Assembly: GCF_027451485.1 (NCBI RefSeq)
Contig: NZ_DAIDJE010000043.1
Span: 1 to 64,000, forward strand
Direction: 5' to 3'
DNA from: Bradyrhizobium sp.
GTDB lineage: Bacteria > Pseudomonadota > Alphaproteobacteria > Rhizobiales > Xanthobacteraceae
DNA length: 64,000 nt
The position numbers and the translations under genes are program-made. Each line of letters begins with the position of its first letter. Position 1 is the first letter of the stretch. The notes under the pieces are model-generated. The model had not been told where the DNA came from. It saw nothing but the letters and a program-made list of their open reading frames with translations, and ran no database searches. This document shows, piece by piece, positions 1-64,000 of this stretch.

Positions 1-45
1 GGCCCAGACGGCGAGGAGGGCGATGATCGACAGGAGGCGCGCCAA
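1..45 (-). CDS. Possible N-terminus of an exported protein, cut by the window edge
   Basis: Reading leftward from a TTG at 45, the fifteen codons to the window edge spell a short basic start followed by a hydrophobic run (LLSIIALLAVWA), which looks like a signal peptide. A purine-rich stretch (GGGGAAA) lies just upstream. The rest of the gene is outside the window, so the product cannot be named. It would be transcribed in the same direction as the quinoprotein genes that follow. The call is weak because so little is visible and the start is not ATG. Confidence 0.3.
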   Translation of the reverse strand, partial: MARLLSIIALLAVWA

Positions 46-163
46 CTCTGTTTCCCCAAGTAAAGGACGATTCTCTTCGTCCCTGGCCGATGATCCATCA
101 GAACCGCGGCCTCCGCACTTCATCGGAAGTCGTATGCGTCGAGTCCCATCCTGGCGGCAGCCT

Positions 164-304
164 AGTGCCCCCTTTCCGAAGCTCGCGTTGCGCCTCGGAA
201 AGTCATGGGCACTAGCTAACTTATTGATGCCTGTACCGCTTCATCGACCTGAAGTCCCTGATCGAATTCGCCGCTTGTGGTGCAGGGACTTCAGATCGGC
301 GTAC
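164..304. repeat. Dispersed intergenic repeat, copy A
   Basis: This segment matches 55016-55179 over most of its length: both begin with a CTTTCCGAA / TCGGAAAG inverted pair and share the stretch around AAGTCCCTGATCGAATTC. In this copy a perfect 12-bp inverted repeat (249-260 with 283-294) encloses 22 nt and could form a stem-loop. It ends exactly at the stop codon of the binding-protein gene at 304, so it may act as its 3-prime end. No coding capacity is evident. Confidence 0.75.
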
Positions 305-1380
305 TAGTCTCCGCTGACGGGAGGGTGGTAATAGAGATGGACGTCGAGCTCTTTGGCCGGGCCGACGAGCTCGGGGCCGCCGAGGTCTGCGAGCGTCCTG
401 AACAGTTTGCCCGCATCGGCAATCTCCGCATCCAGCGGCTGCTTCGGCAGACCGGCGCGTGTGCGATCGCGCAAGGCGCGGAATGTCGCCTCATCCTGGA
501 CCTTCATCAGCCGACGCAGCGCGTCCCATTCGGCATCCGAACTCGCCAGAATGTCATTGGCGGCCTTGGTCATCGCCAGGAAACGATCGACCGCGCCGCG
601 GTGGGTGCTCGCGAACGCCTCCGGAAAAACATAGCCGACCATGGCGATGGGCTCGGCGGCGCCGAGTTCGCGCTCGGCGTCGTGCACATCGAGCAGCGAG
701 CGGAATCCCGAGGCCTCCAGCCGCGCGCAGAAATTCCAGAAGTTGAGATTGGCGTCGGCCTCGCCCTGCTGCATTTTCTGGAACATCAGCGGCGGCGCGC
801 CATATTGCAGCGTCGTCTCGCGCCTGAGGTCGATCCCGCGCTTGAGCGCGGCGGCTCGTACGATAAGCCAGCTCTTGTCGAGCGGGCCGCCGGCCACCGC
901 CAGTACGCGGCCCTTGAGACCGGAAATATCCTTGATCGGCGAATCCGCCTTCACCATCACCGCGCCGACCGCGCTGGAATACGGATAGAACACGAGCTTG
1001 CTGCCGAGCGCCCGTTCCCTTGCGACCCAGAGCCAGTCGGAGATCGCGACATCCACCGATCCACTGTTGATCGCCAGCTTGCCGGCATCGGGGGAAGCGA
1101 ACTCGCTGGCGCGAAGCTCCAGCCCGGCGCGCTCCGCGAGGCCGTGGCGGCGGATAACGTCGAGCACCCAGGCAAAAGTGCCGGTCGCCTGGAAGCCGAC
1201 CCGCAACGTATCGGCGGCGGGCGCCGGCGCCCCTGACATCAGGAGCGAAAATAATGCGAGGCAGAACAAGCGCGCCGGCCCGGTCCGATGCCGGGCCTTC
1301 CCATGGCCGGGCCCGGGGGACTTCCGCGCGCTGATGGAGGCGAGGAAGCGCATTTTGCGTAAGCTCAGGAGTGAACCCAT
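304..1380 (-). CDS. Periplasmic ABC-type substrate-binding protein (NMT1/SsuA-like), orphan
   Basis: A secreted protein of 358 residues (349 if the ATG at 1353 is used). A basic leader and hydrophobic core end at an AxA site (PAPAADTLRVGF). The mature part reads like an NMT1/SsuA-type periplasmic binding protein: an early GFQ.TG block, a 'DISGLKGRVLAVAGG' lobe motif and a mid-protein ligand loop. No permease or ATPase is adjacent. It lies downstream of the cytochrome and quinoprotein genes on the same strand but is separated by about 560 bp. Quinoprotein clusters often carry a periplasmic binding-protein-like partner (MxaJ/XoxJ), so a maturation or chaperone role is possible, but this is inference. 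Neither start has a convincing ribosome site. The stop abuts repeat copy A. Confidence 0.75.
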   Translation of the reverse strand: MGSLLSLRKMRFLASISARKSPGPGHGKARHRTGPARLFCLALFSLLMSGAPAPAADTLRVGFQATGTFAWVLDVIRRHGLAERAGLELRASEFASPDAGKLAINSGSVDVAISDWLWVARERALGSKLVFYPYSSAVGAVMVKADSPIKDISGLKGRVLAVAGGPLDKSWLIVRAAALKRGIDLRRETTLQYGAPPLMFQKMQQGEADANLNFWNFCARLEASGFRSLLDVHDAERELGAAEPIAMVGYVFPEAFASTHRGAVDRFLAMTKAANDILASSDAEWDALRRLMKVQDEATFRALRDRTRAGLPKQPLDAEIADAGKLFRTLADLGGPELVGPAKELDVHLYYHPPVSGD

Positions 1381-1599
1381 GGGCAGGATAAGATCAGCAA
1401 CGCGAGCAGGATGAAACATGCGGTCCACTTTACGGCCCGCAAAGAGCTGATGCCAGACCGCCATTTGCGGCAATAAGTCCGGTTCCTGACGCGGGCGGAG
1501 ATGTCTGGCTTGGATTGTCAAATCAGCTGGTTCGTCGTTCCAGGGCCCGCCGCTTGGCGCGAGCCCCATCGCGCCGCATGAAGATTCGGACGAATGATC

Positions 1600-1930
1600 G
1601 CCGGGTTCGTCTCCGCACGCCCCCGAATGACGGCCATTGTTCGAGCCACACCGCCGCATCCCCGCGGCGAGATGTCGCCCGGGCGACGCTACATCGTCCC
1701 TCGGAAGCAAGAGGGCGCAGGGAAAGCCGGATGCCTTGCGCACCCGCAGCCTCGCGTCCAAAGAAAAAAGGACACGAGTTAGTCACCACAGGTACGCCGG
1801 AGCGATGCGGCCTTCCCTGCGCGATTGGCTTTAACGGCTGCTTCGTGCTTTCTCTGGTGATCGGGCTTTCTTGCCACCATCGCCTTCGCGCCGCCCGTCC
1901 TGCCGCGCCAAGGCGTCCATCGTATCTCTG
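1600..1930. repeat. Dispersed Bradyrhizobium-type repeat with spurious reading frames
   Basis: The gap between the binding protein and the cytochrome gene (1381-1937) holds no convincing gene. From about 1600 to 1930, forward reading frames spell text such as KAGC-x-AHPQPRV and HELVTTGTPERCGLPCA. I recognise this from memory as the product of a repeat very common in Bradyrhizobium genomes and often annotated as hypothetical proteins. I treat it as a non-coding dispersed repeat. Its extent is approximate because only one copy is in the window. Confidence 0.55.
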
Positions 1931-1937
1931 CCCAACC

Positions 1938-3296
1938 TCACTCCTTCACCGGGCAGGTGTGGTTCGTTGAGTCCTCGCCTTTCGCGCCCTGGATCTGATG
2001 CAGGGTCGTCTGGTCGAGCGCGGGTGCATCGCTGGTCGGGAACGGCTTGCTGCCTGCCGGATAGCAGTTCACCGCCAGCACGTAAGCGAGGACATCGGCA
2101 TATTGCTCCGGCGACAGCGAGCCGGGATTATTGGCCGGCATCGCGCTGACGACCATGTTGCGCATGTCCGCCACTTTCCATTCCAGCATCTTCGCCTTCC
2201 TGAGGAAGGCCGCGCCGCCGATCGGCGGTGCCGAGGCGCCGCCCTGCAGATGATTGCCGTGACAGGACGAGCAGTTGCTGTCGAACACGGCCTTGCCCTG
2301 TTCGGCCTGCTGTTCGGTGTAGAGCGCCGGCACATCGCCGGACGTGCTACCGGATTTAAAATCGGCGGAGTTGGCGTCGGCCGACGCGGCATCTGCAGAT
2401 TTGGCGTCGGCAGAGTTGGCGTTGCCCGAGTTGGGATCACCTGACTTTGGATCACCTGAATTGGCATCGGCGGATTTGGGAGGATCTTTCGGGGCAGGCG
2501 TTGCCACCGCGGTCTGCGCATCCGCACAAAGCTTGCCGGAGGGATCAACCGCTGCGCTATGCAGGATGATGGCATTGCCGCGAACCGCGACATCGCGCAC
2601 ACCGAAGGCTTCGGGGAGACGGGTCGTCCCCTCCTCGCGCGGAACGGCCACATAAGTCAGATAGCCCTTGATGACGCCATAGAGCTGAGATTGCGCCGGG
2701 ACCTGATCCGGCGCGGCGCAGCCGGACATGACCCTGGCTCCCGGCGGCACGCCGAGATCGGTGGTGGAGAGCGCGCCGCGCAGGCCGCCGAGCACACCCG
2801 GCTCCGACGACCGCCCGGCCGCAACCAGCAGCGACTGCAAGGCGTCCGAGGTCGCCGACCAGAACTCCTCCAGTGCGTCGGCCTTTGCGGAATCGGAAAG
2901 ATGCGTTTGCGCCACTTGCAGGTTGACCAGCGCGCCCTGCACCGCCGGTCCCCACACGCTTTCGCCGGCGTGCGCAGAGAGCCAGGAAAGATGCGCGATG
3001 GCGCCCGCGCGATCGCCCGGCTCGCCGCCAGTCGCCTGAGAGCCGGGCCCGGCCAGCGCCTCGGCCGCGCGCTGCGCCTGCTGTTTGTAGGGCTCGGCAT
3101 TGGTTGCGGTCACACTGGAGGCCGAACTCAGCGCCGCAATCGCAGCGTCGATATCGGCGAGCGCCTTGATCGCCTCCTGATGCGGATTGCGCGTTTGCTC
3201 CGCGGCTCGCGCGAGAGCGGTAAGGGCAAAACATGCAAGGATCGCCAGCGCGGCGGCGATGATCCGCCGCCGCGCCGCTCGTGGAAAGCTCATCAT
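1938..3296 (-). CDS. Exported c-type cytochrome, probable electron acceptor of the adjacent quinoprotein
   Basis: A 452-residue protein with a signal peptide (AALAILACFALTALARAAE). The N-terminal ~260 residues are an alanine-rich helical region I do not recognise. A low-complexity linker (about residues 275-315) follows, and then one cytochrome c domain with heme motif CSSCH at residues 342-346 and a likely axial Met in the SAMPANNPGSLS segment. The ATGATG start (3296/3293) sits 10 nt after the stop of the PQQ dehydrogenase with a GGGGA ribosome site, so the two are co-transcribed. The natural role is to take electrons from the quinoprotein in the periplasm and pass them to the oxidase. Length is unusual: partner cytochromes of this kind are normally under 250 residues. 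Confidence 0.8.
   Translation of the reverse strand: MMSFPRAARRRIIAAALAILACFALTALARAAEQTRNPHQEAIKALADIDAAIAALSSASSVTATNAEPYKQQAQRAAEALAGPGSQATGGEPGDRAGAIAHLSWLSAHAGESVWGPAVQGALVNLQVAQTHLSDSAKADALEEFWSATSDALQSLLVAAGRSSEPGVLGGLRGALSTTDLGVPPGARVMSGCAAPDQVPAQSQLYGVIKGYLTYVAVPREEGTTRLPEAFGVRDVAVRGNAIILHSAAVDPSGKLCADAQTAVATPAPKDPPKSADANSGDPKSGDPNSGNANSADAKSADAASADANSADFKSGSTSGDVPALYTEQQAEQGKAVFDSNCSSCHGNHLQGGASAPPIGGAAFLRKAKMLEWKVADMRNMVVSAMPANNPGSLSPEQYADVLAYVLAVNCYPAGSKPFPTSDAPALDQTTLHQIQGAKGEDSTNHTCPVKE
2353..2472 (-). repeat. 15-bp tandem repeat, eight units, inside the cytochrome gene
   Basis: Eight consecutive 15-bp units, each starting GA on the plus strand and roughly GANTTGGCATCGGCN, lie in frame within the cytochrome gene. 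They encode pentapeptides of the form S-(A/G)-D/N-x-(N/K) and make a flexible acidic linker between the unknown N-terminal region and the heme domain. Because the unit is a multiple of three, gain or loss of units would change linker length without a frameshift. Confidence 0.8.
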
Positions 3297-3306
3297 CGCG
3301 TCCCCG

Positions 3307-5022
3307 TTACTGCGCGGCCTGCTTCTGGCCACCGGAGACGAATGCGGTCAGCACGGACGGGCCGCTCACCTTCAGCTCCGGAACCTTGAGAAAGCCGGGA
3401 TCGCCGGAGGCGACCAGCACGTAGCGCTTGCCGCCTTCGACGAAGGTCGCCGGCGCGGCGATGATGCTGGCCCCGGTATCGTGCTGCCAGAGCAGCTTGC
3501 CGGAGTTCGCGTCATAGGCATTGAAATGGCCGTCCAGCAATCCGGTGAAGACGATCGATTCCTTTTCCTGCGGGCGGCGAGAGGATTGATAGTTCATGAC
3601 CAGCGCCCCGCCGTTGGCGGGCAGATCGAGATGATGGCGCCAGTTGAACAGTCCGGTCGCGACGTCGATGGCGCTGAACCAGCCGCTGTTCGGCCCCACC
3701 AGCTTTGGAAATCCGCCGCCGAGATAGAACTGGCCGGCCACGAAGGTGGCCTGCTTGTTTGCAGTCCACGAGCCGCACTGATTGCTGCTCGGCACGTAGA
3801 AGGCGTTGGTCGCCGGATCATAGGCGGCGCCGTTGAACTCGACCCCGCCATTGGTGTTCGGACAGGCATAATTGGTGCCGCCGATTTTCGGCGGGGTGTC
3901 CTGGTTGAACTGATAGCTCACCGGCGTCTGGCTGACGAGATCGCCGTTCTCGGCGTTGAGGATCCAGAAATTGCCGGCCTTGTCTCCGGCTGCGGCAAGT
4001 TTCATCTGCTTGCCGTCGACGGTGCCCGTGAACAGAACGGGCGGCATCGCCGGATCCCAGTCGTGCGTGTCGTGGGCGATGAACTGGTGATACCATTTCA
4101 TCTTCGGCTGTGCGGTGGAGATATCGAGCGCGACCATGGAGTTGGTGTAGAGGTTCTTGCCTTCACGCACGGCGCCGAGAAAGTCGGGCTGCGGATTGCC
4201 GGTGCTGACATAGAGCGTGTCGGTGCCGGGATCGATCGCGACGCCGCTCCAGATCGCGCCGCCGCCGCGTTTCCAGGAATCGCCGCTCCAGCTGTCATGA
4301 CCGGGCTCGCCCGGCTTCGGCACGGCATCCCACTGCCATATCCGGTTGCCGGTTTTTGGATCGAAGGCGGCGATATTGCCGATGCCGCCCCAGTCGCCGT
4401 CCGACACGCCCATCAGGATCTTGCCCTTGTAGGGAACCGGCTGCATTGAATAGAAACTGGTCTTGATATCCTCGACCGTCTGCTTGTCCCAGATGACCTT
4501 TCCGGTCTTGGCGTCCAGCGCGGCGAGATGGCCGTTAAGCATGCCGATGAAGACCATGCCGTCATAGACGGCAACGCCGCGATTGCGCGGAAATCCGGTC
4601 AGCTGCTCGACTTTCGGATTGTATTTCCATTTCAGCTCGCCGGTTTTGGCGTCGAGCGCGTAAATGTCGTCGCGGTTCGAGGTGATGTAGACCATGCCGT
4701 CCCAGACGATCGGCGAGGTCTCGGTCGGGCCGTTGCCCGGAATCTTGAAGGTCCACGCCACCTTCATCTGGTCGACGTTTTCCTTGCTGATCTCGTTTTC
4801 CGCGAGCTGGCGATTGTCGCTGTAATCGCCTGCGGGCAGAATCCAGTTCGCGGTATCCTTGGCGGCATCCACCAGCGCTTGCGAGGACGGGCCGGATTGC
4901 CCGGACGAAGCCTGCGGCTGCCGGGACTCCGGCTGCGATGTGTCCGAGGCGGCAAGACCGGATCCAGTGAACGCGACAACGGCGGCGCTGGCCATCAGCG
5001 CCATCTGCAACGAACGTAGCAT
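3307..5022 (-). CDS. PQQ-dependent alcohol dehydrogenase (quinoprotein), lanthanide-type signature
   Basis: A 571-residue exported eight-bladed propeller enzyme that oxidises alcohols in the periplasm using PQQ. The leader ends near GSGLAASD. Propeller motifs (LDAKTGELKWKY, LDAKTGKVIWD, YDANSGKLLWQ) recur. The catalytic Asp lies in HDTHDWD (D321), and the residue two along is also Asp (D323), which is the added metal ligand that marks lanthanide-using XoxF/PedH-type enzymes. N276 (STGNP) fits the conserved metal Asn. Two oddities: the usual vicinal Cys-Cys pair near the PQQ is replaced by G-F-P (143-145), and the metal-ligating Glu (normally GAExG) appears as Asp (D210, in DGDWGG). The ATG at 5022 follows GGGAGG at 7 nt. 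The cytochrome gene starts 10 nt downstream. The substrate is not identifiable. Confidence 0.85.
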   Translation of the reverse strand: MLRSLQMALMASAAVVAFTGSGLAASDTSQPESRQPQASSGQSGPSSQALVDAAKDTANWILPAGDYSDNRQLAENEISKENVDQMKVAWTFKIPGNGPTETSPIVWDGMVYITSNRDDIYALDAKTGELKWKYNPKVEQLTGFPRNRGVAVYDGMVFIGMLNGHLAALDAKTGKVIWDKQTVEDIKTSFYSMQPVPYKGKILMGVSDGDWGGIGNIAAFDPKTGNRIWQWDAVPKPGEPGHDSWSGDSWKRGGGAIWSGVAIDPGTDTLYVSTGNPQPDFLGAVREGKNLYTNSMVALDISTAQPKMKWYHQFIAHDTHDWDPAMPPVLFTGTVDGKQMKLAAAGDKAGNFWILNAENGDLVSQTPVSYQFNQDTPPKIGGTNYACPNTNGGVEFNGAAYDPATNAFYVPSSNQCGSWTANKQATFVAGQFYLGGGFPKLVGPNSGWFSAIDVATGLFNWRHHLDLPANGGALVMNYQSSRRPQEKESIVFTGLLDGHFNAYDANSGKLLWQHDTGASIIAAPATFVEGGKRYVLVASGDPGFLKVPELKVSGPSVLTAFVSGGQKQAAQ

Positions 5023-5134
5023 GAGCGAACCTCCCGATCTTTCGGATTTGTGGGAAGGGAACGGCGCCGTGCTTCGAACGTTGCTATGAGACGTTTCATT
5101 CAAAAGAAATTGAAGTGAGCGGCGCGAACGACTT

Positions 5135-5824
5135 TCACTCCTGCGCTGCCCTCATCGTCTCCAGCAGCGAAGCCGAGTCGCTGACCCAGCCGAAAATGCC
5201 GCCCTGGGCCTTGATCATCTTCAGCCCCGTCTCGTGGAATTCCGGAAAATACGACGCGCAGCCGTCACCGAGCACGATGCAGCGATAGCCGCGGTCGTTG
5301 GCTTCGCGCACGGTGGTGTGAACGCAGACCTCGGTCGTCACGCCGCACACCAGAAGGTTCTCGATACCGTGCCGCTTCAGCTCATCGCCGAGCCCGGTGG
5401 CGTAGAAGGCGCCCTTCCCCGGCTTGTCGATCACGATCTCACCCTCGCGCGGGTAGAGCGCGGCAATGATGTCATGCCCAGCCTCGCCGCGAATGAGGAT
5501 CCGTCCCATCGGGCCGGAATCGCCGATGCGCAAGGAAGGTGCGCCGCGCTCTACCTTGGCCGGAGGCGCGTCGGAGAGGTCAGGCAAGTGCCCCTCGCGG
5601 GTGTGAACGACGAGCAGGCCCGCCTCGCGGGCAGCGGTCAGCACCGCCGCAACCGGCTTCACTGCACGCGACAGCTGTGAGACATCGTTGCCCAGCGTCT
5701 CGCCAAAGCCGCCGGGCTCCAGAAAATCCCGCTGCATGTCGATGATGACCAGCGCCGTTTTCGCGAAGTCGAGTTCGATCGGCGCGGGCTCCGCCTTCAG
5801 AACGCCTTTCCCGGGTTTGTTCAC
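5135..5824 (-). CDS. Isochorismatase-family cysteine hydrolase, biuret-hydrolase paralogue
   Basis: A 229-residue cytoplasmic amidohydrolase closely related to BiuH encoded at 9473. The Asp-Lys-Cys triad is present (D29 in IIDMQ, K134 in DKPGKG, C167 in VCVH), as is the Gln of KMIKAQGG (Q207). This family hydrolyses small ureides and carbamoyl compounds. I start it at GTG 5824 because a perfect sigma-54 promoter (5863-5877) lies just upstream, which rules out a TTG at 5878, and a GGGAGG sits in the short leader. It is divergent from the BMP transporter/biuH operon, so a role on a related nitrogen compound (for example triuret, ureidocarboxylate or biuret itself) is likely, but the exact substrate is not readable. 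Confidence 0.8.
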
Positions 5825-5862
5825 GACGTCTCTTGCCCTCCCGTCTCGATACCCGTGGAGCA

Positions 5863-5877
5863 GCAAGCGGCGTGCCA
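5863..5877 (-). promoter_or_regulatory. Sigma-54 (RpoN) -24/-12 promoter for the hydrolase at 5824
   Basis: On the minus strand the sequence reads TGGCAC, five bases, TTGC, an exact match to the sigma-54 core. Transcription should begin near 5852, giving a leader of about 28 nt that contains the GGGAGG ribosome site and the GTG start at 5824. Confidence 0.75.
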
Positions 5878-6001
5878 AGGGCGCTGCCGGCTCTAAATTA
5901 AAGGGCGCCGGAATCGCGGCCGCAGGATTTTGGAATCCCGATTTGCCTGGTCCCCCTCAACCCGCTCTCGGCCGCCCGCCTGGTTTTTGGGCGTTCCGGC
6001 T

Positions 6002-6040
6002 GTCGAGTCCCGGCTCCGCACCGTGCGGCGCGGCCTCGAC
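6002..6040. promoter_or_regulatory. Dyad between two divergent sigma-54 promoters, possible activator site
   Basis: Within the 440-bp gap between the divergent genes, GTCGAG (6002-6007) pairs with CTCGAC (6035-6040) around a core CCGCAC-C-GTGCGG (6016-6028). A dyad placed between two sigma-54 promoters could bind an enhancer protein, but it does not clearly match the NtrC consensus, and hairpins are common at this GC content. Apart from this and the two promoters I see nothing else in the gap. Confidence 0.3.
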
Positions 6041-6170
6041 TCCCCGATTGCTCAAGTCTCTCGCATACAATTCAAGGAATCTGCCGTGTTTTTAATCAGC
6101 GCAAATGCGCCCCGTCGCCCTGCGCGAGTCTTTTGCCAATCAAACCAGACAGATACGCGAAACTGCGTTC

Positions 6171-6185
6171 TGGCACGAAGCTTGC
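6171..6185 (+). promoter_or_regulatory. Sigma-54 (RpoN) -24/-12 promoter for the BMP transporter/biuH operon
   Basis: TGGCAC, five bases (GAAGC), TTGC is an exact sigma-54 core. Transcription should start about 11-12 nt beyond, near 6196, leaving a leader of roughly 70 nt before the ATG at 6265. It fits control by nitrogen limitation through an NtrC-type activator. Confidence 0.8.
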
Positions 6186-6264
6186 GACACGCTCTGCTGG
6201 GCCCTGCCGACCGGTCGAGGCCAACAGATGGCAGCGGGAATGATCCGCACGGGGAGTAGTCAAA

Positions 6265-7374
6265 ATGGATTTCAGCAGCATTTCACGACGGCGCCTGTTG
6301 CAGGGAAGCGCGGCGCTGACACTCGGCACGGCGCTCGGCGCACGTAGTGCCGCCGCTGCCGACACCACGATCGGCTTCATCTATGTCGGCTCGCGCGACG
6401 ACTACGGCTACAACCAGGCGCATGCGGCCGGCGCCGCCGTGCTGAAGAAGATGCCAGGCCTCAAGGTGATTGAAGAAGAGAAGGTGCCGGAGACCGACGC
6501 GGTCGAAAAGACCATGGAGTCGATGATCAATCTCGACGGCGCGACGCTGCTGTTTCCGACCTCGTTCGGCTACTACAATCCGCACGTCAAGAAGACCGCG
6601 AGCAAGTACCCGAAGGTGCGTTTCGAGCACTGCGGGGGCCTGTGGACCGACAAGGACCCGAAAAATGCCGGCAGCTATTTCGGCTATATCGACGAGGCGC
6701 AATATATCGCCGGCATCGTCGCCGGCCATACCTCGAAGAGCGGCAAGCTCGGCTTCGTCGCGGCCAAGCCGATCCCGCAGGTGCTGCGCAACATCAACGC
6801 GTTCACGCTCGGCGCCAGGCTCGCCAACCCGAAAGCCACCACGCAGGTGATCTTCACCGGCGACTGGTCGATGCCGGTGAAGGAAGCCGAGGCCACCAAC
6901 AGCCTGATCGATCAGGGCGTGGACGTTCTGACCTGTCACGTCGACGGCCCGAAGACCATGGTGGAGAACGCCGCCCGCCGCGGCGCCTTTGTCTGCGGCT
7001 ATCACGTCAACCAGGCCCCGCTGGCGCCGAAGGCCTATCTTACCGGCGCCGAGTGGAACTGGGAGGCGCTCTATCCGAAATTCGTCAAGATGATGGCTTC
7101 CGGCGAAGGCATTCCGAACTTCTACCGAGGTGGTCTGAAGGAAGAGATCGTCAAGGTGTCGCCTTACGGTCCGGCGGTTTCGGAAACGGCGCGCAAGCAC
7201 GCCGACGAGGTCAAGGCCAAGTTCATGGCGACGGGGCTGACCATCTTCAAGGGCCCGCTGGTCGACAACAAGGGCAAGACCGTCATCGCCGCCGGCACCG
7301 AACGCGGCCAGAAGGATCCCGAGCTCGAGAAGATGGACTATCTGGTCGAGGGCGTGATCGGAGCGACTGCGTGA
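6265..7374 (+). CDS. BMP-family ABC transporter substrate-binding protein
   Basis: A 369-residue periplasmic receptor of the basic-membrane-protein (BMP/PnrA/Med) family. The leader has a twin-arginine motif (SRRRLLQG) ending at SAAAAD. The mature start DTTIGFIYVGSRDDYGYNQAH and later segments FVAAKPIP and TGDW are typical of BMP receptors, which bind nucleosides or, in several proteobacteria, purine or ureide compounds. The ATG is preceded by GGGGAG at 8 nt. Its TGA overlaps the GTG of the first permease, so they are translationally coupled. Because the operon also encodes biuret hydrolase, its ligand is probably biuret or a related nitrogen-rich compound (inference). Confidence 0.85.
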   Translation: MDFSSISRRRLLQGSAALTLGTALGARSAAAADTTIGFIYVGSRDDYGYNQAHAAGAAVLKKMPGLKVIEEEKVPETDAVEKTMESMINLDGATLLFPTSFGYYNPHVKKTASKYPKVRFEHCGGLWTDKDPKNAGSYFGYIDEAQYIAGIVAGHTSKSGKLGFVAAKPIPQVLRNINAFTLGARLANPKATTQVIFTGDWSMPVKEAEATNSLIDQGVDVLTCHVDGPKTMVENAARRGAFVCGYHVNQAPLAPKAYLTGAEWNWEALYPKFVKMMASGEGIPNFYRGGLKEEIVKVSPYGPAVSETARKHADEVKAKFMATGLTIFKGPLVDNKGKTVIAAGTERGQKDPELEKMDYLVEGVIGATA

Positions 7375-8480
7375 CCTCTGAAGCCGTTGATCCGGTGGAG
7401 GCCGTCGGGCACATCGCTCCGGCGTCCGACGCCGGATTCCTTCAGCGCTTCGGCGCAACCATCGAATACATCCTGATCCCGGGCGCGGCGCTGGCCGGCG
7501 CGCTTGTGGTCTTCGGCATCTTTGTCGCGCTGTTCGGCAAGAACCCGTTCGACCTTTATTTCTACATGTATCGCGGCGCGTTCGGCACCTGGTTCTCCTG
7601 GCAGAACACCTTGACGCGCGCCGCGCCGTTGATCCTCACCGCGCTCTGCACCGCGCTGCCCGCGCAGCTCGGCATGGTCATCATCGGCGGTGAAGGCGCG
7701 CTGTTGATCGGTGCATTGTCGGCAACTTCCGCCGCGCTCGTGATGCCTTCGGCGCCGCCGCTCGCCGTCCAGCTCGCAATGGCAGCAGCCGGCATGATCG
7801 GCGGCGGCCTGTGGATCATGCTCACGGGGGCCTTGCGGCAATATCGCGGCGTCAACGAGACGATATCGAGCCTGCTGCTCGTCTATATTGCGCTCGCCAT
7901 TCTCAATCACCTCGTCGAAGGACCGATGCGCGATCCCGCGAGCCTCAACAAGCCGTCGACCCGCGAGATCGGCGCGGCCAACATGATCGGCTCCATCCCC
8001 GGCACCGAGGTGCATTGGGGCCTGGTGTTCGGCCTGATCGCCGCGACCGTTTCCTACATTCTGATCTATCACACCACCTTCGGCTTTGCGGTGCGCGTCG
8101 CCGGCGGCAATATCCGCGCCGCGAAAATCGTCGGCCTCTCGGTGGGCAAATTGGTCCTGACCATCTGCTTTCTCGCCGGTGCCTGCGCCGGGCTTTCCGG
8201 CATGGTCGAGGTCGCCGCCGTGCAGGGCCGCACCAATGCCAACCTCGCCGCCGGCTATGGCTTTACCGGAATCCTGGTCGCGTTTCTGGCGCGGCAAAAT
8301 CCGCTCGCCGTCATTCCGGTCGCGGTCCTGATTGGCGGCATCGGCGCGAGCGGAGGCCTGTTGCAGCGCAGACTCGGCCTGCCCGATGCCTCGGTGCTGG
8401 TGCTGCAAGGCATCATCTTCGTGTTCGTGCTGGCGAGCGACGCGCTCTACGGCCGGATCGGCTTTTTGAAAGGCAGGTGA
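7371..8480 (+). CDS. ABC transporter inner-membrane permease, first subunit
   Basis: A 369-residue integral membrane protein of the branched-chain/BMP permease superfamily, partner of the receptor at 6265. A cytoplasmic N-terminus of about 30 residues precedes eight or more hydrophobic segments. The block GMVIIGGEGALLIGAL and the ENI-like stretch RGVNETISSLLLVYIAL are typical of this family. It starts with GTG, overlapping the upstream stop by four bases (GTGA). The second permease follows after a 54-nt gap. It imports the same ligand as the rest of the operon. Confidence 0.82.
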   Translation: MTSEAVDPVEAVGHIAPASDAGFLQRFGATIEYILIPGAALAGALVVFGIFVALFGKNPFDLYFYMYRGAFGTWFSWQNTLTRAAPLILTALCTALPAQLGMVIIGGEGALLIGALSATSAALVMPSAPPLAVQLAMAAAGMIGGGLWIMLTGALRQYRGVNETISSLLLVYIALAILNHLVEGPMRDPASLNKPSTREIGAANMIGSIPGTEVHWGLVFGLIAATVSYILIYHTTFGFAVRVAGGNIRAAKIVGLSVGKLVLTICFLAGACAGLSGMVEVAAVQGRTNANLAAGYGFTGILVAFLARQNPLAVIPVAVLIGGIGASGGLLQRRLGLPDASVLVLQGIIFVFVLASDALYGRIGFLKGR

Positions 8481-8534
8481 TGTTGCAGGTGGCGTTGCAA
8501 GCGACATCGCAACTGACCGTGAGAGGCAGGCGGC

Positions 8535-9461
8535 ATGGCTGACGCAGGAATCGGACTCTGGACCGTGCCGCTCGCCGTGATCGGCGGCGCCATCCGCGTC
8601 TCCACGCCGTTTCTGTTCGTCAGCCTGGGCGAATGCATCACCGAGCGCTCCGGCCGCATCAACCTCGGCCTTGAAGGCACGCTGGTCATGGGCGCGATGA
8701 GCGCCTACGGCATCTCTTATTTCAGCGGCTCGCCGTGGATCGGCGTTCTCTCAGCCGGCATCACCGGCGCGCTGCTCGGCGCGCTCCATGCCGGCATCTG
8801 CTCACTGCCGCGCGTCAATGACGTTGCGGTCGGCATTGCCCTGATGCTGTTCGGCACCGGCCTCGCCTTCTTTCTCGGCAAGCCGCTGATCGAGCCGACG
8901 GCTCCAAGATTGCCGGCGATCGATTTCGGCTGGTGGAGCGATATTCCGCAGGTCAAGGCGGCGCTGCGCGTCAACGTGCTGTTTCTGTTCGGCGTGGCGC
9001 TCGCACCCGTTCTGTATTGGGCGTTCCGCGCCACGCGCTGGGGTCTTTTGATCCGCACGACCGGCGAAAGCTCGGATGCCGCGCGCGCCATGGGCCACTC
9101 GGTGCTGCTGATCCGCCTGCGCGCCACCATGGTCGGCGGGTTCCTCGCCGGCATCGGCGGCTCGTTCCTGTCGCTGTTCTATCCCGGCAGCTGGAATGAA
9201 GGTCTATCGTCGGGACAAGGTATCACCGCAGTCGCGCTCGTGATCTTCGCGCGCTGGGATCCGATGCTGTGCCTTTGGGCCTCGCTCGCCTTTGGCGGAG
9301 CGGCGGCGCTTGGCCCGGCGCTGCAATCGGTCGGCGTCACCTTCGGCTATCATCTGTTCAACGCCGCGCCTTATTTCCTGACGCTGGCGATCATGATCAT
9401 CACCTGCTCGCCGAAGCGCATGCTGACCGGCGCACCCGCTGAACTCTCGATCACGAGGTAA
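8535..9461 (+). CDS. ABC transporter inner-membrane permease, second subunit
   Basis: A 308-residue polytopic protein with the motif '[17 protein letters not shown]', characteristic of the second permease of BMP-type (nucleoside-like) importers. Hydrophobic segments run nearly end to end, with a cytoplasmic EAA-like loop near [12 protein letters not shown]. It pairs with the permease at 7371 and the ATPase at 10154. BiuH starts 11 nt after its stop, so both are in one transcript. Confidence 0.82.
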
Positions 9462-9472
9462 ACGAGGCCTTC

Positions 9473-10153
9473 ATGCCCGAGCGCTTTATCAAGTCCGAGC
9501 CTTATGCCTGGCCGTATGACGGCAACCTTCGGCCGCAGAATACGGCGCTGATCATCATCGACATGCAGACCGATTTCTGCGGCGTCGGCGGATATGTCGA
9601 TAAGATGGGCTACGACCTGTCGCTGACCCGCGCGCCGATCGAGCCGATCAAGCGCGTGCTCGAGGCGATGCGCCAGAAGGGTTACCACATCATCCACACC
9701 CGCGAGGGACATCGCCCCGATCTGTCCGACCTGCCTGCCAACAAGCGCTGGCGCTCGCGGCAGATCGGCGCCGGTATCGGCGATCCCGGACCGTGCGGAC
9801 GGATTCTCGTGCGCGGCGAACCCGGCTGGGAGATCATTCCGGAGCTGGCGCCAAAAGCGGGCGAGCCGATCATCGACAAGCCCGGCAAGGGGTCGTTCTG
9901 CGCCACCGACCTTGAATTGATATTGCGCGTGCGCGGCATCGAGAACATCGTTCTGACCGGCATCACCACCGACGTCTGCGTTCACACCACCATGCGCGAG
10001 GCCAACGACCGCGGCTTCGAATGCGTGTTGCTCGAGGACTGCTGCGGCGCCACAGACAAGGGCAATCACGACCACGCCCTCAAGATGATCAAGATGCAGG
10101 GCGGCGTGTTCGGCGCGGTGGCGAGATCCGCCGACCTGATCGGAGCGATCTAA
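9473..10153 (+). CDS. biuH: Biuret amidohydrolase
   Basis: A 226-residue isochorismatase-fold cysteine hydrolase that cleaves biuret to allophanate and ammonia in the cytoplasm. Triad D30 (IIDMQ), K136 (DKPGKG), C169 (VCVH) and gating Q209 (KMQGG) each lie six positions before the residues I remember for Rhizobium leguminosarum BiuH (D36, K142, C175, Q215). The surrounding text ([32 protein letters not shown]) also matches that enzyme as I recall it. It sits inside a transporter operon, between the second permease and the ATPase, and under a sigma-54 promoter, so its job is nitrogen acquisition. No allophanate hydrolase is in the window, so the next step must be encoded elsewhere. The ribosome site is GAGG 5 nt before ATG. 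Confidence 0.85.
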
Positions 10154-11686
10154 GTGCTTGTCGGCGAGATACCACCGCCGCGAGGTGCCTTCGGCATCGA
10201 CGCCATCGCCATGACCATGCGCTTCGGCGATTTCCTGGCGCTTGATGATGTCGAACTGAGGGTCCGGTCCGGAACGCTGCATGCGCTGCTCGGCGAGAAC
10301 GGCGCGGGCAAGAGCACGCTCGTCAAATGCATCATGGGCTATTATCACGCCACCGAAGGACAGATCATTGTCGGCGATCGCGAGCAGGCGATCGCCAACC
10401 CGAAGGACGCGCATGCGCTGGGTCTCGGCATGGTCTACCAGCATTTCACGCTGGTGCCGGCGATGACGGTCGCCGAAAACCTGGTGCTGGCGCGCGACAA
10501 CGTGCCGGGCGTGGTCGACTGGCCGAAGGAACGGAAGGAACTGGAAGCGTTCCTGGCGCGGATGCCGTTCAGGGTGCCGCTCAATGCCCGCGTCTCCGAC
10601 ATCTCCGCCGGCGAACGGCAGAAGTGTGAGATCCTCAAGCAGCTTTATCTGAAGCGGCGCTTTTTGATCCTCGACGAACCGACCTCGGTGCTGACGCCCG
10701 GCGAGGCCGACGAGGTGCTCGGCCTGCTGCGCAAGATGGTCGAAGGCGGCGAACTGACCATCCTGATGATCACGCACAAGTTCCGCGAGGTGATGGCGTT
10801 CGCCGACGAGGTGACTATCCTGCGCCGTGGCAAGCTTGCAGGCAAAGGCCTCGTCAAGGAACTGACGCCGGATGCGATGGCGCGCGCCATGATCGGCGCC
10901 GAAGAACTGACCATCCAGCCGCCGCGTTCAGGCGAGACCGGAGGCGTGCGGCTCGAGCTGGACAAGCTCTGCGCGCTTGACGACGCCGGCGCGGTTGCCG
11001 TGAACGAGGTTTCTCTTGCGGTACGCGGCGGCGAAATCGTCGGCATCGCCGGCGTCTCCGGCAACGGCCAGCGCCAGCTTGTCGAAGTGCTGGCCGGCCA
11101 GCGCGAAGCCGAGCGCGGCGAAATCCGCGTCGCCGGCGAGGCCTATCATGCGAGCCGCGAGGAAATGCGCCGGCACCGGATGTCGCTGTTGCCGGAAGAG
11201 CCGCTGAAAAACGCCTGCGTCGGTGGCATGAGTGTTGCCGACAACATCGCCCTTCGCAAATTCGACCGCGCGCCGTTTGCCTTGGGCGGATGGTGGCTCA
11301 ACCGCGGCGCCTTCCGCAGCGATGCCGAGAAGAAGATCAGCCGCTACAAGATCAAGACCCGCGGCCCCGACATGCCGATCTCGGCGCTCTCGGGCGGCAA
11401 CGTGCAGCGCGCAGTGCTCGCGCGCGAACTCGGAGGCGACGTCGCGGTGCTGATTGCCGCCAACCCGTGCTTTGGGCTCGATTTCGCCGCCGTCGCTCAG
11501 ATCCGTGCCGAGATCATGGCGGCGCGCAACCGCGGCGCGGCCGTGCTGCTGGTCAGCGAGGACCTCGACGAACTACTGGAGTTGTCGGATCGTCTCGTGG
11601 TGATGTTTCATGGCCAGCTGGTCTACGAGGCGCGCGCCAGCGAAGCCGACCTGACGGAAGTCGGCCGCCACATGGCGGGACACTGA
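10154..11686 (+). CDS. ABC transporter ATPase with two nucleotide-binding domains
   Basis: A 510-residue double ATPase that powers the BMP-type importer. The N-terminal domain has Walker A GENGAGKST (about 47-55), signature SAGERQ and Walker B FLILDEPTS. The C-terminal domain is degenerate in the manner usual for this family: P-loop GVSGNGQRQ, signature LSGGNVQRA and a Walker B without the usual DEP (LIAANPCFGLDF). It starts at GTG directly after the biuH stop (TAA 10151-10153, GTG 10154). It is the last gene of the operon. A small minus-strand gene converges on it. Confidence 0.85.
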   Translation: MLVGEIPPPRGAFGIDAIAMTMRFGDFLALDDVELRVRSGTLHALLGENGAGKSTLVKCIMGYYHATEGQIIVGDREQAIANPKDAHALGLGMVYQHFTLVPAMTVAENLVLARDNVPGVVDWPKERKELEAFLARMPFRVPLNARVSDISAGERQKCEILKQLYLKRRFLILDEPTSVLTPGEADEVLGLLRKMVEGGELTILMITHKFREVMAFADEVTILRRGKLAGKGLVKELTPDAMARAMIGAEELTIQPPRSGETGGVRLELDKLCALDDAGAVAVNEVSLAVRGGEIVGIAGVSGNGQRQLVEVLAGQREAERGEIRVAGEAYHASREEMRRHRMSLLPEEPLKNACVGGMSVADNIALRKFDRAPFALGGWWLNRGAFRSDAEKKISRYKIKTRGPDMPISALSGGNVQRAVLARELGGDVAVLIAANPCFGLDFAAVAQIRAEIMAARNRGAAVLLVSEDLDELLELSDRLVVMFHGQLVYEARASEADLTEVGRHMAGH

Positions 11687-11730
11687 CGGGTTGTCGCAGA
11701 ACGTCGCATACCGAGGCGCGCGACTTCTCG

Positions 11731-11973
11731 CTACGCGGCCTGCTCGCGAACTGACCAGAAGCCCGGCCCGTGAGGATTGTCGTCCGGCACGAGACGCCAA
11801 AGCGTCCCCGTTGGTACATGTCGGAACCATCTGTCGCCCGTGCCGAACGGGCCAGTGAGAGGCGTTCCAACCTCCTCCGCCAGACCGCCTGCGATCTGGC
11901 CCCGCATCCACGTCAAGAAACGATCCCGCTCGCGCAACGAACCAAAACTACTGATCTCTTCCCACGAAAACAT
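11731..11973 (-). CDS. Small conserved-looking protein of unknown function
   Basis: An 80-residue protein rich in aromatic residues (DRFLTWMRGQIAGGLAEE, DRWFRHVPTGTLWRLVPDD, GFWSV). It reads like a small soluble globular protein and has no signal peptide or membrane segment. I believe similar short proteins occur in Bradyrhizobium but cannot name a domain. It converges on the ABC operon end. No clear ribosome site precedes the ATG. Confidence 0.55.
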   Translation of the reverse strand: MFSWEEISSFGSLRERDRFLTWMRGQIAGGLAEEVGTPLTGPFGTGDRWFRHVPTGTLWRLVPDDNPHGPGFWSVREQAA

Positions 11974-12264
11974 AACGCGACGTCACGCAAGCCCGCAGCC
12001 TGCCTGCACAACGCCCGGAACCTCTATTCGTTCAATGGGTTCAACCGCAGCCGGAACAAAAGCGATGACGCGGGCTTCCGGCGCGGCCGGAAACCCGGAC
12101 GGCAACGTGAAATTGACCCGCATGAAGACGGCCAAGCAAATTCGCAAACAGGCGAAGACTGCCGGAATTGGCGACTTTAGTCGCCGGGCGTGAAGCGAAA
12201 TCAACGCCGAGACAGCATCTGTCATGGCAGCAAACCCACGCCACGCGCCTATGCGCTGACAGGA
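11974..12264. other. Gap with one doubtful minus-strand frame
   Basis: The only candidate is a minus-strand frame at 11983-12225 (80 residues, starting MTDAVSALISLHARR) with no ribosome site or recognisable domain. Frames on the other strand here also lack protein-like character. I do not call a gene. Confidence 0.4.
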
Positions 12265-13878
12265 CTACCGGGATTTCCGAGGCGCAGTTCGCCGTGAGCG
12301 CGCAGGCAGAGGGATCGGCATAGTTCCCGTCTCGCCCGCGGTAACGAAATCCGCCGCGGTTGCAGTTTCCAGCGGCAGGGCGTTTGGCGAAGGGCGCACT
12401 GCGCAGTCCCGCGTAACCTCGCCGACGGGCGTTCCGCTTTCATCAACAACCGAGACCGACCGCCTCCCGGTGTCGAGCAGCGATCGCTGCAATTCGCTCA
12501 GCTTTGCCGCGGTCGATACCGTGCCCGGCAACCGCGCCACGGCGGCCCGCCCAAGATGAATCCGCGCGGAATACAGCGATCGTGATTCGATCATCCGGGC
12601 TACCCCGACGGCACCGGCCGTGGCCAGGATCACCGGCACCATCAGCGTGTCGAGACGCCGCGTCAATTCGAGCGTAAGGACGACGGCCGACACCGGACCT
12701 TGCGTTGCCGCCGCAAGAAGCGCGCAGGCTCCGATGATGGCAAAGCTTCCCGGCGGAGCGCCCGGCCATCCGAAGAGCCATATCTGTCCCAACGCGCCGC
12801 CCAGCAAAGCGCCCAGGGTGAACGTCGGAGTAAACAAGCCGCCGGGAGCGCCGCTGGCGAGGCACGCTGCCGTCGCGAGCGGCTTGAGCACCAGGATTGC
12901 CAATACCAGTGCAAGACCAGGCTGCCCGGCAAACATCATCTGAACCACATCCTTTCCGTTGCCGAGGAGATGGGGAAAGGCGATGGCCGTCGCACCAAGC
13001 GCAGCAAAGACGGTGAGAGGGGCAACGAGAGAAAACAGCCGCCCGGATTTCATGACATCGGCCATCGAGATCAGCCGAACGTAGAAGACCGCAACCATTC
13101 CGATGATCGGACCCGCAACCGCCGACCAGACCATTTGACTGGAGCTGACTGAATAAAATGGGATCTGATAGGTCGGCTCGTTGGGCAAGAGCAGCCACGA
13201 GACCGCGGTGGCAACCACCGCGGTTGCCAGAGCGGGAGGCACGAGCGGGAGGGAGATCGTGCCAAGCAATACTTCGAGAGCGAAAATCGCTCCGCCGAAC
13301 GGCACGTTGTAGACGGCCGCAATGCCCGCACCCGCGCCGCAAGCGCTCAACAGGCGGCGCTGGCTGTTCGGAAGAGACGCCCACTGCGCCAGTACGCTCG
13401 CCGCCAGCGCCCCGATTTGTTTCGGCGCGGCTTCGCGACCGAGCGAGGCGCCGAGACCGACGATGACAATGGAGGTCACCGCGCGCAGGACAGTTGGGAA
13501 AGGCGAAAGCCGCCCGTTGCTGAACCAGATTTTCTGGGCGAGTTCGCCGCCGTGACCGCTTCCCTGGTGCAAAATGCCCTGACGCAAAATGAAACGCGAA
13601 ATGCCCGCAACACATCCTGCACCCGTGACGACCAGCAATATCCGGGTCGGGCTTGCGTGTTGGACCGCGGCGAGAAAGTTGTCGCCGGCGCGATAAGGCC
13701 AGGCTGCGTGCTGGACGGCACGCAGCAGGCGCATCAGCAGGCCTCCACCTAGACCGGCGCCGACACCTGTGGCGATCGCCATCGCCCAGAACTGAAGCGA
13801 GAGAACCCGGAAACTCCCGCTTCCCAACACGTTCGGTTGAGGGGAGCCGTCATTCTCGATGGCCCACCAGCGCCTCAT
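12265..13878 (-). CDS. CLC-family chloride channel/transporter
   Basis: A 537-residue polytopic protein of the CLC family that moves chloride, possibly in exchange for protons. The three anion-path motifs are visible in variant form: GSGHGGE for GSGIP, GREAAP for GREGP (the gating Glu retained) and GGLFTPTFTLGALLGG for GxFxP. The N-terminal ~50 residues are soluble. The C-terminal ~90 residues include a CBS-like stretch (SELQRSLLDTGRRSVSVVDESGTPVGEV) but look too short for the usual CBS pair. It is monocistronic. No strong ribosome site is seen before the ATG. Confidence 0.82.
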   Translation of the reverse strand: MRRWWAIENDGSPQPNVLGSGSFRVLSLQFWAMAIATGVGAGLGGGLLMRLLRAVQHAAWPYRAGDNFLAAVQHASPTRILLVVTGAGCVAGISRFILRQGILHQGSGHGGELAQKIWFSNGRLSPFPTVLRAVTSIVIVGLGASLGREAAPKQIGALAASVLAQWASLPNSQRRLLSACGAGAGIAAVYNVPFGGAIFALEVLLGTISLPLVPPALATAVVATAVSWLLLPNEPTYQIPFYSVSSSQMVWSAVAGPIIGMVAVFYVRLISMADVMKSGRLFSLVAPLTVFAALGATAIAFPHLLGNGKDVVQMMFAGQPGLALVLAILVLKPLATAACLASGAPGGLFTPTFTLGALLGGALGQIWLFGWPGAPPGSFAIIGACALLAAATQGPVSAVVLTLELTRRLDTLMVPVILATAGAVGVARMIESRSLYSARIHLGRAAVARLPGTVSTAAKLSELQRSLLDTGRRSVSVVDESGTPVGEVTRDCAVRPSPNALPLETATAADFVTAGETGTMPIPLPARSRRTAPRKSR

Positions 13879-14165
13879 GGAACGATGCCACGGACCCTCT
13901 TCGCCTGAAGCACCCCGTTGAGAGGCTGATCGGCAACCAGACGAATGATCTTCAACACGAACGGCTCCCGGCGTGGACTCGCAACAAGGCCTACGGAAAC
14001 AGCCGGCAAGGCTGCCAGTTCCGATCAGTGCAGGCTTTTCACCCGGAGGCGGCGCGGTGGGTGGCGAATGTCAATTCAACTCCACCAGAGCCATCGCCGG
14101 GATCAACCGGCTCCAGCCGCTTAACATCTGCGCAGCATCTCGCTATATCCTTCGGTCAGCCCGCC

Positions 14166-14726
14166 ATGGTTCAATCGCAGAAGGCTCTCCCACCCATGCT
14201 TCCTCGCCTGCAATACGGGACGACGGCCAAGGTCTTTCATTGGCTGATCGTCGCGCTCCTGATCGTGCAATATCTGATCGGCTGGCTGATGCCGGACCTC
14301 CACCGCGGCCAGCAGCCCGGCAAGGGGATGGTCTTCCACATTTCGTTCGGCATCACGATTCTTCTGGTCATTCTGCTGCGCTTCGTCTGGCGGCTGACGC
14401 ATCCGGTGGCACCCGAAAGCTCCCTGCCTCCCTGGCAGAGGCTGAGCTCCGAACTCGTGCACTGGATGCTCTACGTCCTGGTACTCGCGACCACCCTGTC
14501 GGGCTGGCTGTTTGCGTCATTTCGCGGCTGGAGCGTTTCCTACTTCTATCTGTTTCCGCTCCCAATGCTCGCGGGCGACAATGCGGCCGCCGGCAAGGCG
14601 ATCGACGGCCTGCATCAGGCGGCGGAATGGACCCTGCTGGTCTTCGTCGGTTTTCACGTTCTCGCTGCGCTCGCTCACCTGTTCGTCTATCGCGATCGCG
14701 TCATGCAGCGCATGCTTCCCGGCTAA
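14166..14726 (+). CDS. Cytochrome b561-family membrane protein
   Basis: A 186-residue membrane protein with four hydrophobic helices. Histidines suited to bind two hemes lie at 25 (KVFHWL), 58 (VFHISF), 99 (LVHWML), 150 (DGLHQ) and 164 (GFHVL), the layout of prokaryotic cytochrome b561 (CybB-like) proteins, which pass electrons across or within the inner membrane. The ATG at 14166 is preferred; another at 14196 would also keep all helices. Upstream is the divergent CLC gene. Confidence 0.85.
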   Translation: MVQSQKALPPMLPRLQYGTTAKVFHWLIVALLIVQYLIGWLMPDLHRGQQPGKGMVFHISFGITILLVILLRFVWRLTHPVAPESSLPPWQRLSSELVHWMLYVLVLATTLSGWLFASFRGWSVSYFYLFPLPMLAGDNAAAGKAIDGLHQAAEWTLLVFVGFHVLAALAHLFVYRDRVMQRMLPG

Positions 14727-14782
14727 GTCTCGGAAGCGGCCCGGCCGGACTGCCGTGGGCCGCTTCGCTTCGGTGACCGTGG

Positions 14783-15346
14783 CTACTTGTCGGACTGCGT
14801 AGCCGCATCCGGCGCGAGGGCGCGCTTCTGCAAATCCGGAACATTGACCTTGACGCCGTTCGACATGATGACGTCGCCGGGCTTTTGATCCGCGGCACAG
14901 GCCCCCAGCCACTTGCCCTCCATCGTCATCCTGGCCGCCGGCAGGTCCTTGCCTTCCGCCGTCACTGTCATGGTGTAGGCGCTGTCGAAACTGCCGGTGA
15001 CAACCGCGCGTGCACTGGCCGGCTTGCCGTTGAAACTGCATCGGGACTCGATCGTGAACCCGCTGTCGGATTTGCTGACCTGACGGGACGGGCAGGCCTG
15101 CGCGGAGAGAGGACCGGTGCTCGATTGCAGCATCCGGTCGGTCGCCGCATCGATACATTGCTTCACGGTGACGGCGTGGCCCCCGATCGTGGTTTTGATC
15201 TCCCACAGGCCGGCCTTGCGGGCCGGCGCGTCATCGGCGGCGGCCTGGACGACGAACAGCAGGCTGACGACCGCACCGATACAGAAGGCGGCGCTTGAAT
15301 TACCTGTGCCGGGCGACCGACGTTGACCGGATCTCATGGATGCCAT
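14783..15346 (-). CDS. Exported DUF3617-family protein
   Basis: A 187-residue protein with a long basic leader and hydrophobic segment ending near VVQAAADD. The mature part begins with the DUF3617 hallmark GLWEIKT, followed by conserved cysteines (VKQCIDAAT, QACPSRQ, SRCSFNG, GACAAD). The family is periplasmic and of unknown function, widespread in Alpha- and Betaproteobacteria. The ATG is preceded by GAGG at 5 nt. It is divergent from the RND pump. Confidence 0.75.
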   Translation of the reverse strand: MASMRSGQRRSPGTGNSSAAFCIGAVVSLLFVVQAAADDAPARKAGLWEIKTTIGGHAVTVKQCIDAATDRMLQSSTGPLSAQACPSRQVSKSDSGFTIESRCSFNGKPASARAVVTGSFDSAYTMTVTAEGKDLPAARMTMEGKWLGACAADQKPGDVIMSNGVKVNVPDLQKRALAPDAATQSDK

Positions 15347-15533
15347 CCTCGCCTCATCGGCAATTTCCTATCAATACCGTCGCTCGGCGCAACGAGTGCC
15401 GCAGGCGAAATCCCGGGCGTGTCGAGGCCTCCCTTTGAGGCAGCCATGTGGCGATTTTGTGTGACATTGTGAGGGCTTTTGCATCGGGACGTTGCCAGAT
15501 AGAAGCTGACCGGCAACGACGATCGCGCATCTC

Positions 15534-18500
15534 ATGAACCTCTCTGCCCCGTTTATCCGCCGGCCGGTCGCGACGACGCTGTTGTCGTTCGGACTGGTGG
15601 TGGCCGGCGCGATCGCATTTTTCAAGCTGCCGGTCTCGCCGCTGCCCGATGTCGACATTCCCACGATTTCGGTACAGGCGACGCTGCCGGGCGCCAGCCC
15701 GGCCGATGTGGCCATCACGGTCGCAAGCCCGCTTGAGCGCCACCTCGGCCAGATCGCCGATGTCACCGAGATGACATCGACCAGCACGCTGGGCTCGGCG
15801 CGCGTCAACCTGCAATTCGAGATCGGCCGCGACATCAATGGTGCCGCGCGCGACGTACAGGCGGCGATCAACGCGGCGCGTGCCGATCTGCCGAGCAGCC
15901 TGCGCAGCAATCCGACCTACCGCAAATTCAACCCGGCTTCGGCGCCGATCCTGATCTACACCCTGACCTCGGACACGCTGGTGCCGGCCGATCTCTACGA
16001 CGCCGCCTCGACTGTGCTTGCCCAGAAGCTGTCGCAGATCGAGGGCGTCGGCGAAGTCGCCGTCAGCGGCGGATCGCTGCCGGCCGTGCGCGTCGAGTTG
16101 CTGCCGCCGGCTCTCTACAAATACGGTATTGGCCTCGAAGACGTTCGGGCCGCGCTCGCCTCGACAAACGCGCACAGCCCGAAGGGCGGCATCGACGTCG
16201 ACAGCCACCGATACCAGATCTATTCCAACGACCAGGCCAGCAAGGCCGATGAATACAAGTCGCTGATCGTTGCATACCGCAAGGGCGCGCCGGTGCGCCT
16301 GTCGGACGTCGGGGAGGTCGTCGACTCGGTCGAAAATGTCCGCACGCTCGGCCTCTCCAACGGCAAGCCGGCGGTGATGATGATCGTGTACCGGCAGCCG
16401 GGGGCCAACATCATCCAGATGGTCGACCGGGTAAAGGCGCTGATGCCGCAACTGAAGGCGTCCGTCTCGCCTGCGATCGACATCAATCTTGCCGTCGACC
16501 GTTCGAAGACGATCCGCGCTTCGCTCAGGGACGTCGAAATCACGCTGCTCATCGCCGTGGCGCTGGTGATTCTCGTCGTGTTCGCATTCCTGCGTAATGC
16601 GCGCGCGACGCTCATCCCGGTCGCCGCCGTCACGGTGTCGCTCGTGGCGACGCTCGCCGTGATGTACGTACTGGGCTACAGCCTCGATATCTTCTCGCTG
16701 ATGGCGCTGACGGTCGCCACCGGATTCGTCGTCGACGACGCTATCGTCGTGCTCGAAAACATCGCCCGCCACATGGATGCCGGAATGGCTCGAATGGAAG
16801 CCACGCTGCTTGGCGCGCGCGAGGTCGGCTTTACGGTTCTGTCGATGAGCGTATCGCTGGTCGCGGTGTTTGTCCCGATCCTGCTGATGGGCGGACTGGT
16901 CGGGCGGCTGTTTCGCGAATTCGCCATGACGGTGACGATCGCGATTGCGATCTCGCTCGTGGTTTCGCTGACCACAACGCCGATGATGTGCGCCGTGCTG
17001 CTGCGCGGCGACCGCGAGGCGCCGCACGGCCGGATTTACCGGATCAGCGAATATGTCTTCGAGGCCATGCTGAACGGCTATCGGTGGACGCTTTCGATAG
17101 CCTTGCGCCACCCGCTTCTGGTGATGCTGACATTGGCCGCGACCCTCTTCCTGAACTTCCACCTCTACCGCGTCGTTCCGAAGGGCTTTGTGCCGCAGCA
17201 GGATACCGGGCTGCTGATCGGGTCGATCCAGGCTGACCAGCACACGTCGTTCCAGCTGATGAGACAGAAGCTGATGCAGTTCATCGATATCGTCAAAAAG
17301 GATCCGGCGGTCGACACCGCGGTCGGGTTTACCGGCGGCAGCGGGCCGGGCCCCGGCGCCGCCGTCAATACCGGCACGGTGTTCGCGTCACTAAAGCCCA
17401 TCCGCGAACGCGGTATATCGGCGGAGCGCGTGATCGAGCGGCTGCGCGGCGAGCTTTCGGCGGTTGCCGGAGCCACGCTGTTCCTGCAATCGATCGGCGA
17501 TCTCGGCGCGGGTGGCCGTTCCGGCAATGCCGCCTATCAATACACGCTGCAAGGCTCGACCTCCGACGAGCTGAATGAATGGACGCCAAAGCTCGTCGCG
17601 GCGCTCAAGGGTGTGCACGAATTGGTCGATGTCTCCAGCGATCAGCAGAACAAGGCGCTGCAATCCAACCTCATCATCGATCGAGACGCCGCCGCCCAGC
17701 TCGGTATCACGGTCAGCCAAATCGACAACACGCTCTATGATGCCTTCGGGCAGCGACAGGTCTCGACGATTTACGTGGCGCGCAACCAGTATCACGTGGT
17801 CATGGAGGTGACGCCGGCCTATTGGCAAAATCCGGAGACGTTACGCGATGTCTGGATCAGCACCGTCGGCGGCCCCGCTACCGGTTCGCAAACGACCAAC
17901 GCGGTGGCCGGCACGATTGCCTCGCCGTCACAGCCCAACTCGATCACCGCGATCGCCGCGAATGCCGTACGAAACCAGGCGACCAACTCGATCGGCGCGT
18001 CCGGCAAGGGGGTGTCGTCCACCGGAACGGCGGTTTCGACCAGCGTGGAGACGATGATACCGCTCGCAAGCGTCGCCCGCTTCATGCAAGGCGAAACCCC
18101 GCTCTCGGTCAACCATCAGGATGGTCTGGTATCGAACACCGTCTCCTTCAACCTGCCACCGGGCGTCGCTTTGAGCACAGGCGCGGCCGCGATCGAAGCG
18201 ACGATGACCAGGATCGGCATGCCGGCTGATATTCGCGGCGGGTTTTCCGGCGCCGCGAAGATCTTTCAGCAGTCGCTGGCGAACGAGCCGTTCCTGATCC
18301 TGGCCGCGCTCGCGACGATCTACATTTCGCTCGGCATGCTCTACGAGAGCTACATTCATCCGCTCACGATCCTGTCCACGCTCCCTTCGGCGGGCGTCGG
18401 CGCCGTCGCAGCCTTGATGCTGTCCCACACCGAATTCGACATCATCGCGATGATCGGCGTGATTCTCCTGATCGGCATCGTGAAGAAGAACGCGATCATG

Positions 18501-18815
18501 ATGATCGATTTCGCGCTCGATGCCGAGCGCTTGCGCGGGCTGTCGTCGCAGGACGCGATCTTCGAAGCCTGCGTGATGCGCTTCCGCCCGATCATGATGA
18601 CGACCATGGCCGCTCTGTTCGGCGCGTTGCCGCTGATGATCGGGCTCGGCGAGGGCAGCGAATTCCGCCAGCCGCTCGGGATCGCGATTTTTGGCGGGCT
18701 GATCCTGAGCCAGATCCTGACGCTCTATACGACGCCGGTCGTCTATCTCTATCTCGATCGCGCGCGGCATTGGCGCCAACGGAGGCGGCAGCGCGGTCTC
18801 GTCCCCGGCGAATAG
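15534..18815 (+). CDS. RND multidrug-type efflux permease (MdtB/MdtC-like), orphan
   Basis: A 1093-residue inner-membrane proton/drug antiporter. It begins MNLSAPFIRRPVATTLL, with the N-terminal helix and PLPDVDIPTI motif of the MdtB/MdtC subgroup. Helix-4 sequence GFVVDDAIVVLEN carries the paired aspartates of the proton relay, and GIVKKNAIMMIDFAL the partner Lys. The porter and docking domains are complete. No membrane-fusion or outer-membrane partner is next to it, so it must recruit partners encoded elsewhere. The protein is longer than the usual 1020-1050 residues because of a Ser/Thr/Ala/Asn-rich insertion at about 779-841. No strong ribosome site is seen. Confidence 0.85.
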   Translation: MNLSAPFIRRPVATTLLSFGLVVAGAIAFFKLPVSPLPDVDIPTISVQATLPGASPADVAITVASPLERHLGQIADVTEMTSTSTLGSARVNLQFEIGRDINGAARDVQAAINAARADLPSSLRSNPTYRKFNPASAPILIYTLTSDTLVPADLYDAASTVLAQKLSQIEGVGEVAVSGGSLPAVRVELLPPALYKYGIGLEDVRAALASTNAHSPKGGIDVDSHRYQIYSNDQASKADEYKSLIVAYRKGAPVRLSDVGEVVDSVENVRTLGLSNGKPAVMMIVYRQPGANIIQMVDRVKALMPQLKASVSPAIDINLAVDRSKTIRASLRDVEITLLIAVALVILVVFAFLRNARATLIPVAAVTVSLVATLAVMYVLGYSLDIFSLMALTVATGFVVDDAIVVLENIARHMDAGMARMEATLLGAREVGFTVLSMSVSLVAVFVPILLMGGLVGRLFREFAMTVTIAIAISLVVSLTTTPMMCAVLLRGDREAPHGRIYRISEYVFEAMLNGYRWTLSIALRHPLLVMLTLAATLFLNFHLYRVVPKGFVPQQDTGLLIGSIQADQHTSFQLMRQKLMQFIDIVKKDPAVDTAVGFTGGSGPGPGAAVNTGTVFASLKPIRERGISAERVIERLRGELSAVAGATLFLQSIGDLGAGGRSGNAAYQYTLQGSTSDELNEWTPKLVAALKGVHELVDVSSDQQNKALQSNLIIDRDAAAQLGITVSQIDNTLYDAFGQRQVSTIYVARNQYHVVMEVTPAYWQNPETLRDVWISTVGGPATGSQTTNAVAGTIASPSQPNSITAIAANAVRNQATNSIGASGKGVSSTGTAVSTSVETMIPLASVARFMQGETPLSVNHQDGLVSNTVSFNLPPGVALSTGAAAIEATMTRIGMPADIRGGFSGAAKIFQQSLANEPFLILAALATIYISLGMLYESYIHPLTILSTLPSAGVGAVAALMLSHTEFDIIAMIGVILLIGIVKKNAIMMIDFALDAERLRGLSSQDAIFEACVMRFRPIMMTTMAALFGALPLMIGLGEGSEFRQPLGIAIFGGLILSQILTLYTTPVVYLYLDRARHWRQRRRQRGLVPGE

Positions 18816-18823
18816 GCTTATTC

Positions 18824-19852
18824 CTACCCTAACTCGCTTCGCACGATGGCGGCGCCGTCCGCGAGCGCCTTCAATTTTGCAAAGGCCAGCTCGCGCGAAA
18901 GATACTTCATGCCGCAATCCGGGGCCGGCACCAGCCGCTCTGGCGGAAGGTATTCCAACCCGGCACGAATGCGGTTCGCCACGATCGCCGGCGTCTCCGC
19001 GTCCGGATCGGCAAGATCGATCACGCCGAGCATGATCTTCTTCGGCGCAAGGTCGGCGAGCACGCCGAGGTCGAGCTTCGGCTGCGCCGCCTCGATCGAA
19101 ATCTGATCGGCGCAGCAGGCGCCGAGTTCGCTCAAGAAGGAATAGCCGACCGGCTTCTCGCCCTTGACGATCGCCGCATAGCCGAAACAGAGATGCACGA
19201 CGGTCGTGGCCTTGAGGCCATCGAGGGCGCGGTCGATCGCTTTCACCGCGATGCGCTTGGCCGCAGTCGGATCCTGGCGCAGCCACGGCTCATCGAGCTG
19301 GATCACGTCGGCGCCGGCCTGTTCGAGGTCGCGCGCTTCGGCGTTCACGGCAGCGGCAAAATCCATCACCATCTCGTCGTCGTCTTTGTAATACTCGTTG
19401 ACCGCCTGCCGGCTCATCGTGAACGGACCCGGCAGCGTGATTTTTGCGAGCCTCTCGGTATTGCGACGAAGAAATTCCATGTCGCGCACTTCGACCGCAT
19501 GGGTCCGCCTGATCGGACCGACCACGCGCGGTACGGCCGTCGCCAGGCCGGCCTTGGAGATCACTTCGCCCGGCTGGCCGGCGGAAATGCCTTCGAGCGC
19601 GGTCGCAAAGCGGTTGGAGTAGCTTTCCCGCCGTACCTCCCCGTCGGTAATGACGTCGATGCCGGCGCGCTCCATGTCGCGGATCGCCAGCAGAGTGGCG
19701 TCTTCCTGCGCCTGCTCGAGAAACGGTTCTGCCACGCGCCACAGATCGAGCCGCACCCGCGCCACGCCCTTCGACAGCATCTGGCGGTCGACCAGCCAGT
19801 CCGGCTGTGGATAGCTGCCGACGACCGTGGTGGGCAATAGTTTCGCGGTCAT
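18824..19852 (-). CDS. Short MetE-like methyltransferase (catalytic domain only)
   Basis: A 342-residue protein equal to the C-terminal catalytic half of cobalamin-independent methionine synthase. Zinc ligands are evident: H-x-C in VVHLCFGY, the Glu of SIEAAQ and the Cys of PAPDCGMK. The motif VIQLDEPWL is also present. The N-terminal half that binds polyglutamylated folate is missing, so the methyl donor is uncertain. GGAG lies 5 nt before the ATG. It follows the LivF ATPase by 13 nt, so it belongs to the ABC operon with a probable link to the intradiol dioxygenase. It could make methionine or accept methyl groups from a catabolic substrate. Confidence 0.8.
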   Translation of the reverse strand: MTAKLLPTTVVGSYPQPDWLVDRQMLSKGVARVRLDLWRVAEPFLEQAQEDATLLAIRDMERAGIDVITDGEVRRESYSNRFATALEGISAGQPGEVISKAGLATAVPRVVGPIRRTHAVEVRDMEFLRRNTERLAKITLPGPFTMSRQAVNEYYKDDDEMVMDFAAAVNAEARDLEQAGADVIQLDEPWLRQDPTAAKRIAVKAIDRALDGLKATTVVHLCFGYAAIVKGEKPVGYSFLSELGACCADQISIEAAQPKLDLGVLADLAPKKIMLGVIDLADPDAETPAIVANRIRAGLEYLPPERLVPAPDCGMKYLSRELAFAKLKALADGAAIVRSELG

Positions 19853-19865
19853 TACAACTCCGAAC

Positions 19866-20600
19866 TCACACGCTGCCGCCGAGATAAAGCCGCTTGACGA
19901 TGTCGTTGCCGTGCAATTCGTCGACATTGGCCGCGACCACGATCTCGCCGTGGACGATGATATAGCCGCGATCGGCAATGCGCACTGCCTGATTGAAGTT
20001 CTGCTCGGCCATCAGCACGGTGAGATCGAAGCGCTCGCCGAGTTCGCCGATCTTGGTAATCATCTGCGAGACCAATAGCGGCGACAGCCCCACCGAAGGC
20101 TCGTCGATCAGGAGCAGCCGCGGCGATGACATCATGGCGCGCGCGATGGCCAGCATCTGCTGCTGCCCGCCCGACATGGTGCCGGCGAGCTGCCCGGCGC
20201 GCTCCTTCAGGACCGGAAAGGCGTCGAAGGCCAGCGCGAGGTTGCGCGCGATGTCGCGGCGTGCGGCACGGCGGAAGGCCCCCAGCATCAGATTTTCCGA
20301 CACCGTCAGCCGCGGGAACAGCCGCCGCCCCTCCGGAACCAGCGCCACGCCGAGGTCGACGATCGCCTCCGGCGACATCCTGGCGAGATCGTGCGTCGCG
20401 CCGTCGATTGTGAGAGAGACGCTGCCGCGCCACGGCCGCACCAGGCCCATGATGCATTTCATCAGCGTGCTCTTGCCGTTCCCGTTGGTGCCGAGCAGCG
20501 CCACCGTTTCGCCGGTCGCCACGTCGAGCGAGACGCCGCGTAGCGCCTTCACCGCGCCGTATCCGGCATCGAGATCGCGGATTGCGAGGCTAAGTGCCAA
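19866..20600 (-). CDS. livF: Branched-chain-type ABC transporter ATPase (LivF)
   Basis: A 244-residue ATPase of the HAAT importer family. Walker A is GTNGNGKST, the signature TMSGGQQQMLAIARA and Walker B LLLIDEPSVGL, followed by the typical MAEQNFNQAV. I start it at TTG 20600, which has GGAGG 6 nt upstream and overlaps the livG stop by 11 nt. An ATG at 20624 in the same frame would give a longer overlap and an atypical N-terminus. It works with LivG, LivH, LivM and the receptor at 24650. Confidence 0.85.
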   Translation of the reverse strand: MALSLAIRDLDAGYGAVKALRGVSLDVATGETVALLGTNGNGKSTLMKCIMGLVRPWRGSVSLTIDGATHDLARMSPEAIVDLGVALVPEGRRLFPRLTVSENLMLGAFRRAARRDIARNLALAFDAFPVLKERAGQLAGTMSGGQQQMLAIARAMMSSPRLLLIDEPSVGLSPLLVSQMITKIGELGERFDLTVLMAEQNFNQAVRIADRGYIIVHGEIVVAANVDELHGNDIVKRLYLGGSV

Positions 20601-21339
20601 GATAGGCCTCCTGCACCCGCGCATTGGCCATGACCTCGGACGGCTGTCCGATGGCGATGATCCTGCCGGCGTCCAGACACATGATTCGCTCGGAGAAACG
20701 CATCACGGCCTGCATGATGTGTTCAATCATGATGATGGTGATGGATTCGCCGGCGAGCTTCAGCAGCAGATCGAGCACCTCGTCGACTTCCGAGCCGGAA
20801 AGCCCGGCCATTGCTTCGTCGGAGATCAGCAGTTTGGGCCGCGTCGCCATCGCGCGCGCGAGCTCCATCTTGCGCAGCTCGACCTGGCTCAAGCCGGTGA
20901 CGCGCGCCTCCGCCTTGGCGGCCAGTCCCATCTCGCGAAGGATCGCCATTGCCTGGTCGCGATGGGCCTCGGCCGTGAGCCGCAGATGCGTGGCGCTGGT
21001 GAAGTCGGCTGCCACCATCAGGTTTTCGATCACCGTCATGCTGCGGAAAGGACGCGGAATCTGGAAGCTGCGCGCGATCCCGCGTCGGGTGCGGACATGC
21101 GGCGGCAGGCGGGTGATATCCTCGCCGTTGAAGACGACGGTCGCGGGATCGGTGCGGAAGGCGCCGGAGATGCAATTGATCAGCGTGGTCTTGCCGGAGC
21201 CGTTGGGGCCGATCAGCCCGAACCGCTCGCCGGGTCTGATGTCGACGCTGACGTTGTCGAGCGCGGTGAAGCCGCCGAAGCGCTTGGTCAAGGCACCGAT
21301 GCGCAGCAAAGGGGCCAAAGTCGTATCGCCGGCGGTCAT
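20590..21339 (-). CDS. livG: Branched-chain-type ABC transporter ATPase (LivG)
   Basis: A 249-residue ATPase with Walker A GPNGSGKTT, signature LSQVELRKMELARAM (degenerate LSGGQ), Walker B KLLISDEAMAGLS (Ser before Asp) and the H-loop EHIMQAVM. The FQIPRPFRSMTVIENL stretch is typical of LivG. The ATG overlaps the livM stop (ATGA) and has GGAGG upstream. The variant signature and Walker B are seen in several LivG subgroups that import aromatic or amide compounds, so the substrate need not be an amino acid. Confidence 0.85.
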   Translation of the reverse strand: MTAGDTTLAPLLRIGALTKRFGGFTALDNVSVDIRPGERFGLIGPNGSGKTTLINCISGAFRTDPATVVFNGEDITRLPPHVRTRRGIARSFQIPRPFRSMTVIENLMVAADFTSATHLRLTAEAHRDQAMAILREMGLAAKAEARVTGLSQVELRKMELARAMATRPKLLISDEAMAGLSGSEVDEVLDLLLKLAGESITIIMIEHIMQAVMRFSERIMCLDAGRIIAIGQPSEVMANARVQEAYLGT

Positions 21340-22295
21340 GCCTTGCCCTCCGAACGCCGACCTTTTCGGAACAGACCGATGATGCCTTCGGGCGCACCGA
21401 CCACGAACAGCACCAGCATGACGCCGAGCACCAATACGTTCACTTCCGAGGAAATGGTAACGGTCAGGAGCTGCTGGGTCACGCCGAGCAGGATGGCGCC
21501 GATCACCGGCCCGATCCAATGCGCGGTGCCGCCGATCAGGGCCATCGCGAGCACCGATACCGAGTAGTTCAGGTTGAAGGCCGAGGCAGGATCGGCATAT
21601 TGCAGATACATCGCCCCCGGCGCCCCGGCCGCGCACATCAATGCGCCGGAAATCACGCAGGCCGTCATCTTCAGCCGCAGCGTGGGCACGCCGGTGCATT
21701 CCGCGGCCAGTTCATCATCCCGCAGCGCCTGAAGGCCGCGGCCGATCCAGGAGTTCTGGATGTAGCGCGAGATCGCAACCGAAAGCACCACGAGCAGCGC
21801 CTGGACGAAGACCAGCATCTGCACATAGCTGTGGAATGGCGCGGTCACCGGCGGCCGCTGGATCTGGATGCCGGCGGCGCCGCCGAGAGAGCGCCAGTTG
21901 GTCACCGTGGTTTCCACAACGATGGTCACGGCGATCGTCGCGATCGAAAAGAAGATGCCCTGCATGCGCAGCGTCAAAAGGCCGACTGCAAAGCCCATGA
22001 CCGCGCCGACAATCGCGGCGACCGCGATCTGCAGTGCAAGCGGCGCTCCGATCGCGCTGACCAGAAACACCGCCGTGTAGACCCCGACGCCGAAAAACGC
22101 GCTGGTACCGAAATTCACATAGCCGGCGTAGCCGCCCAGAATGCTCCAGGCCACCGAAAGCACGATGAATTGCAGGATGACGTAGCCCGCAAAGAACCAG
22201 TATTCGTTGGCGACAAACTGCGCCGACAGCAGAATTGCGGCGAGAAACAACAGGGCAAAGCCCCAGAACGCGATGGCATTGCGTTTCATCGTCAT
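21336..22295 (-). CDS. livM: Branched-chain-type ABC transporter permease (LivM)
   Basis: A 319-residue polytopic permease beginning MTMKRNAIAFWGF with the LivM motif ILGGYAGYVNFGTSAFFGVGVY. The cytoplasmic loop SWIGRGLQALRDDELAAECTG is the usual EAA-type contact to the ATPases. The ATG overlaps the livH TGA (ATGACGATG). It forms the membrane channel with LivH. Confidence 0.85.
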   Translation of the reverse strand: MTMKRNAIAFWGFALLFLAAILLSAQFVANEYWFFAGYVILQFIVLSVAWSILGGYAGYVNFGTSAFFGVGVYTAVFLVSAIGAPLALQIAVAAIVGAVMGFAVGLLTLRMQGIFFSIATIAVTIVVETTVTNWRSLGGAAGIQIQRPPVTAPFHSYVQMLVFVQALLVVLSVAISRYIQNSWIGRGLQALRDDELAAECTGVPTLRLKMTACVISGALMCAAGAPGAMYLQYADPASAFNLNYSVSVLAMALIGGTAHWIGPVIGAILLGVTQQLLTVTISSEVNVLVLGVMLVLFVVGAPEGIIGLFRKGRRSEGKA

Positions 22296-23161
22296 CGCCT
22301 GCCAAGCAGGCCCTGCGGGCGCACGGCGAGAATGCCGAGCAGCAGGGCAAAGGAAATCGCCGGCGCCCATGACGCGCCGAACATCGTCAGAACGATCGTC
22401 TCGGCGATGCCGAGAATGATCGCGGCTATGAGCGTGCCGGTCATGCTGCCGAGCCCGGCCATCACCACGACGCAGAAGGTCCGGCCGATATAGGCGCGGT
22501 CGAGGGTCGGATCGACGGGCGAGACGATGATGAGCAACGCGCCGGCGACGCCGAGCACCGCCGTCGCGATCCCGAACGCCCATTGCTTGATACGAACCGG
22601 ATTGGCGCCCATCAGTCGCACCGCTTCCTCGTCCTGCGCCACCGCGCGGATCGCGCGGCCCATGAAAGTACGCGAAAGGTAGACCGACAGCAGCAGCGTC
22701 AATCCGCCCGCAACCGCAAACGCCACCATCAGGCGCAGCGGAACCCGCATGCCGGCGATCCGCCAGGACTTGCCGATATAGGAGGCCGTTACAGAACGCT
22801 GGTCGACACCGAAATAAAGAATCAGCAGCACCTCGATGATGAAGGCAATGCCAAAGAAGAAGGCGATGCCACGCACGGCGGCATCGGTGCCGCGCCGCTC
22901 GAATGTCTCGTAATAGAGCCGGTAGGCGAGAAGCCCGAACACGAACAGAAGCGGCGTGATCAGAACCCCCGCCAGCAGCGGATCGATATCGTAGCCGTCA
23001 TTGAGAAAAAACACGGCGTACGACGCCATCACCAGAAAGGCGGGATGCGCCACCTGCGGCACGTCAAGCAGCCCGAAGGAAACCGACAGCCCGATGCTGA
23101 CGGCCGCATAGAAGCAGCCGAGCAGCACGCCAGTCACGACCGCCTCGAGCAGCAGGTCCAT
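22292..23161 (-). CDS. livH: Branched-chain-type ABC transporter permease (LivH)
   Basis: A 289-residue polytopic permease with N-terminal GVLLGCFYAAVSIGLSVSFGLLDVPQVAHP and loop SRTFMGRAIRAVAQDEEAVRLMGANP, both characteristic of LivH. The ATG at 23161 is chosen because the hydrophobic N-terminus begins there; a TTG at 23200 would add 13 residues. A ribosome site is not obvious (GGGGAG is about 16 nt away). The receptor gene lies 244 bp upstream, with a repeat-bearing gap between them. Confidence 0.83.
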   Translation of the reverse strand: MDLLLEAVVTGVLLGCFYAAVSIGLSVSFGLLDVPQVAHPAFLVMASYAVFFLNDGYDIDPLLAGVLITPLLFVFGLLAYRLYYETFERRGTDAAVRGIAFFFGIAFIIEVLLILYFGVDQRSVTASYIGKSWRIAGMRVPLRLMVAFAVAGGLTLLLSVYLSRTFMGRAIRAVAQDEEAVRLMGANPVRIKQWAFGIATAVLGVAGALLIIVSPVDPTLDRAYIGRTFCVVVMAGLGSMTGTLIAAIILGIAETIVLTMFGASWAPAISFALLLGILAVRPQGLLGRR

Positions 23162-23235
23162 CGAAAACAATGTCAGGCTCCCCTCGCCCCGCCTACTCAA
23201 AAGTTCGCTGCTTTAGAGCGCCATGTCTTCACGCC

Positions 23236-23375
23236 CATGCACCTCTCCCCGACGCGGGAAGAGGTCGGAAGCCGGACGCATGTTGGATTCCGGATGAGGG
23301 GCTTGCTCCATATTCGAAATTTACACGCAAATTCGTCCAAGCTCCCCAGCCCTCCCCCGCAAGCGGGGAGAACGA
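23236..23375. repeat. Dispersed CCTCTCCCC-type palindromic repeat
   Basis: The gap between livH and its receptor contains CACCTCTCCCC...GAAGAGGTCGG (from about 23240) and a hairpin CCCCGC-AA-GCGGGG (23355-23368). The same theme occurs at 53494-53592. These look like dispersed extragenic palindromes of the type common in Bradyrhizobium. The hairpin could also limit expression downstream of the receptor gene, as often seen in Liv operons. Confidence 0.5.
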
Positions 23376-23405
23376 ACTCTTCATCTCGCGGATATCTTAG
23401 CGACG

Positions 23406-24650
23406 TTACTTCCGCGCGGCTTCGAAGGGCGTGATCAGATTGCCGGATTTCAGCTTCTCGGGAAACAGGATGACCTGCTTGCCGGGCTTTTTGAACTGAT
23501 CGATGTTGTTGTCGACAATGCCCTGGAACTGCGCCTGCAGAGTTGCAGTCTCTTTGCGCTCACCGTCTGCCGAAAACGCGATCGGACCAACAATGGTCTT
23601 GACCTCGTTTTCATGCAGGTACTTCGCGATCGCCTTCTGGTCGAGGGAGTTGGTCGCCTTGACGGCGGCGGCGATGAGCTGGCCCGACGCATAGCCGAAC
23701 GGTGCCAGATAAAAGCCGAGCGGATCGACCTTGGCCGCGACGGCGCGCTTGGAATATTCCTCGAAGAAAGCCTTGGTACCGTCGTAGTACATGCCGGGCT
23801 CCGGCAGCCAGGTGTTGAAGTTGACGACACCGTTGAGCAGCGAGCCCATTTTCGCCATCACCGGACCGAACTGAAGGCCGACCATGCCGCCGCCGAACAG
23901 CTTGACGTTGTCGCCTACCCCGATCTCGTTGACGGCGCGCAGGATGCCGGCTGAATCCGGCGGATAGGACGCGACATAAACGATGTCGGGCTTGGCGGCA
24001 CTGAGGGCGCGGATGATGCTGGAGAACTCCACGGTGTTCGGCGGATAGGCCTGATCGAACACGATCGGCAGGTTGCGCTTGCCGGCAACTTCGCGCGCGG
24101 TCTTGGCCAGATTCTGTGCGAATTCCTGATCGGCGGTGAGCAACGCCACGGTCTTGCCGCCGGCCTTCTGGCCGATATCGAGAAACGCCGATGCCCAGGC
24201 GTCGGCCGGACCCCACGGCGCATTGTTGAACCACATGTCGTGGTGGATCTTGCTGTTGACCTGGAACGAGAAGTTGCCGATCAGCACCATGCCGCGCTGC
24301 TTGACGAGCGGCATGATCGGCGCGGTCGGAACGGTCGCGTAGGGCGCAAAGAGCAGGTCGACCTTGTCGATGTCGAGCAGCTTGGAATAGAGCGCCGGCG
24401 TCTCCGATGCGCTTGATTTGTCGTCATAGACGACGAGTTCGACCTTGCGCCCGAGCATGCCGCCTTTGGCATTGATGTCGTCGCGCCAGATCTCGATGCC
24501 CAGCAGCGAGGGCTTGCCGCCGCCTGCGAGTCCGCCGGTCAGCGGCATTGACATGCCGATCTTGATCGGCGGCTGATCGGCCCCAGCCTTTCCGATCAGC
24601 GAGACGCCGATGCCGGTGATGGCGGCGCCGAGAAACGTTCTGCGTTTCAT
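23406..24650 (-). CDS. Liv-type ABC transporter substrate-binding protein
   Basis: A 414-residue periplasmic receptor with a leader RRTFLGAAITGIG ending near GKAGADQ (twin-arginine-like). The mature start IKIGMSMPLTGGLAGGGKPSLLGIEIW is typical of type-I HAAT receptors. The ligand is unknown; the partner enzymes suggest an aromatic or phenolic acid rather than leucine. The ATG has GGAGG 4 nt upstream. It follows the intradiol dioxygenase gene by about 134 bp on the same strand. Confidence 0.85.
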   Translation of the reverse strand: MKRRTFLGAAITGIGVSLIGKAGADQPPIKIGMSMPLTGGLAGGGKPSLLGIEIWRDDINAKGGMLGRKVELVVYDDKSSASETPALYSKLLDIDKVDLLFAPYATVPTAPIMPLVKQRGMVLIGNFSFQVNSKIHHDMWFNNAPWGPADAWASAFLDIGQKAGGKTVALLTADQEFAQNLAKTAREVAGKRNLPIVFDQAYPPNTVEFSSIIRALSAAKPDIVYVASYPPDSAGILRAVNEIGVGDNVKLFGGGMVGLQFGPVMAKMGSLLNGVVNFNTWLPEPGMYYDGTKAFFEEYSKRAVAAKVDPLGFYLAPFGYASGQLIAAAVKATNSLDQKAIAKYLHENEVKTIVGPIAFSADGERKETATLQAQFQGIVDNNIDQFKKPGKQVILFPEKLKSGNLITPFEAARK

Positions 24651-24784
24651 TATTCCTCCCTTATGCATCGTCCGAGCCGGATTCTTTCGTTCCGTATTGC
24701 GGACAGTAATGAAAGACGTCACTCAAGGTTACGGCCGGGCCATGCCCGACCACAACCCAAACTCTGGTCGCATGACCCTGCAGG

Positions 24785-25696
24785 TCAAGCCGGCTGTTTC
24801 AGGATCGCGGCCGGATCGGCGCCGACCCGGCCGCTGGCCCGGTCAGCCGCCGTCTCGCGTGACAGGCGCATGTCGAAGCGAATGCTCGGCACCCCTGGAA
24901 TCGGGCACTCCGGGTCCTTCGGGTTGATATCGACCGCGAGATCGCCGGAAGAGCCGAACACCACGTCGTCGGCCAGATGCGGGTCGTCGCGCAAATAAAG
25001 CGCCGTCACCAGTTCGCGATAGCCGGGCGCGCCGACCAGGAAATGAATGTGCGCCGGCCGCATGCCGTGCCTCTTCTGGGCGCGAACCATTTCGCCGACC
25101 GGGCCGTCCATCGGGATCGAATAGCCGAGCGGCTTCACCGTGCGCAGAACGAACAGGCCCCTGGCGTCGGTGGTGAAGATGCCGCGGTAGTCGACCGAAT
25201 TCGGATTCTCCTGGATGTCATAGAGGCCGCTGGCGCTGGTCTGCCAGAGCGACACGGTGGCCCCGGAGAGCGGCTTGCCGTTCACGTCAGTCACATAACC
25301 GTACAGGGCGATTTCAGTCTCGGGCCGGGCGTTCCTGGCGATCTGGCTGCCGGGGGCCAGATGCGGCGTGGCTTCGCGGTAGAAGGGTCCGAGCAAGCTC
25401 GTATGCGTTCCCTCTTCCATGGCCGTTTCATCGTGCAGGCCGTTGACCAGTGCCGAGAGACCCAGCGTATCCGACAACAGGATGAATTCCTGCCGCGCTG
25501 GCGTGCATATCTTGCCGACCGCCGTCATGAAGGCGATGCCCTTGAGCCATTCCGCCGGCGTGAGATTTACGTCCCTGGCGAAAGCATGCAGGTGTTTCAC
25601 CGCCGATGCCATGATTTCCTTCAGGCGCGGATTGGTCGTTGTAGCCATCTGGTCGAGCACGGCCTGCGTGATGTTGTCAGGCGTCAACTCCTGCAT
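24785..25696 (-). CDS. Intradiol ring-cleavage dioxygenase (hydroxyquinol/catechol 1,2-dioxygenase type)
   Basis: A 303-residue nonheme iron(III) enzyme that opens catechol-like rings between the two hydroxyls. The four iron ligands are visible: Tyr in SGLYDIQ, Tyr in LGYSIP and the two His of RPAHIHF. The N-terminal helical dimer domain (about 1-110) precedes the beta-sandwich, as in catechol and hydroxyquinol 1,2-dioxygenases. The GPFYREATP block is typical. GGAGGAGCGC precedes the ATG. It is followed by a Liv-type importer and a MetE-like gene, which suggests uptake and breakdown of an aromatic compound. Which diol it prefers cannot be read. Confidence 0.82.
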   Translation of the reverse strand: MQELTPDNITQAVLDQMATTTNPRLKEIMASAVKHLHAFARDVNLTPAEWLKGIAFMTAVGKICTPARQEFILLSDTLGLSALVNGLHDETAMEEGTHTSLLGPFYREATPHLAPGSQIARNARPETEIALYGYVTDVNGKPLSGATVSLWQTSASGLYDIQENPNSVDYRGIFTTDARGLFVLRTVKPLGYSIPMDGPVGEMVRAQKRHGMRPAHIHFLVGAPGYRELVTALYLRDDPHLADDVVFGSSGDLAVDINPKDPECPIPGVPSIRFDMRLSRETAADRASGRVGADPAAILKQPA

Positions 25697-25855
25697 GCGC
25701 TCCTCCTAAGGTCCGCTTGGCCATGACCTTGGCCAGCCATGGCTTTTTTTGCTGGCCGGCAGCCTATCGTTCTCCGGGCGCAACCGCAAATCCCGCGCCG
25801 TGGCCGGGCCGGGAAATCGGATTCCCCGTCCGAATTTTCACCAGATGAGAAATGT

Positions 25856-27313
25856 TCAGTCGGTCTCGTCGCGGCGGACGCTGAGCGGATGGGTCTGCGC
25901 GGCCGTCGCGGGGGTGCCGAACATCCGCGGCTGGGTGAGTACCTCCGGCTGAAGGATCTGGTCGAGCTGCTCGCGGGTCAGAAGCTTCCTGGCGAGCACC
26001 AGATCATAGACGCTCTGGCCGGTCAGAAGCGCCTGTTGCGCAACCTCGGTCGCATTGCCGTAGCCGATATATGGATTGAGCGCGGTGACGATGCCGATCG
26101 AGCGCTCGACGCCGCGGCGCAGACCGTCGCGGTTGGCTGTGATGCCCCTGATGCACCGCTCGGCCAGTGTCAGGCAGCCGGCGCGCAGATGGTTGACGCT
26201 CTTGAAGAGGCTGTGAGCGATGATCGGTTCGAAGGCGTTGAGCTGTAACTGGCCGGCCTCGGCCGCAAAGCTCACCGTCACGTCGTTCCCGATCACTTCA
26301 AAGGCGATCTGGTTGACGACCTCGGGGATGACAGGATTGACCTTGCCCGGCATGATGCTGGAGCCCGCCTGCATCGGCGGCAGGTTGATCTCGTTGAGGC
26401 CGACCCGCGGCCCCGACGACAGCAGCCGCAGGTCGTTGCATGTCTTGGACAGTTTCACGGCGACGCGTTTGAGCACGCCCGAGAGCTGTACGAAGGCGCC
26501 GCAATCCTGGGTGGCCTCGATCAGGTTCGACGCGGTGACGACCGGGATGCCGGTGACGTCGCGCAGGTGCTGACAGACCAGCCGCGCATAATCCGGATGG
26601 GCGTTGATCCCGGTGCCGATCGCGGTCGCGCCCATGTTGATCTCGCAGATCAGAAGCACCGCTTCCTTGAGGCGCAGTTCGTCTTCGCCGAGCATCACCG
26701 CGTAAGTCGAAAATTCCTGCCCCAGGGTCATCGGAACGGCGTCCTGCAACTGGGTGCGCCCCATCTTGATAATGTCCTTGAATTCCTCCGACTTCGCCTC
26801 GAAGGTGCCGCGCAGCATCGCCATGGCATCGACGAGGCGCATGATGCCGGAATAGGCCGCGAGCTTCAGCGCCGTGGGATAGACGTCATTGGTGCTCTGG
26901 CTCATGTTGACGTCTTCATTGGGGTGCAGGAACGTGTAGTCACCCTTCGAGCGGCCGAGCAGTTCCAGCGCACGATTCGCGATCACCTCGTTGGCGTTCA
27001 TGTTGCTCGAGGTACCGGCGCCGCCCTGGATGACGTCGACGACGAACTGCTCGTGGAACTTTCCACCCCTGATCTCTTCGGCGGCAGCGACGATAGCGTC
27101 AGCTTTCGCGGCATCGAGCAGCCCGAGGTCACGGTTGCTTCGCGCCGCCGCCATCTTGATCGACGCCAGCGCCTTGATCAAATCGGGATAGATTGAGATC
27201 GGGGTGCCGGTGATCGGGAAATTTTCGACGGCCCGGAGCGTGTGGACTCCGTAATAGGCCTGCCCCGGAACGTCGCGGTCGCCCAATAGATCGTGCTCGC
27301 GTCGCATGCTCAT
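25856..27313 (-). CDS. aspA: Aspartate ammonia-lyase
   Basis: A 485-residue member of the fumarase/aspartase superfamily that converts aspartate to fumarate and ammonia. The signature GSSIMPGKVNP is present, with the flexible catalytic Ser in that loop. TSSNMNANEV and the NEDVNMSQSTNDVYPTA region are typical of aspartase. Full length. The ATG at 27313 follows a GGAGA site at 7 nt; a second ATG two codons later is possible. It stands alone, 160 bp before the dioxygenase gene. Confidence 0.88.
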   Translation of the reverse strand: MSMRREHDLLGDRDVPGQAYYGVHTLRAVENFPITGTPISIYPDLIKALASIKMAAARSNRDLGLLDAAKADAIVAAAEEIRGGKFHEQFVVDVIQGGAGTSSNMNANEVIANRALELLGRSKGDYTFLHPNEDVNMSQSTNDVYPTALKLAAYSGIMRLVDAMAMLRGTFEAKSEEFKDIIKMGRTQLQDAVPMTLGQEFSTYAVMLGEDELRLKEAVLLICEINMGATAIGTGINAHPDYARLVCQHLRDVTGIPVVTASNLIEATQDCGAFVQLSGVLKRVAVKLSKTCNDLRLLSSGPRVGLNEINLPPMQAGSSIMPGKVNPVIPEVVNQIAFEVIGNDVTVSFAAEAGQLQLNAFEPIIAHSLFKSVNHLRAGCLTLAERCIRGITANRDGLRRGVERSIGIVTALNPYIGYGNATEVAQQALLTGQSVYDLVLARKLLTREQLDQILQPEVLTQPRMFGTPATAAQTHPLSVRRDETD

Positions 27314-27653
27314 GGAGAGGTCTCCTGCGTTGTCGCGGGGGAGCGATCAATACAGGATCGAACCGGATTTCCAAGCTTTTGATTCAACTTGTGCAGGCGC
27401 GAAAGCTTCACATTGCGGCGTCTTATGGGCCGCAATTGAACGCGCTGATCGTGGCCGTTTTTCTCGCAGGCATTTACCTTTTTCCGGATTTTGGATGCCA
27501 GCAAGCGGACGGCTCTCCGCAATGTTTAAGCCATCCTTTAGATGTGAGACCTATCGTCAACGGTACGATTTCCCGCCTTTTGCCGGGGATCCGAGACCAT
27601 TTTTCGGTTAACCGACCGACTTTCCAAGAACTTGAACAAAACTCCTGGGTGGG
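27314..27653. other. Divergent promoter gap between aspA and the GGDEF gene
   Basis: This 340-bp gap is less GC-rich than its surroundings and should hold both promoters. The only distinct mark I see is a perfect 10-bp palindrome CGGTTAACCG at 27605-27614, about 40 nt before the start of the diguanylate cyclase. No small gene or RNA was recognised. Confidence 0.4.
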
Positions 27654-28703
27654 ATGGCTCAAGGAATCAGCGGCTCCGGCAACGAGATTGACTTCGATTT
27701 CGCGACGTCGATCGCGGATCGGGCCAACCGTATGATGGCGCAGCACGGCGTACCGCCGACGCCCGATAATTTCTCCGTCTGGTTCTACTACGCGATGGGC
27801 GGATCACTCACGCTGAAGAAGACCATCGACATCCTGATCGCCAACAAGCGCAAGTTCGACTCCGCCGTCAACCGCGAACTCTACGTCACCTACGTCAACC
27901 CGCATGCGAGCACGAGCGGAGATTTTCCCGAGCAGTTGCGCAGCGTCATCGCGAGCGCGCAGGAATATCTTACGACCGCGATCATCGACAATCGCACGCA
28001 GATGCAAAATCTCGGCGAGGTCAAATCGGAATGCCTGGGCGCGGTCGATCCGCGGCCGATCATCGAACGGCTGGTAGAGGAGCTGTCGCATGCGACGAGC
28101 CGCTCCTCGGCGCTTGAAGCGAACTTCCTTCAGACCACGAAAGACCTCGACCAAATCAAGGACTCGCTGAAGGAGGCGGAGCAGCATTCCAACACCGACG
28201 CTCTCACCGGGCTTGCCAACCGCCGCGCGCTCGAAGCATTCCTGCGCGCGGCGCAGATCACGGCCATGGAAGCGGGAACGCCGCTCAGCATCCTGATGCT
28301 CGACGTCGACCATTTCAAGCAGTTCAACGACGGCTATGGACATCAGGTCGGCGACCAGGTGCTGCGGCTGGTCGCCAAGGTGCTCCAGGAAAACGTCCGC
28401 GACTGCGACCTCGCCGCGCGTTTTGGCGGTGAGGAGCTGATGGCGATCCTGCCGGGAGCGGCGATCGATGCCGGCATCGAGGTGGCCGAGCGCGTTCGCC
28501 GCCGTATCGCCGACGCCCGGCTGACGCGGCGCACGACCGGCGAGGAAATTTCGAGCGTGACGGTTTCGATGGGCGTGGCGCAATTCCGCATGGGCGAAAC
28601 CGCCGATGGCCTGATCGCGCGCTGCGACAAGGCGCTCTATCAGGCCAAGCGCAAGGGACGCAACCGGACGGTCAGGGAGACCGAAGAAGAGATCGCGGCT
28701 TAG
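27654..28703 (+). CDS. Diguanylate cyclase (GGDEF domain)
   Basis: A 349-residue soluble protein. The N-terminal ~170 residues have no membrane segment and end in a coiled-coil-like stretch (LDQIKDSLKEAEQHSNTDALTGLANRR). The GGDEF domain follows, with active-site motif GGEEL (258-262) where GGEEF is usual. An I-site RxxD (R249, D252) is in place, so product inhibition by c-di-GMP is likely. The activity is synthesis of the second messenger c-di-GMP. The N-terminal region resembles those of other Bradyrhizobium GGDEF proteins but I cannot name its domain. Confidence 0.82.
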   Translation: MAQGISGSGNEIDFDFATSIADRANRMMAQHGVPPTPDNFSVWFYYAMGGSLTLKKTIDILIANKRKFDSAVNRELYVTYVNPHASTSGDFPEQLRSVIASAQEYLTTAIIDNRTQMQNLGEVKSECLGAVDPRPIIERLVEELSHATSRSSALEANFLQTTKDLDQIKDSLKEAEQHSNTDALTGLANRRALEAFLRAAQITAMEAGTPLSILMLDVDHFKQFNDGYGHQVGDQVLRLVAKVLQENVRDCDLAARFGGEELMAILPGAAIDAGIEVAERVRRRIADARLTRRTTGEEISSVTVSMGVAQFRMGETADGLIARCDKALYQAKRKGRNRTVRETEEEIAA

Positions 28704-28740
28704 AGCTTGGTTTTCAAAGCGATGGCGCCGCCCCGGCCAT

Positions 28741-29445
28741 TCAGATCATGGACGCCACTTTTTCCAGACCGATCAGGCGGGCGAGCTGGCGCACTTCGCG
28801 CTTCTGATCTTCGCGCAGCTGAAACAGGAGCGGCATCGCCGCCGACTTCAACTGCTGGACTTCCGCAGAGTCCGGATCGATATGCACCGGCGCATTGGGA
28901 TCGGCCTGCCGCGTGGCGTGCAGCCTGCGGGCCACCGCACGGAGCGCCGTCTCCACCGCCGGCCAATAATATTCCTGCGATGCCGACAGTTGCAGCCGCT
29001 GCTTGATGCCGGCGATCTGCGCATCGCTCAACAGCGTGTATGACTTTTGCACGGGCGGCTTCGCAGAGGCATGCGGCTTTGACGACGTCGGCGCCTCATC
29101 CGCTGGCCTGGAGACTTCCTTCGAGATTTCCTTGTAAATCTCCTTGGCGGCCTCCGCCTCGGGAGAAGCGGCCGGCGCAAAGGCCTGCCGCAGCGGCTCG
29201 GGGGAAATCGCACCGGTAGGCTCAGGCGGAACCGGATCGGGTGCGAGCGCGGCAACCCTCAGCCTGTCCGCCTTGCCTTCCTGGTTCGATACGACAGCCT
29301 GCGCCGGGATTGACGGTGTCGCCATGGAGGTGATGCTCGCGGCCGGCACGCTGTCCTGCCCCAGAATGGCGGCGACCGCCGAACCTACGACCAGGAAGCA
29401 GGTCAGAGCGATAATGGTGACGGCTTTTGACAGGTAACTCTCCAT
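28741..29445 (-). CDS. Membrane-anchored protein of unknown function
   Basis: A 234-residue protein with one N-terminal hydrophobic segment (TIIALTCFLVVGSAVAAIL), then a proline/alanine/glutamate-rich low-complexity stretch of about 100 residues, and a C-terminal helical domain (LSDAQIAGIKQRLQLSASQEYYWPAVETALRAV). The start at 29445 is chosen because the hydrophobic segment begins there. The C-terminal half resembles exported helical proteins of Bradyrhizobium, but I know no function. Confidence 0.65.
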   Translation of the reverse strand: MESYLSKAVTIIALTCFLVVGSAVAAILGQDSVPAASITSMATPSIPAQAVVSNQEGKADRLRVAALAPDPVPPEPTGAISPEPLRQAFAPAASPEAEAAKEIYKEISKEVSRPADEAPTSSKPHASAKPPVQKSYTLLSDAQIAGIKQRLQLSASQEYYWPAVETALRAVARRLHATRQADPNAPVHIDPDSAEVQQLKSAAMPLLFQLREDQKREVRQLARLIGLEKVASMI

Positions 29446-29583
29446 TTCACGGGATCTGCGCTTGACCGGCCTGCCCACCGCAGTACCTTCCCCACAATAG
29501 CGGCGAGAAATAAGGCCTAACGGTGCCGCCAAGATGACGATCGGACACCTCCGGTCCCCGCCCCGGGAACCGGTTGCAAGCGA

Positions 29584-29832
29584 TCAGGCGGCGACAAGTT
29601 CGTAGGCGTCCTGAATGTCGGCAACGATGTCGGAAGCCTCCCACAGCGCATCCGGCGCGACCGTCTGCCAGCTGATGGTCCAGTTGCGGCCGCCCTTTGC
29701 GGTGAAAGGCAGGCGGACGACGTCGAATTGCGCATCGCGGCAAAGCGGATGGCGATCGAGCGCATAAGCGACACGGCGCCTGATTTCATCCAGGGTTGCC
29801 GGCGTCTTGGCAAAAAGCGTCTCGAAATCCAT
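29584..29832 (-). CDS. Small soluble protein of unknown function, possibly CtrA-controlled
   Basis: An 82-residue protein with mixed helix/strand character (TLDEIRRRVAYALDRHPLC, NWTISWQTVAPDALWEASDIVADIQDAYEL). No signal or membrane segment. The ATG has a GAGGG site about 7 nt upstream. A perfect CtrA box lies 80-95 bp upstream at 29911-29926, pointing to cell-cycle control. Confidence 0.65.
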   Translation of the reverse strand: MDFETLFAKTPATLDEIRRRVAYALDRHPLCRDAQFDVVRLPFTAKGGRNWTISWQTVAPDALWEASDIVADIQDAYELVAA

Positions 29833-29910
29833 GTCACACCCTCGAAACCCGGTTCCCGCAGACCGCGCGATGGTGCGGCCGGCGCTGGAGCCAAGTCTTG
29901 GGCGGACGTG

Positions 29911-29926
29911 GTTAATTGCGGGTTAA
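29911..29926 (-). promoter_or_regulatory. CtrA binding box
   Basis: On the minus strand the sequence is TTAA, seven bases, TTAAC, the full consensus for the alphaproteobacterial cell-cycle regulator CtrA. It lies in the short gap between the nitronate monooxygenase stop and the small gene that starts at 29832, in the correct orientation for the latter. Confidence 0.6.
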
Positions 29927-29945
29927 ATGACGGTATGCGCGGGCG

Positions 29946-30914
29946 TTACAGCGGAAGATCCACCGCCGCGTCATATTCCCTCTTGAAGCGCGCGATCAGT
30001 TCGGCCGCCGGCACGACCTGGCTGACGCTGCCGACGCCCTGGCCCGACCCCCAGATGTCCTTCCAGGCCTTGGCCTTGGCGCGCTCGCCGGACGCATCGG
30101 TGCCGAAACTCATCTTCGAGGCATCCGACGTGGGGAGATTATCCGGATCCATCCCCGCCGCCACGATCGACGGCCTCAGGTAATTGCCATGCACGCCTGT
30201 GAAGAGGTTGGAATAGACGATATCTTCCGCGCTCGAGCTCGTGATCATCTCCTTGTAGCGGTCGACCGCATTGGCCTCCTTGGTGGCGATGAAGGCCGAA
30301 CCGATATAGGCGAAGTCCGCGCCCAACAGGCGCGCGGCACGGATGGCGCGGCCATTGGCGATCGCGCCCGACAAGGCAATCGGCCCATCGAACCATTTCC
30401 GCGTCTCCGCCACAAAGGCGAAGGGCGAGATCACGCCGGCGTGGCCGCCAGCACCTGCGGCAACCAGGATCAGGCCGTCGGCGCCCTTTTCGACCGCCTT
30501 GTGGGCGAACTTCTGGTTGATCACGTCGTGGAAGACGATACCGCCCCAGCGATGCGCAGCCTCATTGACTTCCTCGCGCGCGCCGAGCGAGGTGATGATG
30601 ATCGGCACCTTGTGCTTCTCGCACAGCGTCAGATCGTGTTCGAGGCGGTTGTTTGAACGATGCACGATCTGGTTGACCGCAAACGGCGCCGACGGCCGCT
30701 CCGGATGGGCCGCATCGTACTCGGCGAGCTCCTGCTTGATCCGCGTCAGCCAGGCGTCGAGCAATTCGGGCGGACGGGCGTTCAGCGCCGGAAACGCGCC
30801 GACGATGCCGGCCTTGCATTGGGCGATCACGAGATCGGGCACCGAGATGATGAACAGCGGCGCCCCGATCACTGGAAGCGACAGGCGGCCCTTGAACAGC
30901 GCAGGCATCGACAT
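29946..30914 (-). CDS. Nitronate monooxygenase-family flavoenzyme
   Basis: A 322-residue FMN-dependent TIM-barrel enzyme. The start PALFKGRLSLPVIGAPLFIIS is the family's N-terminal flavin loop, and GADGLILVAAGAGGHAG and GADFAYIGSAFIATKEA are the phosphate-binding segments. Such enzymes oxidise alkyl nitronates (including propionate-3-nitronate), but relatives in this superfamily also act as enoyl reductases, so the substrate is uncertain. I use ATG 30914 (also 30908); a TTG at 30920 is possible. Confidence 0.78.
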   Translation of the reverse strand: MSMPALFKGRLSLPVIGAPLFIISVPDLVIAQCKAGIVGAFPALNARPPELLDAWLTRIKQELAEYDAAHPERPSAPFAVNQIVHRSNNRLEHDLTLCEKHKVPIIITSLGAREEVNEAAHRWGGIVFHDVINQKFAHKAVEKGADGLILVAAGAGGHAGVISPFAFVAETRKWFDGPIALSGAIANGRAIRAARLLGADFAYIGSAFIATKEANAVDRYKEMITSSSAEDIVYSNLFTGVHGNYLRPSIVAAGMDPDNLPTSDASKMSFGTDASGERAKAKAWKDIWGSGQGVGSVSQVVPAAELIARFKREYDAAVDLPL

Positions 30915-31009
30915 CAGCAAGAATCCTCAACTTTCCGGGCTACGGAAAATTTTTGCCCGGGCGCCAAAGGATGCCAGACATCATATCAAAAAGGCAATCG
31001 CGGTGATTC

Positions 31010-31070
31010 TCGGTCATCGTCCGGCTTGACCGGGCGACCCGGTACGCGGTGACGCCCGATCATCTCAGCT
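31010..31070. repeat. Fragment of a CCGGGCTTG-type palindromic repeat
   Basis: TCATCGTCCGGCTTGACCGG and the following bases resemble the dispersed CCGGGCTTG/CAAGCCCGG elements at 41693-41778 and 45716-45738. It lies between two convergent-in-space, same-strand genes and codes for nothing I can see. Confidence 0.4.
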
Positions 31071-31124
31071 GCTCTGGAATTCCGGATTCGCCGCTCTCGT
31101 GGGGAATGACAGTCTTGCCGCGGC

Positions 31125-31679
31125 CTACTGGCACAAAGCGCGCGTGACGAAATTGTCGGTGCGGCAATCGCCCGGCTTGCGTGTCCGGCCCGGGATCAGA
31201 ACTTTCGCCGAACAAGCTTCGACCGAATCTGTCGACAGACTCTTGCCTTCCTTGAAGCCCTTGGACTGGCATAGCCTGTCAGCGGCCATCTTGCAGTCGG
31301 CGGCGCCATTGGCGGCCGCAGGACAGGGAATACGGCCTGTCGCCATGGATGACGGCGTCGCCAGTCGCGACAGGCTTTCCCCGGCATCCTTGACGACGTC
31401 CTTGGTCTTTGCGTGGAGCTCGTCGAGCGTTTCGCCCGGGCTCTTCAGGGACGGCAGGATCGACAGGGACTTTTCCAGCATCTTGCCCATTTCGTTGAAC
31501 AAGCCCGGATTCTCCGGGGCTGCTGGCTGAGGTGCATCCGACTGCGGTCCGGGGACTTGCCCGTTCCCCGGCGAGGGTGCGAGTTGCGCCGGCGCCTGCT
31601 GCAGGGGTACCGCCGTTTGCGGCCAAGCGGTGCCGGCCGCCAAAACCCAAACGAGGGCGATAAGGGCCGCCGACCTCAA
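31125..31679 (-). CDS. Exported protein of unknown function
   Basis: A 184-residue protein with a signal peptide (ALIALVWVLAAGTAWPQ), a Pro/Gln-rich stretch, then a region with several cysteines near the end (PCPAAANGAADCKMAADRLCQSKG, EACSAK, GDCRTD, RALCQ). The spacing of the cysteines suggests disulfides in the periplasm. The start is a TTG at 31679 that overlaps the stop of the upstream YqaA-like gene (TTGA), so translation is probably coupled. No known domain recognised. Confidence 0.65.
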   Translation of the reverse strand: MRSAALIALVWVLAAGTAWPQTAVPLQQAPAQLAPSPGNGQVPGPQSDAPQPAAPENPGLFNEMGKMLEKSLSILPSLKSPGETLDELHAKTKDVVKDAGESLSRLATPSSMATGRIPCPAAANGAADCKMAADRLCQSKGFKEGKSLSTDSVEACSAKVLIPGRTRKPGDCRTDNFVTRALCQ

Positions 31680-32257
31680 ACCAGCTTGATCGCGATGACG
31701 AAGCCGGCGGCGAGCAGAACCAGGAACGCCGTCACCCAGATGCCGAGACGCCTCTCGATTTCGGCGCGGATGAAATCCCCGTAGCGGTTGAGCACGATCG
31801 CCACGATGAAGAAGCGGCCGCCCCGGGCGATGATCGAGCATAGGATGAACAGCCAGATATTGTAGCCTGCAAAGCCCGATGTGATCGTCACGAGCTTGTA
31901 GGGGATTGGCGTGAGCCCCTTCAGCAGGATGATCAGGCTGCCCCATTGGGCATAGGACGCGCGAAAGGCTTCGACCTTGTCGCCGAGGTGATAGAGATTG
32001 ATCAGCCACTGCCCGACCGAGTCATAGAGAAGCGCTCCGATCGCATAACCGAGCACGCCGCCGGCCACCGAGGCAATCGTACAAAGAGTCGCAAACAGCC
32101 AGGCGCGCGCCGGCCGCGCCAGCGACATCGGCAGCAGCATGATGTCGGGAGGAACCGGAAAGAAGGAACTTTCCGCAAAGGCGACTGCCCCGAGGATCCA
32201 CAACGCGTAAGGCTTGTCGGCGGCGTCGATACACCAATCGTAGATGCGTCTGAGCAT
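31676..32257 (-). CDS. DedA/YqaA-family inner-membrane protein
   Basis: A 193-residue polytopic protein with the VTT-type pattern: AESSFFPVPPDIMLLPM near the N-terminus and the re-entrant segment GLTPIPYKLVTITSGFAGYN. This group includes DedA and YqaA, membrane proteins that affect membrane homeostasis and lipid flipping. The start is ATG 32257; an ATG at 32272 would add five residues. It precedes the exported protein at 31679 with a 4-base overlap. Confidence 0.8.
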   Translation of the reverse strand: MLRRIYDWCIDAADKPYALWILGAVAFAESSFFPVPPDIMLLPMSLARPARAWLFATLCTIASVAGGVLGYAIGALLYDSVGQWLINLYHLGDKVEAFRASYAQWGSLIILLKGLTPIPYKLVTITSGFAGYNIWLFILCSIIARGGRFFIVAIVLNRYGDFIRAEIERRLGIWVTAFLVLLAAGFVIAIKLV

Positions 32258-32309
32258 GCCGCGATGAAGCATCACAGCGCAGATTTGTCCATGCCGGAAC
32301 GGCAGGAAA

Positions 32310-32702
32310 TCAGTGGCGCTTGCGCAAAGCGCGCCCTTCAAGCGCGACAATTGGTCGCCGCGACAGGCGGGGCGGCGGGACCTTCACCGGCGACTTCGGC
32401 ATCTTCTCGGCGATCCCGAGCAGGTTCTCGCGCCGCTCCATCTCGCGCCAGACGTCTTCGGGGCGCACACCGGCGGATGCCCACAAAACGGTGAGGTTAT
32501 AGAGCAGGTCGGCGCTTTCGCGGACAACGGCGTCAGTCTTGCCGTTGACGGCATCGATGACGACTTCGATCGCCTCTTCGGCGAGCTTCTTTGCCATCTT
32601 GTCGGGACCGCGCTGAAACAGCCGGGCCGTTCGCGAAACCGAAGGATCGAGATCCTTGGCCGCCATGACTGCCTGATAGAGCCGTTCGAGCGAATCACTC
32701 AT
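32310..32702 (-). CDS. HisE-like phosphoribosyl-ATP pyrophosphatase paralogue
   Basis: A 130-residue protein of the MazG/HisE helical pyrophosphatase fold. The motif KLAEEAIEVVIDA with acidic metal ligands and ESADLLYNLTVLWA is as in HisE, the second histidine-biosynthesis step. It carries a basic C-terminal tail of about 30 residues (PPPRLSRRPIVALEGRALRKRH) absent from the usual ~107-residue HisE. No other his genes are near, so it may be a second copy or act on another nucleotide. The ATG is at 32702. Confidence 0.72.
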   Translation of the reverse strand: MSDSLERLYQAVMAAKDLDPSVSRTARLFQRGPDKMAKKLAEEAIEVVIDAVNGKTDAVVRESADLLYNLTVLWASAGVRPEDVWREMERRENLLGIAEKMPKSPVKVPPPRLSRRPIVALEGRALRKRH

Positions 32703-33044
32703 GTCTTTAAGATAATCCAAACGCCTCGCCAGCGTGTTAATAACGTCGCAAACGCCGCAAAACCACCGGCCACGGTGAGCAGCGACTTAATCCGGCCGCG
32801 CGATTTGAAGGCGCCGAAGCGGTGACCGGCCCGGCTCAGTAGCCATGACAGCCGGCCACGTCACCGCCGTAGCACTACGGAGCCGGTGCGCAATCGCTTA
32901 GTTGTGAACGTCGCCGCTCGTGCACACCAGCCAGAAACCATGCTTGCTCACCTGCGGTTCAGATTGCCGTTGGCAGAATGCCAATGCCGGCGTCATGAAA
33001 CCGACACATCCGAAGCGGCAATAGACTTTCCATAGTTCGGTGCG
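32703..33044. other. Divergent gap between the HisE-like gene and the binding-protein gene
   Basis: This 342-bp gap must hold promoters for both genes. I see no small gene, RNA, clear operator or repeat in it. Confidence 0.4.
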
Positions 33045-34082
33045 ATGCCGATGCGCGCAGTTCAGTCACTCATCGCCTGTTGTCTCGCCGCCTGGGTTTG
33101 CCTGGGCTCACAGATGGGCCGCGCCACGGAGACCGGTCACCCCCTGGCGGTCGGACTTTCCTTCGATCGCCCGATCGACGCCGGTGCAGCTCCCCTGATC
33201 GTTGCCATGACCGACGGCCTGTTCTCCGGCGAGAGGCTCAACGTCACCCCCAACATCGTCGCCGGATCGCCCGAAGCGATCGCCAGCGTCGCCTCCGGTG
33301 CCAGCGAATTTGCCCTTGTCGATCTCAACGAGCTGATCCGATTCCGCAGCCAAGGCTCGGCGCCGGTAAAGGCCGTGTTCGTGCTGTTCAACAAGGCACC
33401 CTACGCCATCGTCGCCCGCAAGAGCCGGGGCATCCACGTGTTGTCCGACATCGAGGGCAAGACATTGGGAATAGCCGCCAGCGACCTTTCGGCCGGCCTG
33501 TGGCCGGCCCTCGCCCACCAGAACGAGATCCGTCTCGACCAGGTCAAGCAAAGCGCCATCAGCGCGGCGGTGCGTGAGCCGATGCTGTCGGCCGGTCAGG
33601 TCGACGCCGTCACGGGCTTTTCCTATCTTTCGGCCGTGAACCTGCGGGATCGCGGCGTTCCCGCCGACGACCTCGCTGTGCTTCGCTTTGCCGACTACGG
33701 CTGCGACGCCTATGGCTTTGCCGTGATCGTCAATCCCGCATTCGCCGCCAAGCAGCCGGATGCCGTGAAGGGCTTCGTGCGGGCCCTGATTGCCGGGATC
33801 GGCCTGACCCTCCGCGACGAGGGTCACGCGGTCGATCAGGTGCTTACCCAAATGGAGCAAGGCTCGCGCGAGCTGGAGCTGGAGCGGCTGCACGCCGTCG
33901 TCCGCGACAACATCATGACGGATGAAGTCAATCGCAACGGCCTCGGCGGGATCGATCCGGCCCGTCTCGAACGCTCGATCGATCAGGTCGGCGAAGGCTT
34001 CAAATTCGCCAAGCGTCCCCACGCGGCCGACATTTTCGACGACGGCTTCCTGCCGCCCCGCGCCGACCGTCTGATCAACTGA
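33045..34082 (+). CDS. Orphan periplasmic substrate-binding protein (NMT1/TauA type)
   Basis: A 345-residue protein with a leader MPMRAVQSLIACCLAAWVCLG ending near GRATE. The mature part shows the NMT1/SsuA pattern: PLIVAMTDGLFSGERLNV and a G-x-x-A-x-x-S phosphate/sulfonate loop (ASGASEFALVDL). No permease or ATPase is adjacent on either side, so it must pair with components elsewhere or act as a sensor-type receptor. The ligand is unknown. The ATG has no strong ribosome site. Confidence 0.75.
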   Translation: MPMRAVQSLIACCLAAWVCLGSQMGRATETGHPLAVGLSFDRPIDAGAAPLIVAMTDGLFSGERLNVTPNIVAGSPEAIASVASGASEFALVDLNELIRFRSQGSAPVKAVFVLFNKAPYAIVARKSRGIHVLSDIEGKTLGIAASDLSAGLWPALAHQNEIRLDQVKQSAISAAVREPMLSAGQVDAVTGFSYLSAVNLRDRGVPADDLAVLRFADYGCDAYGFAVIVNPAFAAKQPDAVKGFVRALIAGIGLTLRDEGHAVDQVLTQMEQGSRELELERLHAVVRDNIMTDEVNRNGLGGIDPARLERSIDQVGEGFKFAKRPHAADIFDDGFLPPRADRLIN

Positions 34083-34343
34083 GACAGCGCCGAATGTCCG
34101 GGGTGCCCTGATGCAGGGCTGCACCGCTCCTTGAGCAGCAGAATGTGCTCGCGCCCGCTGGATGGCGAAGCTAAGCTCAAGTAACGGCACCTCGTGGATA
34201 ACGACAGAATTAGTCGTCCGTAACCGCCAGACGGCGCTGAGGACTAACGGGCAGCTCCAAAATTGGTGAGGTGTGTCTCGCAACACCGTGGACGCTGCGG
34301 GTCGGACCGAGCATGAATTGAAAGGGCAGGAGGGTAGTTCATC

Positions 34344-35480
34344 ATGAGACGACGCCACGTATTGCATCTCGGGATCGGCGGGATCACTGCACTCGGCGCC
34401 CTTTCGCGAATCGGAGCGAAGAGAGCAGTGGCTGCTGATGGCCACGAAACGTTCGTCTACGTTTCGAACGCTGGCACCAAGGACATCTATGTCCTCGGCA
34501 TGAACCGGGAAACCGGTGAACTCACGATGATCGAGAAGGCGCCAGTACCCGGCTCGGAGAAGACATCGCTGGTCAGCCTGCCGATGGCGACGGCTCCAAA
34601 CAAGCGCTTCATCTATGCCCAACTGCGCAGCGAGCCGTATCCTGTATCGACGTTCTCCATCGACCACAGCAACGGAAGGCTGGTCCATCTCGGTGCGGCG
34701 CCACTGGTCGACCAGATGGCCTACATCAATGTTGACAAGACCGGAAAACACCTGCTCGGCGCCTCCTATACCGGCGCCAAGGTGGCCGTCTACCCGATCG
34801 ACGCGCGCCATGCCGTCGAAGGCACGGCGAGCCAAGTCATCGACACCAAGCCGAAGGCGCATTGCGTCTTCATCGACGCCAGCAACAGGCATGTTTACGT
34901 GCCTGTGCTCGGGGCTGATCTCGTCATGCAGTTCAAGCTCGATGCCGGCACCGGCATGCTGACGCCCAACGATCCGCCGACCGTCGCCACCAAGGCCGGT
35001 GCGGGGCCGCGCCATTTCACCATCCACCCGAACGGCAATTGGGCTTATCTCATCACGGAGACGACTGCGACCATTGGCACCTATTCCATCGATAGGGACA
35101 AGGGAACACTTAGCGAGGTCGCATATGTCGACACCGGCGATTACAACCAAAAGGATTCGGCTTTTGCATCCGACATCCACGTGACGCCAAACGGCAAGTT
35201 CCTTTACGGAGCCGTGCGCACAACCAGCATGCTGCATGGTTACAAGATCGACCAGGGGAAGGGCACGCTGACCAAAATCGGCAAGTGGCCGACCGAGAAG
35301 ACCCCGCGCGGCTTCAACATTGATCCGCGCGGCAGGTTCTTGCTGGCGGTGGGTCTGGATTCAGCAAGCCTGACTGTCCATGCAATCGATCAGAACACTG
35401 GCGAACTGAAAAGCGTGAGGCAATATCCGATGGGTCAGCAGCCGAACTGGGTCGAGATCGTCGACAGGATCCACGACTAG
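34344..35480 (+). CDS. Exported lactonase-like beta-propeller protein
   Basis: A 378-residue protein with a twin-arginine-like leader ([13 protein letters not shown]) ending near AVAADG. The mature part is a seven-bladed propeller with repeated blocks of the 6-phosphogluconolactonase (Pgl/YbhE) type: [59 protein letters not shown]. Family members outside sugar metabolism often have unknown substrates, and the export signal argues against a cytoplasmic pentose-phosphate role. A GGAGG site precedes the ATG. Confidence 0.75.
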
Positions 35481-35802
35481 TGCGGTCGATTTTGACATTC
35501 GCATGGAGTATCCGCGAACGGTTAGCGAACGTCAGATCAAGGCCGCATTCGAAGAAATAACGTTCTCTGCAGATTGCTGTTTGAGGCGTTTTCCTCACGC
35601 CAAGCGGTTTTTCACTTCGCTCGAAGACGACCTCCTCTCGCCAAACGGCATACCACAACCGCGCGCTTGCCCCGTCGACGAGCGTTCGGACTTCGCGATC
35701 CACCGTCGACGCCATAACGGTACGCTGGCTCTCCGCCACGATCCCAGATTAAGATGTATTCGACCGGCTGAACGTTATCGCGACCTGATATTTTGGGACC
35801 GC
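35481..35802. other. Gap before the NdvA-like exporter
   Basis: This 322-bp stretch has an open frame in phase with the exporter, but its composition does not look protein-like and the known family begins at [11 protein letters not shown] (35803). I regard it as non-coding promoter DNA and see no named element. Confidence 0.5.
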
Positions 35803-37581
35803 ATGTCTTTGCTTCGCCTATATGCACGCGTGCTTGGGCTGCTTGGCAAGGAAACGCGGCTGGGGTGGATTCTCGCCGGCGCCAACCTCCTGCTCGCCGC
35901 CGCGCAATTCGCCGAACCGGTGCTGTTCGGCAAGATCGTCGACACGATGTCCGGCAAGGCCGCCGCCGGTCGCCTTGGATCGACATCGGCCTGGCCGATG
36001 CTTCTCGCCTGGGCCGCTTTCGGCCTGTTCACGATCCTGTGCGGCGCATGGGTGGCGCTGCATGCCGACCGCCTGGCGCACCGCCAGCGTCAGGCCGTGC
36101 TGACCGGCTATTTCGAGCACATCCTGCAACTGCCGCTCACCTTTCATACCGGTACCCATTCCGGGCGGCTGATGAAAGTGATGCTCAACGGCACCGACGC
36201 GCTGTGGCGGCTGTGGCTCGGTTTTTTCCGCGAACATTTCGCTGCTATCCTGTCGCTGGTGGTGCTGCTGCCACTCGCGCTCTATATCAACTGGCGGCTG
36301 GCGATCCTTCTGTTCCTGCTCTGCGTGATCTTCACCGTCCTGACGACGCTGGTGGTGCGCAAGACCTACGGCATGCAGAGCGATGTCGAGGCTTACTACA
36401 GCGATCTGTCGGCGCGCGCGTCCGACGCGCTCGGCAATGTTGCGCTGGTGCAAAGCTTCGTCCGTATCGACGCCGAGGTGCAGGGCGTGCGCTTCGTCGC
36501 CGACAAATTGCTGGCGGCGCAGATGCCGGTGCTGTCATGGTGGGCGATGGTCACCGTGATCACGAAGGCTTCCACCACGATCACGATTCTGGCGATCTTC
36601 GCCGTCGGCATCTTCCTCAACGAACAGGGCCTCACCTCGGTCGGCGAGATCGTGACCTTCGTCGCGTTCGCCACGCTTCTGATCCAGAAGCTCGAGCAGG
36701 TGGTGAGCTTCATCAACAATGTCTTCATGGAGGCGCCGCGGCTTACCGAATTCTTCAACGTGCTCGATGCGGTGCCGACGGTACGTGACCGGCCGGACGC
36801 GATCGATACCGGACGTCTCTCGGGCCTTGTCGAGTTCAATGACGTTTCGTTCTCCTATGACGGCAAGCGGCCGGCGGTCGAAGATCTCACCTTCACGGCG
36901 CTGCCCGGCCAGACCATCGCGCTGGTCGGCCCGACCGGCGCCGGAAAATCCACCGCGATTGCCCTGTTGCACCGCGCCTTCGACCCGCAATCGGGCTTCA
37001 TCAAGATCGACGGGATGGATGTGCGCGGCTTGAAGCTCAACGCGCTCAGGCGAAACATCGGCGTGGTGTTCCAGGAAGCGCTGCTGTTCAACCGGACGCT
37101 TGCAGACAACTTGCGGGTTGGCAAGCCGGACGCGACCGACGAGGAACTGCGGATTGCCGCCAGCCGGGCGCAGGCGCTGGAATTCATCGAGCGCAGCGAG
37201 CGCGGCTTCGACACCAATGCCGGAGAGCGCGGCCGCTTGTTGTCCGGCGGCGAGCGTCAGCGTCTGTCGATCGCGCGCGCCTTACTCAAGGATCCGCCGA
37301 TCCTCATTCTCGACGAGGCGACCAGCGCGCTCGATGCGGTCACGGAAGCCAAGGTCAACGCCGCCCTCGATGAAGTGATGAAGGGACGTACGACCTTCGT
37401 CATCGCCCACCGCCTGTCGACCATCCGCAACGCCACGCAGATCCTGGTGTTCGACAACGGACGCGTGATCGAAAGCGGAACTTTCGATGAACTTGTCGCG
37501 AAAGGCGGGCGATTCTCGGAACTGGCGAAGGCCCAGTTCATGGTGCAGGAAGGCGCGCGCGCGAGCCTGACGGCCTCTTAG
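35803..37581 (+). CDS. NdvA-like ABC exporter, putative glucan exporter
   Basis: A 592-residue half-transporter: a membrane domain of six helices (about 1-330) fused to an ATPase domain. The start [14 protein letters not shown] strongly resembles NdvA/ChvA, the exporters of cyclic beta-glucans in rhizobia and agrobacteria. Walker A is GPTGAGKST, the signature [16 protein letters not shown], and Walker [14 protein letters not shown], followed by the H-loop IAHRLS. It would work as a homodimer. No ndvB-type glucan synthase is next to it, so the exported molecule is an inference. Confidence 0.78.
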
Positions 37582-37795
37582 AGCACCTCACGTCATTGTC
37601 AGAACCGGCGCACCGTCGAAATTCGGCCCATTTCGTTTAGGAAGCGGGTATCAAACCGACTCCACTTTGCCTCTGTTCCCAAGCGGCAACCCGGTATAGG
37701 TTGCCTTCCACCGCCGGGCACGCTCAACATTCGAATGTCAAACCGCGAAGACCGCCTTGGTGCAGGGGCGGGTCTCATAGGACCGGAACCGGACA

Positions 37796-39187
37796 GTGCA
37801 TTTTCATCGCGCCTCGCCTTTCAGATCGTCCTTGCGTTCGATCGTCCTTCTCGCGGCCATGACGCTGGCCGCGCACGCCGCGAATGCCGAGGCACTGCTC
37901 TTGGTGGAAGCCGATAGCGGCAAGGTTCTGCAAGCCGAGAACGCAACCTACCCGTGGTATCCGGCCTCGCTCACCAAGATGATGACGGCCTATGTGACGC
38001 TGAGGGCAGTCAAGGAAGGGCGCATCACGCTCGACACGTTGTTCACGGTTTCGCCGACCGCCGCTTCGCAATCTCCTTCCAAAATGGGTTTCCGGCCCGG
38101 CACACGGGTCACCGTCGACAACGCACTGAAGATGATGCTGGTGAAGTCGGCCAACGACATGGCCGTGGTGCTGGCCGAAGGCGTCGGCGGCTCGATCGAC
38201 GGATTCGCGGCGCTGATGAACGAAAATGCCAATCGGCTCGGCATGACGCAGACGCACTATGTCAACCCGAACGGGCTGCCGGCCGATGGTCATATCACCT
38301 CGGCGCGCGATCAGGCGATCCTGGCCCGCGCGATCATTCACGATCTGCCCGAATACGAATATTTCGTCCACATTCCGTCGATTCGTTACGGCCACAGGAT
38401 CACGCAGAACTTCAACAAGCTGATCGGGCGCTATCCCGGCGCGGACGGCTTCAAGACCGGCTTCATCTGCGCGTCCGGTTATAACCTTGTCGCGTCGGCG
38501 ACGCGCAACGGCAAGCGGCTGATCGCCGTCGTGCTTGGCGCATCCTCCGGCCAGGCTCGTGCGGTGAAGGCGATCCAGTTGCTCGACCGCGGCTTTGCCA
38601 ACGACTCGCTGTCATGGCTGAAACCCTCTCTTGGCACAGTGGACAATCTGGTACCGGTCAATGCGTCGCCGCCCGACCTGCACGACGAAATGTGCAGCGG
38701 CAAGCATCACAAGCCGGCCAGCGACGACGACGACCTTTCCGCCAGCAACGGCACCGACGGCTCGAGCCAGGCGCTCGCCTTTTTCTCGACGGGCCAGACG
38801 CCGGCGTTAAAGCCGTCGGAAATCCTTGCAGCCGCGCCCGCCCCGTCCGAACCGATCCCGGTCTATACCGGGCCAACCCGCACCGGCGCCGCGCTGATCG
38901 CCGCGGTGGCAGCCGATTCCAACGAGCAGACGGCTGCGGCGCGGCATGGCAAGAAGGCGCACCACGCGGCGAAAAAGCCGCCCGAGGCAGGTCCCGACGA
39001 GGCCGGCAATGCCGCCAAGCCGAAGCCGGTCAAGCACGTCAACGCCAAGCCGGACGCGCCGGCAAAGACTGCCGACAAGCCGGCAGCTTCGGACAAACCA
39101 GCCAAGCCAAAAGCGGCGGCGAAACGAGCCAAGCCTGCGCCCAAATCCGATTCCTCGAAATCCGACGTCAAGAACAGCAACGGCTGA
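37796..39187 (+). CDS. D-alanyl-D-alanine carboxypeptidase (PBP5/6 type)
   Basis: A 463-residue periplasmic serine peptidase that trims peptidoglycan stem pentapeptides. The three penicillin-binding motifs are intact: S58-x-x-K61 (SLTK), S118-x-N120 (SAN) and K220-T-G. The leader ends near ANAEALL. The last ~150 residues are a Lys/Ala/Pro/Asp-rich disordered tail in place of the usual PBP5 C-terminal domain and amphipathic membrane anchor, so how it is held at the membrane is unclear. The start is GTG 37796 after GGA. Confidence 0.82.
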   Translation: MHFHRASPFRSSLRSIVLLAAMTLAAHAANAEALLLVEADSGKVLQAENATYPWYPASLTKMMTAYVTLRAVKEGRITLDTLFTVSPTAASQSPSKMGFRPGTRVTVDNALKMMLVKSANDMAVVLAEGVGGSIDGFAALMNENANRLGMTQTHYVNPNGLPADGHITSARDQAILARAIIHDLPEYEYFVHIPSIRYGHRITQNFNKLIGRYPGADGFKTGFICASGYNLVASATRNGKRLIAVVLGASSGQARAVKAIQLLDRGFANDSLSWLKPSLGTVDNLVPVNASPPDLHDEMCSGKHHKPASDDDDLSASNGTDGSSQALAFFSTGQTPALKPSEILAAAPAPSEPIPVYTGPTRTGAALIAAVAADSNEQTAAARHGKKAHHAAKKPPEAGPDEAGNAAKPKPVKHVNAKPDAPAKTADKPAASDKPAKPKAAAKRAKPAPKSDSSKSDVKNSNG

Positions 39188-39365
39188 TCCCGCCCGAGCG
39201 GATCGAAATCCACCCTCGTTAACCTTCCGGGACTGCCGGGGCCGCGCCGCTGCCCGGCCGCCGCTTGCCATTGGCGGCGGCAATGCTCAATATCGCCAAA
39301 TAATAAAAAAGTTCCGGCCCGCCGAAACGGACAACATCCAGGAATAGGCCCAGAGGGGAAGTGAT

Positions 39366-41048
39366 ATGGAGCGCATCTGGCTCAAGCAATATCCGGCAGG
39401 CGTCCCCGCCGATATCGATGTGACCCAGTATTCATCCCTGGTCGAACTGTTCGAAGAAAGCTTTGCAAAGTTCAGGGATCGCAAAGCCTTCATCTGCATG
39501 GACAGGTCCATCACCTACCGCGACCTCGACGAGATGTCGCTCGCGCTCGCCGCCTATCTCCAGAGCAAGGGCCTTGAAAAGGGTGCGCGCGTCGCGCTGA
39601 TGATGCCAAACATTCTGCAATATCCGATCGCGACAGCCGCGGTGCTCCGCGCCGGTTATGCGGTCGTCAACGTCAATCCGCTCTACACCCCGCGCGAGCT
39701 CGAACATCAGCTCAAGGATTCCGGTGCTGAAGCCATCATCGTCTTGGAGAATTTTGCGACGACCGTGCAGCAGGTGATGGGCAAGACCTCGGTCAAGCAC
39801 GTCATTATCGGCAGCATGGGCGACCTGCTCGGCCTTAAGGGGGTCATCGTCAATCTCGTGGTGCGGCGGGTGAAGAAGATGGTGCCGCCGTATTCGATCC
39901 CCCGCGCCATCTCGTTCAACGACGCGATTGCGGCGGGGCGGACCATGACTTTCCAGAAGCCCCGCCTGGTGCCCGACGATGTTGCCTTCCTGCAATATAC
40001 CGGCGGCACCACCGGCGTTTCCAAGGGCGCGACGCTGCTCCACCGCAACATCCTCGCCAATGTGCTGCAAAACGATGCCTGGTTGCAGCCGGCGCTGAAG
40101 AAGCCACCGCATGTCGAGCAGCTCCTGATCGTCTGCGCGCTGCCGCTCTATCACATCTTCGCGCTGACCGCCTGTTATCTGCTGGCAGTGCGCGCCGGCG
40201 GGGTCAACCTGCTGATCCCCAATCCGCGCGATCTGCCGGGCTTCGTCAAGGAGCTGTCGAAATACCAGGTCAATTTCTTTCCGGGGGTTAACACGCTCTA
40301 TAACGGGCTGCTGCACACGGCGGGCTTCGACAAGATCGACTTCTCGAAGCTGAAGGTTTCCAACGGCGGCGGCATGGCGACGCAAAAGCCCGTTGCGGAA
40401 AAATGGCTGGCCGTGACCGGCTGCCCGCTTTCGGAAGGCTACGGCCTGTCGGAGACCTCGCCGACGCTGACCTGCAATCCCGCCGACACCGACCGCTTTA
40501 CCGGCTCGATCGGGATTCCCGTCCCTTCGACCTGGCTGTCGATCCGCGACGACGACGGCAACGAAGTGCCGCTGGGTCAGCCCGGCGAAATCTGCGCCAA
40601 GGGTCCGCAGGTAATGGCCGGCTACTGGAACAGGCCGGAGGAGACCGCCGAGGTGATGACCGCGGACGGCTATTTCCGCACCGGCGACATCGGCGTGATG
40701 AGCGCCGACGGCTACACCAAGATCGTCGATCGCAAGAAGGACATGATCCTGGTCTCCGGCTTCAACGTCTATCCGAACGAGATCGAGGAAGTGATCGCGA
40801 GCCATCCCGGCGTGCTCGAATGCGCGGTGATCGGGGTTGCCGACGCCAAGTCCGGCGAGGCCGTAAAGGCCTTTATCGTCAGGAAGGATCAAAACCTTTC
40901 CGCCGAGGATGTCATCAAGTTTTGCGCCACGCAGCTCACCGCATACAAGGTGCCGAAGCAGATCGAGTTCAGGACCAGCCTGCCGAAAACCAACGTCGGC
41001 AAGATCCTGCGCCGCGAGTTGCGCGACGAGAAGGCGGCGGCGGCCTAA
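39366..41048 (+). CDS. fadD: Long-chain fatty-acid--CoA ligase
   Basis: A 560-residue AMP-forming ligase that activates fatty acids to acyl-CoA for beta-oxidation. The P-loop is YTGGTTGVSKGA, the A5 motif GYGLSETSP, and the acyl-transfer Lys lies in PKTNVGKILRREL near the C-terminus. Full FadD length. GGGGAAGTGAT precedes the ATG. It stands alone; upstream is a GC-rich hairpin region (39258-39282) after the carboxypeptidase gene. Confidence 0.85.
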   Translation: MERIWLKQYPAGVPADIDVTQYSSLVELFEESFAKFRDRKAFICMDRSITYRDLDEMSLALAAYLQSKGLEKGARVALMMPNILQYPIATAAVLRAGYAVVNVNPLYTPRELEHQLKDSGAEAIIVLENFATTVQQVMGKTSVKHVIIGSMGDLLGLKGVIVNLVVRRVKKMVPPYSIPRAISFNDAIAAGRTMTFQKPRLVPDDVAFLQYTGGTTGVSKGATLLHRNILANVLQNDAWLQPALKKPPHVEQLLIVCALPLYHIFALTACYLLAVRAGGVNLLIPNPRDLPGFVKELSKYQVNFFPGVNTLYNGLLHTAGFDKIDFSKLKVSNGGGMATQKPVAEKWLAVTGCPLSEGYGLSETSPTLTCNPADTDRFTGSIGIPVPSTWLSIRDDDGNEVPLGQPGEICAKGPQVMAGYWNRPEETAEVMTADGYFRTGDIGVMSADGYTKIVDRKKDMILVSGFNVYPNEIEEVIASHPGVLECAVIGVADAKSGEAVKAFIVRKDQNLSAEDVIKFCATQLTAYKVPKQIEFRTSLPKTNVGKILRRELRDEKAAAA

Positions 41049-41180
41049 AATTGCAAGCCCCGAACGCGGTGATGACGGAACGGTGAACGGCATGGCTTAT
41101 TGCCGTCTCGCCGCAACCGGAAATATTGTGAGGCGCCCCGTGCCGGTCTAGAACGATCGGGACCATCCAAGGAGAACACG

Positions 41181-41666
41181 ATGACGATCAAAGTTGGCGA
41201 CAAGCTGCCCGAGGCCCAATTTCGCGTGATGACCGCGGACGGGGTCCAGGTCAAAACCACCGACGATATCTTCAAGGGCAAGAAGGTCGCGCTGTTCGCC
41301 GTGCCTGGCGCCTACACCGGCACATGCCACAAGATGCATCTGCCGAGCATCTTCCTGAACGCCTATGCCATCAAGGACAAGGGCGTGAACACGATCGCGA
41401 TCGTTTCCGTCAACGACGCCTTCGTGATGAATGCCTGGAAGCGCGACACCGATCAGCGCGATGAAGCCACTTTCCTCGCCGACGGCAACGCCGAGTTCAC
41501 CAAGGCGATCGGCATGGATCTGGACGCTTCCGGCAACGGACTCGGCATCCGCTCCAAGCGCTATTCGATGCTGGTTGACAACGGTGTCGTGAAAAAGCTC
41601 AACCTCGAAGCCGCGCCTGGCAAGGTCGAGGTCTCCGGCGGCGACACGTTGCTCGGGCAGCTTTGA
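41181..41666 (+). CDS. Peroxiredoxin of the Prx5 type
   Basis: A 161-residue thiol peroxidase. The peroxidatic Cys is C49 in VPGAYTGTCHKMH, as in Prx5/AHP-type enzymes. There is no second Cys in the protein, so it is a one-Cys enzyme that needs an external thiol, probably glutathione or glutaredoxin. GGAG lies 7 nt before the ATG. It converges on rnhA, with a large palindrome between them. Confidence 0.85.
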   Translation: MTIKVGDKLPEAQFRVMTADGVQVKTTDDIFKGKKVALFAVPGAYTGTCHKMHLPSIFLNAYAIKDKGVNTIAIVSVNDAFVMNAWKRDTDQRDEATFLADGNAEFTKAIGMDLDASGNGLGIRSKRYSMLVDNGVVKKLNLEAAPGKVEVSGGDTLLGQL

Positions 41667-41692
41667 AGTCGTACGAACAGCATCCAAGCGGC

Positions 41693-41778
41693 GTCATGCC
41701 CGGGCTTGTCCCGGGCATCCACGTTTTTGGCTGCCACGAAAGCAAGACGTGGATGGCTGGGGCAAGCCCGACCGTGAC
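41693..41778. repeat. Large inverted repeat of the GTCATGCCCGGGCTTG type
   Basis: A 31-base left arm (41693-41723) is the imperfect inverted copy of a 31-base right arm (41748-41778), with 24 bases between. The core CCCGGGCTTG is the best-known dispersed palindrome of Bradyrhizobium intergenic DNA (from memory). It sits between convergent genes and may act as a bidirectional terminator. Related fragments lie at 31010-31070, 45716-45738 and 47751-47777. Confidence 0.7.
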
Positions 41779-41784
41779 GGGTGG

Positions 41785-42237
41785 CTACCCCTTCAGCCTG
41801 GCCATCGCGACGCCGTCACGTGCCAGCTGATCGGCGCGCTCGTTCTCGTCGTGACCGGCGTGGCCCTTGACCCAGTGCCAGCTCACCTGGTGCGGCTTGA
41901 GCGCCTCATCGAGACGCTGCCACAGCTCCGCGTTCTTCACCGGCTTCTTGTCGGCGGTCCGCCAGCCGTTTTTCTTCCAGCCGAAAATCCAGCCCGTGAT
42001 GCCCTGCCGCACATACTGGCTGTCGGTATAGAGATCGACCACGCAGGGCTTTTTCAACGCTTCCAGCGCCGAGATCGCCGCCATCAATTCCATGCGGTTG
42101 TTTGTGGTGTGGGCCTCGAATCCCTTCAGCTCTTTCTCGACCTCGCCGAAGCGCAGGATCGCACCCCAGCCGCCCGGACCGGGATTGCCCGAACAGGCGC
42201 CGTCGGTGTGAATGATGACTTGCGGAAGCGCGCTCAC
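41785..42237 (-). CDS. rnhA: Ribonuclease HI
   Basis: A 150-residue enzyme that degrades the RNA of RNA-DNA hybrids. The catalytic residues are seen as D12 (IHTDGACSG), Glu in NRMELM, Asp in YTDSQY and the C-terminal His/Asp of [15 protein letters not shown]. The start is GTG 42237, with AAAGGA 6 nt upstream, 11 nt beyond the thrB stop. The order ispH-thrB-rnhA is conserved in Bradyrhizobium as I recall. Confidence 0.9.
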
Positions 42238-42248
42238 GTTGCGTCCTT

Positions 42249-43217
42249 TCACACGAGAACGCCGTAATCGCGGATCGAGGATACGCTTTGGTGAAAGCGC
42301 AGCTTGCGGACATATTCCAGCGGGTCCTTCGGGCGCACCAGAGCACCCTTCGGCACGTTGAGAAAATCGACCAGGCGCGTCAGCAGGAAGCGCAGCGCCG
42401 AGCCGCGCGCGAGCAGCGGCAGCGCGTCTTCTTCCGCCTTTGACAGCTGCCGCTCGCGGCCGTAGGCCGAGAGCAACGCCCGCGCCTTGGTGACATTGAA
42501 GGAGCAGTCGCTCTCGAAGCACCAGGCGTTGAGGCAGATCGCGACGTCATAGGCAAGCATGTCGGTGCAGGCGAAAGTGAAATCGATGATGCCGGAGACC
42601 CGGTCATCGAGGAAGAACACATTGTCCGGAAACAGATCGGCGTGGATGACCCCGGCCGGCAGGTTCTTCGGCCAGACGCCGCTTTCGAGATAATCGAGCT
42701 CCGCCGCGAGCCAGTCGCGCAAGCCCGGCTGCACATCGTCGGCGCGCGCAGCCGCCTGCTCGAACAGCGGCCGCCATCCCGCAACCGACAGCGCGTTCTC
42801 GCGCGACATCGCAAAATCTGTGCCCGCCAGATGCATTTGCGCCAAGACTTTGCCGACGCCGGCGCAATGGGCGGCGTTGGGCTTGCGCGGCCAGATGCCT
42901 TCGAGAAAGGTGATGATCGCCGCCGGCCGGCCGACCAGGGTGCGCAGCGCCTCGCCGCTTTTGTCCTTTACCGGCTGCGGGCAATTGAGCCCGCGCGAAG
43001 CCAGATGCGTCATCAGGCCGAGGAAAAACGGCAGGTCGCTCTTGGCGACGCGCTTTTCGTACAGCGTCAGGATGAACGAGCCGGAAGTCGTATGCAGCAG
43101 GAAATTGGAATTCTCGACGCCCTCGGCGATGCCCTTGTAGGACAACAGTTCGCCGATCTCGTAGTTCGTCAGGAAGTCCGCAAGCTCGTCGGCGGCAACG
43201 TCGGTGTAAACCGCCAT
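42249..43217 (-). CDS. thrB: Homoserine kinase (APH-fold type)
   Basis: A 322-residue kinase phosphorylating homoserine for threonine synthesis. It is of the aminoglycoside-phosphotransferase-fold ThrB found in alphaproteobacteria, not the GHMP type. Motifs: GVENSNFLL, the catalytic loop [13 protein letters not shown] and DFG-like [13 protein letters not shown] 43217. It lies between ispH (18 nt downstream of its stop) and rnhA. Confidence 0.88.
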
Positions 43218-43235
43218 GTAAGACCCGATGTTGGA

Positions 43236-44201
43236 TTATTCCGCAGCGTCAGGCCGCAGCGAACGCGGCAGCGGGAAGAACTCGTTTTCTTCCGCTGCCG
43301 ATACCGTCTCCACATGCAATTGATAGCGCTCCGCGAAGGCGCCCATGATCTCTTCCACGATCACTTCGGGCGCCGAAGCGCCTGCAGTAATGCCGAGGCT
43401 CTTGATGCCGTCGAAGCGCGACCAGTCGAGGTCGCCGGCACGCTGCGCCAAAATCGCGATTTTGCAGCCTTCACGCTCGGCAACTTCACGCAGACGCTGC
43501 GAGTTCGATGAGTTCGGAGCGCCGACGACGATCAGGGCATCGACCACCGGAGCGACTTTCTTCACCGCAAGCTGGCGGTTGGTCGTGGCGTAGCAGATGT
43601 CCTCCTTGTGCGGGCCGGAGATGTTCGGAAAGCGGCCCTTCAGCATCGCGACGATTTCCGCGGTGTCGTCGATCGACAACGTGGTCTGGGTCACGAAAGC
43701 GAGATTGTTGGGATCCTTCGGCATGAAGGTCGCCGCGTCCTCTGCCGTCTCGATCAGCGTCACCGCGCCAGGCGGCAACTGCCCGAGCGTGCCGACCACT
43801 TCCGGGTGATGTGAATGACCGATCAGGAGAATTTCGCGGCCGCGCTTGAAATGGATCGCTGCTTCCCGGTGCACCTTGGTGACCAGGGGACAAGTGGCAT
43901 CGAGCGAGAAGAAATTGCGGGTCTGGGCCTCGGCCGGCACCGATTTGGGAACCCCGTGGGCCGAGAATACCACGGGCGCATTGGTATTGTCGGGGATTTC
44001 GGACAGTTCCTCGACGAAAATCGCCCCCTTGGTCTTGAGGCTGTCCACGACATAGCGGTTATGCACGATCTCGTGGCGTACATAGACCGGAGCGCCATAG
44101 ATCGCGAGCGCGCGCTCGACGGTATCGATCGCCCGGACCACGCCGGCACAGAAGCCACGCGGCGAACAAAGTACGATTTTCAGGGGGGGTTTGGCTGGCA
44201 T
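43236..44201 (-). CDS. ispH: 4-hydroxy-3-methylbut-2-enyl diphosphate reductase
   Basis: A 321-residue iron-sulfur enzyme of the last MEP-pathway step, making IPP and DMAPP. The three cluster cysteines are seen in RGFCAG (C18), LDATCPLV and [10 protein letters not shown]. The conserved Glu of the catalytic pair lies in the family-typical position. I prefer ATG 44201 because GAGG precedes it at 8 nt; an in-frame ATG at 44249 would add 16 basic residues. Divergent from trcR. Confidence 0.9.
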
Positions 44202-44437
44202 AAAACGGCCTCGGACCGGGCCGGCGACCCGAGCCTTAACCATGGCCAAAAGGGTCGTGGAACGGTCGATTCTAGGGGATTAATCCGAACAAGGACTTGG
44301 GACGGCTTGGCCGCGCTGTCAAGGGCAACCCATTGCGCTGGCGACCAGAGAAAGCATATAAGGAGCGTAATTCCCGTCATCGTTGATGACCATGGCTTCG
44401 CCTTCCGGAGGTGGGCGAAGCGCAAAGGAGATTTGCC

Positions 44438-45136
44438 ATGAGCAATGCACCGCTGATGCCGAAGGCAACTGCCGTGTGGCTGGTCGATAATACCGCCCTG
44501 ACCTTCGATCAGGTGGCGGATTTCACTAAAATGCACCCGCTCGAGGTCCGCGCCATCGCCGACGGCGATGCGGCCCAGGGCATCAAGGGTATGGACCCGA
44601 TTTCGACCGGCCAGTTGACCAGGGACGAGATCGAAAAGGGCGAAAAGGACCCGAATTACCGGCTGAAGATCGCCGAGAGCAAGGTGACGCTGCCGCCCCA
44701 GGCCAAGAAGAAGGGGCCGCGTTATACCCCGGTTTCGCGCCGTCACGAACGGCCGAGCGCGATCCTGTGGCTCGTGCGCAACCATCCTGAATTGAAGGAC
44801 GCGCAGATCATGCGCCTGGTCGGCACGACCAAGACAACCATCGCCAGCGTCCGCGACCGCACCCACTGGAATGCCTCGACCCTGACGCCGATGGACCCGG
44901 TGACGCTTGGCCTGTGCTCGCAGATCGAACTCGATTTCGAGGTGCAGCGCGCAGCCAAGGAAAAGCCGACCGACGTTAGCCATGGCGGCCCGACGCTGCT
45001 GCCGGCTTCCGAAACGACCCGCAAGGAAGCCGAGCTGGAGTCGACTGAAAGGGAGCACGACGACCTCAACGTCGATGCGGTGTTCGCCAAGCTGAAGACC
45101 ATCGGCGGCAAGAAGCCGGACCCGGACCAGGATTAG
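44438..45136 (+). CDS. trcR: TrcR-like cell-cycle transcriptional regulator (DUF1013)
   Basis: A 232-residue protein starting MSNAPLMPKATAVWLVDNTALTFDQVADF, characteristic of DUF1013, which I remember as the alphaproteobacterial cell-cycle regulator TrcR. The C-terminal ~40 residues are acidic. A helical DNA-binding region is implied by RLVGTTKTTIASVRDRTHWN. AAAGGAG precedes the ATG at 8 nt. It is divergent from ispH; a perfect 10-bp palindrome GGATTAATCC lies between them (44277-44286). Confidence 0.85.
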   Translation: MSNAPLMPKATAVWLVDNTALTFDQVADFTKMHPLEVRAIADGDAAQGIKGMDPISTGQLTRDEIEKGEKDPNYRLKIAESKVTLPPQAKKKGPRYTPVSRRHERPSAILWLVRNHPELKDAQIMRLVGTTKTTIASVRDRTHWNASTLTPMDPVTLGLCSQIELDFEVQRAAKEKPTDVSHGGPTLLPASETTRKEAELESTEREHDDLNVDAVFAKLKTIGGKKPDPDQD

Positions 45137-45191
45137 GTCAAACGCTGGCAAGAGAGATGGCGCGCGCATGGGTTGGCCCGGCGCGGCCTGA

Positions 45192-45275
45192 AGCATGATC
45201 CGGAAAACTGTGTAGCGGTTTTCCGTCGCGCATCAGCGGAACGGGTTTGCGCGGAGATCTTGCGCGATCAAACAC
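45192..45275. repeat. Dispersed GCATGATCCGGAAAAC-type repeat
   Basis: The sequence GCATGATCCGGAAAAC, a 9-base loop and GTTTTCCG (arms 45201-45208 and 45218-45225) followed by GCGCGATCA matches from memory a dispersed repeat very common in Bradyrhizobium and relatives. It lies after trcR and could end its transcript. Only one copy is in the window. Confidence 0.5.
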
Positions 45276-45339
45276 CTGAGGCGCGATGACGATCCAATCT
45301 CATCGCGCTTTGGCGCGCCGGTGTCGACGTCCATTCGCA

Positions 45340-45615
45340 TCAAGGCCGAACCGGATTGTTGAGCATGTATTCGCCGAGTTCGCGCTGCTTCTTGTCGGCG
45401 CGGTCGATGGCGTTGGCGCGCTGGCTATCGCGGTCCCTGATGCAGGCGACATATTGCGATGAGCCGGGTGCCACCGTGCCTCCGGCACGGCAGAAGGTGT
45501 CATCGTTTTCCGCCAGGCTCGAGTTGGCGCTGGCCGGCAGTTCGCCGCGCCGCGCGCAGGAGGCGAGCGCAAGCGCCGTCAATACAACGACGAATGGTAC
45601 GGATCGACGGCCCAT
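45340..45615 (-). CDS. Small outer-membrane-type lipoprotein
   Basis: A 91-residue protein with a lipoprotein signal: hydrophobic VVVLTALALAS followed by the lipobox L-A-S-C. Mature part is short, polar and has two further cysteines (TFCRAGG, VACIRDRD) that may form a disulfide. The function is unknown; small entericidin- or TrbK-like lipoproteins are similar in size but not clearly the same. ATG 45615. Confidence 0.7.
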   Translation of the reverse strand: MGRRSVPFVVVLTALALASCARRGELPASANSSLAENDDTFCRAGGTVAPGSSQYVACIRDRDSQRANAIDRADKKQRELGEYMLNNPVRP

Positions 45616-45715
45616 TGGATACCCTGATTTGTTTCATTGCCGGGCAACGGCGCGCAACGCACCTTCGCCAGATGACCCGGCAATCCATCAAAAACAAGGC
45701 ATTTCGTTCGGATGA

Positions 45716-45738
45716 ATGCCCGGGTCAAGCCCAGGCAT
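45716..45738. repeat. Short CCCGGGCTTG-type palindrome
   Basis: ATGCCCGGGTCAAGCCCAGGCAT is an imperfect palindrome of the same family as 41693-41778, placed just downstream of the prpE stop (on the opposite strand side), where it may serve as its terminator. Confidence 0.5.
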
Positions 45739-45756
45739 CACAAATTTTCTCGCCTC

Positions 45757-47667
45757 CTACGCCCTTCCCTTCAGGGCCTCCGTGATTTCGTCCAGCACCT
45801 TGGGGTCCTCGATGGTGGCAGGCATGGACCATTCCTCGCCGTCGGCGATCTTCTTGATGGTGCCGCGAAGGATTTTCCCCGACCGGGTTTTCGGCAGGCG
45901 ACCGACCGTGATCGCCAGCTTGAACGCTGCCACCGGACCGAGCTTCTCGCGCACCAGCGCCACGATCTCCTTTTCGATCTCGATCGGCTTGCGGGTGACG
46001 CCGGCTTTCAGCACCATGAAGCCGCAGGGCACCTCGCCCTTGATCGCATCCTTGATGCCGAGCACGGCGCATTCGGCGACATCCGGATGCGAGGCCAGGA
46101 TCTCTTCCATGCCGCCGGTGGAAAGACGATGGCCGGCGACATTGATGATGTCGTCGGTGCGGCCCATCACGAAGACATAGCCGTCTTCATCCATGTAGCC
46201 GGCGTCGGAGGTCTTGTAATAGCCGGGAAACTCGCTGAAGTAGGCCTCCTTGCAGCGCTGATCCTGCTGCCAGAGCGTCGGCAGGCAGCCCGGCGGCATC
46301 GGCAGCTTGATCACGATCGAGCCCATGGCGCCCGCCGGTACCGGCTTCGAGGCCTCATCCACCACCGCGAGCCGATAGCCCGGCATCGGCACGGTCGGCG
46401 AGCCGTGCTTGACCGGCAGGAGGCCCAAGCCCACCGGATTGCCGGCGATGCACCAGCCGGTCTCGGTCTGCCACCAATGATCGATCACCGGTACCTTCAA
46501 TTGCTTTTCCGCCCATTCGACCGTAGGCGGGTCGGCACGTTCGCCGGCCAGAAACAGCGTGCGGAATTTCGAAAGATCGTATTGCCGGATGAACTTGCCT
46601 TCAGGGTCTTCCTTGCGGATGGCCCGGAACGCGGTCGGCGCGGTGAAAAGTGCAACCGCGCCATGCTCCGAGATGACGCGCCAGAAAGCGCCGGCATCGG
46701 GCGTGCCGACCGGCTTGCCCTCATACATGATCGAGGTCGCGCCATGGATGAGCGGGCCATAGACGATGTAGCTGTGGCCGACCACCCAGCCGATGTCGGA
46801 CGCGCACCACCAGACCTCACCCGGCTTGATGCCGTAGAGGTAGAACATCGACCATTTCAGCGCGACGAGATGCCCGCCATTGTCGCGCACCACGCCCTTC
46901 GGCTTCCCGGTCGTGCCCGACGTGTAAAGGATGTAGAGCGGATCGGTCGCCAGGACCGGCACGCAATCGGCGGATTTTTTCGCTGCTATCGCGGCCTCGC
47001 GTAAAGACGCCCAGTCGTGATCCCGCCCCGCGATCAGTTCGCAGGTCTGCTGCGGCCGTTGCAGGATGATGCAGGCTTGCGGCTTACACTGCGCTGATTG
47101 AACGGCCTCATCGAGCAGCGGCTTGTAGGCCACGATGCGGCCAGGCTCGATGCCGCAGCTTGCGGAAAAGATCAGCTTCGGCGCGGCGTCGTCGATCCGG
47201 GTCGCGAGTTCCTTCGCGGCGAAACCGCCGAACACCACCGAATGCACGGCGCCGATCCGCGCGCAGGCAAGCATGGCCACCACGGCTTCGGCGACCATCG
47301 GCATGTAAATGATGACGCGATCGCCTTTGCCAATGCCGAAATCGACCATGACAGCGGCAAGCGTCTTCACCTCGTTCAGCAGTTCGGCATAGGTGAACCT
47401 GGTGACTCGGCCGGTAAGCGGCGAATCGTGGATCAGCGCCAGCTGGTCGGCGCGCCCGCGCTCGACGTGGCGATCGAGCGCGTTGTAGCAGGTGTTGACG
47501 ACGGCGCCGGCAAACCAGCGGCCGTAAAGGCCCTGGTTCGCATCGAACACCTTCTCGGCCGGCTTGATCCAGTCGATCTCGCGCGCGGCCTCGCCCCAAA
47601 AGCCTTCGGGATCGCGCAGCGAACGTGCATGGACCTCATGATAACGGCTTTTTTCCTGGATGTTCAT
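45757..47667 (-). CDS. prpE: Propionyl-CoA synthetase
   Basis: A 636-residue AMP-forming acyl-CoA synthetase of the acetyl-CoA synthetase clade, activating propionate. The P-loop is YTSGTTGKPKG, the A5 motif HWWQTETGW, the acetylation/catalytic Lys lies in PKTRSGKILRG. The ERGRADQLALIHDSP and MDEDGYVFVMGRTDDIINVAGHRLSTG blocks support PrpE over AcsA. GGGAGG precedes the ATG at 5 nt. It stands alone. Confidence 0.86.
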   Translation of the reverse strand: MNIQEKSRYHEVHARSLRDPEGFWGEAAREIDWIKPAEKVFDANQGLYGRWFAGAVVNTCYNALDRHVERGRADQLALIHDSPLTGRVTRFTYAELLNEVKTLAAVMVDFGIGKGDRVIIYMPMVAEAVVAMLACARIGAVHSVVFGGFAAKELATRIDDAAPKLIFSASCGIEPGRIVAYKPLLDEAVQSAQCKPQACIILQRPQQTCELIAGRDHDWASLREAAIAAKKSADCVPVLATDPLYILYTSGTTGKPKGVVRDNGGHLVALKWSMFYLYGIKPGEVWWCASDIGWVVGHSYIVYGPLIHGATSIMYEGKPVGTPDAGAFWRVISEHGAVALFTAPTAFRAIRKEDPEGKFIRQYDLSKFRTLFLAGERADPPTVEWAEKQLKVPVIDHWWQTETGWCIAGNPVGLGLLPVKHGSPTVPMPGYRLAVVDEASKPVPAGAMGSIVIKLPMPPGCLPTLWQQDQRCKEAYFSEFPGYYKTSDAGYMDEDGYVFVMGRTDDIINVAGHRLSTGGMEEILASHPDVAECAVLGIKDAIKGEVPCGFMVLKAGVTRKPIEIEKEIVALVREKLGPVAAFKLAITVGRLPKTRSGKILRGTIKKIADGEEWSMPATIEDPKVLDEITEALKGRA

Positions 47668-47750
47668 GGCGTCCTCCCAAAGCGGCACGCATCTATCGCC
47701 TATGTCCCGGCCATCCACGGCTTACGCGCCCTTCCAGGCCTAAAGACGCG

Positions 47751-47777
47751 GATGCCCGGCGCCAGGCCGGGCATGAC
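47751..47777. repeat. CCCGGC palindrome of the dispersed family
   Basis: ATGCCCGGC and GCCGGGCAT form 9-base arms around a 5-base loop, with more family text (CCCGGCCATCCACG) at 47706-47719. It lies in the gap between prpE and the TPR gene. Confidence 0.5.
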
Positions 47778-47870
47778 GATGCGGAACGGCCGTTGATTAT
47801 TCAACCGTCATTGTCATCCGAAGTTGAGCCAGATCAAGCTGGAACGGGTCAGCCCTTTGGCTAGGAATCG

Positions 47871-49205
47871 CTATTTGGCGATCGTGCTGAGCTGCTCGAC
47901 CCGCCGGGCCATCGCCTGGCGCAGATCATAGCCGGGCCGGCCATAGGAAGCGTTGCGCTTCTCGATGAATTCGCGCTGCTGCCGCGTCAGCTTCAGCGCG
48001 GCGCGATGGCTGTCGTTCCCGGCAGCCGCAATCGCCTTCAGGAAAGCCTCGTTCATGTTGCGGTCAAACCGCGCAAGCTCGGGATCGGCGCAAATCGCCT
48101 TCTCCACCAGGCGCCTGGCCACCGCGCAATTGAAGCTCGGCAGTCCACTCTCGTCCTTCAGTCCGCTCAAACGCTCGCTTTCGAGCATGACCTTCTTGTA
48201 ATTGTCGGCGGCCTTGGCATCCGAGGGATCGATCCGAACGGCTTGCGCATAATCCTGCGATGCGTGCTCGCGATCGCCCTTGCGCTCCCAGGCCGCGCCT
48301 CGATTGTTGTAGGCGCGCTGAAATCCGGCATCGAGCCTCACAGCGGCATCATAATCCACGATCGCGCGATCGTAGTCCTGCATCGCCTGATAGGCGTCCC
48401 CGCGGTTGGTGAGGAAGTTCGCCTGGGGACGGATCTTGATCGCCTGATCGAAATCGGCAATCGCGCTCGCGAAGTCGCCGTTGCCGTAGAGATCGAGCCC
48501 CCGATTGTCGAAGAACTCGGGCTTCGACGGATCGATCCGGATCGCCGCCGTCTCGTCGTCGAGCGCGTGCTGGATGTCGCCGAGCTTGCGGTAGGCTACG
48601 CCGCGGTTGGTGTAGGTTTGCGCCCGGTTTGGATCGAGCTTGATCGCCTGATCGTCGTCGGTAATCGCCTTCCGATAGTCGCCCTTGAAATACCAGGCCG
48701 CGGCGCGATCCGCGTAAGCCAGCGCAAAGTCAGGCTTCAGCCGCAGGGCCTCGTTGTAATCCTCGATGGCGCGGTCGTATTGACCGGCGTTGTTGAAGAT
48801 GTTGCCGCGGGTTTCATAGCCTTCGGCATTGTCGGGTTCGAGCCGGATCGCCTGGTTCAGCGCCTCGAACGCTGCCACGGTCTTGCGCTGTTGGCGCAGG
48901 ATTTCACCACGGGCCCGGTAAGCGCGCGCGGGATTGGGGTCCTTGGCGATGACGCGGTCGAGCTCGTCCAGCGCCTTGTTGCTGTCGCCGCTGTCGTGAC
49001 GTGCTAATGCCTGCACGACCATGGCCTTGAAGCGATCGGCGTCCGGCGTTGCGGGATCGTCGATCAGCGCAGCGCAGCTGTCGATCAGCCTGGCCGGCGC
49101 CGCATCCGAATGCGCTGCGCAGACGACCGCCGGCTCAGCCGCCGATTCGGCTTGAGCGGCGACAAAAACGGCGATCGCGGCAAGGGGCAAGACAAAGGGG
49201 CGCAT
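47871..49205 (-). CDS. Exported TPR protein with LprI-like C-terminal domain
   Basis: A 444-residue periplasmic protein. After a leader ending at AESAAEP, about nine tetratricopeptide repeats follow (AYRARGEILRQQ, GYETRGNIFNNAGQYDRAIEDYNEAL, AYADRAAAWYFKGDYRKAI and so on), giving a protein-protein scaffold. The last ~85 residues (FNCAVARRLVEKAICADPELARFDRNMNEAF...QREFIEKRN) match the DUF1311/LprI domain, known for lysozyme inhibition in mycobacteria. The start is ATG 49205, where the signal peptide begins. It is a larger paralogue of the next gene, 90 bp away. Confidence 0.75.
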   Translation of the reverse strand: MRPFVLPLAAIAVFVAAQAESAAEPAVVCAAHSDAAPARLIDSCAALIDDPATPDADRFKAMVVQALARHDSGDSNKALDELDRVIAKDPNPARAYRARGEILRQQRKTVAAFEALNQAIRLEPDNAEGYETRGNIFNNAGQYDRAIEDYNEALRLKPDFALAYADRAAAWYFKGDYRKAITDDDQAIKLDPNRAQTYTNRGVAYRKLGDIQHALDDETAAIRIDPSKPEFFDNRGLDLYGNGDFASAIADFDQAIKIRPQANFLTNRGDAYQAMQDYDRAIVDYDAAVRLDAGFQRAYNNRGAAWERKGDREHASQDYAQAVRIDPSDAKAADNYKKVMLESERLSGLKDESGLPSFNCAVARRLVEKAICADPELARFDRNMNEAFLKAIAAAGNDSHRAALKLTRQQREFIEKRNASYGRPGYDLRQAMARRVEQLSTIAK

Positions 49206-49294
49206 GGCCGGCTCTTGGCTGTCGTAACGTTCGGCGGATGTCAATCGCACCATTTGTCGCCAGAGCGGTCCTCGAGGTTCACGCCCCGGACGGC

Positions 49295-50068
49295 TCAGGG
49301 CCGCGCCACCGCGAGCAGATGATCGAGCCGTTGCCGCATCATCTTCTGCAGGTCGAAGCCAGGCTGCCCGAATTCGCCTTCGCGCTGCCTGAGGAATTCG
49401 TCCTGCTCGCGCTGCCTGGCGCGCCCGGCGCGCGCGCTTTCCCGGCTTGCCTCGCGCACAACCCTGGTATTGACCGCATTGATCTCGCGATCGAGATTGG
49501 CAAGTTCTGGATTGGCGCAGATCGCCTTTTCAACCGGACGCCTCGCGGTCGCGCAGTTGAAGCTGGGCTTGTTGTTGACCGCGATCATCGCGCCGATACG
49601 CTCGATTTCCAGCGACAGTGATTTGTAGTTGGCTTTCGCGGCGGCATTGTTGGGGTTGAGTCTGACGGCGGTGCCGAAGTCGGAAAGCGCATGAACCCGG
49701 TCGCTCTTCTTGCGGTAAAGCTCGCCCCGCGCGTTGAACACGTCGGCGAGCGTCGGATCGAGCCTGAGCGCAACGTCGTCATCGCCGATCGCGCGATCAA
49801 TCTCTCCCTTGCGTTCATAGGCCGAGGCGCGCGCAATAGCGGCCTTGACCCGATCCGCCTTTTTCGCCTTGTCGTTGTCGATCAACCCCGCACAGGTCGC
49901 GATGATCTTCTCGTCGTTTGCGGCCGCGATCGCGGCCATGCAGGGCGCGGAATCGATCTGCTCGCTGGTCGGCTCGACTGTCGCTGTCGAAGCCAGATGC
50001 GGCGCAAGCGCCAGCCACATGACCAGCGACCTTCCGATCGAAAGCGAGAATCGCATTGCGCGCTTCAC
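49295..50068 (-). CDS. Exported TPR/LprI-like protein, shorter paralogue
   Basis: A 257-residue relative of the gene at 49205: leader (ALAPHLASTATV), two or three TPR units (ASAYERKGEIDRAIGDDDVALRLDP) and the same LprI-like end (FNCATARRPVEKAICANPELANLDREINAVN). The GTG at 50068 overlaps the stop of the SDR gene (GTGA), so the two are translationally coupled; an ATG at 50056 is an alternative. Tandem paralogy suggests duplication. Confidence 0.72.
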   Translation of the reverse strand: MKRAMRFSLSIGRSLVMWLALAPHLASTATVEPTSEQIDSAPCMAAIAAANDEKIIATCAGLIDNDKAKKADRVKAAIARASAYERKGEIDRAIGDDDVALRLDPTLADVFNARGELYRKKSDRVHALSDFGTAVRLNPNNAAAKANYKSLSLEIERIGAMIAVNNKPSFNCATARRPVEKAICANPELANLDREINAVNTRVVREASRESARAGRARQREQDEFLRQREGEFGQPGFDLQKMMRQRLDHLLAVARP

Positions 50069-50868
50069 GTTACTTTCAGCGTGATGCCGCCATCGACCAC
50101 AAGTTCGATGCCGGTAACGTATTTCGATTCGTCGGAAGCCAGAAACAGCGCCGCGTTGGCGACGTCCCAGGCATCGCCCATATGCCCCATCGGCACCTGT
50201 GCGTCACGGGCCCGCCACATCGCCTCCACATCGCCTTTGGCATAGCTCGCGGCGAGACCCGCCGAATGCGCCACCATCGGCGTCTTCATCAAACCGGGGA
50301 GGATTGCATTGACGCGAACTCGTTGCGCGGCGAACTCGACAGCCGTGGTGCGCGTCATCTGGTTCATCGCCGCCTTGGTGGTCGCATAGGTGACGTAGGA
50401 AATGCCGAGATGGCGGACGGCGGCAATCGAGGAAATATTGATGATCGATCCGCCGCCCTGCGCCACCATGACGGGAATGACGTGCTTCATGGCGAGATAG
50501 GCGCTCTTGAGATTGACGGCAAACACGCGATCCCAGTCGGCCTCGGCCACATCGACCACGCTGCCGGTCTCGGCGATGCCGACATTGTTGTCGAGCACGT
50601 CGATGCGGCCGTAAACCCTTACGCACGCTCCAACCATGGCTTCGATGTCGTCGCCGCGCGAGGCGTCGGCTGCGAACGCGGTCGCTTGACCGCCCTCTCC
50701 GGTGATGATCGCGACGGTCTCCTCGGCGGCCGCCCCGTTACGATCAACGCAAAACACCTGCGCCCCCTGACGTGCAAACGTCACCGCCGTCGCCTTGCCG
50801 TTGCCCCAGCCCGGCCCGATCGAGCCGGCGCCCACCACGATCGCTGTCTTGCCTGCCAGTCGTCCCAA
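50065..50868 (-). CDS. Short-chain dehydrogenase/reductase
   Basis: A 267-residue NAD(P)-binding oxidoreductase. The cofactor loop is GAGSIGPGWGNG (a variant of TGxxxGxG), NNVG replaces NNAG, the catalytic Ser is in ISSIAAV, and Tyr/Lys in YATTK. Family-typical C-terminal FLASDESKYVTGIELVVDGG. The substrate is unknown. I start it at TTG 50868, which has GGAG 9 nt upstream; a GTG at 50904 would add 12 residues. Divergent from the MFS gene, coupled to the TPR gene. Confidence 0.78.
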   Translation of the reverse strand: MGRLAGKTAIVVGAGSIGPGWGNGKATAVTFARQGAQVFCVDRNGAAAEETVAIITGEGGQATAFAADASRGDDIEAMVGACVRVYGRIDVLDNNVGIAETGSVVDVAEADWDRVFAVNLKSAYLAMKHVIPVMVAQGGGSIINISSIAAVRHLGISYVTYATTKAAMNQMTRTTAVEFAAQRVRVNAILPGLMKTPMVAHSAGLAASYAKGDVEAMWRARDAQVPMGHMGDAWDVANAALFLASDESKYVTGIELVVDGGITLKVT

Positions 50869-50995
50869 AGCAGCCTCTCCTGTTTCGTGCAGCTTTGTCT
50901 GCACTGACGGCCGCGGTCAACGGTTCAATCCGACCCAAGGGGAACCAACGGCCGATCCCGTCTGTTGAAAAGCGTCCAATGAGGCGGGGTTCGGC

Positions 50996-52267
50996 TTGCG
51001 GCAGGCGGGAAACAGCGTCGAACGCAAGCTGGATGCACTGAATTTCTTTCTCGCCGATATCCGCGACGGCCTCGGACCTTATCTCGCCATTTATCTCCTC
51101 ACTGAACGAAAGTGGGACGCAGCGAGCATCGGCGCCTTGATGTCACTGGCGGGATTGGCGGGCATCCTGGCGCAGACCCCTGCCGGCGCACTGATCGACC
51201 GCAGCCCGGCCAAGCGCGGCTGGATGGTTGCGGCCGCCGTCGGCGTCACCGCCGCCTGCCTCGTCCTACCCTTCATCGATCCATTTCCATTTGTGGCCGC
51301 AACACAGGTGGTCGCACATGCCGCCGGCAGCATTTTCGCGCCAGGGGTCGCCGCGCTGTCGCTCGGCATCGTCGGGCCGGGTTCTTTTGCGCGACGGATC
51401 GGCCGCAACGAGGCCTTCAACCACGCCGGCAACGCAACAGCCGCGGCGATCGCCGGGCTCTGCGCCTATTTTGTCGGACCCGTCATCGTGTTCTGGCTGC
51501 TCGCCGCGATGGCGCTGGCGAGCGTGGCCGCGACCGTCTCGATTCCGCGTGAGGCCATCGACGACGATGTCGCCCGCGGACTTGGCGCTGGCACGGCGGA
51601 CGATCCCGCTGTTCACGAACAGCCCAGCGGCTATCGCGTGCTATTGAGCTGCCGGCCTCTGTTGATCTTCGCGGGCGCAACCGTGCTGTTTCATTTTGCC
51701 AACGCGGCGATGCTGCCGCTGGTCGGCCAGAAGCTCGCCCTGGTCAACCGCAACCTCGGCACCTCGCTGATGTCGGTCTGCATCATTGCCGCCCAGATCG
51801 TCATGGTGCCGGTCGCCATGCTGGTCGGCCGCAAGGCGGACGCGTGGGGACGCAAGCCGATCTTCGCCACGGCGCTCGCCGTGCTGGCGGTGCGCGGCGC
51901 GCTCTATCCTTTTTCCGACAATCCATATTGGCTGCTATCGGTGCAGTTGCTCGACGGCGTCGGCGCCGGCATTTTTGGCGCACTGTTCCCTCTCGTGGTC
52001 GCCGATCTCACCCACGGTACCGGCCATTTCAACGTGAGCCAGGGCGCAATTGCTACCGCCACGGGTCTCGGCGCGGCGCTAAGCACCGGCGTTGCCGGAT
52101 TCATCGTCGTTCGGGCCGGCTACAGCGCCGCGTTCCTGTTTCTCGCAGGTGTGGCGGGCGCCGGCCTTGCCCTGTTCATCGTCATGATGCCCGAGACTTC
52201 GCCATACCAAGGTCGCAGTGCAACCACTAGCAAGGACAGGCCCGCCCGCGTAATGTCCGGCCGCTAA
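50996..52267 (+). CDS. MFS-family transporter
   Basis: A 423-residue polytopic protein with about 12 hydrophobic segments. Motif A between helices 2 and 3 is weak (AGALIDRSPAKRG); a second copy-like loop is GRKADAWGRKP. I cannot infer a substrate. The start is TTG 50996, the only likely one after an in-frame stop at 50966; GGGG precedes it at 6 nt. Confidence 0.75.
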   Translation: MRQAGNSVERKLDALNFFLADIRDGLGPYLAIYLLTERKWDAASIGALMSLAGLAGILAQTPAGALIDRSPAKRGWMVAAAVGVTAACLVLPFIDPFPFVAATQVVAHAAGSIFAPGVAALSLGIVGPGSFARRIGRNEAFNHAGNATAAAIAGLCAYFVGPVIVFWLLAAMALASVAATVSIPREAIDDDVARGLGAGTADDPAVHEQPSGYRVLLSCRPLLIFAGATVLFHFANAAMLPLVGQKLALVNRNLGTSLMSVCIIAAQIVMVPVAMLVGRKADAWGRKPIFATALAVLAVRGALYPFSDNPYWLLSVQLLDGVGAGIFGALFPLVVADLTHGTGHFNVSQGAIATATGLGAALSTGVAGFIVVRAGYSAAFLFLAGVAGAGLALFIVMMPETSPYQGRSATTSKDRPARVMSGR

Positions 52268-52306
52268 CCGCCCGCTAGAGGCCGGTCTTTTTGGGAGAAC
52301 GCGAAT

Positions 52307-53476
52307 ATGCCTGTTGTTCGAAAGCTTGGATTTGCGCTGGCGACGTCGATGCTGTGCGGCGCCGGCTTCAATTATGCCTGTGCCAAGCCGTTCATGATCG
52401 TCGGCCTCGACGAGAAGGTCACCTGGGACGATGATGGCAAGACCGTCCTGTCGCCTCCCGGCAAGGACGCCGTTTTGATCCTCGATCTCGCCAACCCGGA
52501 AGCGCCCAAGATCGTCACGTCGCTGCCGCTGGAAAATTCGGTGGTCGGACCACCGGTCAACGTCGATATCGATCCGACCGGCTCCATCGCTCTGGTTGCG
52601 GACTCCGTCGACGTGGTGAAAGACGGCAATGCGCTCAAGCAGGTGCCGGACAACAAGATCTTCGTGATCGATATGAAGGCCAACCCGCCGAAGCTGGCGG
52701 CGACGCTGACCGGCGGCAAGCAGCCATCGGGACTTAACTTCAGCCCGGATGGCAAGATGGCGCTGGTCGCCAACCGCGGCGACAATTCGGTCAGCGTGCT
52801 GTCGGTCAACGGCACCGATGTCAAGGTCACCGACACCATCACCTTCCCCGACAGCGTCGCGCACGTGATGTTCACGCCCGACGGCAAGCACGCGCTGGCC
52901 GTGCGATTCCCGGCGCACAAGGTTTCAGTGCTCGACGTCAACGCCGGCAAGGTGACCTACAGCAAGATCGATCTGCCGACCGGCCAGTGGCCCTATAACA
53001 TCGTGGTCACGCCCAACAGCAAACTCGCGCTGACTTCCGACAATGGCGGCGCAGGATCGTCCGACGGCAGCGTCGACACCACGAGCGTGATCGACCTCGA
53101 GGCGAACCCGCCACGGATCATCGACCGCGTCGTGGTCGGCGACGGGCCGGAGGGGCTGGCTATGTCGCCGAAAGGCGACATTGCGGTCGCCGCGATCCTG
53201 CGCGGATCGAACATGAAGAAGGCATTCTTCCATCAGAAGAACGGCAGCCTTTCGATCCTGAAGATCGACGGCAAGAAGGTGACCAAGACCCAGGATATCG
53301 AGGTCGGTGGGTTGCCGGAAGCCGTCGCGTTCACGCCGGACGGCAAATATCTTCTCGCCGGCAACTATCTGGACCAGGATTTTTCGATCCTGAAGGTCGA
53401 CGGCACCAAGGTCACCGACACCGGCAAGCGCTTCAAGGTGCCTGGTCATCCGGCGTCGGCGCGGATGGGGCATTGA
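52307..53476 (+). CDS. Exported YVTN-type beta-propeller protein
   Basis: A 389-residue protein with a leader MPVVRKLGFALATSMLCGAGFNYACA. The mature part repeats the YVTN/lactonase blade pattern: VNVDIDPTGSIALVADS, LNFSPDGKMALVANRGDNSVSVLSV, VMFTPDGKHALAV, VAFTPDGKYLLAGNY. Such proteins are surface or periplasmic, with unknown ligand. GGGAG is 9 nt before the ATG. It follows the MFS gene by 39 bp and may be co-transcribed. Confidence 0.75.
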   Translation: MPVVRKLGFALATSMLCGAGFNYACAKPFMIVGLDEKVTWDDDGKTVLSPPGKDAVLILDLANPEAPKIVTSLPLENSVVGPPVNVDIDPTGSIALVADSVDVVKDGNALKQVPDNKIFVIDMKANPPKLAATLTGGKQPSGLNFSPDGKMALVANRGDNSVSVLSVNGTDVKVTDTITFPDSVAHVMFTPDGKHALAVRFPAHKVSVLDVNAGKVTYSKIDLPTGQWPYNIVVTPNSKLALTSDNGGAGSSDGSVDTTSVIDLEANPPRIIDRVVVGDGPEGLAMSPKGDIAVAAILRGSNMKKAFFHQKNGSLSILKIDGKKVTKTQDIEVGGLPEAVAFTPDGKYLLAGNYLDQDFSILKVDGTKVTDTGKRFKVPGHPASARMGH

Positions 53477-53493
53477 GCCCGCGGCTTCGATTC

Positions 53494-53592
53494 ACCTCTC
53501 CCGTTGGTGAGAGGTCGCAAAAATATCGGCTGAGGGGCGCAGCTTTCAGATAGGCCCTAGCCCCTCGCCCCAGTCCTCTCCCATTGGGAGAG
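53494..53592. repeat. Pair of palindromes of the CCTCTCCC type
   Basis: ACCTCTC/GAGAGGT (53494-53500 with 53509-53515) and CTCTCCC/GGGAGAG (53576-53582 with 53586-53592) flank a stretch with TGAGGGGCGC. It resembles 23236-23375 and lies between convergent genes, so it may end both transcripts. Confidence 0.55.
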
Positions 53593-53622
53593 AGAGCACA
53601 CCTGCGGCTTCGACAGGCGAAT

Positions 53623-54519
53623 TCAATCCTCCTGCTCAAATTCCTGCATCGCCTCGTGACGGGCGAGCAGGCGTTTGGCGGTGTGGTAGGCGGGCAGTTC
53701 GACCAGCGCGCCTTCGAGTTCGACGCGGCCCTGGCCTGCGCTCCGTGCGATCTCGAAGGCTGCAACAAGACGGCGCGCGCGGCGAACTTCGCTCTCGTCG
53801 GGAGAGAGGATGCCGTTGACGATGCGCGCATGGTCCGGGGCAACAAGGCTTTTCGCGACATAACCGAGCCGCCGCGCCCAGCGCGTGTCGCGCGAAAGGC
53901 CATCGATGTCGCTGAAGGTATAGGGGCAATCGACTGCGACAATGCCGGCGGCGACGCATTCGACCAGAAAGCGCTGGCGGCAATAAGCGATTTCGATGCC
54001 GTCGTGCCCGCGCTCGGCGCCGAGATCGGCGGCCATGTCTTCCGACGCCATCAGGCACGCGACCGTGCGTCGGCTCGCGCTGGCGATCGCCGCCGTCTGC
54101 ACCAGGCCGCGGGCAAATTCGATGTTCGGCAACAGCGCAGTCGAGCCTTCCGGGATGCGATATGCCCGTTCCAAGCGCGTCACCGCCTCGTCGAGGCGCG
54201 TGACATGGTGCGGCTCGGCAACCTTCGGAAGCGCCACGATGTCGGGCGCCCCGCGCATCACGGCCGCCAGATCATCCATCCCGTCCTGATCGAGCGGATT
54301 GACGCGCACGGCCACCACGCGACCTGCCGCGCGCCAAGCGGGATAAAGATCGGCCGCGAGCGCCCGCGCCTTGGCGCGCAGCTCGGGCGGGGTGAAATCC
54401 TCCAGTTCCTGGATCAGGACATCCGCGCCACTCTCCGGCGCACCAGACAGCGCCGCTTCATTGGCACCTTCGAGGAAGAGCCAGGAGCGACAAAATCGCG
54501 CAGGCCGCACGCAGCGCAT
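53623..54519 (-). CDS. CitE/HpcH-family aldolase-like lyase
   Basis: A 298-residue TIM-barrel protein of the citrate lyase beta-subunit/malyl-CoA lyase superfamily. Typical elements: SWLFLEGAN near the start, IQELEDFTPPELRAKARALA with acidic metal ligands, VAVRVNPLD, IVALPKVAEP and SEDMAADLG. The substrate is not readable; relatives act on malyl-, citramalyl- or other beta-hydroxyacyl-CoA thioesters. ATG 54519. It lies 17 nt after the stop of the small exported protein gene. Confidence 0.75.
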   Translation of the reverse strand: MRCVRPARFCRSWLFLEGANEAALSGAPESGADVLIQELEDFTPPELRAKARALAADLYPAWRAAGRVVAVRVNPLDQDGMDDLAAVMRGAPDIVALPKVAEPHHVTRLDEAVTRLERAYRIPEGSTALLPNIEFARGLVQTAAIASASRRTVACLMASEDMAADLGAERGHDGIEIAYCRQRFLVECVAAGIVAVDCPYTFSDIDGLSRDTRWARRLGYVAKSLVAPDHARIVNGILSPDESEVRRARRLVAAFEIARSAGQGRVELEGALVELPAYHTAKRLLARHEAMQEFEQED

Positions 54520-54536
54520 CGGCTCTCAGGTCTCGT

Positions 54537-55013
54537 TTACTCGAAGGTCATGTCAATGCATTTCGAAATGTCCGAGCCGAGGCCCGAAGAGATGGTGATG
54601 CAGCCGCGCACCCGCTGCTTGGTGTTGTCGCTGACCCACATCGAATAGCCGCCGGGCCCGAAGAACGAGTTGGTGTTCGGCGGCTCGGTTTCGGTGGCAT
54701 CGAAGGAGTAGTCGGAATCGGTGTCGAAAATCCGCTGCTTCCTGGTGCAGCCGCCGTCGGCCTGCACGTTGATCACTTCCTTGTTGTCGCGCGTCAGCGC
54801 CAGGGAAACCTGGCAGCGATAGTATTCCGAGGTCTTGGTGTTGAAAACATAGGTGTAGGACTTGCAGGTTGCGGTGTTGAGTTTGCCGGGCGCCAGGCCC
54901 CGGCTGCAAGCGATACGCTGGTTGTTGCTGAGCTTGAACTCGTCGGCGGTGGCGACATCTGCGAGCGGCAGCAACATCGCGACAACAAACCCGAGCTTCA
55001 CAATTCGATTCAT
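54537..55013 (-). CDS. Small exported protein of unknown function
   Basis: A 158-residue protein with a signal peptide (KLGFVVAMLLPLADVATADEF). Mature part has five cysteines (RIACSRG, TATCKSY, YRCQVS, DGGCTRK, RGCITI and SKCIDM), suggesting disulfides in the periplasm. No domain recognised. The ATG at 55013 lies right beside repeat copy B, so that element forms its leader. Probably co-transcribed with the CitE-like gene. Confidence 0.65.
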   Translation of the reverse strand: MNRIVKLGFVVAMLLPLADVATADEFKLSNNQRIACSRGLAPGKLNTATCKSYTYVFNTKTSEYYRCQVSLALTRDNKEVINVQADGGCTRKQRIFDTDSDYSFDATETEPPNTNSFFGPGGYSMWVSDNTKQRVRGCITISSGLGSDISKCIDMTFE

Positions 55014-55015
55014 CC

Positions 55016-55179
55016 TGTGCCCACTTTCCGAAGTTCGATGCTCCATCGCAGCGCCCACCTTCGAACTTCGGAAAGTCATGGGCACCAGCAATCTTATTAA
55101 TACCATCACCGCTTTATCGAGCTGAAGTCCCTGATCGAATTCGCCGCCCGTGGTAGAAGGAGTTCAGATCGGCGGTACC
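55016..55179. repeat. Dispersed intergenic repeat, copy B
   Basis: Second copy of the element at 164-304. It is about 20 bases longer in the loop between the CTTTCCGAA and TTCGGAAAG arms. The 12-bp stem arm is intact on the left (55122-55133) but degenerate on the right (55155-55166), so the stem-loop seen in copy A is decayed here. It occupies the 5-prime leader of the small gene starting at 55013. The remaining gap up to 55369 shows nothing else I can name. Confidence 0.75.
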
Positions 55180-55369
55180 GGGCATCCCTGTCACGTACCC
55201 GCTGACTCACCCGCTATCGGCGGCAAGATAGTCGCGACGGCTCGCAATGACAAAGTCATTCGCAGCCATGATGCCTGCCACGCCATGTTGACGGCCCGAC
55301 GCCGTTCGTGATTTGTTCAAGACGATAGCTGCACGCGCAGGCGGCAGCGATCGGGAGGATGGTAACGAC

Positions 55370-55669
55370 ATGAGGCGTTTTTCGATCACGCAGCTGCTCG
55401 CGGCAGCGGCGCTCACCACGCTCACGGCGCCAGCCTTTGCGCAAGCGGCGACCCCGTGGGAGTTGAAGCCGGACACGGGCTACGCCTACGGCAAGGACGG
55501 CAAGACGCTGGCCTACAAAATGGGAACCAACAACGCCGGCCAGTTGCTCAAGGGCGCCAGGAAGGTGCCGAAGGGAACGCTGTTCTTCATCGGACAGAAC
55601 GGGCAGCTCTACATGCGGAAGGGCCCCTATCTCAACGATGACGGCAGCTTCATGTTCGGATCGGAATAA
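55370..55669 (+). CDS. Small exported protein of unknown function
   Basis: A 99-residue protein with a signal peptide ending near APAFAQAATP. The mature ~75 residues are rich in Gly/Lys with a repetitive hydrophobic pattern (AYGKDGKTLAYKMGTNN, GTLFFIGQNGQLYM). I do not recognise it. GGAGG lies 11 nt before the ATG. Its stop (55669) directly abuts the stop of the convergent gene (55670). Confidence 0.65.
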   Translation: MRRFSITQLLAAAALTTLTAPAFAQAATPWELKPDTGYAYGKDGKTLAYKMGTNNAGQLLKGARKVPKGTLFFIGQNGQLYMRKGPYLNDDGSFMFGSE

Positions 55670-56902
55670 TTATCTCGCCGAGGTCGCCTCGGCTGACATC
55701 GGCGCAGCCTGATACAGCGCCGCCGCAAGCTCCCGCGCGCCGGGCTGGCTGCTGTTCGCGTTCATCCGGCTGTCGGTAATCGCGAGCAACTTGGCGACGG
55801 TGTTGTGACGGATTGCCACCGGGTTGCGCTCATAGCCGCCGCGCTGGAAGAAATTCGAGGTCGGCACCAGTTCGCGCATCGCCTGCGGCATCATCACCAT
55901 GTCGAGGCCTGTGCCGTCGCCGGTGAGATTCATCATTTCGAGTTCAGCGGCGGTCAGCGGGCGGTTGAACCCTTTGGCGCGCGCGAAGATCACCGAGGTC
56001 AGGAGCTTGTGCGTTTGCAGAAGCGGACCGATGTCGATGTCGAGCACCATCGCGTGCAGCGCCCAGCCTTGCGGCGTGTCGGCAAGCCTCTCGTGCGCCG
56101 ACCAGTCGTCCGGCACCGAGCGGGCAAAGGCCACCATCTTCTTCAGCACCGCGATCTTGCGGTCCATGATTTGACGGGGCTGTCCTGACAAGCTGGCCGC
56201 CCTTTGCATCAGTGCACGCACGAATTCAGGTCCCTGCTCGGCGAGCAGTTCGACGCTGTTGGTGGTGAGCAGCTGGTTGTAGCCGATCGCGGTCGAGATC
56301 GCGCGCCTGCCGCCGTGCTCTATCCCCGCCTGCACATCGTAATTTCCGGTGCCGCCGGTCTCGAACGAATAGACCCGCACCGCCTGCTCTCGCGTCAGTC
56401 CGGCGGCGAGCGCCACCCGCGCATAGGCGCGCTTGAACTCGATCTCGCTCGAGGGTCTTTGCGGCGTCCACTGAAACTGTGCGCTCGCTGCCTGCAGGAG
56501 ATCGCCAACCGTCGGGATCACCTTGTGCTGGCGCGGCGGCCGCACCTCCGGCGGCTCCGGTTCGGGATTCACCGGCCTCCTCGGCCCGGTATAAACCGGC
56601 GGTTGAGTCAGGACGTAATCGTCGAGCGTGATGGCGAGATGCTCGCGCCGCTTGGCATTGCGGCCCCGCCGCTTCTCGACGATCGCACTCCAGTAGGCGC
56701 CTGCCTCCGCCTCGAACGCGCTACGGGCCTGCTGGTATTCGGCGAGCTGCCTGCGATACTCCGCGATCGCATAGGGCGAAGCCGCCTGCGCCATGGCATC
56801 CGCAGGCGGCGAGGCGTTATCCGCAGCGTCAACCGGCAGCCCGCCCAGGAATAGCGCAAGCGCGAAACATCGGCCGCCGGAACGAATCATGTGAAGGAGC
56901 AT
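55670..56902 (-). CDS. Exported protein with a lysozyme/transglycosylase-like core
   Basis: A 410-residue protein with a leader (FALALFLGGLPVDAAD), a coiled-coil-like segment (YRRQLAEYQQARSAFEAEAG), a proline-rich linker (about 115-140) and a C-terminal ~270-residue domain. That domain has VYSFETGGTGNYD with Glu181 and AISTAIGYNQLLTT with Gln210, which mimics the E-S/T-G-G and G-x-x-Q-L pattern of lytic transglycosylases. I infer, without proof, a cell-wall-related role. ATG 56902 without a clear ribosome site. Confidence 0.55.
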   Translation of the reverse strand: MLLHMIRSGGRCFALALFLGGLPVDAADNASPPADAMAQAASPYAIAEYRRQLAEYQQARSAFEAEAGAYWSAIVEKRRGRNAKRREHLAITLDDYVLTQPPVYTGPRRPVNPEPEPPEVRPPRQHKVIPTVGDLLQAASAQFQWTPQRPSSEIEFKRAYARVALAAGLTREQAVRVYSFETGGTGNYDVQAGIEHGGRRAISTAIGYNQLLTTNSVELLAEQGPEFVRALMQRAASLSGQPRQIMDRKIAVLKKMVAFARSVPDDWSAHERLADTPQGWALHAMVLDIDIGPLLQTHKLLTSVIFARAKGFNRPLTAAELEMMNLTGDGTGLDMVMMPQAMRELVPTSNFFQRGGYERNPVAIRHNTVAKLLAITDSRMNANSSQPGARELAAALYQAAPMSAEATSAR

Positions 56903-56961
56903 AATGTAATTTTAGAACATCAGGAGGCCAGGAGGGAACGGCTTTTGCCGGAAACGCCGCA

Positions 56962-57948
56962 TTACTCCGGCTCGACGCCGCTCGCCTTGACGAGTTCCGA
57001 CCACTTCCTTTCATCCTTGTCGATGAAGTCGGCATATTGTTGCGGCGAACTCGGGGTTATCTCGGTGCCGTCCACTCCGAGCTGCCTTTTCACCTCATCC
57101 GAGGCAAGCGCATCCCGCAAAGCCTTGTTGAGCCGATCGATCGCGGCCGGCGGCGTACCTGCCGGGGCGACAAGCCCGTAGGCCAGTACCGCATCGAAAC
57201 CGGAAACGCCGGCTTCGATCATGGTGGGCACGTCGGGCAATAATTTGTTGCGGTGGGCGGAAGTAACGGCGAGCGCCCGCAACAGGCCGCCCTTGACGTT
57301 GCCGGCGGTCGCGGCGATCGGCGAAAACGACATCGGAATATGTCCACCCAGAAGGTCGCTGACCGCCGGACCCGTTCCCTTGTAGGGAATATGAACGATC
57401 TGAATGCCGGTCGCGCGGGCAAAATATTCGCCGGTGATGTGGCCGACGGTGCCGATCCCGGCAGAGCCAAAGTTGACCTTGCCTGGATTGGCCTTGGCGT
57501 AGGCAATCAGACCGGCGACGGTTTTCGCCGGAAACGAGGGATGCACCACCAGCGAAGACGGCGCGCTGCCGATCATGCCGATCGGTGCAAAGTCCTTGCG
57601 CGGATCGTAACCGGCATTGCGATAGAGCGAGGGCGCGATCGCAAGCGTGCCGGAGTAGCCGAGCAGAAGCGTGTAGCCGTCGGGCTCGCTTCTCGCCACA
57701 GATTTGGTGCCGACAGTGCCGCCCGCTCCGCCTCTGTTGTCGACCACAATGCTCTGGCCGAGCAACTCGCTCATCTTGTCGGCGATCACGCGCCCGACGA
57801 TCGAGGTCGAGCCGCCCGGCGGGAACGGCACCACCATCGTGATGGTACGGTTCGGATAGTCTTGCGCCCGCGCCGCACCGAACCCTGCGCAGAGGCCGAG
57901 CACCAGTACCAACGCCAACATTGCAGGCAACGCGCGGACAGAGCGCAT
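56962..57948 (-). CDS. Tripartite tricarboxylate transporter receptor (TctC/Bug family), orphan
   Basis: A 328-residue periplasmic receptor with a leader ending at GAARAQDYP. The N-terminal ITMVVPFPPGGSTSIVGRVIADKM and the DNRGGAGGTVG, HIPYKGTGPAVSDLLGG and PDVPTMIEAG blocks are diagnostic of the TctC/Bug family, which bind di/tricarboxylates, nicotinate or related carboxylates. No TctA/TctB membrane partners are near, a common arrangement in this family. GGGAGG precedes the ATG. Confidence 0.85.
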   Translation of the reverse strand: MRSVRALPAMLALVLVLGLCAGFGAARAQDYPNRTITMVVPFPPGGSTSIVGRVIADKMSELLGQSIVVDNRGGAGGTVGTKSVARSEPDGYTLLLGYSGTLAIAPSLYRNAGYDPRKDFAPIGMIGSAPSSLVVHPSFPAKTVAGLIAYAKANPGKVNFGSAGIGTVGHITGEYFARATGIQIVHIPYKGTGPAVSDLLGGHIPMSFSPIAATAGNVKGGLLRALAVTSAHRNKLLPDVPTMIEAGVSGFDAVLAYGLVAPAGTPPAAIDRLNKALRDALASDEVKRQLGVDGTEITPSSPQQYADFIDKDERKWSELVKASGVEPE

Positions 57949-58057
57949 GACGAACCTCCCGGACGGCTCTTTTTTCCATCGTCCCCGAAAGAGCAGGCCT
58001 TCGCAAGGCGACCCTTCGGCTAAACGGCTTGACTAGGAACCCTCCCCGATTGATGAA

Positions 58058-58522
58058 ATGGCGCAAACCCCGCCCTGGAAGAAATCCAACAAGATGACGG
58101 CTGAAATGACCGACGAAGCGCTGAAGGCAGACGGCTGGGCCGCAGTCGAGACCACCGGCTTCCTGAACCTCATTGGTCCGCTCTGGGAGCGCTCCGTCGA
58201 CGGCAATCATGAATACGCTATCCTCGCGTCCGACAAGCATCACAACCGCCGCAACCGGGTCCAGGGCGGTGTATTGATGACCTTGGCCGACCGGGCCTCC
58301 GGCATGATTGCCCGGCTGGTGTCCGGCCGGCCGACGCTCGCCACGGTGCAGATGGACGTCCACTTTATTGATGCGGGCCAGATCGGCGAGTTGCTGATTG
58401 CGAAGCCGCGCGTCGTCCGCGTCACGCACACGCTGATCTTCACCACCGCGGAGGTCGTTGCCGACGGCCGCGTCGTTGCCACCGCAAGTGGCGTTTTCAA
58501 GATCCTGAAAGACAACTCCTGA
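58058..58522 (+). CDS. PaaI-type hotdog thioesterase
   Basis: A 154-residue acyl-CoA thioesterase-like protein. The hotdog helix motif NRVQGGVLMTLADRASGMIA carries QGG where many members have HGG. It probably hydrolyses an acyl- or aryl-CoA. It starts at ATG 58058 in the divergent gap with the TctC gene; the aldo/keto reductase follows 36 nt later. Confidence 0.78.
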   Translation: MAQTPPWKKSNKMTAEMTDEALKADGWAAVETTGFLNLIGPLWERSVDGNHEYAILASDKHHNRRNRVQGGVLMTLADRASGMIARLVSGRPTLATVQMDVHFIDAGQIGELLIAKPRVVRVTHTLIFTTAEVVADGRVVATASGVFKILKDNS

Positions 58523-58558
58523 CCCTGCCGGATTTATCAATCGAAAAGGAATGCCTCC

Positions 58559-59572
58559 GTGGAATATCGTCAACTCGGCCGCAGTGGCCTGAAAGTCTCG
58601 CCGATCTGCCTCGGCACGATGATGTTCGGCGGACCGGCGGACGAAACCAGTTCGAAGCGGATCATCGCCAGGGCGCGCGATGCCGGCGTCAACTTCATCG
58701 ACACGGCCGATGCCTATTCCAACGGCGCGTCGGAAACCGTGGTCGGCCGTGCGATATCCAACAACCGGCCTGGCTGGGTGCTGGCGACCAAGCTTGCCAA
58801 TCAGATGGGCGATGATCCGAATCGCGGCGGGCTGTCGCGGCGCTGGGTGCTTCAGGCCGCCGACGAAAGCCTGAAGCGGCTCGGCACCGACTACATCGAC
58901 ATCTACTATCTGCACAAGGAAGACCATGCGACGCCGCTCGCCGAGACCGTGCGCGCCATGGGCGAACTGATCAGGCAGGGCAAGGTGCGGTATTTCGGCG
59001 TCTCGAACTATCGCGCCTGGCGCGTCGCCGAAATCTGCAACATCTGCGACGACCTCGGCATCGACCGCCCGATCGTCAGCCAGCCCTACTACAATGCGAT
59101 GAACCGCATGCCGGAAGTCGAGCACTTCCCGGCCTGCGGCTATTACGGACTGGGCATTGTACCCTACAGCCCGCTGGCGCGCGGCGTTTTGACCGGCAAG
59201 TACAAACCTGACGCCGCGCCGGACAAGGAGACGCGCGCCGGCCGCAGCGACACGCGCATGATGCAGACCGAATGGCGGCCTGAATCGCTGCAGCTGGCGC
59301 AGGAAATCCGCAAGCATGCGGAAGACCGCGGCATCACCGCCGGACAGTTCGCGGTCGCCTGGGTGCTCAACAGCGCGTTCGTGACCGGCGTGATCGCAGG
59401 CCCCCGCACCGAAGAGCAGTGGGACGACTATGTACGCGCGCTTGACTATCGCTTCACGGCCGAAGACGAGGCCCTGATCGATCGGCTCGTCGTCACCGGC
59501 CATCCCTCGACACCGGGCTACAACGATCCGCAATATCCGATCGAAGGACGGAAGCCGCGCACTGCGGCTTGA
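58559..59572 (+). CDS. Aldo/keto reductase
   Basis: A 337-residue NADPH-dependent TIM-barrel reductase. The catalytic tetrad is intact: D48 and Y53 (DTADAYSNG), K78 (LATKLAN) and H119 (YYLHKED). The C-terminal AGPRTEEQWDDYVRAL is typical of the AKR cofactor region (YajO/GPR-like group). The substrate is unknown. The start is GTG 58559 with AAGGA 9 nt upstream. Confidence 0.82.
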   Translation: MEYRQLGRSGLKVSPICLGTMMFGGPADETSSKRIIARARDAGVNFIDTADAYSNGASETVVGRAISNNRPGWVLATKLANQMGDDPNRGGLSRRWVLQAADESLKRLGTDYIDIYYLHKEDHATPLAETVRAMGELIRQGKVRYFGVSNYRAWRVAEICNICDDLGIDRPIVSQPYYNAMNRMPEVEHFPACGYYGLGIVPYSPLARGVLTGKYKPDAAPDKETRAGRSDTRMMQTEWRPESLQLAQEIRKHAEDRGITAGQFAVAWVLNSAFVTGVIAGPRTEEQWDDYVRALDYRFTAEDEALIDRLVVTGHPSTPGYNDPQYPIEGRKPRTAA

Positions 59573-59747
59573 TGGTCTTCCGGCAGAAATTTCGGCGTAG
59601 GCCGGCAAAGCTTGCCGGGACGTCAATGGCGCGGCTCGATTGCCCGTTGATTCATCAAGCTAATTTATCTGGCCCGGGCTTTGCTCGACGGATTGAGGGG
59701 TTTTTGTTGGTTGCGTGCGGGTTCCTTTGACTCAAGGGAATGACGAC

Positions 59748-60032
59748 ATGTCACGACATCAGATCATGCCGCCGACGGTCTATACGCCGCCGCCGAGGAA
59801 AATCGAGACGAGGAAACGCCGCACTGGCATCGGCCCGCTCAGCGAGTTCGACGCGGCGGAAGAGGCGTACGGGACAAGCGAAACCAGCCGATCGGCGGCG
59901 CCGGTCGCAAACAAGCTCCTGCCACCGGACTTTTCCGGGATTGAAGACGCCAGCCGCAAGCCACAGCATCCGCCGGGACGGCTGAGCCAGGGTACGCTGT
60001 CGGCGCTGCTGCGCATGCAGGAATTGGAATAG
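59748..60032 (+). CDS. Small proline-rich protein of unknown function
   Basis: A 94-residue polar protein: basic and Pro-rich at the start (PPTVYTPPPRKIETRKRR), then IGPLSEFDAAEEAYG, a disordered middle and a helical end (LSQGTLSALLRMQELE). No signal or membrane segment. AAGGGA precedes the ATG. It converges on the TPR/ATP-grasp gene, with 20 bp between stops. I do not recognise it. Confidence 0.6.
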   Translation: MSRHQIMPPTVYTPPPRKIETRKRRTGIGPLSEFDAAEEAYGTSETSRSAAPVANKLLPPDFSGIEDASRKPQHPPGRLSQGTLSALLRMQELE

Positions 60033-60052
60033 CAAGTGACGTGCAGCGAAGC

Positions 60053-61705
60053 TCAGCGCGGTTTCGCCGTCTTCCGCAGCATCGCGTCATAGGCGAGCTT
60101 GATCCGGCGGACCGCCGGATCCTTGTAGAGGAAGCCCTCATTGCGCGCGTGAACGAGCATCGAGGCGTTGACCTCGAACACCACGATCTCGCCGGATGCG
60201 TCCGTGGCGCAATCAATACCGAAATAGTCCAGACCGACGCGCTCGCGAATGGCGCGCAATGCCTGCATCTGCGCCAGGCCGAACACCGCAGCGCAGTTCT
60301 CCAGGAATGCCGCCTCTTCCTGCTGCATCCACGGCTGGTTCGCCATGTCGGTATTGATGTGATGGAGTTTCCAGTCGCGGCCGATGCAGAGGTGATAGGG
60401 CAGAATCTGATCGCCGATGAAGATGAAGCGGTATTTGCGGAAATAGCCGTCGGCGGACAGGTAGTCGATGTATTCGATCAGATAATGGTCGTGGTCCGCC
60501 TGCCGCGACAGCAACGCCGACAATGCCGCTAAATCATCGACCTTTTCGAAATCATCTCCGCCATGGGTCCCCACAGGCCGGGCGAGCCAGGGTGAAGAGA
60601 ACGGCAGCATCGCCTTCAACGCCGCGACAGAGCGATCGGCACCTGCCTTCAGCCGCAAGGCTTGCGGCACGCGACAGCCCGGAATTCCGGCAAGCAGCCG
60701 CGCGACGCCATCGCGTGTCGTCTGTTGCACCTTGCGCGGATGGTTGACGACGGGCAGGTCGAGCCGGTCGACCAGGTCGGCGGCGAGCGGCAACAATGCT
60801 TCGGTCTGATCGGCGTCGGAGACGAGATTGATGACGAGCTGCGCATTCTGACCGAGCTTCGCGATGTCGTCATCGCGCCCGGCAAACAGCGAGAGCGTAT
60901 CGGTATCGAAGAACGCGTCCTGAAACAGATATTCGGTCGGCGTATTGCCGCCGAACGGCGCATAGAGCGCCAGCACGCGGAATTCCGCCGGCTGCCTGGC
61001 AGCCGGTCGCGTAATCAGCGGCTGGATCCGCGCGGCTTGCGCATAGGCCGCCTGAGCAGCCTTGTCGTCGCCCAGCGACTGCCTGAGTGCGCCGATCCAG
61101 TTGATGCTTTCGGCATCCTGCGGATTGAGCGCAACCGCCTCCTGAAAGCTTGCGATTGCCGGCTCGATCTCGCCTAACTCGAAAAGCGTCTTGCCGAGCA
61201 GGTGGTGAATACTGGCATCCTGCGGACGCTCGCCTTTCAGCTCGATGAGGATTGCCTTGGCGATCAGGTATTGCCTGGCCGCCATCAGCGCATGAACCAT
61301 ATTGGCGCGCGCGGCCCAATGGCGCGGATTGAGCTTGAGCGTCTGAAGATAGAGCTGGATGGCCGTCTGATGCTGGCCGCACCGCAAATGCAGGTCGGCG
61401 AAGCTGCACCAGCAATTGGTCAGATGCGGCGCGATCTTCAAGGCGGCCTGGTAGTTGACGCTTGCGAGCTGAAAATTGCCGCTGGCTGCGGCGACATTGC
61501 CGAGCTTGGCGTAAAGATCGGACATCGTCTCGACGGATTCGGTTCCGGCCTTTTCGGCCTCGATCAGTCCACGCTGGAAGGCGGCAATGGATTCCGCCGT
61601 ACGTCCGTCGCGGAACAATTGCATGCCCTCGCGCAGGCTTTGCTGGACGCTTGAGCCCTCGGTCTCGATACTCGCGGAAGTGCCGGCCGGCGCCGTGGTT
61701 TGCAT
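60053..61705 (-). CDS. TPR protein with ATP-grasp-like C-terminal domain
   Basis: A 550-residue cytoplasmic protein. Residues ~25-240 hold tetratricopeptide repeats (LYAKLGNVAAASGNFQLASVNYQAAL, HLLGKTLFELGEIEPAIASFQEAV). Residues ~260-550 look like an ATP-grasp ligase: SSPWLARPVGTHGGDDF with the nucleotide-binding Lys/Arg region, YLIEYIDYLSADGYFRKYRFIFIG, and the metal-binding end FGIDCATDASGEIVVFEVNAS with the Glu and Asn expected for Mg. ATP-grasp enzymes join a carboxylate to an amine or thiol, so it may modify a small molecule or peptide. A near-consensus CtrA box lies upstream (61772-61786). The substrate is unknown. Confidence 0.7.
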   Translation of the reverse strand: MQTTAPAGTSASIETEGSSVQQSLREGMQLFRDGRTAESIAAFQRGLIEAEKAGTESVETMSDLYAKLGNVAAASGNFQLASVNYQAALKIAPHLTNCWCSFADLHLRCGQHQTAIQLYLQTLKLNPRHWAARANMVHALMAARQYLIAKAILIELKGERPQDASIHHLLGKTLFELGEIEPAIASFQEAVALNPQDAESINWIGALRQSLGDDKAAQAAYAQAARIQPLITRPAARQPAEFRVLALYAPFGGNTPTEYLFQDAFFDTDTLSLFAGRDDDIAKLGQNAQLVINLVSDADQTEALLPLAADLVDRLDLPVVNHPRKVQQTTRDGVARLLAGIPGCRVPQALRLKAGADRSVAALKAMLPFSSPWLARPVGTHGGDDFEKVDDLAALSALLSRQADHDHYLIEYIDYLSADGYFRKYRFIFIGDQILPYHLCIGRDWKLHHINTDMANQPWMQQEEAAFLENCAAVFGLAQMQALRAIRERVGLDYFGIDCATDASGEIVVFEVNASMLVHARNEGFLYKDPAVRRIKLAYDAMLRKTAKPR

Positions 61706-61771
61706 ATCTGTCGCCTTTGGATCGGCCGAATGTCCTGCGGAAAAGCGCGTTCGAGCTTTGCCAATTCTTGG

Positions 61772-61786
61772 TTAACAGGGTGTTAC
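61772..61786 (-). promoter_or_regulatory. Near-consensus CtrA box
   Basis: On the minus strand the sequence reads GTAA, seven bases, TTAA(C): one mismatch from TTAA-N7-TTAAC. It is about 67-81 bp upstream of the ATG at 61705 in the right orientation. The evidence is weaker than for 29911-29926. Confidence 0.35.
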
Positions 61787-61802
61787 CGCCGAGGCTTGCG
61801 GC

Positions 61803-63152
61803 CTACCGTTTGCGGCCGACCATCTCAAATACCGCGCCGGGGTTATTTTCGCTGAAGCGGAGGTCGAACTCGTGCAGGTTGGCGATGGCTGCCGCGATAC
61901 TCAGGCCGAGGCCGCTGCCGGGAACGCGATGCCCGCTCGACGTGCGATAGAAGCGCTGAAAGATCTTGTCGCGCTCCGCCGGCTCGACGCCGATCCCGCT
62001 GTCGCGCACCCGCACGACTGGCACTCCGTCTTCCTGGATCACGGAGATGCTGACCGAGCCATGCTCGGGCGTGAACTTGATCGCGTTGCCGATCAGGTTC
62101 GACACCGCCTCGCGCATCAGGTCGCCATCGCCAAGGATCAGGACGGGCGAATGGCTCTCGAGCGTCATCCGGATCGACTTCGATTCGGCCAGCGGCTCGT
62201 AGAATTCGAACAGGTCGGCGCAGATCGCAGACAGATCGATCTGGCGGAAATTGCGGGATTTCGGGCTGTATTCGACATCGGCGAGACGCAAGAGCGCCGC
62301 CACCGCCAGCATGGCCTTGTCGATATGGGACAGCGCCTGCTTTACGATGGTCCGCAGTTGCTCGTCGTTCGAACTCTCAAGCCCCCGCTCGAGTTGGGCG
62401 TGAACCACCGCAAGCGGGCTGCGCAGGTCGTGGGCGATATTGTCGCCCACTCCCTTGAGCTGCACGAGGAGGCGCACGATCTCGTCCAGCATCAGATTGA
62501 CGTCGCGGGATATCTTGTCGATCGGATCGCGCCCCGATCCGATCGGCAGCCGCAAATCGGTGTCGCCCTTCATGATCCGGGCAATGGCGTCATGAATGAT
62601 GGTGAGGCGGCGCGACGAGCGCCGCGCAAAATAGGCGCCGGTCGCAAGCGCCAGCAACAGCATCGGCAGCAACGCTGCGAGCAGCGCCCTCTGCACGATG
62701 CGGCGGAAGGCAAGGGTTTCAAGCAGGCTCCGGCCGAGCAGCATGATGTTGCCGTCCGGCCGCTGCCGTGCCACGAAAATGGCCGGCTCGATCCGGTTGT
62801 CGCTGCCGGGCACGCGCGTTGCACCCACGAAGTGCGATTTTCCGTCGATCGGTATCGCCGGCAGCTCATCGATATTGCCGAACATGAACTTGTGGTCGGC
62901 GTTGAACAGTGCCGCGTAATCGATGCGCCGCAGATCGTTGGTCAGCCTGACGTCGAACGCGGTCCGCAGCTGCTCAACGGGGCGGTTGACGCTCTTGGCG
63001 GCCTCCGTCTCGAGAATGAGCCGGTTCCTCTTTTCATTGGCATCGCCGATTTGCAGATAAACCAGTACAAACACCGCCGTGGTCGCCAAGGTCGTGACCA
63101 GCACGAAAACCAGCGCAACGCGTACCGCCGACGAGCGGAGAAATTCAAGCAT
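61803..63152 (-). CDS. Membrane sensor histidine kinase
   Basis: A 449-residue kinase. Two transmembrane helices (about 11-32 and 160-182) bracket a periplasmic sensor of about 130 residues. A HAMP-like linker follows, then the H-box DNIAHDLRSPLAVVHA with phosphorylated His241, and an ATPase domain with N-box NLIGNAIKFTPEHG, G1 DSGIGVEPAERDKIF and G2 GSGLGLSIAAAI. It phosphorylates the regulator encoded just upstream, with which it overlaps by 8 nt. The signal is unknown. Confidence 0.85.
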   Translation of the reverse strand: MLEFLRSSAVRVALVFVLVTTLATTAVFVLVYLQIGDANEKRNRLILETEAAKSVNRPVEQLRTAFDVRLTNDLRRIDYAALFNADHKFMFGNIDELPAIPIDGKSHFVGATRVPGSDNRIEPAIFVARQRPDGNIMLLGRSLLETLAFRRIVQRALLAALLPMLLLALATGAYFARRSSRRLTIIHDAIARIMKGDTDLRLPIGSGRDPIDKISRDVNLMLDEIVRLLVQLKGVGDNIAHDLRSPLAVVHAQLERGLESSNDEQLRTIVKQALSHIDKAMLAVAALLRLADVEYSPKSRNFRQIDLSAICADLFEFYEPLAESKSIRMTLESHSPVLILGDGDLMREAVSNLIGNAIKFTPEHGSVSISVIQEDGVPVVRVRDSGIGVEPAERDKIFQRFYRTSSGHRVPGSGLGLSIAAAIANLHEFDLRFSENNPGAVFEMVGRKR

Positions 63153-63843
63153 TCGCGTTCAGCATGAAGCCCGCTCCGCGGATATTGACGATCAGCGAGG
63201 GCATCCCCTTGGTATCGATCTTTTTCCGCAAGTTGCTGATGTGGACGTCGACGACATTGGTCTCCAGCGAGAAGTGATACTGCCAGACTTCCTGGAGCAG
63301 CATGGCCCGCGTGATCACCCGTCCGGGATGGCGCAGGAAATACTCCAGAAGCCGGAACTCGCGCGGCAGCAATTCGATCTTGACGCCGGCGCGATGGACG
63401 CTCTTTTCAATCAGATCCATTTCAAGATCGCCGACCCGCAGCTTCGTGGTGCGGATGTCGTCAAGCCGGCGCAACATCGCCTCGACGCGGGCGGTCAGCT
63501 CGACCATCGCGAACGGCTTGGTCAGGTAGTCGTCGCCTCCCGCCTTCAGCCCCTTGACCTTCTCGTCGACGGAAGACAGGGCCGAGATGACCAGAACGGG
63601 GACCTTGACGCCTTCCTTGCGCAAGGCCTCCAGCATCACCAGGCTGTCCTCGCCGAAGACGATCCGGTCCATGATCATCATCGCGGCGTCACCCACCCGC
63701 GCCGCGTCGGCGGCTTCCGCGATCGAGGCGAGCCGCACCAGATAGCCCTTGCTTTCCAGCTCGCCCTTGACCTCGTCCGCCATCGCCTGCTCGTCCTCGA
63801 CGAGGACGATGGTTTGTGCACGGGCCTCAGGTTTATTCGTCAA
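63145..63843 (-). CDS. OmpR-family response regulator
   Basis: A 232-residue DNA-binding regulator. The receiver domain has acidic pocket VEDEQ, phospho-acceptor D59 (IMDRIVFGED, an unusual loop), Ser in VISALS and the Lys of TKPF. The C-terminal winged helix shows LLPREFRLLEYFLRHPGRVITRAMLLQEVW and VDVHISNLRKKID. It starts at TTG 63843 with AAGGAG 7 nt upstream. Partner of the kinase at 63152. Confidence 0.85.
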   Translation of the reverse strand: MTNKPEARAQTIVLVEDEQAMADEVKGELESKGYLVRLASIAEAADAARVGDAAMMIMDRIVFGEDSLVMLEALRKEGVKVPVLVISALSSVDEKVKGLKAGGDDYLTKPFAMVELTARVEAMLRRLDDIRTTKLRVGDLEMDLIEKSVHRAGVKIELLPREFRLLEYFLRHPGRVITRAMLLQEVWQYHFSLETNVVDVHISNLRKKIDTKGMPSLIVNIRGAGFMLNANA

Positions 63844-63868
63844 CGGCTCGCTCCTTCTCCGCTCGGGG

Positions 63869-64000
63869 TCAGGGCGTCACCCCCGGCGGCTGGATGGGCG
63901 GCTGTGGATGCGGCGGGTCCTGTGCGAGATGCTTCACGGCCGCAACCACTGCCGGATCCGGATGCCTGACCGGCGGAATGACTTCGTTCGGCGGCCAGCC
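63869..64000 (-). CDS. C-terminus of a proline-rich protein, cut by the window edge
   Basis: Entering from beyond 64000, an open frame of 43 codons ends with TGA at 63869. It reads proline/histidine-rich text (EVIPPVRHPDPAVVAAVKHL, then PPHPQPPIQPPGVTP). The stop lies 25 bp before the response-regulator start, so the genes are probably co-transcribed and this product may be a periplasmic partner of the two-component system. The family cannot be named from the tail. Confidence 0.5.
   Translation of the reverse strand, partial: GWPPNEVIPPVRHPDPAVVAAVKHLAQDPPHPQPPIQPPGVTP

Follow-up and report, generated by a model that had tools for sequence, protein, structure and literature searches.

Two divergent sigma-54 promoters in the 64-kb stretch of DNA analysed here (the window) very probably serve the scavenging of triuret and biuret and would be driven by NtrC under nitrogen shortage. 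One of them precedes trtA, which encodes a predicted triuret hydrolase, and the other an operon with the genes of an ABC transporter and of the predicted biuret hydrolase BiuH, and the soil bacterium probably switches on both units when nitrogen is short. For this strain we infer the role of NtrC, the cargo of the transporter, the activities of the enzymes and the function of the promoters. In the proposed model NtrC would act under nitrogen shortage on enhancer sites between the two promoters and would drive RNA polymerase with RpoN both ways, to the left into trtA and to the right into the ABC-biuH operon. Triuret would then be cut to carboxybiuret, which would give biuret, BiuH would cut biuret to allophanate, and the remainder would be freed as ammonia by an allophanate hydrolase whose gene is located elsewhere behind a promoter of this kind. 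All parts belong to known types, and we regard the locus as an ordinary regulatory mechanism on an unusual pathway and not as a new type of system. The features of the locus are:

5135 to 5824, minus strand: trtA, predicted triuret hydrolase; GTG start; best match PDB 6XIX
5863 to 5877, minus strand: sigma-54 promoter of trtA, TGGCACGCCGCTTGC; GTG start 39 bases past the end of the site
5977 to 5993, no strand assigned: possible NtrC-like enhancer, CGCCTGGTTTTTGGGCG; distance to the trtA promoter 99 bp; 9.5 bits, P 0.04 compared to shuffles
6049 to 6065, no strand assigned: weak possible NtrC-like enhancer, TGCTCAAGTCTCTCGCA; distance to the operon promoter 105 bp; 5.1 bits
6171 to 6185, plus strand: sigma-54 promoter of the ABC-biuH operon, TGGCACGAAGCTTGC; ATG 80 bases past the end of the site
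6265 to 7374, plus strand: BMP-family periplasmic binding protein of an ABC transporter; PF02608; nearest solved relative 6PI5
7380 to 8480, plus strand: ABC permease 1; PF02653; start approximate
8535 to 9461, plus strand: ABC permease 2; PF02653
9473 to 10153, plus strand: biuH, predicted biuret hydrolase; NCBIfam NF050097, 428.7 bits, cut-off 370
10154 to 11686, plus strand: ABC transporter ATPase; PF00005 in two stretches

Results and Discussion

The promoter pair

An earlier note on this DNA had placed perfect sigma-54 sites at 5877-5863 on the minus strand and at 6171-6185 on the plus strand, and a pattern scan found both of them there as the full consensus TGGCAC-N5-TTGC with GG at -24, GC at -12 and the exact spacing. 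The two cores face outward with 293 bp between them, which replaces the interval of 285 bp given before. That the pattern occurs only here is true for the window, which contains just these two perfect matches compared to a mean of 0.15 in 100 dinucleotide shuffles, but not for the genome (5.33 Mb in 216 contigs), where 24 perfect matches were found versus nine for the reversed pattern. By chance, these 24 sites would be expected to give only about 0.008 outward-facing pairs within 323 bp. When one mismatch was allowed, the window showed six matches versus 5.39 by chance and thus no enrichment, so that only the perfect pair stands out. A single RpoN is encoded in the genome (434.7 bits, family cut-off 277.35). 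The claim that the locus is under sigma-54 control is backed by the conservation of the sites, the presence of rpoN and ntrC, the promoters of other nitrogen genes and RNA-seq data of rpoN mutants of Bradyrhizobium sp. DOA9, all described below.

The enzymes and the transporter

The genes behind the two promoters had been described as ureide hydrolases, and while there is indeed a hydrolase on each side, comparison of their sequences identifies them more properly as a predicted triuret hydrolase TrtA on the minus strand and a predicted biuret hydrolase BiuH on the plus strand. The nearest match of the trtA product is the triuret hydrolase TrtA from Herbaspirillum (PDB 6XIX), the enzyme of PMC7948467. 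We checked 13 residues that are named in PMC7948467 for catalysis, substrate contact and specificity, and all 13 agree, among them the catalytic D24, K129 and C162, the TrtA-type F35, N41, E160 and I205 as well as E72, K132 and Q202. At the positions of F35, N41, E160 and I205 BiuH has Y, Y, D and V, which is the BiuH pattern according to PMC7948467. With the biuret hydrolase model NF050097 the minus-strand enzyme scores 255.2 bits and stays below the cut-off of 370. The start of trtA is most likely the GTG at 5824 because relatives carry an ATG there. The D at the specificity position of BiuH we take to be the expected residue in view of the passage on the change of E160 to aspartate. As a further candidate family, the ureidoacrylate hydrolase RutB was rejected (119.8 and 119.1 bits, NCBIfam cut-off 377.95). 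Directly after trtA and on the same strand there are genes for a PQQ-dependent dehydrogenase and a cytochrome c (1938-5103 of the window).

The plus-strand site had been described as standing before a hydrolase operon. An operon does follow, in the order binding protein, permease, permease, biuH and ATPase, but its first gene encodes the binding protein and the hydrolase is gene four. The transporter may carry biuret or triuret. Alternatively, the operon might mainly import nucleosides, nucleobases or another ring compound and the locus might serve purine breakdown, with BiuH sharing the operon with a transporter of wider purpose. This would fit with the BMP type of the transporter, whose nearest solved relative is named an atrazine periplasmic binding protein, with the designation of a comparable set next to biuH and trtA as a nucleoside transporter in PMC12625717, and with a deaminase-like gene that comes next in the DOA9 operon. 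It would also fit with a 550-aa protein that is encoded after trtA in 60 of the 80 loci examined (best 80 of 550 trtA relatives; for example L058:8198-9850) and that looks membrane-like by eye; this protein, without a match in Pfam and not found in the window, is a candidate triuret transporter. On the other hand, the deaminase gene is absent from the window, TrtA and BiuH are both present with the expected residues, and the NCBIfam models for B6 transporters, which we had tried as a candidate assignment and rejected, score far below their cut-offs. Overall we consider purine breakdown as the main purpose possible but unlikely and prefer the scavenging of triuret and biuret. The additional gene in DOA9 is cytidine-deaminase-like (L226:6764-7249).

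Conservation of both promoters

To describe the conservation of the two sites we used 81 regions upstream of trtA (the best 80 of 550 trtA relatives and the own genome) and a set for the binding protein that includes 30 loci with the own genome counted, 33 of 296 family genomes having matched at E 1e-90. The promoter counts exclude five loci in which the identity to the binding protein is below 60% (L056, L057, L098, L105 and L122). A site with at most one mismatch is present in 37 of 39 regions upstream of the plus-strand operon, 29 of them perfect and the own genome included, and one of the two misses is not real as upstream DNA is lacking in L052. Upstream of trtA such a site is found in 73 of the 81 regions (best 80 of 550 and own), 55 being perfect, compared to about 1.5 of 81 expected by chance from the one-mismatch rate in the window; all counts come from two genome collections in which the same species is possibly present twice and from relatives that are not independent. 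The eight trtA regions without a match all belong to relatives with 78% identity or less (best 80 of 550), and in 24 of the 26 imperfect conserved sites TGGCAT replaces TGGCAC. In the alignments of the upstream regions each site ranks first for conservation among all 15-mers, namely 1 of 245 for the operon and 1 of 215 for trtA, and the identity of the cores is 0.98 and 0.93 versus 0.60 and 0.46 in the remaining upstream region.

These data also bear on whether the pair could be consensus strings that arose by chance and have no function. Two of the 100 shuffles of the window also gave two perfect matches, and of the 22 perfect matches elsewhere in the genome 14 are located inside open frames as called by a crude script, both of which speak for chance. 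Against it, both sites are kept in dozens of relatives at a similar distance to the start codon, and RpoN dependence of the matching genes has been reported in PMC13207237, and we regard a chance origin as extremely improbable.

Layout of the divergent pair

For the layout only binding proteins with more than 75% identity were counted. In 12 loci trtA and the binding protein gene are located on one stretch of DNA and all 12 are divergent, but the aligned distance from start to start is 438 bp here versus 3.3-6.9 kb in the other 11, and thus among these 12 loci the back-to-back layout with the orthologous transporter is found only here. In the remaining trtA loci (from the best 80 of 550) no binding protein with more than 75% identity was found within the flanking DNA covered. 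The simplest reading for this contig from a draft genome would be that the DNA between the two units has been lost in this lineage. Going further, one may tentatively propose that two units, each with its own promoter and enhancer in the relatives, were joined by this loss, that both promoters now use a single pair of NtrC sites and that the enhancer copies have started to decay because they are shared, although we see this as rather doubtful. The back-to-back pair offers a natural test case for enhancer sharing. In a Rhodopseudomonas locus (L122) a distant BMP-type gene (5902-6882, minus strand, 32% identical) is oriented away from trtA at a distance of about 0.6 kb, and no sigma-54 match precedes trtA there. 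This may be an independent assembly of a comparable pair.

Comparison with the RpoN regulon of DOA9 and other known systems

The rpoN mutants of Bradyrhizobium sp. DOA9 have been analysed by RNA-seq in microaerobic nitrogen-fixing culture (PMC13207237). In Table 1 of that work the isochorismatase 41390 appears with TGGCACGGCGCTTGC at -37, and for the BMP binding protein 51377 TGGCACGAAGCTTGC is given at -73 and -76. The isochorismatases 41390 and 51380 are described as downregulated in the mutants. The 15-mer TGGCACGGCGCTTGC is also given there for an EF-hand protein at -57, and the EMSA list says just 'ABC-transporter' and does not specify which one. In the DOA9 sequence record we found trtA with TGGCACGGCGCTTGC and its ATG 37 bases past the end of the site, and the BMP gene with TGGCACGAAGCTTGC, identical to the plus-strand site of the window, and its ATG 76 bases past the end. 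The order of the DOA9 operon is BMP, permease, permease, BiuH, ATPase and deaminase. Judged by name, promoter, distance and gene order and not by locus tags, 41390 should be trtA and 51380 should be BiuH. Thus, trtA and the BMP operon carry sigma-54 15-mers at matching distances in both strains, but in DOA9 the two are about 3 Mb apart according to the coordinates of the record, whereas they form a divergent pair with 293 bp between the cores here.

Biuret is not mentioned in PMC13207237, where 41390 and 51380 are grouped with infection- or virulence-like genes. Our comparison suggests that these two 'virulence-like isochorismatases' are a triuret and a biuret hydrolase, and the value of the analysis lies in this annotation and in the likely correction of a published reading. 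It also makes the use of triuret and biuret, a recently found pathway, part of the response of Bradyrhizobium-like soil bacteria to nitrogen starvation, an argument for both compounds being nitrogen sources there and not mere impurities of fertiliser. Among the open-access articles searched we found none that joins biuret with sigma-54, and one that contains NtrC and, a single time, the word biuret.

The three enzyme families are those of the trtA-biuH-atzF triuret pathway (PMC7948467), but the operons from Herbaspirillum and Rhizobium leguminosarum described there hold all three genes, whereas atzF is located on another contig here, with its own sigma-54 promoter. The main text of PMC7948467 contains neither 'promoter' nor 'gene cluster', and its sole match to 'regulat' is in the title of a reference. 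From the NtrC regulon of Rhizobiales (PMC5343134) atzF and the urea ABC transporters carry the enhancer motif described below also in our genome, and the difference is that trtA and the BMP-biuH operon would be added to this regulon here; 'biuret' is absent from the main text of PMC5343134. The trtA-biuH-atzF-bmpA-nupABC clusters from nitrifiers (PMC12625717) combine the same enzymes with a BMP-type transporter, but they come from other bacteria, have another layout and are discussed in terms of gene content.

The same promoter elsewhere in the genome

We inspected the surroundings (up to 3 kb) of all 22 other perfect sites in the genome using open frames from the crude script. Seven of them precede a gene in the right direction, and 14 of the remaining 15 are inside called open frames and look like chance matches. 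The genes behind the seven sites encode:

urtA
allophanate hydrolase
glnII
binding protein of an oligopeptide-type ABC transporter
flgE
flgI
another ABC permease

With at most one mismatch the urtA promoter is kept in 29 of 30 loci and that of the allophanate hydrolase AtzF in 16 of 29, L158 having been dropped from 30 loci because its upstream DNA is too short. All of the latter are from the same genus (16 of 17 loci), and the AtzF site was found in 0 of 12 loci of other genera examined. For glnII the site is kept in nine of 20 loci, two of them perfect. For cyanuric-acid hydrolase, the enzyme of the step before biuret, no match was obtained in the own genome, which shows little as the control genomes likewise gave none.

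The enhancer motif and NtrC

All motif tests were restricted to upstream regions with a sigma-54 match, i.e. 37 of 39 for the ABC operon, 73 of 81 for trtA, 16 of 29 for AtzF, 29 of 30 for UrtA and nine of 20 for GlnII. The dyad TGC-N11-GCA, which we take to be the geometry of the enteric NtrC site, occurs in 32 of 37 regions upstream of the ABC operon (own included; 4.8 in shuffles), in 10 of 16 upstream of AtzF (1.9) and in 16 of 29 upstream of UrtA (3.0). Before trtA (best 80 of 550 and own) the strict form is modest with 15 of 73 versus 8.6 expected and other spacings are even more common, namely N16 with 39 of 73 and N5 with 24 of 73, and the looser YGC-N11-GCR clusters there with 43 and 40 matches in the bins starting at -140 and -100 (73 sequences). 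Looser forms of the dyad show the same spacing at lower contrast. A matrix trained on three families detects the fourth one with z 18 to 29 when each of four families is left out in turn, where training excluded the own genome and the motif seed had been picked after viewing some of the same sequences. In these four families 32 of 36, 50 of 72, 15 of 15 and 28 of 28 sequences are above the 95% line of the shuffles, and the motif is common to four of the five families tested. GlnII, although an expected target, is the fifth with z 4.2, two of eight relatives above the line and no match in the own genome (P 0.454).

In the own genome clear matches to the motif precede atzF, urtA and the oligopeptide-type ABC operon (P ≤0.004), and none was detected before flgE and flgI (P 0.93 and 0.46) or before the other ABC permease with a sigma-54 site (P 0.588). 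The genome has two matches to the pattern TGCYYANNNNNTRRGCA versus one to the reversed control. One of the two is located before the allophanate hydrolase and the other before glnK-amtB, a match outside of the training. About 80 bp beyond this motif match glnK-amtB has TGGCACGGCATTTGA, a sigma-54 site that by eye ends in TTGA and not TTGC and was missed by the strict scan; glnK was identified by eye from its translated start. The genes amtB and glnBK are core NtrC targets in PMC5343134, which also describes atzF and the urea ABC transporters as NtrC-regulated in Rhizobiales.

As the motif common to the other promoters also precedes glnK-amtB, NtrC is likely the activator of both promoters in the window, as far as can be judged from the DNA. 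One NtrC is found above the cut-off in the genome (746.3 bits, cut-off 558.6). In a scan of the interval for NtrC sites with a matrix, as suggested in the earlier note, the motif is weak: the best match to the common motif is the site at 5977 to 5993 with 9.5 bits and P 0.04, and the second one with 5.1 bits, at 6049 to 6065, falls into a block that is conserved among relatives. This weakness of the motif in the window would also agree with another enhancer-binding protein such as NtrX or a different NtrC-like protein serving the sigma-54 promoters and perhaps sensing a compound of the pathway instead of the nitrogen status, and three more proteins of nearly full length have matches to the NtrC model that stay below the cut-off. 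Nevertheless, such an activator appears quite improbable in view of a motif that is common to the promoters of urea uptake and allophanate hydrolase, is found before glnK-amtB and is absent before the two flagellar sigma-54 sites, and in view of the NtrC regulation listed for atzF and the urea transporters in PMC5343134. We thus favour NtrC.

The perfect sigma-54 site before the gene of the oligopeptide-type ABC binding protein, TGGCACGAACCTTGC, is located at 14975-14989 on the minus strand of L138 (own genome, C40:47000-66000) and its enhancer match is strong (16.0 bits, P 0.002). Between this binding protein gene and the allophanate hydrolase gene we recognized by eye permeases, an ATPase, an amidase-like gene and a GntR-like regulator. 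In PMC13207237 the DOA9 gene 40023 is listed with a 15-mer identical to TGGCACGAACCTTGC.
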